From the NCBI RefSeq assembly GCF_963678975.1, contig NC_089274.1, forward strand, positions 22,095,133 through 22,159,132: DNA of 64,000 nucleotides, in the 5' to 3' direction. The translations under genes were made by a program, and so were the position numbers. Positions 1 to 64,000 of the stretch are shown piece after piece. The DNA comes from Dysidea avara (taxonomy: Eukaryota; Porifera; Demospongiae; Dictyoceratida; Dysideidae). Each line of letters starts with the position of its first letter. Positions within the stretch are counted from its first letter, which is position 1. The notes beneath the pieces are model-generated. The model saw only the letters and a list, made by a program, of their open reading frames with translations. It was not told the DNA's origin and searched no databases.

Positions 1-1596
1 TCAGCCTGTTATATGCAAGGCTACAAGAAATGTCTCTGCAATTAATCTAGTCAAATACAGACATTTCAGTACGGTCACAGAGAAGTCACAGAGAAGCCAC
101 AATGCACTACCACAAATAAACACCTTGTGCAGCAAAAAAAAAAAAATAGTGGGTAAGTCCAGGATACATGCATTGATGTACTGTGGTATACCAAAAGGCA
201 GCTGTCAGGCTGAAGAGACATCTAGCAGTGAAAAATCAAGTCTGTATAGCCTTAGCTATTATCAAGTTACACTTGTATGAAGGCATTAGTAAGTTAGTCA
301 GCAGATTAAAACTATTTTGTCCATGATCCCTAACATACAGTACTATAATAGCTATTATAGAGAGAAATGTTGCTCAGTGACAAATGCTTTCGATGATATT
401 ATAGCAAACTATATAGGCTGTAGTGATCACATGATATAGTGGCCACATCTTTTACCACTCTGGTGCAGTCTCATTGGTAATGGGGGTTGAGTGTTGTATA
501 GCATACATTTATTTATTTATTTGTAGTTTTACAGCATGCTTGTATAAATGTTGAAGGCATGCCAGCAACTGCCATCTGATACTGGCATCCATGAGTGCAT
601 GACAATGACAAGTATTAAAGTTGGTGGGAATGGGTTAACTGGAGCAGTGGTAGCATGGGCACAGAACATGAAATGAAATTGTTAGTAAAGTGATTCCATA
701 AGGTCATGCATGTATTGTTAACTTTATGTTTCAGATCTTCCGCTACACTGCTATGTCTCACCACCTAAATTTATGTAGTTTTGATCACTATGTTAATGTT
801 AAAATCCAAAGCTGGACAGTTTGATAAATAGTCAGTCTGTTCTACAATGTACTTTGCATGGCTTCCTTTACAACATTGCTATCTTGCATACACACTTAAA
901 CCATCATCCAAGAATTTTGTTCCACAGGATGAGAAATATTGAAGCATTATCCCTCCATCAATATTATACAACCATAGAGTTTTGTTAAGACATGACAAAC
1001 CATGGCATGATTTAAGGTAGTGGAAAAACAGGTTCACTTTATCAAAGATAAGGTAAATTAATACTTTTGCATGAAAAATTTAGTACATAGCTGCAGTAGG
1101 CACTCTCTAGTATACAGTAAACCACATAGTTGCAGTGATGTTGGTATGTAGGTAGACAAAACTGTCAAGTTATTATATTTCCATATGGGACCTAATTGAC
1201 CTGCGCAAATTAGTGCATGAGGACATGTATAATTGGTTATATATGCATTTATTGTCTGGGTATCATAGTCCAAACTAGTTGCATGCATGCAGCTGTTGTT
1301 CATGTGCATTGTGTCTGCAAGCTTTCAGATGTCACCTCTTGAGGTACTACAACAATGTGTATAGTTATAGGTCATTGATATCAATTTATTTTGTTAAACA
1401 CTTAATCTATGCAAGTAGCTATATATAGATAAAGTGAAAAAATTATATGAACTAGCTTGGTATATAGTACAGCCTAAAAATCAAGTACGTAGCTATATAT
1501 GAAAGTATATACTTATTTAATACCTACTAAATGCAATACATTTGCTATTATAATATGCCTGCCTGGTTGTCACAATTAAGTTGTATAGCACAGTTA

Positions 1597-2400
1597 TTAC
1601 TGAGTTGCACAGTTGAGGGGACGTATTTTCATTTCTATCCATCTGGGGTTATAGTAATTTCCAAAGCCAATTAATCCATATTGAGCAGGATTGTACTGAG
1701 AATTGAGATTGATGTACCAACAGTTGTTATACCACCATCCTCCATTACCAGTAGCATTGCCAACTTTCATTGCACAGTTTCCTTTCCATCTATCATTGTC
1801 ATTATCATATGTGCTGAACTTCATGCCATTCAGATGATAATATGAGGAGAATGGATCGGTAGGAGTTTCACCAGTAAACCCACCAATAGTCAGTGGGTAT
1901 TCTTCACTAGCATTTCCTACTCTAAATAGATTGTAGTGAAGGTATGATCTGGTCTTGTTAGAAAATTCAAAATCAACTCTTAGTTCCCATTGGCCAGTTT
2001 GGGTAAGACAGTTCATCGCCTTGAGCCCGTACCAGAATTCACCATTCAGGTCTCCAAATCCTTTCTCATAGTCAGCCCATGATCGGTTAAAATTCTCAGA
2101 TCCATCTTTCCTCCTCTGTATCACTGTCCATCCTCCATTTGCTGTTGTAGTGTCACAGTACATACCAACTATTGACGGTCTCCCACTACACCAGTTATTC
2201 ATTTTGTATACACCAGATGGAGATTGGTCAAAATGATTTTCCTTAAAACTACAGCAGTTATCCGAAGGTGGCAAACCACAAGGATATTGTTGTTTTTCTG
2301 TATTTCTCTTAATTTCATTTATTTGTTGGTAACAGTATGTACTAGCAATTATTCCATTAGTGAACAATGAGATGAGGATAATGTAAAGTGTTGTTACCAT
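1597..2400 (-). CDS. Secreted fibrinogen-related domain (FReD) lectin, copy 1, intact
   Basis: The protein has 267 residues in one exon. Residues 1-20 form a signal peptide with a hydrophobic core (YIILISLF) and a likely cut after IIAS. A short cysteine-containing linker follows (C23, C41, C49, C50). The fibrinogen C-terminal domain covers about residues 50-264. Family hallmarks seen are GGWTVIQRR (89-97), GEFWYG (120-125), the acidic metal-site loop DNDND (199-203), NCAM (208-211), GGWWY (220-224), NLN (231-233) and MKIRP (257-261). Four N-glycosylation sequons are visible (N105, N148, N163, N215). FReD proteins such as ficolins, tachylectins and FREPs bind sugars or acetyl groups outside the cell, often in immunity; that role here is inferred. 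The linker is too short for a collagen stalk. The ATG matches the start used by copies 3 and 5. A minus-strand AATAAA lies at about 1385-1390, a possible poly(A) signal. Confidence 0.9.
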   Translation of the reverse strand: MVTTLYIILISLFTNGIIASTYCYQQINEIKRNTEKQQYPCGLPPSDNCCSFKENHFDQSPSGVYKMNNWCSGRPSIVGMYCDTTTANGGWTVIQRRKDGSENFNRSWADYEKGFGDLNGEFWYGLKAMNCLTQTGQWELRVDFEFSNKTRSYLHYNLFRVGNASEEYPLTIGGFTGETPTDPFSSYYHLNGMKFSTYDNDNDRWKGNCAMKVGNATGNGGWWYNNCWYINLNSQYNPAQYGLIGFGNYYNPRWIEMKIRPLNCATQ

Positions 2401-4545
2401 TGTGTATAGATTTATCTGTAGAATATATCACATGTATAGCTTATCATCTGTAGTATTATTTCTGTTATGTAGTCAGCTATATAGTTGGCTATTCAACACT
2501 ATAATAGTTTATAAACTGTTGAGATTATATGATACCAATGGACAAAGCAAGTATCTGTATCAGTTGCATGCTAAGCCATGCGTTAAATACCTTTTACCCT
2601 GATACATGCAATATTGGTGGATAGTCTAATCTAAAACTTTTCCTCAAGAGATATATATATATAATATATATCCAACTAGACCCATGAAAGTAAGTATGCT
2701 TCGTGCATCAAGCTATACCAACCCCAAATTGCTTTTTCCCCTTTGTGTGTGGATGGGGAAGAGCCCACACAAAAGAAAAAGTAGTCTTGACACTTGAGAC
2801 TAACAAGCTAATTCCTTATCTTCAGTAGCAATGTTGCAGCTAGTTAATACTACTAATTATCAAACTTGATGGGGTGTCAAATTCAATCAAGTACTCACAT
2901 GATGGTGGTATAACTAGCTCTTATTATTTAATATCTGTGTGCAACTACTTCTACACTAGGTAGGTATATACCTCTTAATAGGAATAACACTGCACACAAT
3001 ATAATGTGGTGCAAAAAAGTGTGATATAATTATTTTGTCATTAAATCTCAAATTCCGTACGGTCAGCTGTAATAACGCCTTCTGGTTTATTACATCATAA
3101 CTCATACAAAAATCAATGATCCTTTAGTTAAGAGCAAGGCACACAACTCAATAGACCCTTAAGAGCCTCTTAGATACAGTATTAATTTCTGTGTAGCTGC
3201 TAACATGCACCTGCTGGCATAGCCAGCAGTTACTGTTATAGCTTACGTAGTACATTTGCTGAACAATCTAGTGACTGTTGGAACATATATCTATCTCAAG
3301 TGTTTATATATATATTGCTCTTTTTATAAGATCCTGCTCTTGTATGGTATTGTACTTATCCTATATATAGTTATTGCATTAACTCACAGAAAAGTTGCCG
3401 GGATAAGTTTTAGTAGATAAGTAGATAAATTATTGTTAAAGTAGTCCAGTTGACTAGTAATGATAATACTGCACTATTTATATGTGTATAAAGGTTCATC
3501 TTATGGTGACCTTATAGAAGATTGAGGTCTTACCCTACATATGTCGGACTGCCTATCGTCATTTTGGTGACCCCTTAATGCTACACAATAGTAGTGTATT
3601 GTATTGGTAATCAAATTCAGTTTCAGTTTATAGTCTTGTTGATATACATTCAGTAAGCTGTCAACATCATGAGATAGTTGGGGGAGGAAATGAAGACATG
3701 AGGAGTTTACTTCTTGGAAATGAACACTTTTATTCACAGAATGTGAGTAACTAGTCACATGCAGCAGTTACATTAACCTTAGCATAATGTATGAGAGTAA
3801 ATTTTATAGGGAAAGTTTTTGTTAAATAACATAAAGAGAGCGGCCATGTAGTTATGTGGACTGGACTAAACATCCAGTGTTTGTATAGTGTAAGAGTGTA
3901 CATTAGGTGGTCACTGAACATATAGACATCTCATGTTGCTGTTTTAAGAACCAACAGTGTACTTCTGCATATAGGCATGTCATACGTATGTATACATCTC
4001 AGTAGCTAATGTCTTATTGTGCTTATTGAATTAGCTTAAATATGCCATATGTACACAGAACCAGTATTTGCTGTGATGTGGAATGTCATTATTGGAAGCA
4101 ACTATCAGTATATCTATCCAAAAACCCTTCTTGTTGTAATGATCATGCAGGCATGATGGCGTGCTATAGGTAAGCTTCAGTCAATGATAGTGCCACAACA
4201 CATTCACTATATATGAAACCAATGATACAATGTCATCCGTATTGTCATACAAACAGTTCAATGTGTATAAAATCTTTCTTTTCCTAATCAGTTCTTGTTG
4301 ATCACCTGTTGTATTATCCCTTTCATGTTTATCTTTCTATCATAAACAATAGGTTATCTCTGCATGGTGCAATATCCCAAGTATCTTCAAACAAAAGGTC
4401 CATATCAACTATGCAGCTATTCATATAAACATGGTATTGGCTAACTGCTATACCTAAGATCACTAAAAGACTAGTTAAAGTACCCAACTATGTGTCCAAT
4501 TCATGGCCACAAAGTTGTTGTCTATTTATTTATTTATTTATCGGT

Positions 4546-4628
4546 TGATTGATTGATTGACTGACTGACTGACTGACTGACTGACTGACTGACTGACTGA
4601 CTGACTGACTGACTGACTGACTGACTGA
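4546..4628. repeat. (TGAC)n microsatellite
   Basis: A run of TTGA units passes into about 17 tandem TGAC units. The equivalent tract in unit 5 (56268-56314) is much shorter, so this is a length-variable microsatellite shared by orthologous positions of the duplication. Confidence 0.95.
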
Positions 4629-5570
4629 ATGATTGATGCTGAGCAGTCAGCACTACTGGTATACTCAGGAAAAAAACACACGCATGTTCATTGCAAATTC
4701 AGGGGCGTCAGAGTAAGTGATAATGATAAGTCCTAATGCTGCCAAAGGCAACTAGTCTAGGGATCTGGGGGCATGTTCCCCCTTAGAAAATTTCTCACTT
4801 TGAGATGCTATCTGGAGACAAGTTTAGACTGTAATATTGTGTGCAAGTTGCTAGCTGTCTGACAAGTGCATGTTCAATGTTAGGGATAGACACTAAACAT
4901 AAAATCACCTCTGTAATACTGTTAAAATGTCTCCCAAGTAGCCACAAAGAAAAACAAAGCCAAAGCTGAACCAATAATTATTTTAGAGGTGCTTAATATG
5001 GACAGAGTGGACATAAAGCTGTTCTGGGTGAAAGCATAGATAACAGAAAGGGGCACAAAATGCATATGATCTGCTTCTATCAGTTGTTGCACATGCTAAA
5101 TACTGCATGTTCACTATACTACTATAGTTTTGCTTAGTTTGCTTCACATCAAGTTTGACAGTTATTTTTTGTTTCACCTAAAAAATGGTGAAGCATCGCA
5201 CCTACTCTGATGCCCTTGGTGATGCATGGTGTACATGTGTATAGACTCTTAGACTATGTAAGCTGTACTCATTAGCTTTTGCATCTTGCAGATATCAACA
5301 CATTTTATAGACCATCTGTGGGAAAGCCTCACCAAACTGTGTTAAGTGAGCCTTCCTGTGGTCTGTAATTTTATAGGATTTGAAAAGTGAAAAATCTAGT
5401 TGTTTACTTCAACTTAGGATTCTTCAAAACCTTTAGACTTAGTCCATAAGTGATATGATGATCACAAAGAAAACTCTGGGATCCTGTACATTGACCAAAA
5501 CAACCACCATCATTTGATGGAGGTTGAATATTTTTAGTTGTGATGTTTAAGAGCTGAATGCGGGCTGCAT

Positions 5571-5887
5571 CAGGGTCGGATTCAGACTTATGGAAAGGGG
5601 GGTCAAAAATGAACTGAGGCACTACATTGTCTCTGGTTTGATAAGGTGAGACCAAAAAATGAGAAAAAAAGGTCACAGCCAGCTGAAAATAGCTGCCCAC
5701 CTCACCAACCACGCATTTATAGCTGATACAGTACATAAAAATCCTTAAATAGCTCACTACACACTGTTCTACTACTGTGACTGCTTTATTAGAGTGACTG
5801 CTCTATTAGAGTATCTCGATCTTGGTATACTAAAAATTTTTGGAAGGGGGTCAAGAGCCCCCTTTGACCCCCCCGTATCCGCCTCTG
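5571..5887. mobile_element. hAT-type MITE, 317 bp, unit 1
   Basis: The left end CAGGGTCGGAT pairs with the right end ATCCGCCTCTG as an imperfect terminal inverted repeat. The 8-bp direct repeat GGCTGCAT flanks it at 5563-5570 and 5888-5895, the length typical of hAT transposons. There is no transposase inside. It contains two tandem copies of the CTCTATTAGAG motif near 5785-5825. The same insertion is present in unit 5 (57257-57580) but absent at the equivalent place in unit 6 (near 62960), so it predates the block duplication. Confidence 0.8.
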
Positions 5888-6130
5888 GGCTGCATCATGA
5901 GTGCATCATTAAAATTTATGGGCAAGGCCTTGATTTTTCCATTGTGGTTTCCAGTTTGGTAATGGACAGAGGTTAGGGGTCCCTGCCACTGACAGATTTG
6001 AACATCAATAATACTTCAAATTTCATGATTTCATGGATGTAATATAAACTATTTCAATATAGCTATGCTTGGTTCCCTTTAAATCCTAAACATTTATGGC
6101 TGGTCAGGTATTGAAGTGGTCCGAATTTTC

Positions 6131-6249
6131 TGGGTGGTTCTATGTGTATCTTGTCCTTACAATACATCATCATTACATCATTGTGTAATTGTTTAGTATA
6201 TACCACAGTAGTAGGAAAGTGTAGTTAATAGTAACACTGGTAATATGGG
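6131..6249 (+). repeat. Left terminal inverted repeat of the 12.1-kb element
   Basis: 119 bp, identical by eye to the reverse complement of 18121-18239. It begins TGGGTGGTTCTATGTG and ends where the 18-bp minisatellite begins. Confidence 0.9.
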
Positions 6250-7655
6250 TAGCACTGGTAACATGGGTAGCACCGGTAGCATGGGTAGCACTGGTAGCAT
6301 GGGTAGCACCGGTAACATGGGTAGCACTGGTAACATGGGTAGCACTGGTAACATGGGTAGCACTGGTAACATGGGTAGCACTAGTAGCATGGGGTAGCAC
6401 TGGTAACATGGGTAGCACTGGTAACATGAGTAACACTGGTAACATGGGTAGCACTGGTAACATTGGTAGCACTGGTAACATGGGTAGCACTGGTAACATT
6501 GGTAGCACTGGTAGCACTGGTAACATGGGTAGCACTGGTAGCATGGGTAGCACTGGTAACATGGGTAGCACCGGTAGCATGGGTAGCACTGGTAGTATGG
6601 GTAGCACTGGTAACATGAGTAACACTGGTAACATGGGTAGCACTGGTAACATTGGTAGCACTGGTAACATGGGTAGCACTGGTAGCACTGGTAACATGGG
6701 TAGCACTGGTAGCATGGGTAGCACTGGTAACATGGGTAGCACTAGTAGCATGGGGTAGCACTGGTAACATGGGTAGCACTGGTAACATGAGTAACACTGG
6801 TAACATGGGTAGCACTGGTAACATTGGTAGCACTGGTAACATGGGTAGCACTGGTAACATTGGTAGCACTGGTAACATGGGTAGCACTGGTAACATTGGT
6901 AGCACTGGTAGCACTGGTAACATGGGTAGCACTGGTAGCATGGGTAGCACTGGTAACATGGGTAGCACTGGTAACATGGGTAGCATGGGTAGCACTGGTA
7001 ACATGGGTAGCACTGGTAACACGGGTAGCACTGGTAACATGGGTAGCACTGGTAACATGGGTAGCACTGGTAACATGGAAAGCACTGATAGCACTGGTAA
7101 CATGGGTAGCACTGGTAACATGGGTAGCACTGGTAGCACTGGTAACATGGGTAGCACTGGTAGCATGGGTAGCACTGGTAACATGGGTAGCACTGGTAAC
7201 ATGGGTAGCACTGGTAACATGGGTAGCACTGGTAACATGGGTAGCACTGGTAACATGGGTAGTACTGGTAACATGGGTAACATGGGTAGCATGGGTAGCA
7301 CTGGTAACATGGGTAGCACTGATAGCACTGGTAACATGGGTAGCACTGGTAACATGGGTAGCACTGGTAGCACTGGTAACATGGGTAGCACTGGTAACAT
7401 GGGTAACACTGGTAACATGGGTAGCACTGATAGCACTGGTAACATGGGTAGCACTGGTAACATGGGTAGCACCGGTAACATGGGTAGCACTGGTAGCATG
7501 GGTAGCACTGGTAGTATGGGTAGCACTGGTAACATGAGTAACACTGGTAACATGGGTAGCACTGGTAATATGGGTAGCACTGGTAACATGGGTAGCACTG
7601 GTATCATGGGTAGCACTGGTAATATGGGTAGCACTGGTAACATGGAAAGCACATA
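6222..7655 (+). repeat. Subterminal 18-bp minisatellite array, left arm
   Basis: About 80 degenerate copies of GGTAGCACTGGTAACATG, with 9-bp half-unit deletions and variants (AGCATG, ATTGGT). Because the unit is a multiple of three with no stop codon, several frames stay open for hundreds of codons on both strands. These are not genes. Higher-order blocks repeat, for example the segment near 6420-6600 recurs near 6605-6760. Confidence 0.95.
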
Positions 7656-9686
7656 GGTAAGTTGGATATGCTATGCACAGTATCATGAGTGAAGTTGACA
7701 TAGGTAATACAGGTGTTATTAAGTAGGAATTATGACCAATGATTATTGTATTGCAATGCTGTAATATGTACCAACGCTACCAGTGCCCATGTTACCAGTG
7801 CTACCCACTACCCACTCATGCTGAGGTCGGTAGTTCACATTATAACTCCCCTCCCCAGCTGCAGGAAGCTGACTAATTGCCACTACATTCTATATGTTTG
7901 TGCGTACAATTGTGCAATGTTGTTTTCAAACATTGTTATTTCTTTGTATATTATCTTACTGCTTTAGTGGCAATACTAACATATCACATATTTGAAAGTG
8001 CAGTTCTACCTGAATAGACATGAGTGTACCAATAACACAGGATCTTGCTAAGACGAAAAGCAAATACCACATGGCTACATTGATAGTAATGATAAGCACT
8101 AGTATGGATAGGCGCTAGTGTGGCATGCTTTTATCAGCAGTCTCATGTCTGTGCTTTCATCTAAGTGCATACAAATTACTGCTACAGTAAAAAATAGACT
8201 GCTAAAAGAAGCAGCTAGGACAAAAAATATTATAACTGCCATCTTTATAAAAGTGGACCAATCTTGGTGGGAGTGTTCATAAAATAAAAATAAATAAAAG
8301 TCACCTTCCACTTGGTAAAGTAACTGACAAACCATTGGGCTGCAATTATAAGGGATTGAAAATTCTTGAGTAAAGTGCTAATAGTTATACACTTGAAAGA
8401 AAAAGCCAACAAACAGAATGGCTACACATTCAGTAATGTGGATGGAGCCTCACATAACAACAGATAATAGTTCACATGCATTTCAATATTATAGAGATTT
8501 AGACTAAGTACATACATATGCCAACACTTAGCCATCCACAATGCAGTAGCGAATGTTTAGTTGGTGTATCATGGGAGCAAAATGCTTTTATTAAAAAGAC
8601 ATTTAGCACAATACTAAAATCTTGAAACAGTATCATTAGTTAAATACCCCACCTCACTTTAATCTACCATTGGGTCCATAGCATATTTTATGCTCTGTGT
8701 AAGGATACATCTTTGGTGCTCCTTTTTACTACCTTAATCATCATAAGTTAAGCACTTGTAACAAATGTGTTCACAATGTGATTATAGGCTACATCTCATG
8801 CCCAAGTTTGAGTGACTGGTTAACAACACCTTTCTTGCATACTAAACAACTCCTTTCTTGCATACTAAAGAACTCCAAAAAAGTATTGCTGGCAGAGTTG
8901 CAACATTGTAACTGCTTTTAAGTCTTACAACAACCTAAAATATATTTCAACCATGAAGACTATGCTGAGTGCTGTTTCACACATAATGTTATTTCAACTA
9001 CAACTCAAGAGTGCTCTCTCCTCTTCCTTTTAGATGGTGAATCTGAACTTGTTTGTGCCTCTCCCCTTGTCTCCTTCACCCCCTGTTTATATGCCTGGTT
9101 AATAATCATTCATAGGAGCATGAAATATTGTTACAGGATCATGATGCTTGGGTGGAAAGACAGTTCATTACTGTCTTTCTGTGGCCCTCTAAATTGGTTT
9201 AATTTTGGCATAAATCAAATATAGATCCCAAAATAGTCTGTTTTGCACCTAAGCATTATGTTCCTTTCTTGCTGGCTAGGCAGTTTACCACTACTTGCCT
9301 AATTTAATAGGCCCCTTCACCTGTACACCTACCAAACCCACACCCAATCATGTTGACTGGATGCTTGCTTCCTTCAGAATTCTACCTCATGTCCAGGCTT
9401 TGTGATAGAGGAGGGTATAAAGGCAAGGAATAATATTAATGTAGTAATGACTCCTACTGTTTTTTGGGAAAACCAATATCCAATATATTTTTACCATGTC
9501 TTACTGATAGTTAACTGATACGTTTCTGCAAGTTATACTTGTGTATATATTCCACCAAAAGTAGTGCTAGTAAAGCCAGCCAATGCTGATATTGTACACT
9601 TAAAGTTGGTAGTCAGACAAGAGCAGCCTAAACCATCACTGTTTATCTTTGTGGTTTCTACAAAACATCAACTTAAGTAGTACCAG
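7656..9686. other. AT-rich interior of the 12.1-kb element, no gene seen
   Basis: No credible coding region or RNA gene is visible. At 7768-7815 there are two or three units of the 18-bp minisatellite in the opposite orientation to the main array (CCAGTGCCCATGTTACC), a remnant of rearrangement. Confidence 0.6.
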
Positions 9687-10777
9687 AGCCTTGGGTGTCT
9701 GGATTCAGTGGAATAGAATGGTGGAATGAAATGGTGGACTGGAATGGAATGGTACTTAGTTAATTTCAGTCAGTAGTCACCTCTTAATAAAGACCACCTG
9801 TTTACAAAGATCATTTTATTGTTGTTTAGAGTGATATATCCCTATAAGACAGTCTTATCAATGAATTGTGTGCCACATGTTGTGTCTAGAAAAGCCAGAG
9901 TGATATCTGATTTATTATAAATACAGTAATAGCTACCCCATACAGAAACAGCTTGGCTATATACAAAAAAAGACGATACATCCACAAAACTAAAAGCAAT
10001 GCAACTAATGGAGCTAACATTTGGTGTAGCCAAGAAATGAATGTTAATTATACTGGCAACTAAAAAATCTTGGTCTTTTATCATTGACTTGTGTAGTCTG
10101 CTGTATTCCTAATTAATTCCCTGTAATTGGTACCTTTTCCAATTGTCATTATAGAGGAGAAAAAGGCAGCTAAATTACTAGAAAATTATAGTTAAAGGTA
10201 TACGTAATTATTTAGAAATGCAGCAACACTGTGCTTAGTCAGTGATAAAGGACCAATTTTTTAAAAATTATAGCCAGTTAGTTGCTAGTATAGACATTCA
10301 TTTCTTGTACTCACCAGATAATGATATCTGGTGAGGCCATGATATCTGGTGAAGCCAAGAAATGAATGTCAATACCGGCAACTAACTGGCTATAATTTAT
10401 AAAAATTATTCTCCTGTAGTTGTCAGTTATTTTTAGCTTGATGGGTATGTCAGTTTTGTACAGCCAAACTGATTTTGCATGGCTGTATTACAAATCAGAT
10501 ATCACTCTGACTTTTCTAGAGCATGCGGCACACAACTGATCAATAAGACCATCCTATGAGGATACACTTTAAAACAACAAGATAGCAGCAATTTAAACTT
10601 AAAAGTTAAACAGTGTTCATAAAGAGGTGGTCTTTGTTAGAAGGTGGTCTTTATAAAGAGGTGACTAGTAATTGAAATTACCTAAATACTATTCCATTGC
10701 GCCATTCAATTCCAGTCAACCATTCCATTCCAGTCCATTCCACCATTCCATTCCACTGATCCAGATGCCCCAGAGCC
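9687..10777. mobile_element. Foldback/MITE-like element with long imperfect inverted ends
   Basis: The left arm (AGAGCC TTGGGTGTCTGG, then CAGTGGAAT and repeated GGAATGG) is mirrored at about 10685-10777 (ATTCCATTCCACTG, then ATCCAGATGCCCCAGAGCC). Further matching inverted stretches lie inside, including GAGGTGACTAG against TAGTCACCTC and the CTAGAAAAGCCAGAGTGATATC segment. No protein is encoded. The target duplication was not resolved. Confidence 0.6.
10258..10410. repeat. Long palindrome inside the foldback element
   Basis: The left arm AAAAATTATAGCCAGTTAG through CATTCATTTCTTG is inverted in the right arm CAAGAAATGAATG through CTAACTGGCTATAATTT. The loop near 10310-10350 holds a repeated ATATCTGGTGA. 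The arms are about 55-60 bp with few mismatches, so a strong cruciform or RNA hairpin is possible. Confidence 0.75.
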
Positions 10778-11464
10778 TTTGCCACCAGCCTTCCGGTGGT
10801 ACTGCAGCTGCTGCTGCTAAATAGACCAATAATCTGCTGGCCACAGCCCATTACAACCAATTTCCAATTATAGTAAAAACAGCTAATTATCAGCTTCTAG
10901 CAATCACCGGGTTCTAGAAATCACCGCTCCGATTAGTAAAACTCTAGTATATTTGTACTTTCATGTGCTGACTGAACTTCTGGGATTCCTTGTACACAAT
11001 ATTGTTTTGTAAAATGATGAATCATTCCTTATCACCATGCTTTTAAGCAAATCTAGACTGTTGAACTCCTGTAAGTCTGATTGTATGATTTGTGTTGGAT
11101 CGAGCAGCAGTTTTCAGATAGACCGCATTGGCATCCTGAATCAAAGCTAGTGTTATTACTTGAGATATAGGCTTGTCTGGGTCTAGAAGTTTCTTTGACA
11201 CTTGTTTAAAATATAAAATATTGACGAAGAGTTATGGATACCGCCATTTAACAACATACTGCTGTGTATGTACATGCCCACACTATGCACATTTGACAAC
11301 CATATAATTGAATATTTTGTATAATAGAATGTCTTGACATAAATTTAAGAATTATTTATTTGAATTATATACAAAATTATAAACCCTTCAAAAATAACCC
11401 ACTCTATGGAATACTGGTACTCTTAGCATTACTGTACAAGTAGAAGGAAAAATTAAAATTCGGC

Positions 11465-11858
11465 TAGGTTGGGCAATATTGAACTTGTGACATGCGATTA
11501 TTACATGAGGCAATTATTGCAATATTGCATGTGAAAATTGAAACACAACCACAGAGTGAGACAAGCCAGAGTCCATATAACTACTTGTTTTCATTGAGAA
11601 TTAGGTTAAAAGCACAATTTCTTTGCTAACAAGGTAACAAACTGGCATAGTTAGCAATGACATGCATGAACTGTATCAAATGTGAGGCCTAGATCAGAGA
11701 TGCAAAATAGATAATAAATGCAATGATTATTGCAAATTATGATAAATGTTGCCTATGTAATAATATTACAAAGGTGAAAACTTGCGTCTTGTGATAATAG
11801 TATTGCAAGAACTTGCTTAGGTGATGTTGGTGATTTATTGAAACATTGCCCAACCTTA
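11465..11858. mobile_element. Small MITE with AGGTTGGGCAAT ends
   Basis: The left end TAGGTTGGGCAATATTG mirrors the right end CATTGCCCAACCTTA. The interior is AT-rich with partial self-complementarity around TATTGCAATATTGC. There is no ORF and no clear target duplication. Confidence 0.5.
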
Positions 11859-12354
11859 GAAGTACATAAACAAGTAAAAAGTAGTGAGATTTCCTATACC
11901 TGCATATTTAATTTACTAGTAGATGTTGCTTAATCCCTAATTCAGTCAGTATAGAATCAGAGATTAATGTCTATACACTATAGTATGTCTGCAGTATACT
12001 TTTTAAAATGATAAATACACAAGTACCATAAACAAAACAGAAAGCTCATACAGAAATCAGTTCTTTAAGCGTGATTCCATTCTAACCAGATCCATTGGAG
12101 GTGGAGTTCTGTCAAAGTGACCAGATGATGATCAAGCACCATGGATACAGCCATCATACAGGCAATAGCAGAGTGCAGCAAAGAAAAATGGCAACTGAGC
12201 CAGCCTAGAGTAACCGAGTAACTATCCCCCCACTCAATGGACAAAAGAGAAGCCAGACGTTTGTAAAAGATAGTGGCTTCATCAGCCAGACCTCCAGTAT
12301 ACTTGAACATTTGTTAACCTTTTACATGCATATTGAATTATAGCTGGTGAATCC

Positions 12355-12445
12355 ATACGTAATGGTAATACGGATAACAATGGTGATATGGGTATAAGTA
12401 AAAGTAATCCTGGCAACATGTGTAATACTGGAGACATTGTACTGT
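12355..12445 (+). repeat. Decayed relic of the 18-bp minisatellite
   Basis: Units of the form GGTAATAC, GGATAACAATGG, GTAATCCTGGCAACATG and GTAATACTGG resemble diverged copies of the terminal minisatellite. This suggests the repeat was once present in the interior of the large element. Confidence 0.4.
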
Positions 12446-12632
12446 AGCTATACAGCTGCATATAAAAAGTGTAAATATACAATTGGCTTAGTAGCATTTC
12501 TAACTCATATGAACTTACAAATCTAGGCCCCTTTAGGCAGATCGCCTTAATGGTAAGTACAGATCACTGGCCACTGAGTGATTTCAGAATTTATTCCATA
12601 TTTTTTGATATACGTGACTGAATCAGCGAAAA

Positions 12633-15224
12633 GGGGTCTTATAGCCTTTCCAAATTTTGCAAATTTTGATGAGTTATAACTGATATGTGTTTAACTTATT
12701 GTTTTAAAATTACATCCAGGAATATTACTATGTTAGGAGTGTAAAGTGAACAAATTTCAGGCTGGTACCATACTTACATGTCAAGTTATGGATTACCAAG
12801 TATATGCAATTGTGAATGCATCAAGTAAAAACGGAACCTTAGACGCGTTTATACTTTTTGAGATAATTGAACTTGGAAAGTTTAGAAATATATTTTCGCG
12901 TACCACACAGATATTTGGGTATATTTATTAATATTACCGCATATTTCCGTGCCGTTTAAGACATGTGGAATCCACGCCGAAAGTAACAAGAAGGAAGGAA
13001 AGAAGAAAGGAACAAAAAGAGCGTCAAGGCATCCATACTGCCATACACCGTCCCTGGAAACTTCGTTTTCAGAAGGTAGTTCTAATGACACCAGCGGGAC
13101 CAGCCTTGACAACAGTGCGGGAACTACTACACAAAGTGTTTGTTCAAAATGTGAGCCTGTTCTCCGATACGCCGATATATTTAAGCAGTTAGTTCATCAA
13201 GGCACTGAACTAAAGAAAAAGAAGAAGGTTAATCCCAACCCCAAAAAGCCTGGTACACATTATCGGGATGTGAAGAGCCAGAATGACTGGTTAACAGAGA
13301 ACATGTTTGACGCCATGGGGAACTATCTTTTCTGTTGTGCATGTGTTAGAATCGCCTTTGGGATATCCAAGCAAAGGATTGCTCGTCAAAGAGTTATAAA
13401 GAGAAAACAGTTTAAGGAGCCATTACAGAGTATGTCAAAAGGTGAAGTTGAAAAGGAACATCTTGGTGAGTATGTTGTGATGCCAGAAGATTTAGATGTT
13501 AGTTTTAAGAAATGGTGGAGGTTTCTTGATCCATCTGCCACAGTTGATGTTAGAACTCCCCATTCAAGACACGGAAACAGTGGAAAAGTATCTAATTATA
13601 CCAAGACATGTGTTATGAATGATTTTCTAGAATTTGTTGATGTTAACAGTCAGCCGAATGGCCGTAGTGCAGACTCTACTGGTCCAACATTTTACTTTCT
13701 TCCAAATTTTTCTACAATACAAACTCCTAAAACTGGTATTGCCAACTATGAAGAACGTGCTAGACGATCAGTTGTAGGAGAATTCAAGCGATCACAACAT
13801 GAGGCTGGCAAAGGAGAGTGTTCCAATGCTTCATCCCATAACTGGCTTAAGAAGCATCGACCTAAACATGCAGTTTGTCTGCATCAAGAAGACTATTGTG
13901 ATACTTGTGCAGAAATGAAGACAAAGATTTCCTCACAACAGACTACCATAAATCGTAAGAAACAATCTTCTGATACCTTGCCCGATGATCTGAAGCACTT
14001 GGAAGATGAAGTAAGTGGTATGAAACATTCACTAGAGATACATCGTGAAGAAGCGAAAGGAGCACACGACTACTATCAGAAAGTCACTGTACAGTGCGCT
14101 GATGAGTGGGAAAGAATTTTAGAGTTTGTTGAGAAGCCTTGCCTTACAGAAACTGAGGATAGGGAATTAGCAACATTGAAGCACAAATTTAACCTTGTTG
14201 TAAGTGCAGACTACCAAATAGGAAAGCTAGTTCCTTACTGGGGTGAGTCACCTCAGCCTGGTAGCACCTACTATTTTCAGAAACTCAACCGCGATGTGTT
14301 TGGCATTGTCAATCATGCCACCAATAAAGCTGCTGTGTACTTGTTTGATGAAAGAATTAGTCCAAAGAATACAGACCATACAGTTTCCTATCTCACTCAT
14401 TACCTTGCTGGTTTACCAGATTTTGTGCGTCGGGTACATTTGTTTTTGGATAATGCTTCTAGCACTAATAAAAACTGTTTTACAATGGCTTGGGCTATGG
14501 AAATGATTCAGTAAGGTAAACTAGATTTTATTCGTGTATCATTCATGATTCCAGGTCACACCAAATTTGTTCCTGATTTGTTGTTTTCAAAAATTTCAAA
14601 AACATACAATAAAAGTGATGTATTTACTACAGAAGAGCTACAAAAAGTAATCCTTCCTTATGCCGAAGTTATTGTTGATGATGGTAGTATTGTGTCAGAC
14701 TGGCGAAATAAGCTATCAAAATACTCCAAATTTTTGGGTATTCGTAGCCTCTATGACTTCCTGTTTGTAAAAAATTCAGCAACTGGAGAGGTTGTCAGCA
14801 AAGTACGGAAGCTCTGCTACACTGGAAGCTATACCAATTGTACTATACACCTGCAAAGTGATCGAAGTATTGATGAAAATGTGTTATGCACTGAAGATGA
14901 TACCTACAAGGAAAAAAATTGTACCAAACAAATATCTGCAACCAAACTTGCTAATCTTAAACACATGTACACTACTTTTATTTCAAACAAACGTTGGCTT
15001 TCATTTTTATAACTGTATGTACGTATACAATTGTCATCAATTAATGACGTGTCAGTTATGGGCTGAAAAACTATGGATTCTATACCTCATATCCTTACCA
15101 TTTTTGGCATGTGAACAGTCAATGCATTGCACAACATCAGTCTAAAGTAAAAGTTTTTTTTTAAGTATGTCTAAGGTTCCATTTTTACTTGATGCGTTCA
15201 CAATTGGAAAGACTATAAGACTCC
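12633..15224. mobile_element. DNA transposon with interrupted inner inverted repeats
   Basis: 12633-12655 (GGGGTCTTATAGCCTTTCC) is mirrored by 15202-15224. 12807-12844 (CAATTGTGAATGCATCAAG onward) is mirrored by 15169-15206. The two blocks are adjacent on the right but separated by about 150 bp on the left, so one arm has gained or lost an internal segment. The arms bracket the DUF7869-like gene. This could be a nested transposon or the core of the 12.1-kb element. Exact outer ends are not resolved. Confidence 0.65.
12949..15012 (+). pseudogene. DUF7869-like transposase gene broken by one stop codon
   Basis: One frame runs for about 688 codons with a single TAA at 14512-14514 after residue 521. 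Reading on in frame across it gives family-like sequence, so it is a nonsense change and not an intron. Seen in order: a Lys-rich N-terminus; a CxxC pair near residue 66; a Cys/His cluster (VCLHQEDYCDTC) near 307-318; a coiled-coil-like acidic/basic stretch at about 345-375; SADYQIGKLVPYWG near 418; FLDNASSTNKN near 499; and, after the stop, GHTKFVPDLLFSK. Acidic residues in SADY, LDNA and VPD could form an RNase H-like triad; this is inference. Proteins with the LDN...NKN and GHTKF signature are repeat-associated in many invertebrates. The true start is unclear: codon 12949 is GTG, an in-frame stop lies at 12883-12885, and an upstream exon is possible. Confidence 0.7.
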
Positions 15225-15329
15225 TAATCACAGATCTGGTCACATATACTTGCAAAGCAGAATGCAAAGTTGTAGACAAAAAAGGAAAGTTACAAATATT
15301 GTAGTTTTCTAAAACTTACAATGAATGCA

Positions 15330-16540
15330 CCATAGACATCTCATGAGTACATCACATGTGTATCATCTAAGGTACATATCATGAGTACTTAAAGTGTGCA
15401 TCACAAGTGTATCATTAAGGTGCACAGCTTGAGTACATCACATGTGTATCACTAAGGTACACATCATGAGTACTTGAAGTGTGTATCACAAGTGTATCAT
15501 TAAGGTGCACATCATGAGTACATCACATGTGTATTACTAAGGTACACATCATGAGTACTTGAAGTGTGTATCACAAGTGTATCATTAAGGTGCATGGCAC
15601 GAGTACATCACATGTGTATCACTAAGGTGCACATTATGAGTACTTGAAGTGTGTATCACAAGTGTATCATTAAGGTGCACAGCATGAGTACATCGCATGT
15701 GTATTACTAAGGTACACATCATGAGTACTTGAAGTGTGTATTACAAGTGTATCATTAAGGTGCACAGCATGAGTACATCACATGTGTATCACTAAGGTAC
15801 ACATCATGAGTACTTGAAGTGTGTATCACAAGTGCATCACTAAGGTACACATCATGAGTACTTGAAGTGTGTATCACAAGTGCATCACTAAGGTACACAT
15901 CATGAGTACATCATTAAGGTACACATCATGAATTGTGTGATCACAAGTGCATCATTGAGGTGCACATCATGAGTACATCGCATGTGTACCACTAAGGTAC
16001 ACATCATGAGTACTTGAAGTGTGTATCACAAGTATATCATTAAGGTGCACATCATGAGTACATCACATGTGTATCACTAAGGTACACATCGTGAGTACTT
16101 GAAGTGTGTATCACAAGTGTATCATTAAGGTGCACAGCATGAGTACATCACATGTGTATCACATCATGAGTACTTGAAGTGTGTATCACAAGTGTATCAC
16201 TAAGGTACACATCATGAGTACATCATTAAGGTACACATCATGAATTGTGTGATCACAAGTGCATCATTGAGGTGCACATCATGAGTACATCGCATGTGTA
16301 CCACTAAGGTACACATCATGAGTACTTGAAGTGTGTATCACAAGTGTATCATTAAGGTGCACATCATGAGTACATCACATGTGTATCACTAAGGTACACA
16401 TCGTGAGTACTTGAAGTGTGTATCACAAGTGTATCATTAAGGTTCACATCATAAGTACATCACATGTGTATCACTAAGGTACTCCTCGTAAGTACATGAA
16501 GTGTGTATCATTAATGTATGTACAAATCAAGTGTGTGTAT
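15330..16540. repeat. Minisatellite with an 85-bp composite unit
   Basis: About 14 imperfect copies. Each unit combines a half with CATCATGAGTACTTGAAG, TGTGTATCACAAG and ATCATTAAGGTGCAC, and a half with GAGTACATCACATGTGTATC and ACTAAGGTAC. Halves share GAGTAC and the TATCA..AAGGT core, so the unit itself came from a smaller repeat. It lies just outside the right inverted repeat of the DUF7869-like element. Confidence 0.9.
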
Positions 16541-17366
16541 CACATGTGTATTCATCAAAAGTCTATGAAAGAAGAGATGTCTACTCTGTCCTGTATGACC
16601 ACATTTTATCTACAGTGGGACCTTGTTTATCTGAACCTGCTGGGGCCAGCCCTGTTCATAATTGGATAATCTGTGACTTCGAATCATCCATTAGAGTATG
16701 TATAAATGCAGTCACTTACTCACTATATACCTGTTAAATGATGGTACTCAATGATACTACTGTAATAAGAGCACTTTGCACTTCAATACAAGTAGATTAC
16801 CCCACTGTCTACTGGGGTTTGGTCTGTGGTCACTACCAAACTATCAATTAATTAACCAATGGTTACCACCAAACCATCTTATTCCATTCCAATGTCTTTG
16901 AATGGCTGCCCTCCAGCTGGCAAGCAGCCCTGTCAGCCCTGGCGGCCCTTTGTTGATGGAGAAATGCTGTATTAGATTATGGACTCTTGGTATACCATAA
17001 CAGTACATAAAGTGTATATGTGATCGAATCTGCAAGGAAGGGACCTTTATACCCTTCAGTTTGACTGATTATAACTTCTCATGTATTTGAGCTATTTCAA
17101 CCCCAATGGGATCAAATGGACATTAGTAATGCCTTAAAGTAAAAGTCGGTTCACGATAGCGTAACACAGTTCTCTCTGCTACAGTTGTTAAAAACTTTTC
17201 TTTTACAATGAGCTATAACCTGAGACTGGGAAAGTGGTGTCTATTGGCATGTGTGTCCAAACAGTGCTACCCATGAAGTGAACACTGGCTAAAGTCTTGA
17301 ATTAAACTTGCTTTACAAGTGATAATGTACCGGTACTGCTGTGTGATAATTACAGTACTGCTGCGT
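16541..17366. other. Unassigned interior of the 12.1-kb element
   Basis: No credible gene or RNA is seen. ORFs here are short and show no family features. Confidence 0.5.
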
Positions 17367-18146
17367 ACATGCTATCAGTGCTACCCATGTTACCAGTGCT
17401 ACCCATGTTACCATGTTACCAGTGCAACCCATGTTACCAGTGCTACCCATGCTACCAGTGCTACCCATGTTACCAGTGCTACCCATACTACCAGTGCTAC
17501 CCATGTTACTAGTGCTACCCATGCTACCAGTGCTACTCATGTTACCAGTGCCACCCCTGTTACCAGTGCAACCCATGCTACCCATGTTACCAGTGCTACC
17601 CATGCTAACAATGCTACCCATGTTACCAGTGCTACCCATGTTACCAGTGCTACCCATGTTACCAATGTTACCAGTGCTACCCATGCTACACATGTTACCA
17701 GTGCTACCCATGTTACCAGTGCTACCCATGCTACCAGTGCTACCCATGTTACCAGTGCTACCCATGCTACCAGTGCTACCCATGTTACCAGTGCTACCCA
17801 TGCTACCAGTGCTACCCATGTTACCAGTGCTACCCATGCTACCAATGTTACCAGTGCTACCCATGCTACCCATGTTACCAGTGCTACCCATGTTACCAGT
17901 GCTACCAGTGCTACCCATGCTACCAGTGCTACCCATGCTACCCAAGTTACCAGTGCTACCCATGTTACCAGTGCTACCCATGTTACCAGTGGTACCAGTG
18001 CTACCCATGCTACCAATGTTACCAGTGCTACCCATGTTACCAGTGCTACCCATGTTACCAGTGCTACCCATGCTACCAGTGCTACCCATGCTACCAGTGC
18101 TACCCATGCTACCAGTGCTACCCATATTACCAGTGTTACTATTAAC
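17367..18146 (-). repeat. Subterminal 18-bp minisatellite array, right arm
   Basis: About 43 copies of the same 18-bp unit as 6222-7655, on the opposite strand (reads TACCAGTGCTACCCATGT). It is about half the length of the left arm, with a different arrangement of 9-bp deletions. Confidence 0.95.
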
Positions 18147-18239
18147 TACACTTTCCTACTACTGTGGTATATACTAAACAATTACACAATGATGTAATGA
18201 TGATGTATTGTAAGGACAAGATACACATAGAACCACCCA
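18121..18239 (-). repeat. Right terminal inverted repeat of the 12.1-kb element
   Basis: Reverse complement of 6131-6249 with no difference seen. It ends GAACCACCCA, followed by the 6-bp duplicate ATTTTC at 18240-18245. Confidence 0.9.
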
Positions 18240-19536
18240 ATTTTCTCCTATTGAAATGAAAAGCTCAAGATTTAGCTTAGTTTAAATTCCAACTATATTA
18301 TTTCTAAAGTACCGTTGTATTTTGTATTCCATTACGAATGTTCTATTAGAGTAGTCTTGACTGCTGTGTTAGAATAGATCTCACTGATTACCTTTCAGTT
18401 CTATCTTTGTTAAATCAATCTCCACAGTGTCAAGATTTTACCAAAAGGTAGAGACATGCTTCCCAGATTACAAAAACAGCTACAGACAAAAAACCGTCCT
18501 TGTTCTCTCTTAATTTAATTTTGAATAATCAATGTAAGTTTCTTATTACACAGTATATAGGTCTACTGTCCTGTCCTGCCGGTCACCCTATTCTGTATAT
18601 CTGACAACTCTCACAATTTCACCATGAGACTTAAGTTTTAGGCCTCTTTACTTTTCAAGGTGTCATGGTCAGATACTAATTTCTCAAGGCCACACTTTGG
18701 ATTTCAAGAATTCTTGGATTTCAAGGTTTTCAGCTGGAAACACAATGCAAACCCAAATATTTAATATAAGAACTCTTAGTATCTAAGCAGCCTATATCCA
18801 CCTAGTTTTGAGCATGTTAATGTTAAAACCCAAAGCTGGACAGTTTTGATAAATAGTTAATCTGTTCTACATGTACTTTGCATGGCTGCCTTTAAAACAT
18901 TGCTATTGTGCGTATGTATACTTAAATCATTGTCCAATAAAGAATCTGAATTTGTTCCACAGGATGAGAAATAAAGAAGCATTATCCCTCCATCAATATT
19001 ATATACAACCATAGAGTTTTGTTAAGACACAACACACCATGGTGTGATTTAAGGTAATGATTCTAATGAAAAACGGGCCCACTTTATCAAAGATAAGGTA
19101 AATTAATACTTTTGCATGAAAAATTTAGTACATAGCTGCAGTGAGCACTTTCAAGTGTACTGTGGTATGGCACAAGTTAGTGCATGAGAACATGTATAAT
19201 TATATACTATCTGCATGGTTATATATGCATTTATCTTCTGAGTATTATAGTCCAAGCTAGTTGCATGCATGCAGCTGTAGTTCATTTGCATAATGCATTG
19301 TGTGCAAACTTTCAGATGCCACCTCTTGAAGTACAACAATAAGTTATTGATATCAATTTATTTTGTTAAACAGTTGGCTATAAATAGATAAGTAAATTTA
19401 AAATAATGAACTAGCTATAGTAGCTATATAAAAGTATACACAATATAATGGCCTATACCTATGAGAATACATGCAGTAAATACATTTGCTATTAGCTATA
19501 ATATGCCTGCCTGATTGTCACAAGTTAGCAAAATTA

Positions 19537-20346
19537 TTACTGAATAGCACAGTTGAGAGGACGTATTTTCATTTCTATCCACCTGGGATTGTAGTAAATG
19601 CCTTCAAAGCCAATTAATCCATATTGAGCAGGATTGTACTGAGAGTTGAGATTGATGTGCCAACAGTTGTTATACCACCATCCTCCATTACCAGTAGCAT
19701 TGCCAACTTTCATTGCACAGTTTCCTGTCCTCTAACTGTCATTGTCATTATCATATGTACTGAACTTCATGCCATTGAGATGATAATATGTTGAGAATGG
19801 ATCAGTAGAAGTTTCACCAGTAAACCCACCAATAGTCAGTGGGTATTCTTCACTAGCATTTCCTACCCTAAACAGATTGTAGTGAAGGTATGATCTGGTC
19901 TTGTTGGGAAATTCAAAATCAACTCTTAGTTCCCATTGGCCAGTTTGTGTAAGACAGTTCATAGCCTTGAGCCCATACCAGAATTCACCATTCAGGTCTC
20001 CAAATCTTTTCTCATAGTCAGCCCATGGTCGGTTAAAATTCTCAGATCCATCTTTCCTCCTCTGTATTACTGTCCATCCTCCGTTTGCTGTTGTAGTGTC
20101 ACAGTACATACCAACTATTGACAGTCTCCCACTACACCAGTTATTCATTTTGTATACACCAGATGGAGATTGGTCAAAATGATTCTCCTTAAAACTACAG
20201 CAGTTATCCGAAGGTGGCAAACCACAAGGATATTGACGTTTTTCTGTATTTCTCTTAATTTCATTTATTTGTTGGTCACAGTATGTACTAGCAATTATTC
20301 CAGTAGTGAACAATGAGATGAGGATAATGTAAGATGTTGGTTCCAT
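19537..20346 (-). pseudogene. FReD lectin copy 2, interrupted by TAG at the conserved Trp
   Basis: The ATG at 20346 (MEPTSYIILIS) matches the signal peptide of the paralogs; a longer in-frame start 20 codons upstream is not conserved. The 269-codon frame is open except for TAG at 19732-19734, replacing Trp205 right after the DNDNDS metal-site loop. All residues beyond the stop remain open and conserved (NCAMKVGN, GGWWYNNCWH, MKIRPLNC) to TAA at 19537. Its sister copy at 59116-59925 has TGG here, so the change came after the block duplication. A truncated product would lack the metal loop's partner segment and the binding-site half of the domain. It may be a pseudogene, a null allele, or need recoding. 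Confidence 0.85.
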
Positions 20347-21910
20347 ATGTATAGATTTATCTGTAAAATATAACACATGTATCTTCAGTGGTACAATTTC
20401 TATCATGCAATCAGCTATATTATAGTTGGGCTATTCAACACTATATAGTTATAAACTTTTGAGATTATATGATACCAATGGACAAAACTAAGCCATGCGT
20501 TAAACACTTTTTTATCCTGATACATGCAATATTGGTGGATAGTCTAATCTAAAGCTTTTCTTCAAGAGACATAATATCCATCTAGACCCAAGAATATAAT
20601 AAGGTGTGTTTGCAATCATCAAGCTATAGCTACCAACCCCAAATTACTTTTTTTTCTTTGTGTGTGGTTGGGGAAAAGCCCAAGAAAAAATATTCTATAC
20701 ACCTGAGACTAACAAGATCACACCCTATTTCCCTTGTCATCAGTAGCTACTGTATGTTGCAGCCTACTTGATGGGATGTCAATTCAATGAAGTTAAGTAG
20801 TACTCACAGATGGTTCTAGGTAGGTATATAGCTCTTAGCAGGAATAACACTGCACAAAAAGTAGTGTAAAGGAGTATGATATACTATTGGATTCAATTAT
20901 CTTTTCATTAAATCTCAAATTCCATATATAGTTAGCTGTAATAACTCCTTAATGGTTTATTACATCATAACACCTTCTAAATATAAAGGGCACACAACCC
21001 TGAACTTTATGAACAGAGCCTCTTAGATACAGTATTAAATTCTGTGTAGCTGCACCTGCTGGCATAACTGGCAGTAACTGTAATATAGCCTACTGTATGT
21101 AGTACATTTGCTGAGCAATCTAGCTACTGTTGGAACATATCTCAAGTGTATCTTGCTTTTTTATAAGATCCTGCTCTTGTATGGTATTGTTCCTATCCTA
21201 TATAGCTAATGCATTAACTCACAGCTGTTGACAGAAAAGTTGCTGGGATAAGTTCTAGTAGATAAGTAGATGAATTAGTCCAGTTGACTAGTAATGGCAA
21301 TACTGCACTATTTATAGGTGTATCAAAGGTTTATCTTATGGTGACCTTATAGAAGATTGAGGCCTTACCTATACATATGTCAGACTGTCCATTGTCATTT
21401 TAGCGACCTTACAACAGTGGTATTGTATTGGCAGTCAAATGCAGTTTCAATTTACAGTTTTGTTGATATACATTCAGTAAGCTGTCATTCTCATAGATAC
21501 CCTTAACATTATGAGATAGTTGGGAGAGGAAATAAATACGTGGGGAGTATACTAGGAAGTGAACACTTTTATTCACAGAATGTGAGTAACTGTAGTACCA
21601 GCAGATACCGGTACATTAACCTTGGCATAATGTATGAGAGTAAATTTAGAGGGAAAGTTTTTGCCAAATAACATTAGGTGTGGACTGGACTAAACCTCTA
21701 GTGGTTGTGTAGTGTAAGAGTGTACATTAGATGTGGCCACTGAACATAGGCATCTCATGTTGCTTTTACAGAACCAAGAGTATACTGTATTATTATAGGT
21801 ATGTCACATAAATTATGTGCATCTCAGTAGCTAATGTATTATTATTATTATGTATGCTTATTGAATTAGTTAAAAGATGCTCATGTGTGTACAGAACCAG
21901 TATTTGCTAT

Positions 21911-22217
21911 CATAGGCGGGGGGACCAGGGGGGCCATGGTCCCCCCACTTTTTGGGACACTGTTTGCAAGAAAAGATCGAGATACTCTAATAGAACAGTC
22001 AGGATCAGGATATTCTAATAGAGTAGTCACAGTATTCAGAGAAGTAGTGTAGCAAATTCCTTAGCTATGTATGTGTAGTTATAAATAAGGAGATGTAATT
22101 GGTGGAGAGCAGCTATTGTCAGCAGGCTGTGACCTTTTTTTTTTTTTTTTTTTTTTTTGGTCTTCAACTTACAGCTGGCCTGGCCCCCTCACTTTTTGGC
22201 CTGCTCCACCGCCCCTG
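21911..22217. mobile_element. hAT-type MITE, 307 bp, in unit 2
   Basis: The 8-bp duplicate TTTGCTAT lies at 21903-21910 and 22218-22225. Ends are CATAGGCGGGG and CCGCCCCTG. Unit 6 has the empty site near 61477, so this insertion is younger than the block duplication. Inside are two copies of CTCTAATAGA/TTCTAATAGAG, a 20-plus T run at 22135-22158, and a G/C-rich left arm that can fold on itself (GGGGGGCC ATGG TCCCCCC). Confidence 0.85.
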
Positions 22218-22740
22218 TTTGCTATGATGTGGAATGTATTGGAAGCAACTCAATGGTCTTTGAAATCTGTACTAGCTAGCTATTCTTCTCTTGTTGTGAT
22301 CATACAGGAGTATGACGGCATGCTGTATAGGTAAGCTTCAGTCAATGATACATGATATAGTGCTACAACACATTCACTTGTAGCTTATCATACAGTACTT
22401 ATAAAGGGTTAATCAATGTGTGTAAAAATCTTCATTGTCCTAACCAATTCTTCTCGATCATTTGTTGCATAATCCCTTTCATGTTTATGTTTTCATCATA
22501 CACAATAGCATCTCTAGTGAAATATTCCAAGTATTTTCAAAGAAAAGGTCCAGTTCCATATCAACTATGCAGTTATTCATATGAGCCTCAAATGGTATTA
22601 ACTGCTATGTCTATAATTTTGAGATTACTTAAAGACTAGTTAAAGTACCCGCAACTATGTGTCCAATTAATCCATGACCACAAATTACTGTACAGGTGTC
22701 ACCGTCAGATTGACTGATGCATTTATTGATTTAATTATTT

Positions 22741-22779
22741 TATTGATTGATTGATTGATTGATCGATTGATTGATTGAT
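22741..22779. repeat. (TTGA)n microsatellite
   Basis: About nine ATTG/TTGA units with one GATCGA variant. The orthologous tract in unit 6 (61983-62062) is about twice as long. Confidence 0.9.
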
Positions 22780-23520
22780 ACCGAGACATGCTGGTATGTT
22801 CAGGAAAAAAAACCACACATGTACATTGCAAATGTCAGAGTAAAAGCGAAAGTGGCAGTGCTCAGTCCTAAGGTGTTGCCTAGTCTAGATATGTTCCCCC
22901 AGAAAGGAAATTTTGTAATGCTGTGCATGTGCAAGTTGCTATAGCTAGCTGTCTGACAAGCAGTTAGAAATAGGTACTGACTAAAAAACACCTCTGTAAT
23001 ACTGTTTAACTCTTAAACATTATAAAATTAATGATGAGGTAAACTGTAAGGAATGTTTCCACAAAGAAAAACAAAGCTGAATGTAGCAATAATTATTTTA
23101 AAGGTGCTTAATACAGACTGAGTGGACATGAAGCTGATCTGCATGGGTGAAAGCACAGGTAGCAGAAAGGGCTACTATCTATGGCGAAACACAGGTTACA
23201 GTATATAGGGTTGTTTTTATCAGTTGTTGCCATTAAAACAAAAGTACTGCATGTTCACTATACTTTTGGTTAGTTTAGCTTCATAATCAATTTTGACAGT
23301 TACTTTTTTTAATTTCAGCCAAAAGGTGGTGAAGCTCTGTCACACTTACTCTGATGCCCCTGATGATGGTGCATACACATGTGTATGGACTCTTACTATG
23401 TCAGCTGTATGCCATTAGCTCTTGCACCTCAACAGACTATCAGTCTAAAGACTGTGGGGAAACCTCACCAAGCTGTGTTAAGTGAGCCTTCCTGCGGTCT
23501 ATAATTTAACAGGATATTAA

Positions 23521-24414
23521 TTATTATTTATTTATTTATGACGTAATTTTAACCGCGTTTTCGTATTATCTTTACTACTTGGTTGTATAATTTAATTGTA
23601 TGGATATACACACAGTACAAACAATTATGTAGAGTTAGGCTGTAAGCCTTTGTTCATATCCATATCCTGAACTAGACCAATAGTCGTCTAACTCCGACTA
23701 GAAGGAAGCGATAGTATGAGCTGAGACTACTTCCTGAGGTAAACTATTCTAGCTGTTAATGATACGTTGGGTAAAAAAGTTAGATCGAGCATTCAGCCTG
23801 GTGTGAGATTTAGAAAGCTTCATGTGATGACCTCTAGTGTTGCTGCTGACATCAGTTAAAGTAAAGAGCTTTGTAGGGTTTATCTCACAATACCCATTCA
23901 GTATCTTGAAGACCTCAATGAGGTCACCACGCTGGCATCGACGAAATAAAGTGTAAAAGTCTAAAGACTTTAACCTCTGTTCATATGGCAAGTGTCCAAG
24001 GCTCCTAACCATCTTCGTAGCCCGCTTTTGGACTTTCTCCAATACGTCGATATCTTTAGCAAGACTGGAGCTCCATATAGATGCACAGTATTCCAAGCGC
24101 GGCCTAACATATGTCTTATAAAGAAACAGAAATAGGTCTTTTGAAATGTTGACAAATGTCCTTCTAATCATGGAAAGAATTAACTCTCATGGCAGATGCC
24201 ACTGCCTTAGAGCAATGCAGCAGAGATGATTTAAGGTCACTGGTAATCCAGACCCCAAGATCTTTCTCTTGGTCAACTTCTGTCAGCTTAACATGTTCAC
24301 CAGAATTGTCACACAGAACATATTCAGCAACAATGTGAGAATACCCCACGTGCATAACTTTACATTTCAGTAAATTTACTCTTAATAACCATATATGACA
24401 CCAGTTTTGAATAT
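23521..24414 (-). mobile_element. 5'-truncated non-LTR retrotransposon, reverse-transcriptase tail end
   Basis: Minus-strand reading gives the region after the RT catalytic core. One frame (24355-24164, extending upstream to about 24395) has LLKCKVMHVG and EKDLGVWITSDLK; the next (24171-23749) has YKTYVRPRLEYCASIWS and VLEKVQKRATKMV. These are typical of CR1/Jockey-like elements. A one-base frameshift lies near 24168. In-frame TAG codons follow at 23749 and further on, so it is dead. The 3' end has a short A/T-rich tail (reads AAATAAATAAATAAT on the minus strand). It sits exactly at the broken end of duplication unit 2. Confidence 0.85.
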
Positions 24415-25511
24415 ATTACGTAGTTGTGTATTAGGGATCATATACAAATTTATAATCTGCTACTAATACCTTCGGACAAGCATAACTCGATGATAGCAAG
24501 AGTTTGCAACTAAAGCTACAGGTTTGATTTTTCACTGCAGTACATACAGTACATGCATCCTGGACTTACCCATTTTATTTACATGCTGCACAAAGTGTTG
24601 ATTTGTGGTAGTGCATTATGGCTTCTCTGTGGCTGTGCTGAAGGCATGTATTAATTGCAGAGACATTTCTTATGCTGTTCTTTGCTCGTATATAACAGGC
24701 TGAACATAACTGAAAATGAAACATAATGGCCTCTTAACTTCTCAGTAATTGATGGTTGAGACACCTTTTCAGATGCTAAATTAATTTTATAGCATGGCTA
24801 ACAACTATATACTAACTAACATTGATTCCTCAAAAGTGAATTAAAGGAGAACAAGATCAGTTTTTTTTAATCTGAGAAGTATCTTTGTGCAGGCCTCGTG
24901 CTTTTTGGTGAAACCTTGTCACTGCAGAGATGATTAGGGTAGCACTGAAAGATAATCTAATAGAGCAGTCAGATGTTTTCTAATAGAGCAGTCAATACTA
25001 CTCTAATAGAGCATTCATAATATTCAGAAATTATACAGCTAACTAAATGTAAGACTGACTTGGAATTTAAACTAAGCTAAATCTTGAACTTTTCATTTCA
25101 ATTTGGATCACTACAATATCTGACCAGCCATAAACATTTAGGACTTGAAGGGAACCAAGCATAGCTATATTGTACTATATCCATGAAATCATAAATCTTG
25201 AAGCATTTTAATGTTCAAAATCTATCAGCAGCAGGAACCCCAAACTCTTGTCCATTACCAAACATTGGTGGAAAAAATCGAAAGCTTCGTGTGCCCATAA
25301 ATTTAAATAATGCATGCAGTTATTCATTATTAATATGTTATATGACTGTTTAGCATCATTATTCATCCTCCATTAACTGATGGTGGTTGTTATGGTTGGT
25401 GTACAGGATCCCAAAGTTATCTTTGTGACCATCATATCACTTATGGACTAAGTCTAAAGGATTTGGAGAATCCTAAGTTGAACTAAACAACTAGATTTTT
25501 CACTTTTCATA
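24415..25511. repeat. Inverted segment of the FReD duplication unit
   Basis: This is the reverse complement of about 62795-63895. For example ACGTAGTTGTGTATTAGGG here is read inverted near 63870-63890, and CTAGATTTTTCACTTTTC near 25490 is inverted near 62800. The remaining unit is not inverted, so a local 1.1-kb inversion has occurred. It carries three tandem CTCTAATAGAG-type motifs (24950-25015). Confidence 0.8.
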
Positions 25512-26464
25512 AATAATAAATAATGTTCTCGAAAACTACGAGGTCTAGAGGCATGAACTAACCGGGGATAGATTCGCCTGTGAATGAAGGCACAAACGTA
25601 TAATCGTCGTTCCTGTTCGTGCTGATGACTTGACCATACATGTAATCAAGACACACGGTAGTGTGTCGTGCGGCCCAAGAAGCCGGCGCGCCACACCGTG
25701 AGTATATTTACAGGAAGAAAGAAAACGTCATTTTCATACCTTTGTATCTCGGTGGTCCCTTATCCGATTGGAACCATATTTTCAACAGAGTTGCCCGCCA
25801 GCCAGGGGAGTCTACATTCCAAATTGGAAGGAAATCGCTCCAGCCGTTTCCGAGATACGAGCTGCCAAAGTTTCGATTTTTTTTCTTCGTTTTTTTTCTT
25901 CTTCGTGTTTTCGCACACTTGCAAAAATTGCTATAAAACGCAAACGCGTACTTCGATCGCCTTGAAATTTGGCACACAGAAAGGGAATCCAAATGCGAAT
26001 CCTAGCATCAAATTTGGTGCAAATCCGATGAATGATTCAGGAGTTATGACCGATTATTCGCGTAAAACAAGATCGATATGTTGTCACGCCTACAGGGTAA
26101 ACCGCTTCATGCAATGAGTTGAAAATTGCTATGTAGATGGAGTAACCATCGTAGGAGTGCCTTTTGGTGGTTTGAAAGAAATCGAGATAAAGACCATGGA
26201 GATATGACACAAACCCCAACCTGTGTCACAATTACGCGATCGATTTTTATGAATAAAAAAGTATTAGTTATTACGCCTACTAGGTAAACCGCTTAGAGCA
26301 ATGAGCTGAAAATCGGTCCATAGCTGGAATAATCTTCATAGAAAGTCCTTGCAGTAGTACAGAAGAATCGGAGTACAAACCACTGAGTTATGATTCGAAA
26401 GCCAACTCCGTGTAGCAAATGCGAGATCGAGATACTCTAATAGTACAGTCACCCTAATAGAGCA
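25512..26464. other. Unassigned, relatively GC-rich insert
   Basis: Composition differs from the surrounding AT-rich DNA, with many CG dinucleotides (GCGATCGATT, GGCGCGCC). Overlapping ORFs on both strands between 25661 and 26219 have no conserved features and are not called. It contains a repeated theme (GGTAAACCGCTTA/CAT, ATGAGTTGAAAAT/ATGAGCTGAAAAT at about 26097 and 26284), so it looks like a repeat of unknown family. It ends with two CTAATAG motifs. Confidence 0.5.
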
Positions 26465-28690
26465 TTCGGCTAATTTGTTTACTCCATTATAGAATTCTAT
26501 TACATTACAAGTTATTCTGTAGGGAGTTCAGCTGCAAACAGTTAATCTTATAGACAGTTCAGCAAGAAGCAAGTCACCCTGTGGGGAGGTAAGCTACAAA
26601 TATATCACTGTAGAGATTCAGAACATTACAAGTCACACTGAAGAGAGTTCAGCTATAAACAAGTCATGCACCCTGTAGAGAATTCAGCTACAATTAAGTC
26701 ACTCTCTAGAGAATACAGCTACACACAAGTCACTGTGGAGAGAGTTCAGCTACAAACAAATTACCCTGTAGAGAGATCAGCTACAAACAAAACACTTTGC
26801 AGAGAGTTCAGCAACAAACAAATCAACTTGTAGAGAGATCAGCTAGAAACAAGTCAACCTGCAGAGAGATCAGCTACAAACAAATCAGCTTGTAGAAAGA
26901 TAAGTTACACAAATCAACCTGTAGAGAGATAAGCTAGAAACAAATAACCCTGTAGAGAGTTCAGCTACAAAAAATCACCCTGTAGAGACATCAGCTAGAA
27001 ACTAGACACAATGCAAGGAGTTCAGCTACAAGCAATCACCCTGTAGAGAGTTCAGCTAAAAACAAATCACCCTGAAGAGAGGTCAGCTACAAAAAATCAC
27101 CCTGTAGAGAGATCAGCTAGAAACAAATCACCCTGAAGAGAGGTCAGCTACAAAAAATCACATTGTAGAGAGATCAACTACAAACAAAACACTTTGCAGC
27201 GAGTTCAGCTACAAACAAATCAACCTTTAGAGCGATCAGCAACAGACAAATCAACTTGTAGAGAGATTATTTAGAAACAAATCAACCTGCAGAGAGATCA
27301 GCTACAAACAAATCAGCTTGTAGAGAGATAAGCTAGAAACAAATAACCCTGTAGAAAGTTCAGCTACAAAAAATCACCCTGTAGAGACATCAGCTAGAAA
27401 CTAGACACAATGTAAGGAGTTCAGCTACAAGCAAATCACCCTGTAGAGAGTTCAGCTAAAACAAATCAACCTGCAGAGAGATCAGCTACAAACAAATCAC
27501 CTTATAGAGAGTTCAGCTACAAACAAATTACCCTGTAGAGAGATTGGCTACAAATAAATCAACCTGCAGAGAGATCAGCTACACACAAATCAACTTGTAG
27601 AGAGATCAGCTACAAACAAATCACCCTGTAGAGAGATCAGCTAGAAACTAGACACAATGCAAGGAGTTCAGCTACAAGCAAATCACCCTTTAGTGAGTTC
27701 AGCTACAAACAAATCAACCTGCAGTGAGATCACCTACAAAAATGCACCTTGTACAGAGTTCAGTTACAAACAAATTACCCTGTAGAGAGATCAGGTAGAA
27801 GGATTCACCTTGTAGAGAGTTCAGCAACAAAGAAACCACCATGTAGAGAGTTCAGCTACAAACAAATCACCCTGTAGAAAATTCAGTTACAAACAAATCA
27901 CCCAGTAGAAAGATCAGCTAGAAGAAGTTACCTTGTAGAGAGTTCAGCAACAAAGAAACCATCATGTAGAGAGTTCAGCTACAAACAAATCACCCTGTAG
28001 AAAATTCAGTTACAAACAAATCACCCAGTAGAAAGATCAGCTAGAAGAAGTCACCTTGTAAAGAGTTCAGCTACAAAGAAACCATTATGTAGAGAGTTCA
28101 GCCTCACCCTGTAGAGAATTTAACTACCACAAATCACCCTGTAGAGAAGAAGTTACCTTGTAGAGAGTTCAGCTACAAAGAAACCATCATGTAGAGAGTT
28201 CAGCTACAAAGAAACCACCATGTAGAGAGTTTAGCTGCAAACAAATCACCTGTAGAGAGTTCAGCTAGAAACAAATCACCCCATAGAGAGATCAGCTGGA
28301 AGAAGTCACTTTGTAGAGACAGCTACAAAGAAATTATCATGTAGAGAGTTTAGCTGCAAACAAATCACCCTGTAGAGAGTTCAGCTACAAAAAAATCACC
28401 CTGTAGAGAGTTTAGCTAGACGAAGTCACCTTATAGAGAGTTCAGCTACAAAGAAACCATCATGTAGAGAGTTCAGCTACAAAGAAACCACCATGTAGAG
28501 AGTTTAGCTGCAAACAAATCACCTGTAGAGAGTTCAGCTAGAAACAAATCACCCTGTAGAGAGACCAGCTAGAAGAGGTCACCTTGTAGAGAGTTCAGCT
28601 ACAAAGAAACCATCCTGTATATAGTTCAGCTACATTTCAAGTCACCCAGTAGACTGAGAGATCAGCTGCAAAAAAATATCCTGTGGGGAA
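26465..28690. repeat. Minisatellite with a 31-bp unit
   Basis: About 70 degenerate copies of GTAGAGAGTTCAGCTACAAA followed by CAAATCACCCT. Variants alternate TTCAGCTAC with ATCAGCTAG. Higher-order repetition is visible (27360-27440 resembles 26950-27040; 27800-27960 and 27960-28080 are near copies). No coding potential. Confidence 0.95.
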
Positions 28691-28890
28691 TAATGGTCAT
28701 GTAATAAATATATGTGTATAATTTGTATAATTATTAATAAAATCAAAAATAATTGAAGTATTAAAAATCTTCTTTAAGTTCTTTTCTTCTTCCTGTGGTA
28801 AAGAAAAAAAAACACATGGGTTAAAAAAGCCCCAAAGCCAGCCATAGGCCGGCTTTGCAGTATACAAATACAAAAAGAAGTGATATCTAA

Positions 28891-29273
28891 GGCCACTCCA
28901 ATTGGTAATTATGCTTCTGGTCCACCGCCCGCATCCTTTTTGGAGAATGTGAAATTTCAGAAATACATGGGAAAAATGCCCGCATCAGATTTTTAAAAAA
29001 GCCAGATTTCAGAAACAAATATTGGGCTGGAACAAAGATGCTAAATCAAACTGTTTAAGTATCATAATTTTCCTTTTATCACTGAAAACCTGCAAGAAAT
29101 GGGCATAGTGCATAGTACAGATCGATATACTCTAATAGAACAGTCAGTAAATCATAAAAATAAAACTCTAATTGAGCAGTCACTTCATTGTTGCTTTGTT
29201 GCTGAATTCCGCCCGCCCGCACCTAAAACTAAACTTCAAATGACCAGAAACATAAAAACAAATTGGAGTGGCC
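28891..29273. mobile_element. PIF/Harbinger-like MITE, 383 bp
   Basis: The left end GGCCACTCCAATTGGTAATT is mirrored by the right end AACAAATTGGAGTGGCC, with matching continuing through CTTCTGGTC. A 3-bp TAA duplicate lies at 28888-28890 and 29274-29276, the hallmark of PIF/Harbinger. No transposase. Two CTCTAATAGA/CTCTAATTGAG motifs lie inside near 29125-29180. Confidence 0.8.
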
Positions 29274-29276
29274 TAA

Positions 29277-30290
29277 TCAAAAACTCTTGGCACAAAATTC
29301 ACCTGAATTGTCGTTATTAAAATTTAACCATTAACCTACCATCACAGCCATTTCTTGGCAGCCACTTTGGATTTCACATCTTTTTTTCACCATGGCCTTT
29401 TTGGGGGCCGCACCTTTTTTTACAGCTTGGCTGATTTTGATTAGATTCTATATAACGCCCAGTACCACACCCTTCCTTAATTATTTACAGATTGCGCGAA
29501 GGAGAAGATTAGCGATGTCCGTGCAGGAGAGCCAGACGCCACTTTACGTATAAAGAGGAAGATTACAAGTAATTTTTTATGTTTGTAACATCTCAAGTCT
29601 CCATGCCAGCTGCCAGTGGATTCATTCGCGTAAATAACAAGAAAACATTAAAACATATGCCACGCTCTTTACAATACAAGTAAACAATTTTGTCTTGTGC
29701 AGCTGGCATGGCGAACTTCCTTTGTGTTGGTGTCAGGTAATTCAATACGTGCTTGATCTTTTTGCCTTCACCTGGCTTAGCTACTAGACTCTGGCTGGCT
29801 TGGCTGGCTTTATCTGGTTCATCTGGCTTGCATACTCCTACAGTATTGTGTAGCTATCTCCTGCAAGTTGTGTATACATAATTATAGTGTGTCACCCATC
29901 ACTGTGCCATTGCTACACCACTGATGAACCCTATGTAGCTCTAGTTGATGTTGATATACTTTGGCTAATATTTTTTATCTGGTGATGTTGCCTATAATAT
30001 ATTGCTGCATACAATACTGCAATAATGTATAGTTCTCTCCTGTATGTTTTGTATACATATACTTTGTACACATCACTGTGCCATTACCACACCAATGATG
30101 TGCTGGCACTTAGCTACTGGTGGCCTTTAGTTGCGGTGCCACTATTGTGTTATATCTGTCACTACTGTGACATATTGAGATGATTTGGGGATCGTACCTT
30201 CACCACCTAATAGCCTCACCGGGGGGCTGTCACGTTGGTGTATGTACTTGGTTGTATGTGACGCGGTCCTAGTAATAATAATAATAATAA
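29277..30290. other. Unassigned insert ending in a (TAA)n tail
   Basis: No gene seen. A degenerate direct duplication links about 29836-29930 and 30007-30102 (shared CACTGTGCCATT and ACACCA.TGATG). The stretch ends with GTGACGCGGTCCTAG and seven TAA/AAT units at about 30271-30292, which look like the 3' end of a SINE or LINE abutting duplication unit 3. Confidence 0.45.
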
Positions 30291-33200
30291 TATAGAGAGA
30301 AATGTGACAATGCTTTTGATGATGTTATAGCAGAAAACTACAGGGTGTGGCAGTTGTAGTTATCACATGATATAGTGGCTGCACCTTTTACCACACTATT
30401 GCAGTCTCACTGGTAATGGAGGTTTAACATATTTATTTATTTGTTTGTAGCTTTATAGCATGCTTGCATAAATCACAATCAATGTTGAAGGCATGCCAGC
30501 AACTGCCGTCTCATGCTGGCATGCATGAGTGCATGACTAAACACAATGACAAGTATTAAAGTTGGTCGGAATGGGTTAGCCGCAGCAGCAGTAGCATGGG
30601 CACAAAACGTGAAATGTACGGGATTGAAATTGTTAGTAAAGTGATTCCATAAGGCCATGCATGTATTGTTAATTTTATGTTTCAGATCCCCCACAGCACT
30701 GCTATGTCTCACCACCTAAATTCATGTAGTTTTGACCATGTTAATGTTAAAACCCAAAGCTGGACAGTTTTGAGTTAATAGTTAATCTGTTCTAGATGTA
30801 CTATACTCTGTATGGCTGCCTTTAAAACATTGCCATCTTGCATATGCACTTAAACCATCATTCAGTAAAGATCTGAATTTTGTTCTACAGGATATAAAAT
30901 AAAGAAGTATTATCCCTCTGCCAATATCATATGCAACCAGAGAGTTAAGACATAGCACACCATGGTTTTTAAGGTAATGGAAAACAGGTCCACTTTATCA
31001 AAGATACTTTTGCATGAAAATTTTGATGCATAGCTGCAGTAAGGACTCTCAAGTACAGTAAGCCATATATAGCTGCAGTGATGTTGATAGGTATACCAGT
31101 ATAGTCAAAACTATATACTCAAGTTCCATATGGGACCTGATTGTGTCACAAATTAGTGCATGCATGAGGGCATGTATAACTATATACTATCTGCATGGTT
31201 ATATATACATATATCTTCTGGGTATCATAGTCTAATAGCATACATGCAGCTGTAGTTTATATGCATTGAAGCTTTCAGATGTCACCTCTTGAAGTACTAC
31301 AACAATGTGTAGTTATAAGTCACTAACATCAGTAAACACTTAATCTATAATCAAGTAGATATATAGGTATATAGTGCCTAAAAATTAAGTAGCTATATAA
31401 AAGTATACACAATTTATATTATTTAATACCTATGAGAATATATACATGCAGTAAATATATTTGCTATTAGCTATAATATGCCTGCTTGGTTGTCACAAGT
31501 TACAAAGTTATCACTGAGCTGCACAGTTGAGAGGACGTATTTTCATTTCTATCCAACTTGGGTTATAATAACTGCCTCCAAAGCTGATTAATCCATACCG
31601 AGCAGGATTATACTGAGAGTTGAGATTGATGTTCCGACATTGGTTATACCACCATCCTCCATTACCAGTAGCATTACCAACTTTCATTGCACAGTTCTCT
31701 TTCTATCTGTCATTGTCATTATCATATGTGTTGAACTTCATCCCATTGAGATGATGAAGTGTTGAGAATGGATCAGTAGGAGTTTCACCAGTAAACCCAC
31801 CAATAGTCAGTGGGTATTCTTCACTGACACTTCCTACTCTAAATAGATTGTAGTGAAGGTAGGATTTGGTCCTGTTGGAAAATTCAAAATCAACTCTTAG
31901 TTCCCATTGGCCAGTTTGGGTAAGACAGTTCATAGCCTTGAGCCCATACCAAAATTCACCATTCAGGTCTCCAAATCCTTTCTCATAGTCAGCCCATGAT
32001 CGGTTAAAATTCTCAGATCCATCTTTCCTCCTCTGTATAACTGTCCATCCTCCATTTGCTGTTATAGTGTCACAGTACATACCAACTATTGACAGTCTCT
32101 TACTACACCAGCTGTTCATTTTGTATACACCAGATGGAGATTGGTCAAAATGATCCTCCTTAAAACTACAGCAGTTGTCTGAAGGTGGAAAACCTTGGTG
32201 TTTTTCTGTATTTCTCTTGATTTCATTTATTTGTTGGTCACAGTATGTACTAGCAATTATTCCAGTAGTGAACAATGAGATGAGGATAATGTAAAGTGTT
32301 GTTACCATTGTGTATAGATTTATCTGTAGAATAATAGGATTCACATGTATAGCTTATCTTCTGTGGTACCATTTCTGTATTATGCAGTCAGCTATATTAT
32401 AGTTGAGCTCAGTATTCAACACTATAATAGTTTACAAACTGTTGAGTTATACTGATACCAATGGACAAAGCAAGTATCTGTATCAGCTGCATGCTAAGCC
32501 ATGCATTAAACACTTTTTTCCTGATGCATGCAATGCTGGTGGGCAATTTAAAACTTTTCCTCAAGAGATATGACATACCATGAATGTAAGGCATCAAGCT
32601 ATACCAACCCAAACCTGGCGAGGCTGCTTTTTTTCTTTGTGTATGGATGGGGAGGAGCCCACACAAAGGAAAAAGTGATATAAGACTAACAAGTACACAC
32701 CCTAATTCCCTTATCATCATCAGTAGCTATGCTGCAGCCAGTTATATATCAAACTTGATAGGGTGTCAAACTCACAGATGAATGGTTGGTATATATAACT
32801 TTTATTATTTGATATGCATATCTGTGTGCTACTACCGGGTGCTTCTTAGCAGGAATAACACTACACACAAAGTAGTGTAAAGGAGTATGATGCCATTGGT
32901 TCCAATTATTTTTTTCACTAAACCTCCCAATCCATATAGTTAGCTGTATAATAACTCAAACCTTCTGGTTTATTACATCATAGCAAGGTACACAACTCAA
33001 TAGACCCTTAAACTTTATAAACAGAGCCTCTTAGATACAGTATTAATCTCTGTGTAGCTGCTAACATGCACCTGCTGGCTTTAACCAGCAGTTACTGTTA
33101 TACAGGCTATATAGTACATTTACTGAACAATCTAACAACTGTTGGAACATATCTCAAGTGTATATACATGTATGTATGTCTTACTCTTTTTGTAAGATAC

Positions 33201-34225
33201 TGTGGTAGCTTTATTATCCTATATAACTATATATTACATCAACTCACAGATGCTGACAGAAAAGTTGCTGGGATAAGTTTTAGTAGATATGTAGATGAGT
33301 GTAGTCCAGTTGACTATTAATGACAATACTGCACTATTTATAGGTGTATAAGGTTTATCTTATGGTGACCTTATAGAAAACTGAGGCCTTGCCCTATACG
33401 CATGTCCGACTGCCCATTGTCATTTTGGTGACCTTACAATATGGTGTATTGTATTGGCAATCAAATGAAGTTTCAATTTACAGTCTTATTGATACACATT
33501 CAGTAAGGGGTCGTTCTCATAGTTATAACCTTTAACATCATGAGATACGTAGTCGGGGAGGAAATGAATACATGGGGAGTATACTAGGAAATGAACACTT
33601 TTATTCACAGAATGTGAGTAACTAGTCACAGCAGATACAATAAACATATGAGAGTAAATTTTAGAGGGAAAGTTTTTGCCAAATAACAAAGAATATAGCT
33701 ATGTGAACTGGTTTGTGTAGTGTAAGAGTGTACACTAGATGGCCACTGAACATAGTCATATCATGTTGCTTTTAAAGAGCCAAGAGTGCTGCATTAAAGG
33801 CATGCCATGCATATGTACATCTCAGTAGCTAATGTGCTTATTGAATTAGCTAAAAGATGCTCATGTGTGTCAGTACAGAACCAGTATTTGGTATATTGTG
33901 GAATGTATTGGAGACAACCCCACAATGCATGGTCTTTGAAATCTGCACTAGGTAGCTATACTGAAAACCTTCTCTTGTTACAGATGATCATACAGGGTAT
34001 GATGGTGTGGTATAGGTATAAGCTTTGGTCAATGATATAGTTCCACAACACATCGTAGTTTATCATATGACATCATCTGTAATGACATACAAACTGTTAA
34101 TGTAGCCTATAAAGCAACAATTAATGTGTAAAAATCTTCATCTTCCTGATCAGTTCTTGATGCTAACCTGTTACATAATCCCTTTCATGTTTATTTTTTT
34201 ATCATATACAATAATAGTTATCTCT
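30291..34225. repeat. FReD duplication unit 3
   Basis: It starts ATATAGAGAGAAATGTGACAA, matching about 63897 onward, and follows the same order as units 1 and 5 up to about 34225 (GTTATCTCTG). There homology stops, so the unit lacks its last third, including the TGAC tract. No gene other than the FReD copy is supported. Confidence 0.8.
31511..32308 (-). pseudogene. FReD lectin copy 3, TAG at the same Trp and a linker deletion
   Basis: The ATG at 32308 gives the family signal peptide (MVTTLYIILIS). The 265-codon frame is open except for TAG at 31703-31705, replacing the Trp after the DNDNDR loop, the same codon lost in copy 2. Beyond it the frame stays open to TGA at 31511-31513, with NCAMKVGN, GGWWYNQC and MKIRPLNC retained. 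A 9-bp deletion removes the linker Cys41 (KHQGFPPSDN instead of YPCGLPPSDN). In the pocket region it has CRN where other copies have CWY, CWS or CWH. Flanking codons differ from copy 2 (AGA TAG AAA against AGT TAG AGG), so the two stops look independent. Pseudogene, or recoded if the stop is edited or read through. Confidence 0.85.
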
Positions 34226-36950
34226 GAGCTGTGTGATGAAAAGCATTATAATTTGACAATGATAAAATGTTAAATGGAATATTGTTCCAGATAAATGTTG
34301 TATTGCCCAAAAAAGAATACCAGAGTGGTGGACTGCAGTGGGAGAATGGAAAGTGAATGCCATATTGTACAAGAGGACACAAATGAACAAAAATCACTAA
34401 ATTTAACAGCATTTTTTTGTTAATAATATCATAAAAGAGGTTGACTGAGAGATTAGAGTTACAAAGAATTAATTTAGGATGTAGCAAGGGTGAATGTATA
34501 GAACATGGCTGAATGATTAAGATTCAATGTTACAAGTTCATTAATAATTGTAGTTAGTTGCATCAACATAAATTTTATTATTGACTGCTTCAGATATCAG
34601 TTGTTTTGGTTGCCAGTTACTTTTATTCACCTGTTTTACACAGCCAAGCCTGAGGAATTCTTGTATGGATTTGGTAAAACTTTTGATAATCATAGTTAAT
34701 TGTAGTAACATTGATTCTTGGCCGCTCCAGATATCAGCGCTTTCAGTTGCCAGTTAATTTCATAGCCGGAGTCTTTTTCTATACAGCTGAGCTGCTTTTA
34801 CATTGGGTTATAGGAACTTGTAGTTTCTTGGGCACACTTTTTTTTATAGCAAAGGTGTTTTGGGGGGATAATATATACACACTCCTCTGTTGTATGTGAT
34901 AAGGAGATGATAATTTAGCCATAATGTGAACTATACCACTGATCACATACCCCACAGAAAGAAACATGTTTTTTTTAGCTAATTACTCTGTATACATTCT
35001 TTTGCTATTAAATAGCTGACTTTAAAATTACTAACTTTGGTATTATTCCACAGTCCTATAGAATGATTTGCTGGAAATCATAATGGTATATACCATACTT
35101 TAGATTGCCAGCTATCTACAATCATGCAGAGGCTGATCCGGTACATGGGGTGGATTGGGTGGCTAGGCATGGCCTTGCAGCCACTCATACATGCAATACT
35201 ATATATGTTGAAATAATTTCTATAATGCTAACCACAAATAACATCAGATAATGGCAGTATTAGCTACTACTAAGTCTATGGACAAATCACACTTTCTTCT
35301 CTTCCAGCAAGCTTTCTGGTGCATAATATTAGCACAACTTCAATATTATTGCAACATCATGCATGTACAAATTTTTAAAATTCAAATTAATTACTGGGCA
35401 GGCAGTGTTTTGGCCAGGGAACCAGCATGAACAAAATATTTATACATATACATGCATGCATAAATTTGTGATAATCAAAATCATAGATAATATATACCTA
35501 TTATCTATGTCAAAATTAAGTTACAATTCTATGCAGGGAATTTGATTTAACGATTCCGAGAACGATTCTGATAAAGAGATTGTTGCAATCATGGATTGGA
35601 GTGAACAAGGAAAGTAACTGAATTTGTGAATGATTTTCAACAGATTGTATATAGTGTAGATAACTATAAAGAGCAAAGAGTAATGCTATAACTGATTTTC
35701 ATTGGCACTTCATCAAATATTTCATCATATTCCTTAAAAGAGACAGTATTCTCTAGGAACAGGTGGATCTCAGATAAATTATTTACAAACACCTTTCTGG
35801 CATTTTTGGTTGAGGTTTGCACATGTACAGGTTACAACATATGACTGTCTTTAGCTAGTGTAGACTTGACCTCTTGATAGTGGCATACGTGTATTGCTGA
35901 TTCTTTTGAAACAGTAAGAGGCATTTAACACTCACCATTAAATAGAATATTCAGGTATAACACCAAATAATGGCATAAATCAGAGAAAGCCAAAAACTGA
36001 TGTGGCAGGAGACCAGAAACAGGATTACCACTTGGAATGGCCTAATAAAGCAGTCACTCTATTCAAAGCAGCAGTGTAGCAAACTATGCAGTTATAAGTA
36101 CTTTAACAGAGAGTTGGTGGAGGGATCAGTGCCATTGTAAACAGGCGGTTACCTTTTTTCAGCCCTGAGAGTCTAGATACGTCACTGCACATGTGTTACT
36201 TTAAATGCTTGCAATGCTTGTTACCTTAAATTTTTGCATTCTGAGATTGATTTTTTTGCCAAAAAACTTTAAAGCTGACATTTTAAACATATGTTAGGAA
36301 TTTTTTGCTATAAACTGTTTATATGCTTGCTTCTGCTGGTATCAGGAACAGACTATATAAAGTGTTAAGAGGTGGAGCTAAGTGAAGTACAACATATACA
36401 TGGGTGCCATTCTGAATACCTAATTTCTTCATTATACTTTTTCTTAATACTCGTCATTTTGGAACACTTAATTTCTAGCAACAGCTTTATTCACAAAACT
36501 CACACTGTGTCATAAAGTACAAACATATAGTAGAACTCAAATATCTACCAAACCTTGTTGAACCTCTTCATTGATACTTTTGTACAATAACCATTGGCTC
36601 GTGTGAAATATTTTCCAGCATTGCTAAAGTGAATTGCATAATGTATATCCCCCTCTTAGAAAGGGGAGGTAGGACAAGCCCACTTTAATAAAAGGTATTG
36701 TTACTATCTGGCTAATATATTGAAGAAAAAAACGAAATATAATATATATATATTTTGTGTGGGTGCCAAATTGCCAATGATTATGCTATCTAGCTAAGTT
36801 TATCTCGTGTTGTGTTTGTTTTGCTATGACCAAGTTGTTTTGTATTCGAAAACAGGATGATGCTCATGAGTTTTTGCAATATTGACTCAATGTTGAAAGA
36901 TCTCCCTACAAAGTATGTCTGTGTAGTGTATGTGCATGTGTGCATAGAGT
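34226..36950. other. Unassigned AT-rich spacer
   Basis: No supported gene. A degenerate direct duplication lies at about 34555-34660 and 34700-34800 (shared CAGATATCAG and GTTGCCAGTTA). At about 36035-36187 there is a decayed hAT-type MITE: it holds AATAAAGCAGTCACTCTATT and GCAGTGTAGCAAACTATG, shared with the other copies, and ends GATACGTCACTG. Confidence 0.5.
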
Positions 36951-36952
36951 TT

Positions 36953-36953
<1 letters not shown>

Positions 36954-37037
<84 letters not shown>

Positions 37038-37140
37038 TGTCACTGTGTGTGTCACTGTGTGTGTCACCGTGTGTGTCACTGTGTGTGTCACTGTGTGTCT
37101 GTGTGTGTGTCACTCTGTGTGTGTGTGTGGTGTGTGTGTA
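36954..37140. repeat. (GT)n microsatellite with a GTCACT interspersion
   Basis: About 37 GT dinucleotides (36954-37028), then repeated 14-bp GTGTGTGTCACTGT-like units to about 37115. Open frames across it (VCVCV, THTHT, TVTH) are low-complexity artefacts. Confidence 0.97.
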
Positions 37141-37692
37141 CGTGTGTGCTCACTATATGCATTCACATTTCAACTGGGTCCTCTTCTTGTATGTGTACAC
37201 TCAATCACTGCACACACCAACTCCTTTCTATTGAACTTCTAGGCTTGATCAATACTCAAAGGTGACTACTCTAGCTCATCAGTTGTTTGGAGGTAACTTT
37301 TGTAGTCAAGGTGAGGATAATCCTCATGTAAACATAAGTACATTTATGGACTGAAAGTAAACTTGTTTATACAATGCAACATTTCTAATAAATATCACAC
37401 TAGCATGCTAATGTGTGATCTAGGTATGAAACAGTACAGGTAACACTATATTGTGTGTTGTCTTTAAAAGTACTACAATCTGTTATTGCATTTTGAATTG
37501 AATGGTATACTTGCAGACAGTGATACAGAAAGTGACAATGATAATTACCAAATATATTAAGTAGACTAGTACCACAATTTCCAAATGCCTTAGATGATAA
37601 ATTCATTGCATGCTATTTGAATCTTGCATATACATGATGTTTAGCTTAGTTCATAGCTAGTTAGTTGTTCTAAAGAGTTTTGGAAGCATGTA

Positions 37693-40282
37693 TCAGGGGC
37701 AGATCCAGGAGCTGGCAAGGGGAAGGAAATTGTATTGCTGCCCACTTTGGTTGAGGACTCTGCTCAGGTCTTCCTGCAAGTGCTGATAGAAATGGTGGTG
37801 CTGAAAAAAAAATGGTTGAGAGGCTGTAGTCAGCTTGCCCAGAAATTGAGACACAGTATGACCCTGTACTTTGACATTTGCTGTAGTCTTATTGCTCCTG
37901 CCCAAATATACATGCCCTGGAAGGTTGATCTGCATGGTTGTTGAGTCTACCATTAAACCCAGGAATTCTAGTCTCTGGAGCGGAGTGATGATTGACTCTT
38001 CTCCATGTTCAATGCAAACTCCAGGTTCTCCAGTATGAATTGGAGGGCCTTCACATATTCATTCAGTTGTATTGGACTGTGGACTGTCTGCTGTCAGCTA
38101 TGAGCATGTCATCTATATAAATTACAATGTGATTCCTTTGTGCCTGAGAAATACCCATAACTGGCTTCATGGGTTTTGTGAAGGCCATGGGACACAAGCC
38201 AGTCTAAAAGGCAGGCACATCTTTATTTTAATTTATATATAAAGCTGAAAAGCTGTCTGTATGTCTATTTGTCTGTCTGCTTTGTAATGCCGCTAATTTG
38301 ACAACCAAAGCACATATCAAGACACGGGACTTTAACGAAATTAAGTACTTATTATCTAGCAACTCCAAGTTTGTTGTTATAAATCACTACCTGCTTCCGT
38401 TCATTCTCTATAAAGCGGTGAAGTAGAGGAAAACTTAGTTACATTCCAGTCAAAACCATGTACGAACAAATAGTGATGTTATGTGTTTTTGCTTTGTTTT
38501 TGTATTATTTATTGTGGATTGTAAATGTGTATGTATTTATACCTCTGGCAGGGAAGAACAGCTATTGCCAACTGTTTGGAGTTTAAATCATAAATCAAAA
38601 TCAAACAGCCCGCAGAGCATTTGCGCATATAACTGTTACCCAAAGGTCCAGGGTTTGATCCCTGCCTATGACAACTTGATTTTCTTCTCAATCCCACCTT
38701 TTAGTGACATACTTTTTCATATGTCATGCTTACTCACCAATTTGTGCACATATCAACACAATTCACACACTAAATAAAATGCTCATCATCTGGCTTTGTC
38801 ACAAAGTTTATTGCAAGCTTCTACACACTTTCTTTTGTCTGCTACAGCACGTTGAAGTTTATGATGCAGAGAAAACTTTAGCTACATTCCATAGCAACTA
38901 CAGGACAAACAGTTCTGCACTTGGTCTAACACCTCCCTTGGCTCCCTGAAGTTGTTGTGGGTGTAGGCTGCGGGTTTGAATGCACAACTTTTCCATTTTA
39001 TCTATATTTTTGGCACTTAATTTCCTAACTTAACTTTTTTTGCTCATATTAGTTTATAGCATCCTGGTATTGCCTAATACATGATTTGTTAGTGTGGAAT
39101 GTGAAATGGTCCTGCATGAAGAGCAGGTACCAATGCTAGTAACTGGTAATTGGCTCCCTGTACTGAGAATTTTTAGGTACTGTTGGTGTTTTTGGCACAC
39201 TGGGACCATGAAGTATGCATCCTTCAGGTACACTATTGCTATCCAAGTGCGTCCTGCAGTAGAAGTTCTGGAGAGAGTGAATTCCCTCCATTTTGAGTGA
39301 TCACCCTGCTGTTGTTCAGTTTATAATTGGCCTTTTTCTCCCATCTTTCTTTGAAATCAGGAACAGGGAATAGAATCCTCCTCTCCTTCTGACTGCATCT
39401 TTGCCATTCATATATAGCTAGAGCGGGCGTAGTAGGGAGTCTCACTGCTGGCTTGTCAATGGAGCCCTTTACTGTCTCCCAAACCCATTGGTCCCCCATT
39501 ATTTCAATAAACTTCCTGCCAGGGAACTCCACTCCCAGTAGCATTGGGAATAATTCTCAGCTTGTATATATGATATATCATTTTTCAAGTACATAAATGA
39601 GTACAAGGAGTACTTTTTGGTCAACTCTTTGGCTTTGTCTTCCAGTTGTTACCTCCTTTTCCAGTCTGGAAACTGTGTCCCCCTCTGCCATTGTAAGGAG
39701 AGTGCCTCCTGTGTAAGAAGTAGTTGTTTAGACCCCTTCCCCCCAGCCCTGTTGTGTCACTTGAGGAGGGCTTGGAAAATCCCTGACTGTTTGGAGCTTT
39801 AACCTTCCTGAGTTCAAGGGGCTTCTCTTTGATTTCTGCTCCAAGCAGATCAGGAGCTTCAGCCTGTTAGGTTTTGGTGAAGCTTTGACCAAAATACATG
39901 AGGCCCTTGTAGAAGTTTTGCACAACCTTCAGCCTTGTGGGCATTAATACTGGCTTGAAGCATTTTCTGGTACAGAAAGAGTTGCCTTAGCATGCTTCTC
40001 CGCATCATCCATGGACAATAGCTGGCCTATGTTGATGGTCTTTGTAATTCCATAATGGGCCCTAGTATAAGGGTTGCCTTGTAACAACTGCTGGTCGTGG
40101 GACATTACGCCCTTGTAGCATTCTGTCTCCCACACTTTATCAAGCCTTGGAGTCAGGAGATCTTCTGCATTATTAGTCAGTACCTTGAATGTCCCTTTCA
40201 AGAACACCTCTGTGGGGGCCGACACAGTAATGAGGCAAACTCTGTCACGATTGTTTGATGATACCTTAGTAGCACTCTGCAT
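37693..40282 (-). pseudogene. DIRS-like retrotransposon remnant (RT/RNase H region)
   Basis: Minus-strand pieces in three frames form a decayed polyprotein. Seen in order: 40282-39944 (unassigned N-terminal piece), 39544-39239 (DQWVWETVKG), an RT segment near 39240-39150 with LKDAYFMVPVCQKHQQYL and FSVQGANYQ, then CLPF and FTKPMKPV near 38207-38160, the catalytic box YIDDML near 38115, and 37953-37693 with EFLGLMVDS, LGKLTTASQ and HLQEDLSRVL. LKDAYF...VP, FTK..KPV, DD and EFLG are characteristic of DIRS/Ngaro-type reverse transcriptases. Frameshifts and stops are many. No tyrosine recombinase was recognised. The RT is split between GANYQ (about 39145) and CLPF (about 38207) by a foreign insert of about 0.9 kb. 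Confidence 0.65.
38209..39145. mobile_element. Unclassified insert splitting the DIRS-like RT
   Basis: It lies exactly where the RT frame is interrupted. It begins (plus strand) near AATTTATATATAAAGCTGAA and contains a run of GTCTGT, plus two tRNA B-box-like stretches: GGGTTTGATCCCTG near 38650 and GCGGGTTTGAATGC near 38970. It may be SINE material or a small non-autonomous element. Family and exact ends are not resolved. Confidence 0.4.
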
Positions 40283-40472
40283 CCTCCATCCCAGTTGAAA
40301 TCATCTGTTTTGCTGGGGTTAATCTGCTACTGTTAAGACACTGTTATTCTGCCATGTTTCACTGTCTTGCTCAATACTCTGTACCACCTTAGGGTTTTGT
40401 TGGTATGATCTGAGAATGCCTTCACCAGAGTATTCACATTGGCCCATACCAAGTTTACTTGCTTCTGCTACA

Positions 40473-40506
40473 TTAGAGAAGGTCAGCCAGTACTGACCTT
40501 CTCTAA
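40473..40506. repeat. Perfect 14-bp stem hairpin
   Basis: TTAGAGAAGGTCAG and its exact complement are separated by the 6-base CCAGTA. It lies about 190 bp upstream (minus-strand sense) of the DIRS-like remnant. Confidence 0.85.
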
Positions 40507-40539
40507 CATAGCTTCAGGCATTACAATGGTGAATGTGAG

Positions 40540-40645
40540 ATGCTACAATAGAGCAGTCAGTAATTCCACTATATAGAACAGGACGCACAATTATACTACT
40601 TTATTAGAGCAGTCACATAGAATAATGAAATGCTCTAATATAGCA
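40540..40645. repeat. Cluster of CTCTAATAGAG-type motifs
   Basis: ACAATAGAGCAGTCAG, TTTATTAGAGCAGTCACAT and GCTCTAATATAGCAACC lie within about 100 bp. Same motif family as in the hAT-type MITEs, but here no flanking inverted repeat was found. Confidence 0.6.
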
Positions 40646-41332
40646 ACCAGTATTAAATAATAGACTATTTGAAGCAGAAATATCAATGTAAATAGCCTAA
40701 TGCACTATTTAGCTAATGCTCAATTATGAGCAAAATAGTCTTATGCCTAACGTGTTGCAGAGTTACAAGGAATTCACAGAATTACTTACATACGTATTTC
40801 ATTTTGAAGACCCTATTATCAGAAGGCAACAGAACATGTACTTAATATTGAAGTACAGTTGTCTTTCAGTAAACGAATACAAACAAGCAAGGGTCTTTTG
40901 TACAACTTTATTGTGTACATGTACCACACTTTAGCTCATGTAGTAAAGCCAGCCAGGAAAATCTACTCCAATCCTGTTATGTATAATAAGATGGTCTAAC
41001 CTAACCTCATTATCATATATACCACAGTTGGAATAAAAGTTGGATCATGCTACCATACTGTATATTAGGGATCATGGTGTTTTCTTTCCCTTCAAAATCA
41101 CCTGAAAAACAGTATCAGGTTTAGCCTGGCAATATTGTATAAACATAACTCAGCCCAACAATACCAGAACAATCCCAAATCTTTCCAGCAAGTTTCTATG
41201 GAAATTTTTAAATTCTTATTGTATTGAATTTCTAAAGCCAAGCATAACTAAACAATGCATAAAGAAAGCTACACTGTTTGATGTTGCTTTGATTTTGACC
41301 TGAGACATGCCTTTCATCAACAGCAATACATA

Positions 41333-41461
41333 CGTACCGGGGATTTCAGTTCCATTTAAAAAACAGACATTTTGTGTGATGATGTAACCACGTTGTTTTA
41401 AACTTGTTGACGCCATCACACAAAGAGTACAATTTTCAATGGAACTGAAATTCCCAGTACA
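41333..41461. mobile_element. Miniature inverted-repeat hairpin, about 129 bp
   Basis: TACCGGGGATTTCAGTTCCA is mirrored by TGGAACTGAAATTCCCAGTA, with TTTTGTGTGATG against CATCACACAAAG further in. The open frame across it (41216-41488, minus) is therefore probably not a gene. Confidence 0.65.
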
Positions 41462-41926
41462 ATCAATTGCAGAATTCTTGAAAAACATATGCTGTACTGT
41501 GAGTGTTTCTGTAAAGTTACTTGTGAGTAAATTTTGTTGACCTCGTCATGGATTCAACAGCAATTGAACCACACTAATCTTTTTCCTCAGTTTAGCTGAT
41601 CTGGTGTCACTACAAATAGTTTTCCACCCACGGAATGCTTATGGTATGGGTCTTAGTCTTCAATTTGTGTTTGACTTGCTTTGGTGAAGTTGCTTCATTA
41701 AAATCTATTCAAGTATGATAAGGCCTTTATGTAGTGACCTGGTTTCATTATGCTTTTGCTAGGCAATTAAAGGACGTATTATTTAATTAATTGTTTTGTA
41801 ACTCTTGCATCCCCATTTAATCTATTACAGTTCAATGCCAGAAATGTTTCAATACATCAGACACTTATGATCCACTGCTGGACATCAGTGTCATGGAGAC
41901 CAAAACTGCCCCACACTTTTATTATT

Positions 41927-42190
41927 ATTATTCTTTACAGTGACCAGCACTGAAAGTCTAACAGCAACATGTGCTGCAGCCTTCGGATTACCTAACCTAA
42001 TTTCAAGGACTTAGACTTAATGACTTGACTTAATGACTGATTTAATGACTGATAAGGTGTAACAGAAGAGGGGCCAAAGTAAGGAAAAAAATCCCTCTAA
42101 CCCCAGGATTCGAACTGCAGGTCACCCAATATCTAGTAGGGGCCACACTCAGTCTTCCTCCAGGAGGGATGGATTTTCTTCCTTAAATCT
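41927..42190 (-). mobile_element. tRNA-derived SINE copy
   Basis: Read on the minus strand it has a tRNA-like B box (GTTCGAATCC, 42107-42116) and then a body ending GTCAGACTTTCAGTGCTGG and an AATAATAATAA tail. The 3' body matches the next element and the SINE at 55307-55645, so it is a multi-copy family. Confidence 0.6.
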
Positions 42191-42194
42191 AAAG

Positions 42195-42290
42195 TATTTA
42201 TTATTATTATAACACTACAGTGACCAGCACTGAAGGTCTGACAGCAACATATGCTGCAGCCTTAAGATAACCTAACCTAATTGGTAAGGC
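42195..42290 (-). mobile_element. 5'-truncated SINE copy
   Basis: Repeats the 3' body of the neighbouring SINE (CAGTGACCAGCACTGAA, GTCTGACAGCAACAT, GCTGCAGCCTTA.GAT) with its own TAA-rich tail at 42195-42211. Confidence 0.6.
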
Positions 42291-45200
42291 TCCGAAGAAG
42301 ATCACCAAATCAGACATGCTTGATAGGGACTCCTGCCCCAAGTGAGCTGTGTAGTGTTTCATCATAAAAGGCATGCATGCTTATTTATTGGTAGTGCTTA
42401 CTGCTAGGATGTACTGTTATTGTGTGTGCAGTATCACCGTTCTGTTTAATGTTTATGCTGGGAGTGCATGCTCAGTGTTACAAATTTATAGGCTGTCTGA
42501 TTGTTTGTTTGTTAATATTTGGATTCACCATTAGTAAAGGGTTGCGGTACAAAAAAAAATTATAATAAGAGTACTGAATAAATGAACTTAGCTGTATTTG
42601 TAAATATAGTGCACACTATATACAGATTAGTCCCTTGTATCACTGCTTTAATGGCATGATTATATTCTTACCAGTATTCAAGTTTTTATTACACTCCCAT
42701 TTAAAGAGTTACTACTGAAACTAATAACAAGTAGATAGTTTAGAAGTTATATTCGGAGGATTTTTAATTTCAGACTACTTTGTGATGTTTTTGTTCAGTA
42801 ATTTGACCCCTAATGTTGTCTAACACTGCAGTATTCCCCATTGATATATATGACTGAATTTGACAAAACCCGGTTTCGACGCACAAAGCTTCGTTAGGAG
42901 ATATGGCGATTTTCAGTAATCATTGTGTAATAACTTCCCAGTCAGTGCCTACAGCTGTGCAAACACAATTTGCACCAAGTATGCATCTATTTACTAGCTA
43001 TCACTGAGTGGGTGTATACATTTCTGATACTCAAAATTAGCCCTGTTTTGGGCAGCTTTTCTCGAGCGGGTAATAATATCACAGGTAGTAGTAATATAGG
43101 GGTATAAAATGAAGCAAGAAGGCGATTGGAATCCAGAGGCCAAGTTTGGGCTCTCCATGGCCCTCCATGGCCCTCCATGGCCCTCAAATCACTCCAAATT
43201 GACTGAGAACACTATTGGCGAGCTCTCTGAAGTCCCAGCTCACTACACACCATTATCACAAAGCCATGGCCATTCAATGGCACCAATCTCCCACTCATGG
43301 CTTTGACAGGGTCGGAAGAAAGCTGCCACAGAAACCAGACTTGCCAGTCCTGAAGGAAGTACAGTGTGGAATATGATAGTGTATTAGGCCAGCAATCCAT
43401 TTCTGGTAAAAACGTAAGTTTGATTTTGTGTGTGTGGAAGCCTTGTTATGTGAAATCCGGTCACAATTGAATATTAAGAGAGGCATCACGTGAGATCACG
43501 TGATCTAACAATAATACAGATTGCTTGTTTGGCTGCCTCTTGTTATTCCTTGTGTTCCATGGGTTGGTAATAAAGTGTGGGCCTGTTTTCAAGCGTCAAT
43601 TGGTAAGTTACACTTTATATGGGCTATAATGTATTCATGACTATGTACACATGTAGTGATGTCATTGTTGTTATTTTTCAGGTGTAAAATAATGAAGGTG
43701 GCTCAGAAGAAGTTTACCCTTCACTCTCTCCCCATGGTACTGATCATTCAATTGAAGAGGTAGTCACTTTCATCAAGAGTAAATAAAGGAGATAATAACT
43801 CCTCCATTATTTACTCTTGCTGTCATGTAGCAGGGAAATTTTGATGGTGTTAAATTTCTGAGAAAATTGCAAGTGGCTTTAGAATACAACTTAGTGCATA
43901 CATTGTAGAGAATAGAAGAAACTCCCATAGTAATGTCAAAGTTTCATGGGGTATATGTAACCTCTTAAATGAAAGAGCCTCTACAAGTCTATTAGAGGTT
44001 CCTTTGTCAGATGATTGTTTATAATTACACTATACATTAAACTTGAACTTAAGCACCTTCATACTCACTCAACAGTTAAAAATTGGTCTTATTTATTATG
44101 TGCTACTTCTTCCTCCAGGTTCAACTATAACAACTTCTATTGCACAAAGATCAGCAAACATGTGTCCTATCCTGAGTATATCAATCATCATCCTTATATG
44201 AGTGAAACACAGGTAAGAGCTGGATAGTAGTTTGGTTTGCTGGTTGTTAACATGTGCTGTGACTGCAGTCATGTTATATTGCATGTGTGTAATGCATGCA
44301 GTGTAATGTGTGTGTGTGGTGTGTGTGCATGCGTGCGAGCTTGTGTGCGTGTGTATGATGTGTGTATGATGTGGGTATGTCGTGCAATATAATGCACATA
44401 TGTCATGTGCGTTAGTATCTTGATGTTTATAACGCATGCATGTTTACTCAGTCATGTACACCAATAAATGTGTATTTTGCTACATGAGATGTTTACACAA
44501 CATAGTGAAGATCGACCAACCAATCATTAATGGTATTCATGTTCTGTAACATCAACACTGATTCCTGTGGCTATTATCTGTGGCCATATATGTAATCCTA
44601 ATCTGGGGAAACCTGTATCCGTTCCCAATCCTCAAGTTTGACAAAAAATCATTTGATGACATTGTACCATCTCACTGTGGTATGCAACATTTTTAAGCTT
44701 ACTGATTTTCAAAATGCTAAAGTGTGTACCCTATCCACAACACTAGGCACGTGTGATAAGTTGTGCTAATTGGATTGATGCAAGCCACATCACATAATCA
44801 GTCAGTTGACCACTTTGTGTTAGTTCATGTACAAATTTGGTTGGTAACAAAAATTTCTGTGAGTGCCATGAAAATATTTTACCACAAAATTTTGTTAGCT
44901 ACTTCAGTCCAGGTGTAAAATTCATTGTGTTGGTTTGGGAAGGTTCTCTGTACTACATCAAAGAGATACTTGCAGTGCCTGAAAGAAGTACCCTGACATA
45001 TTGTCAGAACAGCATGTTGAGACTTTTCAACTTTGGTCAGTCATCATCAGAATCTCACATGGGAGTACTTGTTGCTACACATACAGTCACTATTCACTGT
45101 TACACAGTATGGAATGCAGTTTTATTTTTATAGCACGCTACATTTTTTGTTCTGCCATACCATGATCTCACCTTATCTTTCAACTGGAATTTTAGGGTAA

Positions 45201-45578
45201 AATGTTTTGTGGCACAGTTTAGCTGGTATGTCAGATCAAAATGGGACTTGGTTCAAACAAATTGTCTGGTGTATTCCTGTAATACAGGCTCTACACTTGC
45301 TGCGTGTTTCTTGCTCAGTACATGCATACTTAAACTTGAAACTTGTATAACTTTGTTGTTTAAAAAAAGGAAAATGACAAAATTGAAATGTACATGTAAG
45401 AGTAATATAATCTATCAAACTGTATCTGTAATGTAATACTTTGAAATCACTCACACAAATAAGTACCAATGCTATTTACAATGTAGGAACATAGTTCTTG
45501 TATGCAAACACACTAGAAGAATATATAATACTTTCTTACTATCATAAATGTCAGACTTTCTAGTGAAGACAGTTGTCA
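42291..45578. other. Unassigned spacer
   Basis: No gene with family support. 43157-43187 holds the 12-bp CCCTCCATGGCC nearly three times in tandem, and 44270-44370 has GT-rich simple sequence. An ORF at 44837-45133 (plus, 98 codons, starting GTG or internal) has no recognisable feature and is not called. Confidence 0.5.
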
Positions 45579-46382
45579 TTACAGTAGGCACTTAAAGGGA
45601 CGGATTTTCATCTCTATCCACCTGGGGTTGTAGTAAATGCCTCCAAAGTCAATAGATCCGAATTGAGCAGGATTGTACTGAGAGTTGAGATTGATACTCC
45701 AACATTGATTATACCACCATCCTCCATTACCAGTAGCATTGCCAACTTTCATTGCACAGTTTCCTGTCCTCCATCTATCATTGTCATTATCATATGTGCT
45801 GAATTTTATGCCATTGAGGTAGTTTTGTGTTGAGAATGGATCAGTAGGAGTTTCACCAGTAAACCCACCAATAGTCAGTGGGTATTCTTCACTGTCACTT
45901 CCTACTCTAAACAGATTGTAGTGAAGGTAGGATCTGGTCTTGTTGGGAAATTCAAAATCAACTCTTAGTTCCCATTGGCCAGTTTGTGTAAGACAGTTCA
46001 TAGCCTTGAGCCCATACCAGAATTCACCATTCAGGTATCCAAATCCTTTCTCATAGTCAGCCCATGATCGGTTAAAATTCTCAGATCCATCTTTCCTCCT
46101 CTGTATCACTGTCCATCCTCCATTTACTGTTGTAGTGTCACAGTACATACTAACTACTGACGGTCTCCCACTACACCAGTTATTCATTTTGTATACACCA
46201 GATGGAGATTGGTCAAAATGATTTTCTTTGAAAACACAACAATTGTCAGAAGGTGGTAACCCACAGGGATATAGATGTTTTTCTGTATTTCTCTTAATTT
46301 CATTTATTTGTTTGTCACAGTATGTACTAGCAACTATCCCAGTAACAAACAGCGATATGATAATGACATGAGGTATTATCAT
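45579..46382 (-). CDS. Secreted FReD lectin, copy 4, intact and most divergent
   Basis: 267 codons from the ATG at 46382 (MIIPHVIIISLFVTGIVAS); a start 16 codons upstream is possible but not conserved. It has the same architecture as copy 1, with signal peptide, Cys linker (YPCGLPPSDNCCVF) and FReD with GGWTVIQRR, GEFWYG, DNDNDRWRTGNCAM, GGWWY and MKIRP. It differs most from its paralogs in the pocket and loop regions: FSTQNYLNGIKF, NQCWSINL and QFGSIDFGG, with a C-terminus ending RPFKCLL in place of RPLNCATQ. Its flanks do not match the 6-kb unit, so it is an older or separately moved copy. A 420-bp MITE lies only 65 bp upstream. Expected role is extracellular sugar or acetyl-group recognition, inferred from family. 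Confidence 0.88.
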   Translation of the reverse strand: MIIPHVIIISLFVTGIVASTYCDKQINEIKRNTEKHLYPCGLPPSDNCCVFKENHFDQSPSGVYKMNNWCSGRPSVVSMYCDTTTVNGGWTVIQRRKDGSENFNRSWADYEKGFGYLNGEFWYGLKAMNCLTQTGQWELRVDFEFPNKTRSYLHYNLFRVGSDSEEYPLTIGGFTGETPTDPFSTQNYLNGIKFSTYDNDNDRWRTGNCAMKVGNATGNGGWWYNQCWSINLNSQYNPAQFGSIDFGGIYYNPRWIEMKIRPFKCLL

Positions 46383-46447
46383 TGTAAATAGATTTGTCTG
46401 CGAGTACACAATTACATGTAAATTTACCATAAGGCTACTATTTTAAT

Positions 46448-46867
46448 GATTTTCTGTTTTTCATCAGCACCCGCCTGTATTGGATTTCCCCATTATTAAA
46501 GATTTAACTATTATTTCATCTGATTAACCAAATACTGAGGATATGCAGTTCAGTTTTCGAGATTGCTGCACTAATACAGTAGACATTGTAGCTAAGCGAA
46601 TGTGAAAGATTGGTGCAATGAAGTTTACAAGTAAGAAGTTGATCCTTGAGTGGAACTGATCACGTGACAAAGGATGTAACTATGTAGCTACATCTAAAGA
46701 GGATAGCTGCGAAACTAGCTGCTAAGTTAGCGAATTGCAGAGAGTATTAGGCCCAGGAGAGTATAGAAGTATGAAAACAAGTCTAGCTAGCTATATGGTG
46801 GCAGGTACTAGGAATAATGGTAGCCCGTACTCTACATTTGGAATTTTCTGATGAAAAACAGAAAATC
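46448..46867. mobile_element. MITE with 20-bp perfect TIRs upstream of FReD copy 4
   Basis: GATTTTCTGTTTTTCATCAG at 46448-46467 is exactly inverted at 46848-46867. The 420-bp body has no ORF. The target duplication is not clear. It covers the likely promoter region of copy 4. Confidence 0.65.
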
Positions 46868-47156
46868 ACCCCTAATACTATTATTGCACAATATCATGGG
46901 ATATGTTATACTGCATGTAATAGCTACCTGTTTAGTGTATGATGTGACATGCAATTTAAACATAACAGCTGAACCTTAAATAAGTGTACTAGGGATAGAG
47001 GCTGTATAGATAACGTGTATTCAGGCAGATAAGCTTCAGACTTTCTTTCTATGTTATCTTTGCTCAGTGTCCATATAGTTAAAACAACCAGAAATTATGT
47101 AGAAAATAGCTTATTGTGGTCCCAAGAAACAAAAGGGTTTAAACTGTAAAGCAAGC

Positions 47157-47510
47157 CAGGGCTTCCCAGAGAAATTAAGGGGCCCGGGGCAAAAAGTTAA
47201 AGTGGGGCCCCAAGGTTTCCACTCTGAATCACATGCTGTAAATCGAAGACCAAAAAAAAAAAAAAAAATGGCTGTTACATACTGATAATGACAATAGCTA
47301 CCCCTCACCAACCATATCTCCTTATTTATAAGCTTGCTACGCTGCTTCTCTGAAGAATACTGTGACTGCTCTATTAGAGTATCTAGATCTGATTGCTCTA
47401 TTAGAGTATATCAATCTTTTATTCAAGGGGCTGGCCTCCTGGAGCCCCTTTCAGGCTGGGGCCTGGGACAAAATGCCCCAGTTGCCCCCCCCATCCTGTG
47501 GGTGGCCCTG
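47157..47510. mobile_element. hAT-type MITE, 354 bp
   Basis: The 8-bp duplicate AAGCAAGC lies at 47149-47156 and 47511-47518. Ends are CAGGGCTTCCC and GGTGGCCCTG. It shares internal sequence with the 21911 element in inverted orientation (A-rich tract, CTTATTTATAA, ACTGTGACTGCTCTATTAGAG) and carries two CTCTATTAGAG motifs. Confidence 0.85.
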
Positions 47511-47596
47511 AAGCAAGCTTGATATTATACTTGTCTAAGGTTATCAGTCATTCTCATTCAACATCTTTGAAGTCTAAAGTGATAGTCATTATGTGC

Positions 47597-50303
47597 GTCA
47601 ACCTCACACTAATTGCAAAAAAAGCAAACTCAACAGATTTTCTTTCCTTATTATGTCCTTACTGACAGAGAAAAAGTCCTAAGGAATCTTCGTGGGGGAA
47701 CAGTGTGAAAATCACTGAAATAAAAATCCACTTTTTTGATTTGATGTTTTTACAGTATTTATAGTCATATCTCAGCTAGGATACTACTTATATCAAAACT
47801 TATTATACCATTAAAAAGTTCTTGTAAAGACGAATCTTTTGGTACTAAATTTATCACTTTAGGAAAATGTGTTAATAAATTATAATCAAATATAATTAAT
47901 AATATACAGCGCTATCAAAGACTGTAGCAAATGCCTTGTATGACTACTCAAGTGTGTCAATGCCATTGTTGTGAGATGTGTTTGTGCAGCCATGTCCCTT
48001 GCAGTTACCACAAGCGGAAGTGCACTCAACATTGTGCTTCTTGCATGAGCATCTTAGTGTACTGCAGTCAGTCTGGCAGTTGCATCTGATCACCCAAAGC
48101 AGATGTTCAGGACCACGAGGTATATAGTGATGTTTGAAGTGGCACAAACCCCTCTTCACACTCTTGCCATCCCCAGTCTCTGGGATGAAATTCTGCAGCT
48201 GATCCTTTCCATTCTTGAATTTGAAGGCACATGTGAAGGATGTGGTACTTTGCTGCTGCTGAAGTTGGTGGTATATAAGCATTGTGGGATGTTTTTGAAG
48301 CCACATTTTCACAGAATCATTTATGTTGGAGGGAATCTAGTGTGTCAGTAACATTCTATTGTAGACTAGTACTAGAGCTTTCTCTCCTGCATCTATCACA
48401 TCACGTGTGGAGGTTGAATCAGAATGGAACACCTTTGCCTACTCACGGAACATACTGCTTGCTTTGAACTTGCTAAGGGATGTCCCTTTTCCAATCACAT
48501 AGAGATGTGATGTTCCCAAGAATAGCGTGGATGAAGAGGATGTTGTTGCAGATGTCTTGACCAAGCTTTTCTTTTGTGGCTCTGATATTCCAGATGCAGA
48601 GCTTCTTTGGCTCAAGATGAAAGAAGATGTCATGGGAGTCGAGACTTGTGTGGTAGCAGAGCAGAACAATACAGTGTCTTTACCAACTAGCACAGTGGTA
48701 CTGGTGGTAGCAGATTGAACAGCCTTCTGAATAATCAAAAGATCAGCATCTCCTGGTGCATCGTGAGTTTTGTAGTTACTCTTGTATTCAGCATGAAAAC
48801 AAATTGCTGCTCATTTGTTTGGTTGGACAAAAAAACTGTTCCTTCTTCATTGTGGTAGTCATGTTAGCAGCAACTGTCACGGTTGCACCAGCCTTTCCTT
48901 TTTGATTGCCTCTGATGTGTCATATCTTTTGTGTTCATATTCTCATAGCTATCAAATGCAACTATGGCATCCTTGTACTTTCTTGCTACATATTCTGTGT
49001 ACTGGTGGCAGTGTATCCATATGTAGAACCACAAGGCCATGCATGGGATGCATTGTAGAAGTGTTCCACCATCCAGGATATACTGAATGCCATCATCTGG
49101 GATATCTGCTAGGACACCACTTTCACAAATCTTCTATATTGCATCAGCAAGTCTGCTTCATAGAGCAAAAGAGAGGAATCAAAGAAAGCAGGTGGATAAC
49201 TGCACAGCTCATGCTTGAAGGCTAACTCCAGATCATCTGATGATTGCATGATAGTAGTAAGTCTCTGATCTGAAAGAGGAGCAGTGGATCAACCTGAATC
49301 CCTCCGAAGATGACCAAAAATCTCTCCTCAGATGACAAAACTACAGGTCTGCCATTGCTTGATGTGCTTGGCATTGGCTCCTCTTGGTTGGTGTCTTTCA
49401 CTATTTGATGTGGGATGCAGTATTTGCGGCAACATTGCTGATATCTACTTCCCAGGCATAGTACAAATGCTGTTGTTACTGGCAATACTGACCTGGTTGA
49501 TGGTTGAGCTACCCTTTGCTGTTAGAGTAGAAGATGGGACATCTGTGTCTGTAGAAATCTTGCGGATGGCACAGAATACAGGTTGTACATCCATTGCTGG
49601 AAGAAGAATTGAGAATATTTAAGTGAGCTGGAATACTGAATGATCAACTTACCTTTATCTAAAGGTCCCTGGTTCATTCTCGGGTTTCAGCACCTAATGT
49701 CAAGATTGTACAAAGTTTTCCCTGGCTTGTTCAGTTAGTTAGTAAGTACTCTTCTCATGCTATCACCAGCATTAAAAACCACTACAACTACTCTGCGTTA
49801 TATGCCATACGATGTTGGGCCTGATCATTCTCATTGGTAGATGCGATATTTTGCATATCCACAACATAACCTTTCTCCTGCCAGTTGAAAACTCTCAAGC
49901 TCACTATAGTACTTAGTATGCATGCAAAAACATGCATAAAGGCATTACTACAGTAGTTACAGTTGCAAAACATGTACATTTACAAAGAGTTAGCAAATCC
50001 AGGATATAACTCATTAACACATTTTCCTAAAGTGATAATTTTAGTACCAAAAGATTCATCTTTGCAAAAGATTTTTAATGGTATAATAAGTTTTGATATA
50101 AGTAGTAACCTAGTTGAGATATGACTATAAACACCGTATAAACATCAAACCGTTAAGGAGCAAAAAAGTGGGTTTTTTTATTTCAGTAATTTTCACACTG
50201 TTCCCCCATGAGGATTACTTAGGACTTTTTTCTGTCATTGAGGACATAAAAAGAAAGCAAAGTCTGTTGAGTTTGCTTTTGTTGCAATTAGTGTGAGGTT
50301 GAC
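47597..50303. mobile_element. 2.7-kb TIR DNA transposon carrying a CXC-motif gene relic
   Basis: The outer ends GTCAACCTCACACTAATTGC (47597) and GCAATTAGTGTGAGGTTGAC (to 50303) are exact inverts. Imperfect matching continues about 290 bp inward on each side (to about 47885 and from about 50012), including ACTTATATCAAAACTTATTA and CATTTTCCTAAAGTGATAA. The element brackets the degenerate gene at 47944-49485. No target duplication is obvious. Superfamily not recognised. Confidence 0.8.
47944..49485 (-). pseudogene. Degenerate invertebrate repeat gene with C-terminal CXC cysteine motif
   Basis: Minus-strand fragments in changing frames resemble one long protein. The upstream part is 49485-49222; near 49085-48890 is ILDGGTLLQCIP and YVARKYKDAIVAFDSYE; near 48738-48439 is TTVLVGKDTVL, with GIGKGTSL-like residues (VIGKGTSLSKFKAS) further on. 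The last piece (48312-47944) ends in a dense Cys block starting RCNCQTDC and continuing RCSCKKHNVEC and CGNCKGHGC, like a tesmin/TSO1-type CXC zinc motif. I recall similar multi-copy proteins with a nuclease-like (PIN/FEN-like) middle and a CXC tail in other invertebrates; the assignment is from memory. Several frameshifts and stops make it non-functional. Position inside the TIRs suggests it was the element's own gene. Confidence 0.55.
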
Positions 50304-51302
50304 CCAATATTCTTGGTAAAATGCCTGTACTATGACGTTTGGACATCAGTTTACCTATCGAATTCACATCGTAATGTTTTTGTGAATATGCTTTATAGTA
50401 CAAATGATACCATGTCTGTTATTTGTACAGCTGTGTTATAGCATTCCATCTGCATCTCTTTAGTAGAGCAAAGAACAGTAACAAGAAAACACAATGGACT
50501 GACAACAGTGTATAATATTATGTATATGCAATCTGTGCATTAATTAGAATAACACCACTAAAAATAGCTAACAATGTCTAAGAATTATCCTGCCTGTATA
50601 AATATACACTTTACTTACCCTTTATTCTGGAATCTTTTTTATCATACAGCACAAGTCTACACTGAACTGTAATGCTATAGTTGATGCTATGTGTGTGTTT
50701 CTAAAAATTATGACCTTATTTGTGTAACAAAGGAAAGTGTGGTGTCTGCCTTATTCATGTTGTTACCATAAGAAGTTGAAACTTTATATGAATGTAATTA
50801 TAGTAAAACATGATGGTTGTGAATGCCATTATTAATGACTTGGTCTTTTAGGCTAAAAATAAATGAAAACAGCAGCAACCATGACAGCAATAGTGTTAAT
50901 ACAAAAATGTAGAGGGTCCTTTAAGAGAAGCTCCAGTGTAGTAGTAGAGCAAGCATTCTCACCAACTCCAAAAGATGATGAGTATCCTGCCTCTTACAGT
51001 TAAACAAATTCTATATCCTTGCAGGTATTGTTTATTTCTTTCCCATAATAGAGCTCCTCTGAGTTCTCATCACTATTCTACGTATGTGTGTTCCTTGTTT
51101 TACTATATCAAGTTTCCAAAATTCCAAAGATATGGGTGCTGCTATATAAGGTGGCATTTTCTAATAATTCAGTTGTAATTACTTAAACATGCATGGGAGT
51201 TTACAGATATTAAAGTAAGTCCCTGTCAAGATTTCATCCAGATTGTGTGAAGATTTAACTTCATAGCTACCAGAGAAACACTACTGACACACTATATACT
51301 GG
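50304..51302. other. Unassigned AT-rich spacer
   Basis: No supported gene, RNA or repeat seen. Confidence 0.5.
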
Positions 51303-51791
51303 CTATAAACTATGGAGATCTTTATTTCCCAGCTGGTGGTGTCGGTGACTAGTTAAATGTTTCACTACATTATCTTGTCGATGTCCATCCCACTTCTTGG
51401 ATCTGCCCTCCCATCTATCTGAACTGCTGTCATGTTCATATTTATCAGAACTGCTATTTTGTCGATCTGACCCACTAACATGCCTGTGTAACCTAGCCTC
51501 AGTCATTTCAGAGTTACTTCTAGGACAGTCAGAATTACTTTCATGTCTTCTGTGGCTATCACATCAGCCCTCATGTTTATCTTCTTGTTTACTTGAAATA
51601 CTGTCACGTTTCTTTGAAGGTTTGATTATTTGTCTACTATGATCAAAGCTACTGTCTCGTCTGATGCTGCTCTCTTTATGAGTAGTAGATTTCTTGTATC
51701 GAGCTACTAATGAGAATAGTGAACAAGGGTCACTGAGAGAGGATGTGTTTTCATTCCAATCCACCTGAGATTGTATCAAACACTTCAACAA
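51303..51791 (-). pseudogene. Ser/Arg/Lys/His-rich (RS-like) ORF with one in-frame TGA
   Basis: A 163-codon minus-strand frame is interrupted only by a TGA after DKHEG (just below 51567). Both parts share a highly charged style with SSDR/SSDK repeats (SSSDKYEHDSSSDRWEG, RRDSSFDHSRQ, KPSKKRDS), like the disordered tails of RS-domain or RNA-binding proteins. I do not recognise a family. It lies next to the left end of duplication unit 5 and could be the last exon of a gene truncated by that rearrangement, or chance low-complexity coding. Confidence 0.35.
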
Positions 51792-53047
51792 ATCTGTAGT
51801 GTATTGGTAGGGTTGACCAGCAATTTAACTGTTACTCTTACTGTATTTAAGTTTGATATAGTGGCCGCACCTTTTACCACTCTGGTGCAGTCTCACTGGT
51901 AATGGGGGTTGAGTGTTGTATAGCATACATTTATTTATTTATTTGTAGTTTATACAGCATGCTTGTATAAATGTTGAAGGCATGCCAGCAACTGCCGTCT
52001 GGTACTGGCATCCATGAGTGCATGACAATGACAAGAATTAAAGTTGGTGGGAATGAGTTAACTGGAGCAGTGGTAGCATGGGCACAGAACGTGAAATGAA
52101 ATTGTTAGTAAAGTGATTCCATAAGACTATTGTTAACTTTATGTTCAGATATACCACCGCACTGCTATGTCTCACCACCTAGTTTTGAGCACTATGTTAA
52201 TGTTAAAATCCAAAGCTGAACAGTTTGATAAATAATTAATGTACTTTGCATGGCTGCCGTTAAAACAATGCTATTGTGCATATACACTTAAACCATCATC
52301 CAATAAAGAATCTGAATTTTGTTCCACAGGATGAGAAATAAAGAAGCATTATCCCTCCATTAATATTATATACAACCATAGAGTTTTGTTAAGACATAAC
52401 ACACCATGGCATGATTTAAGGAATGGAAAACAGGTTCACTATATCAAAGATAAGGTAAATTAATACTTTTGCATAAAAATTTAGTATATAGCTGCAGTGA
52501 GCACTCTCAAGTGTACAGTAAACCACACAGCTGCAATGATGTTGCAATTGGTACGTAGGTAGACAAAACTGTATTATACTCAAGTCATTATATTTCCATA
52601 TGGGACCTAATTGGCTTGTGCAAATTAGTGCATGAGGACATGTATAATTATATACTATCTGCATGGCTATAAAAAATATGCATTTATCTTCTGGGTATTA
52701 TAGTCCAAACTAGTTGCATGCATGCAGCTATTGTTCATGTGCATTGTATCTGCAAGCTTCAGATGTCACCTCTTGAGGTACTACAACAATGTGTATAATA
52801 GGTATAGGTCATTGATATCAATTTATTTTGTTAAACACTTAATCTATGCAAGTAGCTATATATAGATAAATAAATTGAAAAAAAATTATATGAACTAGCT
52901 TGGTATATAGTACAGCCTAAAAGTCAGGTAGCTATATATATAAAAGTATACTTATTTAATACCTACTTAATGCAATACATGCTGTATATATATTTGCTAT
53001 TATATGTAATATGCCTGCCTGGTTGTCACAAGTTTAAAGTACAGTTA

Positions 53048-53857
53048 TCACTGAGTTGCACAGTTGAGAGGACGTATTTTCATTTCTATCCATCTGGGGT
53101 TATAGTAATTGCCTCCAAAGCCAATTAATCCATATTGAGCAGGATTGTACTGAGAGTTGAGATTGATGTACCAACAGTTGCTATACCACCATCCTCCATT
53201 ACCAGTAGCATTGCCAACTTTCATTGCACAGTTTCCTGTCCTCCATCTATCATTGTCATTATCATATGTGCTGAACTTCATGCCATTGAGATACTGAAGT
53301 GTTGAGAATGGATCAGTAGAAGTTTGACCAGTAAACCCACCAATAGTCAGTGGGTATTCTTCACTGTCACTTCCTACCCTAAACAGATTGTAGTGAAGGT
53401 ATGATCTGGTCTTGTTGGAAAATTCAAAATCAACTCTTAGTTCCCATTGGCCAGTTTGTGTAAGACAGTTTATCGCCTTGAGCCCATACCAGAATTCACC
53501 ATTCAGGTCTCCAAATCCTTTCTCATAGTCAGCCCATGATCGGTTAAAATTCTCAGATCCATCTTTCCTCCTCTGTATTACTGTCCACCCTCCATTTGTT
53601 GTTGTAGTGTCACAGTACATACCAACTACTGACAGTCTCCCACTACACCAGTTGTTCATTTTGTATACACCAGATGGAGATTGGTCAAAATGATTCTCCT
53701 TAAAACTACAGCAGTTGTCAGAAGGTGGCAAACCACAAGGATATTGATGTTTTTCTGTATTTCTCTTAATTTTATTTATTTGTTGGTCACAGTATGCACT
53801 GGTATTTATTTCAGTAGCAAACAATGAGATGAGGATAATGTAAAGTGTTGTTACCAT
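53048..53857 (-). CDS. Secreted FReD lectin, copy 5, intact
   Basis: 269 residues in one exon. The signal peptide MVTTLYIILISLFATEINTS has a less clear cut site than copy 1 (NTSAYC instead of ASTYC). Linker C23, YPCGLPPSDNCC and the full FReD are intact: GGWTVIQRR, GEFWYG, the DNDNDRWRTGNCAM metal loop with Trp present, GGWWYSNCWY and MKIRPLNC. It is the counterpart of copy 1 in the duplicated block. Differences cluster around the binding face: GSDSEEY for GNASEEY (removing the sequon at N163), FSTLQYLNG for FSSYYHLNG, and YSNC for YNNC. It is regulated by the same conserved upstream segment (AACTATAATATAGCTGAC on the minus strand), a possible TATA-like element; this is only inference. Confidence 0.9.
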   Translation of the reverse strand: MVTTLYIILISLFATEINTSAYCDQQINKIKRNTEKHQYPCGLPPSDNCCSFKENHFDQSPSGVYKMNNWCSGRLSVVGMYCDTTTTNGGWTVIQRRKDGSENFNRSWADYEKGFGDLNGEFWYGLKAINCLTQTGQWELRVDFEFSNKTRSYLHYNLFRVGSDSEEYPLTIGGFTGQTSTDPFSTLQYLNGMKFSTYDNDNDRWRTGNCAMKVGNATGNGGWWYSNCWYINLNSQYNPAQYGLIGFGGNYYNPRWIEMKIRPLNCATQ

Positions 53858-55306
53858 TGTGTATAGATTTATCTGTAGAATATAGAAATATCACATGTAT
53901 AACTTATCTTCTGTGGTACCATTTCTATTATGCAGTCAGCTATATTATAGTTGGGCTATTCAACACTCTATATAGTTTATAAACTGTTGAGTTATACCAA
54001 TGGACAAAGCAAGTATCTGTATCAGCTGCATGCTAAGCCATGTGTTAAACACTTTTTTCCTGATACATGCAATATTGTTGGATAGTCTAATCTAAAACTT
54101 TTCCTCAAGAGGTATAATGTATCCATCTAGACCCATGAATGTAAGTGTACTTCATGCATCAAGTTGCTTTTTTTCTTTGTGCATGGATAGGGAAGAGCCC
54201 ACACAAAAGAAAAAGTAGTCTAGACACTTGAGACTAACAAGCTATTTCCCTTATCTTCAGTAGTGATGTTGCAGCCAGTTAATACTACTAATTATCAAAC
54301 TTGTTAAATGGTACTCACATGATGGTTGGTATAACTAGCTCTTATTATTTGATATCTGTGTGCTACTACTTCTACACTAGGTACGTATATACCACTTAGT
54401 AGGAATAACACTGCACACAATGTGGTGTAAAAAAGTGTGATATAAACTATTTTTTCATTAAACCTCAAATTCCGTACGGTTAGCTGTAATAACTCCTTCT
54501 GGTTTATAATATCTTTTAGTTAAGAGCAAAGCATACAACTCAATAGACCCTTAAGAGCCTGATACAGTATTAATCTGGTGTAGCTGCTAACATGTACCTG
54601 CTGGCATAACCAGCAGTTACTGTTATAGCCTATATAGTACATTTGCTGAACAATCTATAGTGACTGTTGGAACATATCTCAAATGTATATACATATCTTG
54701 CAAGATCTTGCTCTTGTATGGTATTGTACCTACCCTATATAGCTATTGCATTAACTCACAGATGCTGACAGAAAAGTTGCCAGAATAAGTTCTAGTAGAT
54801 AAGTAAATAAATTATTTTAAAAGTAGTCCAGTTGACTAGTAATGATAATACTGCACTATATTTATAGGTGTATAAAGGTTTACCTTATGGTGACCTTATA
54901 GAAGATTGAGGACTTGCCCTATACATACATCAGACTGCCTATCGTCATTTTGGTGACCCCTTAATGCTACACAATAGTAGTGTATTGTATTGGTAATCAA
55001 ATTCAGTTTCAGTTTATAGTCTTGTTTACATACATTCAGTAAGCTGTCAACATCAAGAGATAGTTAGGGGAGGAAATGAAGACATGAGGAGTATACTTCT
55101 TGGAAATGAACACTTTTATTCACAGAATGTGAGTAACTAGTCACAGCAGATACATTAAAACCTTAGCATAATGTATGAGAGTAAATTTTATAGGGAAAGT
55201 TTTTGTTGAATAACATAAAGAGAGGGGCCATGTAGCTATGTGGACTGGACTAAACATCTAGTGTTTGTATAGTGTAAGAGTGTACATTAGGTGGCCACTG
55301 AACATA

Positions 55307-55645
55307 TTAAAGCATTAATGAATAAACTAGTGTCCATTTGGTTCTACTTGGGGTACTTTGAGATAATGAGTTACTCTCTAGAATTCCTATGGATATAGTT
55401 ACATGAAAATAACAAGGAGAAAACATCCTGACCACCTGGTAGACTCCTGTAAGTGTTCGAGTGTAAAGCGGATGGCTGCAGGTTCGAGGCTACCTAGGTC
55501 CAGTCATAGATTTTTTCTCCTTTCTCCAACTTTTCAAACACACCTTAGGTATATAGCTAAAGTCTTTGAGCAGGCTGTAGGACCAGGTGCCCTACAGACC
55601 TTCAGCACTTGTGCTGTAAAGCATTAATAAAAGAAAATAAATAAA
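55307..55645 (+). mobile_element. tRNA-derived SINE inserted in unit 5
   Basis: Unit 1 has the empty site (GAACATATAGACATC near 3920). The insert has a tRNA-like head with B box GGTTCGAGGC (55481-55490), a body ending CAGACCTTCAGCACTTGTGC and a tail AATAAAAGAAAATAAATAAA. The 3' body matches the SINEs at 41927 and 42195. The motif AAAGCATTAAT occurs at both ends (55309 and 55618), so a second tail fragment may sit at the left. Confidence 0.8.
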
Positions 55646-57256
55646 TAGACATCTCATGTTGCTGTATATACTATTTTAAGAACCAACAGTGCACTTCTGC
55701 ATATAGGCATGTCATACGTATGTATACATCTCAGTAGCTAATGTCTTATTGTGCTTATTGAATTAGCTTAAATATGCCATATGTACACAGAGCCAGTATT
55801 TGCTGTGATGTGGAATGTCATTATTGGAAGCAACTAGTATAACTATCCAAAAACCTTTCTTGTTGTAGTGATCATGCAGGCATGATGGCGGGCTATAGGT
55901 AAGCTTCAGTCAATGATAGTGCCACAACACATTCACTCTATATGAAACCAATGATACAGTGTCATCCGTAGTGTCATACAAACAGTTCAATGTGTATAAA
56001 ATCTTTCTTTTCCTAATCAGTTCTTGTTGATCACCTGTTGTATTATCCCTTTCATGTTTATCTTTCTATCATAAACAATAGGTTATCTCTGCATGGTGCA
56101 ATATCCCAAGTATCTTCAAACAAAAGGTCCATATCAACTATGCAGCTATTCATATAAACATGGTATTGGCTAACTGCTATACCTAAGATCACTAAAAGAC
56201 TAGTTAAAGTACCCAACTATGTGTCCAATTCATGGCCACAAAGGTGTTGTCTATTTATTTATTTATCGATTGATTGATTGATTGATTGACTGACTGACTG
56301 ACTGACTGACTGAATGATTGATGCTGAGCAGTCAGCACTACTGGTATACTCAGGAAAAAAACACACGCATGTTCATTGCAAATTCAGAGGCGTCAGAGTA
56401 AGTGATAATGATAAGTCCTAATGCTGCCAAAGGCAACTAGTCTAGGGATCTGAGGGCATGTTCCCCCTTAGAAAATTTCTCACTTTGAGATGCTATCTGG
56501 AGACAAGTTTAGACCATAATATTGTGTGCAAGTTGCTAGCTGTCTGACAAGTGTGTGTTCAATGTTAGAGATAGACACTAAACATAAAATCACCTCTGTA
56601 ATACTGTTAAAATGTCTCCCAAGTAGCCACAAAGAAAAACAAAGCCAAAGCTGAATCAATAATTATTTTAGAGGTGCTTAATATGGACAGAGTGGACATA
56701 AAGCTGTTCTGGGTGAAAGCATAGATAACAGAAAGGGGCACAAAATGCATACGATCTGCTTCTATCAGTTGTTGCACATGCTAAATACTGCATGTTCACT
56801 ATACTACTATAGTTTTGCTTAGTTTGCTTCACATCAAGTTTGACAGCTATTTTTTTGTTTCACCTAAAAAGTGGTGAAGCGTTGCACCTACTCTGATGCC
56901 CTTGGTGATGCATGGTGTACATGTGTATAGACTCTTAGACTATGTAAGCTGTACTCATTAGCTTTTGCATCTTGCAGATATCAACACATTTTATAGACCC
57001 TCTGTGGGAAAGCCTCACCAAACTGTGTTAAGTGAGCCTTCCTGTGGTCTATAATTTTATAGGATTTGAAAAGTGAAAAATCTAGTTGTTTACTTCAACT
57101 TAGGATTCTTCAAAACCTTTAGACTTAGTCCATAAGTGATATGATGATCACAAAGAAAACTCTGGGATCCTGTACACTGACCAAAACAACCACCATCATT
57201 TGATGGAGGTTGAATATTTTTAATTGTGATGTTTAAGAGCTGAATGTGAGCTGCAT

Positions 57257-57580
57257 CAGGGTCGGATTCAGACTTATGGAAAGGGGGGGTCAAAAATGAA
57301 CTGAGGCACTACATTGTCTCTGGTTTGATAAGGTGAGGCCAAAAAAAAAAAAAGGTCACAGCCAGCTGACAATAGCTGCCCATTTCACCAACCACGCATT
57401 TATAGCTGATAAAGTACATAAAAATCCTTAAATAGCTCACCACACACTGTTCTAATACTGTGACTGCTTTATTAGAGTGACTGCTCTATTAGAGTATCTC
57501 GATCTTGGTATACTAAAAATTTTTGGAGGGGGGTCAAGAGCCCCCTTTAACCCCCCCCCCCCCCCCCGTATCCGCCCCTG
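57257..57580. mobile_element. hAT-type MITE, unit 5 copy
   Basis: Orthologous to 5571-5887, with duplicates AGCTGCAT/GGCTGCAT. A run of 17 C residues (57551-57567) has expanded from the 7-C run in unit 1. Two CTCTATTAGAG motifs are kept. Confidence 0.85.
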
Positions 57581-59115
57581 GGCTGCATCATGAGTGCATC
57601 ATTAAAATTTATGGGCACGGCCTTGATTTTTCCATTGTGGTTTCTAGTTTGGTAATGGACAGAGGTTTGGGGTCCCGACAGATTTGAACATCAATAATAC
57701 TTCAAATTTCATGGATGTAATATATACTATTTTCAATATACCTATGCTTGGTTCCCTTTAAATCCTAAATGTTTATGGCTGGTCAGGTATTAAAGTGATC
57801 CAAATTTTCTCCTATTGAAATGAAAAGCTCAAGATTTAGCTTAGTTTGAATTCCAACTACATTATTTCTAAAGTATACTGTTGTATTTTGTATTCCATTA
57901 TGAATGTTCTAGTAGAGTAGTCTTGACTGCTGTGTTAGAATAGATCTCACTGATTATCTTTCAGTTCTATCTTTGTTAACTGAATCTCCACAGTGTCAAG
58001 ATTTTACCAAAAGGTAGAGGCCTGCATGAGGGTGCTTCCCAGATTACAAAAACAGCTACAGACAAAAAAAACTCGCCCTTGTTCTCTCTTAATTTAATTT
58101 TGAAGAATCAATGTAAGTTTCTTATTACACAGTATATAGGTCTATTGTCCTGTCCTGCTGGTCACCCTATTCTGTATATCTGACAATTCTCATAATTTCA
58201 CCATGAGACTCGAGTTTTTAGGCCTCTTTACTTTTCAAGGTCTCATGGTCAGATACTAATTTCTCAAAGCCACACTTTGGATTTCAAGAATTCTTGGATT
58301 TCAAGGTTTTCAGCTGGAAACACAATGCAAACCCAAATATTTAATATAAGAACTCTCAGTCTCTAAGCAGCCTATATCCACCTAGTTTTGAGCATGTTAA
58401 TGTTAAAACCCAAAGCTGGACAGTTTTGATAAATAGTTAATCTGTTCTACATGTACTTTGCATGGCTGCCTTTAAAACATTACTATTGTGCGTATGTATA
58501 CTTAAATCATTGTCCAATAAAGAATCTGAATTTGTTCCACAGGATGAGAAATAAAGAAGCATTATCCCTCCAACAATATTATATACAACCGTAGAGTTTT
58601 GTTAAGACACAACACACCATGGTGTGATTTAAGGTAATGATTCTAATGAAAAACGGGTCCACTTTATCAAAGATAAGGTAAATTAATACTTTTGCATGAA
58701 AAATTTAGTACATAGCTGCAGTGAGCACTTTCAAGTGTACTGTGGTATGGCACAAGTTAGTGCATGAGAACATGTATAATTATATACTATCTGCATGGTT
58801 ATATATGCATTTACCTTCTGGGTATTATAGTCCAAGCTAGTTGCATGCATGCAGCTGTAGTTCATTTGCATAATGCATTGTGTGCAAGCTTTCAGATGCC
58901 ACCTCTTGAGGTACAACAATAAGTTATTGATATCAATTTATTTTGTTAAACACTTGGCTATAAATAGATAAGTAAATTTAAAATAATGAACTAGCTATAG
59001 TAGCTATATAAAAGTATACACAATATAATGTCTATACCTATGAGAATACATGCAGTAAATACATTTGCTATTAGCTATAATATGCCTGCCTGATTGCCAC
59101 AAGTTAGCAAAATTA

Positions 59116-59925
59116 TTACTGAATAGCACAGTTGAGAGGACGTATTTTCATTTCTATCCATCTGGGATTGTAGTAAATGCCTTCAAAGCCAATTAATCCA
59201 TATCGAGCAGGATTGTACTGAGAGTTGAGATTGATGTGCCAACAGTTGTTATACCACCATCCTCCATTACCAGTAGCATTGCCAACTTTCATTGCACAGT
59301 TTCCTGTCCTCCAACTGTCATTGTCATTATCATATGTACTGAACTTCATGCCATTGAGATGATAATATATTGAGAATGGATCAGTAGAAGTTTCACTAGT
59401 AAACCCACCAATAGTCAGTGGGTATTCTTCACTAGCATTTCCTACCCTAAACAGATTGTAGTGAAGGTATGATCTGGTCTTGTTAGAAAATTCAAAATCA
59501 ACTCTTAGTTCCCATTGGCCAGTTTGGGTAAGACAGTTCATAGCCTTGAGCCCATACCAGAATTCACCATTCAGATCTCCAAATCCTTTCTCATAGTCAG
59601 CCCATGATCGGTTAAAATTCTCAGATCCATCTTTCCTCCTCTGTATCACTGTCCATCCTCCATTTACTGTTGTAGTGTCACAGTACATACTAACTACTGA
59701 CGGTCTCCCACTACACCAGTTATTCATTTTGTATACACCAGATGGAGATTGGTCAAAATGATTTTCCTTGAAACTACAGCAGTTGTCCGAAGGTGGCAAA
59801 CCACAAGGATATTGATGTTTTTCTGAATTTCTCTAAATTTCATTTATTTGTTGGTCACAGTATGTACTAGCAATTATTCCAGTAGTGAACAATGAGATGA
59901 GGATAATGTAAGATGTTGGTTCCAT
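59116..59925 (-). pseudogene. FReD lectin copy 6, early TAG in the linker
   Basis: The ATG at 59925 gives MEPTSYIILIS as in copy 2. The frame is open for 269 codons except for TAG at 59833-59835, where paralogs have AAG (Lys31 in NEIKRN). Everything downstream is open and conserved, including the Trp after DNDNDS that is lost in copies 2 and 3, plus GGWWYNNCWH and MKIRPLNC. No in-frame ATG lies between the stop and the FReD that would keep a signal peptide, so initiation downstream would give a non-secreted protein. The lesion differs from that of its sister copy 2, so both members of this pair were disabled separately. Confidence 0.85.
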
Positions 59926-61982
59926 ATGTATAGATTTATCTGTAGAATATAACACATGTATCTTCAGTGGTACCATTCTATCATGTAATCAGCTATATTA
60001 TAGTTGGGCTATTCAACACTATATAGTTATAAACTGTTGAGATTATATGATACCAATGGACAAAACTAAGCCATGCGTTAAACACTTTTTTATCCTGATA
60101 CATGCAATATTGGTGGATAGTCTAATCTAAAGCTTTTCTTCAAGAGACATAATATCCATCTAGACCCAAGAATGTAATAAGGTGTGCTTGCAATCATCAA
60201 GCTATAGCTACCAACCCCAAATTGCTTCTTTTTTTCTTTGTGTGTGGTTGGGGAAAAGCCCAAGAAAAAAACATTCTATACACCTGAGACTAACAAGATC
60301 ACACCCTAATTCCCTTGTCATCAGTAGCTATGTTGCAGCCTACTTGATGGGATGTCAATTCAATGAAGTTAAGTAGTACTCACAGATGGTTCTAGGTAGG
60401 TATATAGCTCTTAGCAGGAATAACACTACACACAAAGTGGTGTAAAGGAGTATGATATAATATTGGTTTCAATTATCTTTTCATTAAATCTCAAATTCCA
60501 TATAGTTAGCTGTAATAACTCCTTATGGTTTATTACATCATAACACCTTCTAAATATAAAGGGCACACAACCCTGAACTTTATGAACAGAGCCTCTTAGA
60601 TACAGTATTAAATTCTGTGTGGCTGCACCTGCTGGCATAACTGGCAGTAACTGTAATATAGCCTACTGTATGTAGTACATTTGCTGAGCAATCTAGCTAC
60701 TGTTGGAACATATCTCAAGTGTATCTTGCTTTTTTATAAGATCTTGCTCTTGTATGGTATTGTACCTATCCTATATAGCTAATGCATTAACTCACAGCTG
60801 TTGACAGAAAAGTTGCTGGGATAAGTTCTAGTAGATAAGTAGATAATTTAGTCCAGTTGACTAGTAATGGCAATACTGCACTATTTATAGGTGTATCAAA
60901 GGTTTATCTTATAATGACCTTATAGAAGATTGAGGCCTTACCCTATACATATGTCAGACTGTCCATTGTCATTTTAGCGACCTTACAACAGTGGTATTGT
61001 ATTGACAGTCAAATGCAGTTTCAATTTACAGTTTTGTTGATATACATTCAGTAAGCTGTCATTCTCATAGATACCCTTTAACATTATGAGATAGTTGGGA
61101 GAGGAAATAAATACGTGGGGAGTATACTAGGAAGTGAACACTTTTATTCACAGAATGTGAGTAACTGTAGTACCAGCAGATACCGGTACATTAACCTTGG
61201 CATAATGTATGAGAGTAAATTTAGAGGAAAGTTTTTGCCAAATAACATTAGGTGTGGACTGGACTAAACCTCTAGTGGTTGTGTAGTGTAAGAGTGTACA
61301 TTAGATATGGCCACTGAACATAGGCATCTCATGTTGCTTTTACAGAACCAAGAGTATACTGTATTATTATAGGTATGTCACATAAATTATGTGCATCTCA
61401 GTAGCTAATGTATTATTATTATTATGCATGCTTATTGAATTAGTTAAAAGATACTCATGTGTGTACAGAACCAGTATTTGCTATGATATGGAATGTATCG
61501 GAAGCAACTCAATGGTCTTTGAAATCTGTACTAGCTAGCTATTCTTCTCTTGTTGTGATCACACAGGAGTATGACGGCATGCTATAGGTAAGCTTCAGTC
61601 AATGATGCATGATAGTGCTACAACACATTCACTTGTAGCTTATCATACAGTACTGTTAATATAGTATAAAGGGTTAATCAATGTGTGTAAAAATCTTCAA
61701 TGTCCTAACCAATTCTTCTTGATCATTTGTTGCATAATCCCTTTTATGTTTTTCATCATACGTGATAGCATCTCTAGTGCAATATTCCAAGTATCTTCAA
61801 AGAAAAGGTCCAGTTCCATATCAACTATGCAGTTATTCATATGAGCCTCAAATGGTATTAACTGCTATGTCTATAATTTTGAGATTACTTAAAGACTAGT
61901 TAAAGTACCCGCAACTATGTGTCCAATTAATCCATGACCACAAATTACTGTACAGGTGTCACCGTCAGATTGACTGATGTAT

Positions 61983-61984
61983 TT

Positions 61985-62062
<78 letters not shown>
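61983..62062. repeat. (ATTG)n microsatellite
   Basis: About 19 tandem ATTG/TTGA units. The orthologous tract at 22741-22779 has about nine. Confidence 0.97.
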
Positions 62063-64000
62063 ACTGAGACATACTGGTATGTTCAGGAAAAATACCACAC
62101 ATGTACATTGCAAATGTCAGAGTAAAAGCGAAAGTGGCAGGGCTCAGTCCTAAGGTGTTGCCTAGTCTAGATATGCTCCCCCAGAAAGGCAATTTTGTAA
62201 TACTGTGCATGTGTAAGTTGCTATAGCTAGCTGTCTGACAAGCAGTTAGAAATAGGCACTGACTAAAAAAACACCTCTGTGATACTGTTTAACTCTTAAA
62301 CATTGTAATGATGAGGTAAACTGTAAGGAATGTTTCCACAAAGAAAAACAAAGCTGAATGTAACAATAATTATTTTAAAGGTGCTTAATACAGACTGAGT
62401 GGACATGAAGCTGATCTGCATGGGTGAAAGCACAGGTAGCAGAAAGGGCTACTATCTATGGCAAAACACAGGTTACAGTATAGGGTTGTTTTTATCAGTT
62501 GTTGCCATTAAAACAAAATACTGAATGTTCACTATACTTTTGGTTAGTTTAGCTTCATAATCACTTTTGAGAGTTACTTTTTAAAATTTCAGCCAAAAGG
62601 TGGTGAAGCTCTGTCACACCTACTCTGATGCCCTTGATGATGGTGCATACATATGTGTATGGACTCTAATTATGTCAGCTGTATACCATTAGCCCTTGCA
62701 CCTCAACAGACCATCAGTCTAAAGACTGTGGGGAAGCCTCACCAAGCTGTGTTAAGTGAGCCTTCCTGCGGTCTATAATTTAACAGGATATGAAAAGTGA
62801 AAAATCTAGTTGTTTAGTTCAACTTAGGATTCTCCAAATCCTTTAGACTTAGTCCATAAGTGACATGATGATCACAAAGATAACTTTGGGATCCTGTACA
62901 CCGACCATAACAACCACCATCAGTTAATGGAGGATGAGTACTTTTAATTATGATGCTAAAGATTCATATTACATATTAATAACGAATGACTGCATGCATG
63001 CATTATTTAAATTTATGGGCACATGAAGCTTTGATTTTTTCCAATGTTTGGTAATGGACAGGAGTTTGGGGTTCCTGCTGCTGATAGATTTTGAAAATTA
63101 AAATGCTTCAAGATTTACTAGATTCATAATTTCATGGATATAGTACAAAATATTTTCAATATAGCTATGCTTGGTTCTCTTCAAGTCCTAAATGTTTATG
63201 GCTGGTCAGATATTGTAGTGATCCAAATTGAAATGAAAAGTTCAAGTTTAAATTCCAAGTCAGTCTTACATTTAGTTAGCTGTATAATTTCTGAATAATT
63301 ATTATGAATGCTCTATTAGAAAACATCTGACTGCTCTATTAGAAAACATCTGACTGCTCTATTAGATTATCTTTCAGTGCTACCCTAATCATCTCTGCAG
63401 TGACAAGGTTTCACCAAAAGGCATGAGGCCTGTACAAGGATGCTTCTCAGATTAAAAAACTGACCATGTTCTCCTTTAATTCACTTTCGAGGAATCAATG
63501 TAAGTTAGTATATAGTTGTTAGCCATGCCATAAAATTAATTTTGCATCTGAAAATATGTCTCAACCATCAATTACTGAGAAGTTAAGAGGCCATTATGTT
63601 TTATTTTCAGTTATGTTCAGCCTGTTATATATGAGCAAAGGACAGTATAAGTAAGAAATGTCTCTGCAATTAATACATGGCCACAGAGAAGCCATAATGC
63701 ACTACCACAAATCAACACTTTGTACAGCATGCAAATAAAATGGCTAAGTCCAGGATGCATGTACTGTATGTACTGCAGTGAAAAATCAAGCCTGTAGCTT
63801 TAGTTGCAAACTCTTGCTATTATCGAGTTATGCTTGTCTGAAGGTATTAGTAGTAGATTATAAATTTGTATATGATCCCTAATACACAACTACGTAATAT
63901 AGAGAGAAATGTAACAATGCTTTCGATGATGTTATAGCAGAAAACTACAGGGTGTGGCAGTTGTAGTTATCACATGATATAGTGGCTGCACCTTTTACCA

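Follow-up and report, generated by a model that had tools for sequence, protein, structure and literature searches.

The window, that is the whole 64,000-nucleotide stretch of Dysidea avara DNA that was analysed, contains a genuine mobile DNA element that was active fairly recently. We consider it probable that this is a large, non-autonomous cut-and-paste DNA transposon with Foldback-like ends, which relies on a transposase provided in trans, with Merlin as the most likely superfamily, and which carries a nested DUF7869 transposon as a passenger. The features on which this view is based are listed in the Table.

Table. Features of the element and of its surroundings, as positions in the window.
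Feature	Position	Strand	Remarks
Left target-site duplication	6124..6131	.	AATTTTCT; phase set by other copies
Whole element	6132..18238	+	12,107 bp, GGGTGG...CCACCC; 1 of 15 paired copies across the genome
Left TIR flanking domain	6132..6230	+	identity with right end continues to 6260
Left 18-bp minisatellite	6231..7645	+	81 units of GTAGCACTGGTAACATGG, two 9-bp halves
Family-specific interior without credible coding stretch	7656..9084	+	
Nested inverted-repeat stretch	9698..10773	.	shared by 9 of the 10 other full copies; missing in deletion form C3:35996643
Abundant MITE copy, split by DUF7869 transposon	12610..15250	+	uninterrupted MITE copies: L060, L061, L062
4-bp duplication AATT, left of nested transposon	12808..12811	.	
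Nested DUF7869 transposon, passenger	12812..15201	+	2,390 bp; own TIRs GTGAATGCATC...; probably Sola2-like, by duplication type
DUF7869 reading frame of passenger	12886..15012	+	one in-frame stop, 14512-14514
4-bp duplication AATT, right of nested transposon	15202..15205	.	
Internal 85/170-bp minisatellite	15342..16510	+	other copies too
Right interior, common to copies	16526..17364	+	C3:35996643 matched over 16526-16940 only (one comparison)
Right 18-bp minisatellite, opposite orientation	17368..18139	-	44 units
Right TIR flanking domain, type A	18140..18238	-	
Right target-site duplication	18239..18246	.	AATTTTCT
Single target site at empty paralogous site	57803..57810	.	AATTTTCT

At each end of the element, a constant tip of roughly 100 bp (GGGTGGTTCTATGTG...) gives way to an array of 18-bp units, and the two inverted ends agree over 129 bp without a difference (6132-6260 on the left side). 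An earlier note on this DNA had recognised this inverted identity, but had put its length at 119 bp. With up to 3 mismatches allowed, the 17-bp tip occurs at only two sites in the window, both at the element ends; a mean of 0.28 sites is expected by chance, and two sites were reached in 4 of 100 shuffles. The same note had read the flanking duplication as the 6-bp sequence ATTTTC, because one duplication base per side was counted as part of the element. The duplication is 8 bp long, and this phase is fixed by the other pairs, since all 15 (the window copy included) show it. Polinton/Maverick elements, which make 6-bp duplications and were considered for the size of the element and the presumed 6-bp duplication, were rejected on account of the 8-bp duplications.

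When the flanks of the element were joined by script, they aligned to the empty site at 57.8 kb in one uninterrupted piece with 91.4% identity over 1,013 bp. This region had been taken for a duplicated block with an empty site; the empty site stands, but the block is one copy of an interspersed repeat rather than a large duplication of unique sequence. Uninterrupted alignments across the joined site were also obtained with two empty copies of greater age, at 24.9-25.3 kb (73% over 451 columns) and 63.0-63.5 kb (69% over 502 columns).

All 15 paired copies in the same 551-Mb genome are flanked by matching 8-bp duplications. GGGTGG (once GGGTAG) is present at 29 of the 30 outer ends; the remaining tip, in C1:28553548, is altered to GGAGG, and the 8-bp match holds there if the tip is read one base shorter. 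One interior is common to all 11 copies that were fetched whole, and the interior between 7656 and 15337 is held in long pieces with 95-99% identity by the 10 other full copies. These many full copies with common ends, interior and duplications bear out the view that a single insertion of a mobile element is seen here. The copies measure 12-21 kb, apart from one of 54 kb, and include complete foreign transposons. One relative, L063, is 2.6 kb long; its tips are related to those of the element, its arrays have 18-bp units, and its duplication is of 8 bp. A further related family has 18-bp arrays of a different unit sequence, this unit occurring in 109 copies. Between families the unit sequence thus differs, with the 18-bp period being kept. 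Among the relatives with diverged ends that were examined (C3:41254544, C1:29056021 and C2:36646582), the only find was a reverse transcriptase frame, in L059.

Recent movement had been proposed from the identity of the ends. This conclusion is likely to be correct, but the route to it is weak: end identity is not a clean clock, because left tips vary little in general (0.6 bases of difference per copy pair over 104 bp) and right ends have switched type on two or more occasions (AU p = 0.0014). The latter change is most simply understood as a replacement by a left-type tip. The interiors adjoining two type-2 ends contain a 31-bp satellite and arrays. Fairly recent movement is likely because all 15 pairs have kept their duplications intact and because the interiors of 10 copies, which give a star-like tree, diverge by 1.7% on average.

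The ends do run inward into opposed 18-bp arrays, as had been described. In 10 of 11 copies the left array measures 441-2242 bp and the right one 775-2261 bp (the arrays of C3:35996643 could not be placed by the script), and array lengths range about five-fold between copies. The number of units differs among copies as well as between the two ends of one copy, and in the long TIRs a flanking domain is joined to short tandem repeats that are opposed at the two ends, which is the Foldback-like design. The sharing of 30-mers between left and right arrays is 0.27 within a copy, and between copies it is 0.50 for left-left, 0.38 for right-right and 0.25 for left-right comparisons. On these values, the idea that the arrays within a copy are homogenised was rejected, and the two arrays of a copy grow and shrink separately. 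Long open frames within the arrays were not accepted as proteins, since an 18-bp unit would keep the frame.

According to the earlier note, no superfamily that could be named fitted the element. This no longer holds: the design is Foldback-like, and the GG-starting termini together with 8-bp duplications (in all 15 pairs and in L063) fit Merlin, a superfamily for which 5'-GG is described as conserved at the ends, along with duplications of 8 or 9 bp and tandem repeats in the interior (PMC8101967). Merlin is therefore the most likely superfamily of the element. When profile matches were compared with tip positions, no transposase with the ends of the element was found in the genome, for P, Mutator and hAT among the matches listed. 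All 24 Merlin-type (IS1595-type DDE) candidates were scored and gave 21 matches, 20 of which were not near a tip with 0-1 mismatch. The other match lies inside the 54-kb copy, in a stretch that is 99% identical to a C15 stretch with no tip listed nearby, and this remnant may be a nested fragment. The P, Mutator and hAT matches were compared by eye with 0-1-mismatch tips within 25 kb, which, being confined to the matches listed, is a weak comparison.

Three other superfamilies have to be weighed against Merlin. An assignment to Mutator/Phantom, to which most Foldback elements seem to belong (PMC4079207), is rather unlikely. It would agree with the Mutator type of Tm1 (PMC3169594) and with the 8-9 bp duplications of Tetris (PMC4079207), but the duplications of Tm1 are of 8-10 bp and mostly 9 bp (PMC3169594), whereas all 15 observed here are of 8 bp, without a single 9- or 10-bp case. 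Moreover, none of the 150 MULE matches listed (the best 150 of 410 candidates) lay inside a known tip. In favour of the P superfamily, the genome is rich in P-type domains (447 candidates); against it, the ends of P elements start with CA. None of the 151 P-type matches listed for the best 150 of these candidates lay inside a known tip. We thus regard as unlikely a Galileo-like member of the P superfamily with its transposase elsewhere, even if the TIRs of Galileo are Foldback-like and internally repetitive and its transposase is of the P type; its duplications are of 7 bp (PMC3573991). The 8-bp duplications would also suit a hAT element. However, the hAT target pattern, nTnnnnAn, was matched by only 1 of 16 duplications, and none of the 150 hAT matches listed (the best 150 of 1,875 candidates, a poor coverage) lay inside a known tip, which makes this assignment quite improbable.

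Outside the arrays, the interior offers little that could encode a protein. All 13 ORFs of at least 55 aa between 7656 and 12611 were scanned for coding remnants, and none exceeded the Pfam cut-off (best match GWT1, E 9e-4, 18.7 bits, against a cut-off of 29.6). Two further ORFs of at least 55 aa lie in 16526-17364; the Pfam scan covered 7656-12611. The family-specific interior was found at length at at least 17 places among the best 40 of 376 candidates, and from about 8486 onward it has a weak match (67%) at one C5 site.

The sole sizeable gene within the big element is that for DUF7869. Of the 15 paired copies, 14 contain this gene in full or as a part, and its frame is uninterrupted in some copies other than that in the window. 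These two facts could suggest that it encodes the element's own transposase and that the whole 12 kb is an autonomous transposon. Yet the gene is delimited by its own TIRs and its own duplication, of 4 bp as against the 8 bp of the element, and lies inside a MITE, of which the 3 copies fetched were all free of the DUF7869 transposon. A standalone DUF7869 transposon (L051) ends at the same bases elsewhere. The C4 copy, the most diverged pair, has its own 8-bp duplication and a clean empty site without DUF7869, by which the presence of this gene in every copy was overturned; in principle, this empty site could stem from precise excision and not be the original state. The autonomous reading is therefore very improbable, and the DUF7869 gene is almost certainly not the transposase of the big element. 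As the gene is nested and the C4 copy lacks it, the element is probably a non-autonomous one that is mobilised in trans. A 4-bp duplication was seen in 7 of 8 DUF7869 elements with both ends (AATT, ATTT, AAAT, AAAT, ATAT, ATGT and AGAT, the phase being picked by eye from the flanks), L051 having none and the truncated L052 being left out of the count. By duplication type only, the passenger is probably Sola2-like, its AT-rich 4-bp duplications resembling those described for Sola2, such as AWWT (PMC3627910). In a comparison with solved structures, DUF7869 gave one match, with an E-value of 0.75.

That two unrelated short MITEs face each other here by chance is hardly credible and was excluded: nothing was found in its favour, the search for other paired copies gave the 15 pairs with matching duplications and a common interior in the 11 fetched whole instead of solo MITEs, and the best 40 of 56 end-match candidates included no short pair of the element's family.

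For the preferred trans-mobilised element, we propose that a transposase, most likely a Merlin enzyme provided in trans, would bind the tips, and that the arrays, as putative binding sites, would load it in many copies. The bound transposase would bring the two ends together, upon which the element would be cut out and inserted with an 8-bp stagger into AT-rich DNA. The array at one end lengthens and shortens independently of that at the other, and more than one change of type has occurred in the right tip, most simply through replacement with a left-type tip. The DUF7869 transposon, with its 4-bp duplication, would have entered an ancestor and been copied along as a passenger ever since. More tentatively, it is possible, if somewhat doubtful, that the element represents a Foldback-type branch of Merlin whose 18-bp subterminal arrays offer the transposase a loading platform of adjustable size and thereby keep very large cargo mobile. 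The arrays of 0.4 to 2.3 kb, the two end types and the second 18-bp unit make the idea that repeats offset a cost of length testable. The element is also a clean case of a transposon riding in a transposon, with a rider-free copy persisting in the genome, and it holds a warning for annotators: the only conserved gene, found in 14 of the 15 pairs, very probably encodes something other than the element's transposase.

More than one transposon superfamily is reported to have acquired Foldback-like ends (PMC3169594, PMC4079207), and the function of their repeats is known in part only, from THAP domain binding in Galileo (PMC3688188). With Merlin, the element shares the 5'-GG ends and the duplication size, and tandem repeats are described within several Merlin families; the Merlin TIRs measure 24-462 bp, however, and opposed terminal arrays of this kind are not among the features described in the available part of that source (PMC8101967). 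Galileo of Drosophila (P superfamily) resembles the element in its long, internally repetitive TIRs with unequal repeat numbers at the two ends and in the exchange of sequence between copies; transposase sites lie inside its repeats, as is only proposed for the arrays here. It differs in its 7-bp duplications, its repeat of about 210 bp in subfamily F and its known P-type transposase (PMC3573991, PMC3688188). Tm1 of root-knot nematodes likewise has composite TIRs, with variable numbers of a roughly 14-bp motif, and mostly non-autonomous copies, but its duplications are mostly of 9 bp and one form has a MULE transposase (PMC3169594). Tetris of Drosophila virilis shares the flanking domain, the tandem-repeat domain of variable copy number, the non-coding middle and complete copies with duplications, an autonomous copy not being found according to the published account; its unit is of about 220 bp as compared to 18 bp here, its TIRs reach 1.7 kb, and its authors place it in Mutator (PMC4079207). 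The architecture is Foldback-like, as in Galileo, Tm1 and Tetris, and the element is a new family of a known type.

The inverted ends that the earlier note had described for the element at window positions 6132-18238 are real: counted inward from the first G of GGGTGG, they are identical over 129 bp (6132-6260). Internal to these ends lie minisatellite arrays, whose 18-bp unit consists of two similar 9-bp halves. The 6-bp duplication ATTTTC proposed in the same note turned out to be a portion of a true duplication of 8 bp (AATTTTCT), as judged by the phase in other paired copies. These copies were needed to fix the length, because in the window copy one flanking base on each side can be assigned either to the element or to the duplication. 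In a search of the same genome (551 Mb) with a 104-bp tip, the outermost fixed part of each end, the best 40 of 56 candidates were scored as matches; 31 of these fall in 15 facing pairs, the window copy counted, and 9 are unpaired. When the element is taken to start with GG, the 8-bp flanks match in all 15 pairs (both ends of every pair were fetched), the match at C1:28553548, which has one altered tip, being obtained with that tip taken one base shorter. The A+T content of the duplications (15 pairs and one relative) is 80%, versus 63% in the window. One pair has a doubled end (C2:5488806 and C2:5489165, 359 bp apart), with the matching duplication at the outer one.

The claim of an empty paralog at 57.8 kb was borne out, since the joined flanks of the window copy align in one piece with the block at 57.3-58.3 kb (91.4% over 1,013 bp). 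This block is a member of an interspersed repeat, older copies of which near 25.1 kb (73%) and 63.0 kb (69%) span the joined site without the insert. Duplications and empty sites together point to a cut-and-paste mechanism of movement, with a stagger of 8 bp.

Coordinates of repeats in the window and of DUF7869 transposons elsewhere in the genome (C, contigs; L, fetched loci)
Feature	Position	Remarks
Left 18-bp array	window 6231-7645	81 units; opposite orientation to right array
Right 18-bp array	window 17368-18139	44 units; opposite orientation to left array
Second minisatellite (internal), 85/170 bp	window 15342-16510	moves along with the element
31-bp satellite CTGTAGAGAGTTCAGCTACAAACAAATCACC	window 26517-28653	also at L057, L058, L077
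Short motif TGACTGCTCTATTAGAG, small tandem groups	window 5777-5812, 47363-47417, 57460-57495, 63305-63366	also at L059, L063
DUF7869 transposon L051	C5:33384800-33389600	
DUF7869 transposon L053	C9:35273300	
DUF7869 transposon L055	C3:42958500	
DUF7869 transposon L056	C4:31809200	
DUF7869 transposon L054	C5:5768300	
DUF7869 transposon L045	C13:11737000	
DUF7869 transposon L046	C2:31544000	open frame of 652 aa

All 10 other copies that were fetched whole align in collinear pieces to the interior of the window copy once its arrays are masked, and the long pieces within 7656-15337 show 95-99% identity. A search with the opening 1.4 kb of the interior, in which the best 40 of 376 candidates were scored, gave long matches in at least 17 places and a weak (67%), partial one elsewhere. 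Pair sizes range from 6.8 kb, a deletion form at C3:35996643, to 20.7 kb, plus a single pair of 53.9 kb. In the latter copy (C2:31308360-31362248), which contains a Merlin-type remnant, the 8-bp duplications match; its size would reflect either nested insertions of great length or a mobile unit of exceptional size. Its flanks resemble the 31-bp satellite. Ten copies gave a star-like tree and a mean pairwise interior divergence of 1.7%. At that interior rate, two left tips (104 bp) would be expected to differ by 1.8 bases, against the 0.6 per pair observed, in a comparison of 45 pairs that are not independent.

The sole credible protein match inside the element is to DUF7869 (Pfam family PF25273, function unknown) at 12886-15012, where the window copy has one in-frame stop (E-values of 1e-4 and 8e-9 for its two pieces, and 3e-21 for an open copy elsewhere). 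This gene is almost certainly a passenger, lying in a nested transposon of its own. It is surrounded by inverted repeats (GTGAATGCATC...) with outer limits at 12812 and 15201 and AATT on both sides, and a standalone unit with identical ends exists at L051; DUF7869 elements that are less closely related possess GTGA-type ends of their own. The passenger flanks belong to an abundant MITE (1,112 candidates), and the passenger is absent from all three fetched MITE copies, of which L060 and L061 keep an uninterrupted ...TGCAATTGGAAAG... and L062 has substitutions there. The alternative, that the DUF7869 protein is the element's own transposase, is opposed by the copy at C4:13129272-13141420, which has matching ends, its own 8-bp duplication (CTAATAAT) and the MITE, yet aligns across the empty AATT site (96% over 336 columns) without a DUF7869 insert. 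Precise excision could in principle have produced this empty site, a caveat that lifts the odds of the alternative slightly; they remain very low. The other 14 paired copies contain the gene, whole or partial. The interior identity of the C4 copy is the lowest among paired copies (91%, versus 93-99% for other matched pairs). Its branch is the longest in the 12-copy interior tree, while in the 10-copy divergence tree that of the unpaired C7:17351825 is longer; we infer that the C4 copy is an early offshoot, as far as unrooted trees indicate.

DUF7869 itself appears to be a transposase domain, perhaps a Sola2-type one, since it characterises a set of transposons, 2.4-2.8 kb in size, whose inverted ends are GTGA-type and whose duplications are mostly 4 bp long and AT-rich. 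With the phase picked by eye and the truncated L052 excluded, 4-bp duplications were found in 7 of 8 DUF7869 elements with both ends, L051 being the exception.

The tips are of two types, A and B, the latter being a net 7 bp shorter with scattered changes. When 11 copies are oriented by their interior, all have type A on the left; on the right, 7 have A and 4 have B. The interior tree (5.9 kb, 12 copies, of which C3:35996643 and C4 are about 40% covered; several inner branches are poorly supported) rejects a split that would set all A/A copies apart (AU p = 0.0014), so the right end would have switched type at least twice, or else interiors recombined. The simplest explanation would be that A ends took the place of B ends. 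Homogenisation of the two arrays of one copy was ruled out, as mean left-right 30-mer sharing is just 0.27 within one copy versus 0.25 between copies; between copies, left-left sharing is 0.50 and right-right sharing 0.38 (10 copies).

Related families also carry 18-bp units. L063 (C1:45487567-45490172; 2.6 kb) has related tips, an 8-bp duplication (CATATTTT) and, at both ends, 18-bp units unlike those of the element in sequence. In a second family (C11:3423028 and others), the first 53 bp of the end are 89% identical to the element and the 18-bp unit is AATAGTGGTAATGTAGGT (109 copies); its second ends were looked for and not found. Since these relatives hold units of other sequence, the 18-bp period is probably older than the current unit sequences. 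Three related-family ends (C8:4098214, C8:4157590 and C8:4594909) are identical over their first 330 bases and share a 15-bp flank, and are therefore probably segmental duplications on C8.

Passenger aside, the element has no credible coding stretch, as judged from a Pfam scan of all 13 ORFs of at least 55 aa in 7656-12611, none of which exceeded a cut-off; this suggests that its transposase would be supplied in trans. Merlin-type matches number 21 genome-wide (all 24 candidates scored). One sits within the 54-kb copy, and may itself be nested, because a C15 stretch with 99% identity over 1.07 kb has no tip listed nearby; none of the other 20 is near a tip with 0-1 mismatches. By eye, none lay within 25 kb inside such a tip among the matches listed for P-type (151; 150 of 447 candidates scored), MULE (150; 150 of 410) and hAT (150; 150 of 1,875) transposases.

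We found no published descriptions of the family (Foldback-type Merlin, sponge Foldback) and no literature on Foldback elements with subterminal minisatellites or on DUF7869, in a search outside which most subscription journals lie. The element is filed as a new family of Foldback-like kind, its newness being judged from the literature, without Repbase or Dfam. Foldback-like ends are described for Galileo (PMC3573991; PMC3688188), Tetris (PMC4079207) and Tm1 (PMC3169594). The passenger resembles Sola2 by duplication type, the duplications of Sola2 being AT-rich and 4 bp long (PMC3627910). For the element, Merlin would rank first as superfamily candidate; Merlin elements are described as having GG ends, duplications of 8 or 9 bp and tandem repeats (PMC8101967).
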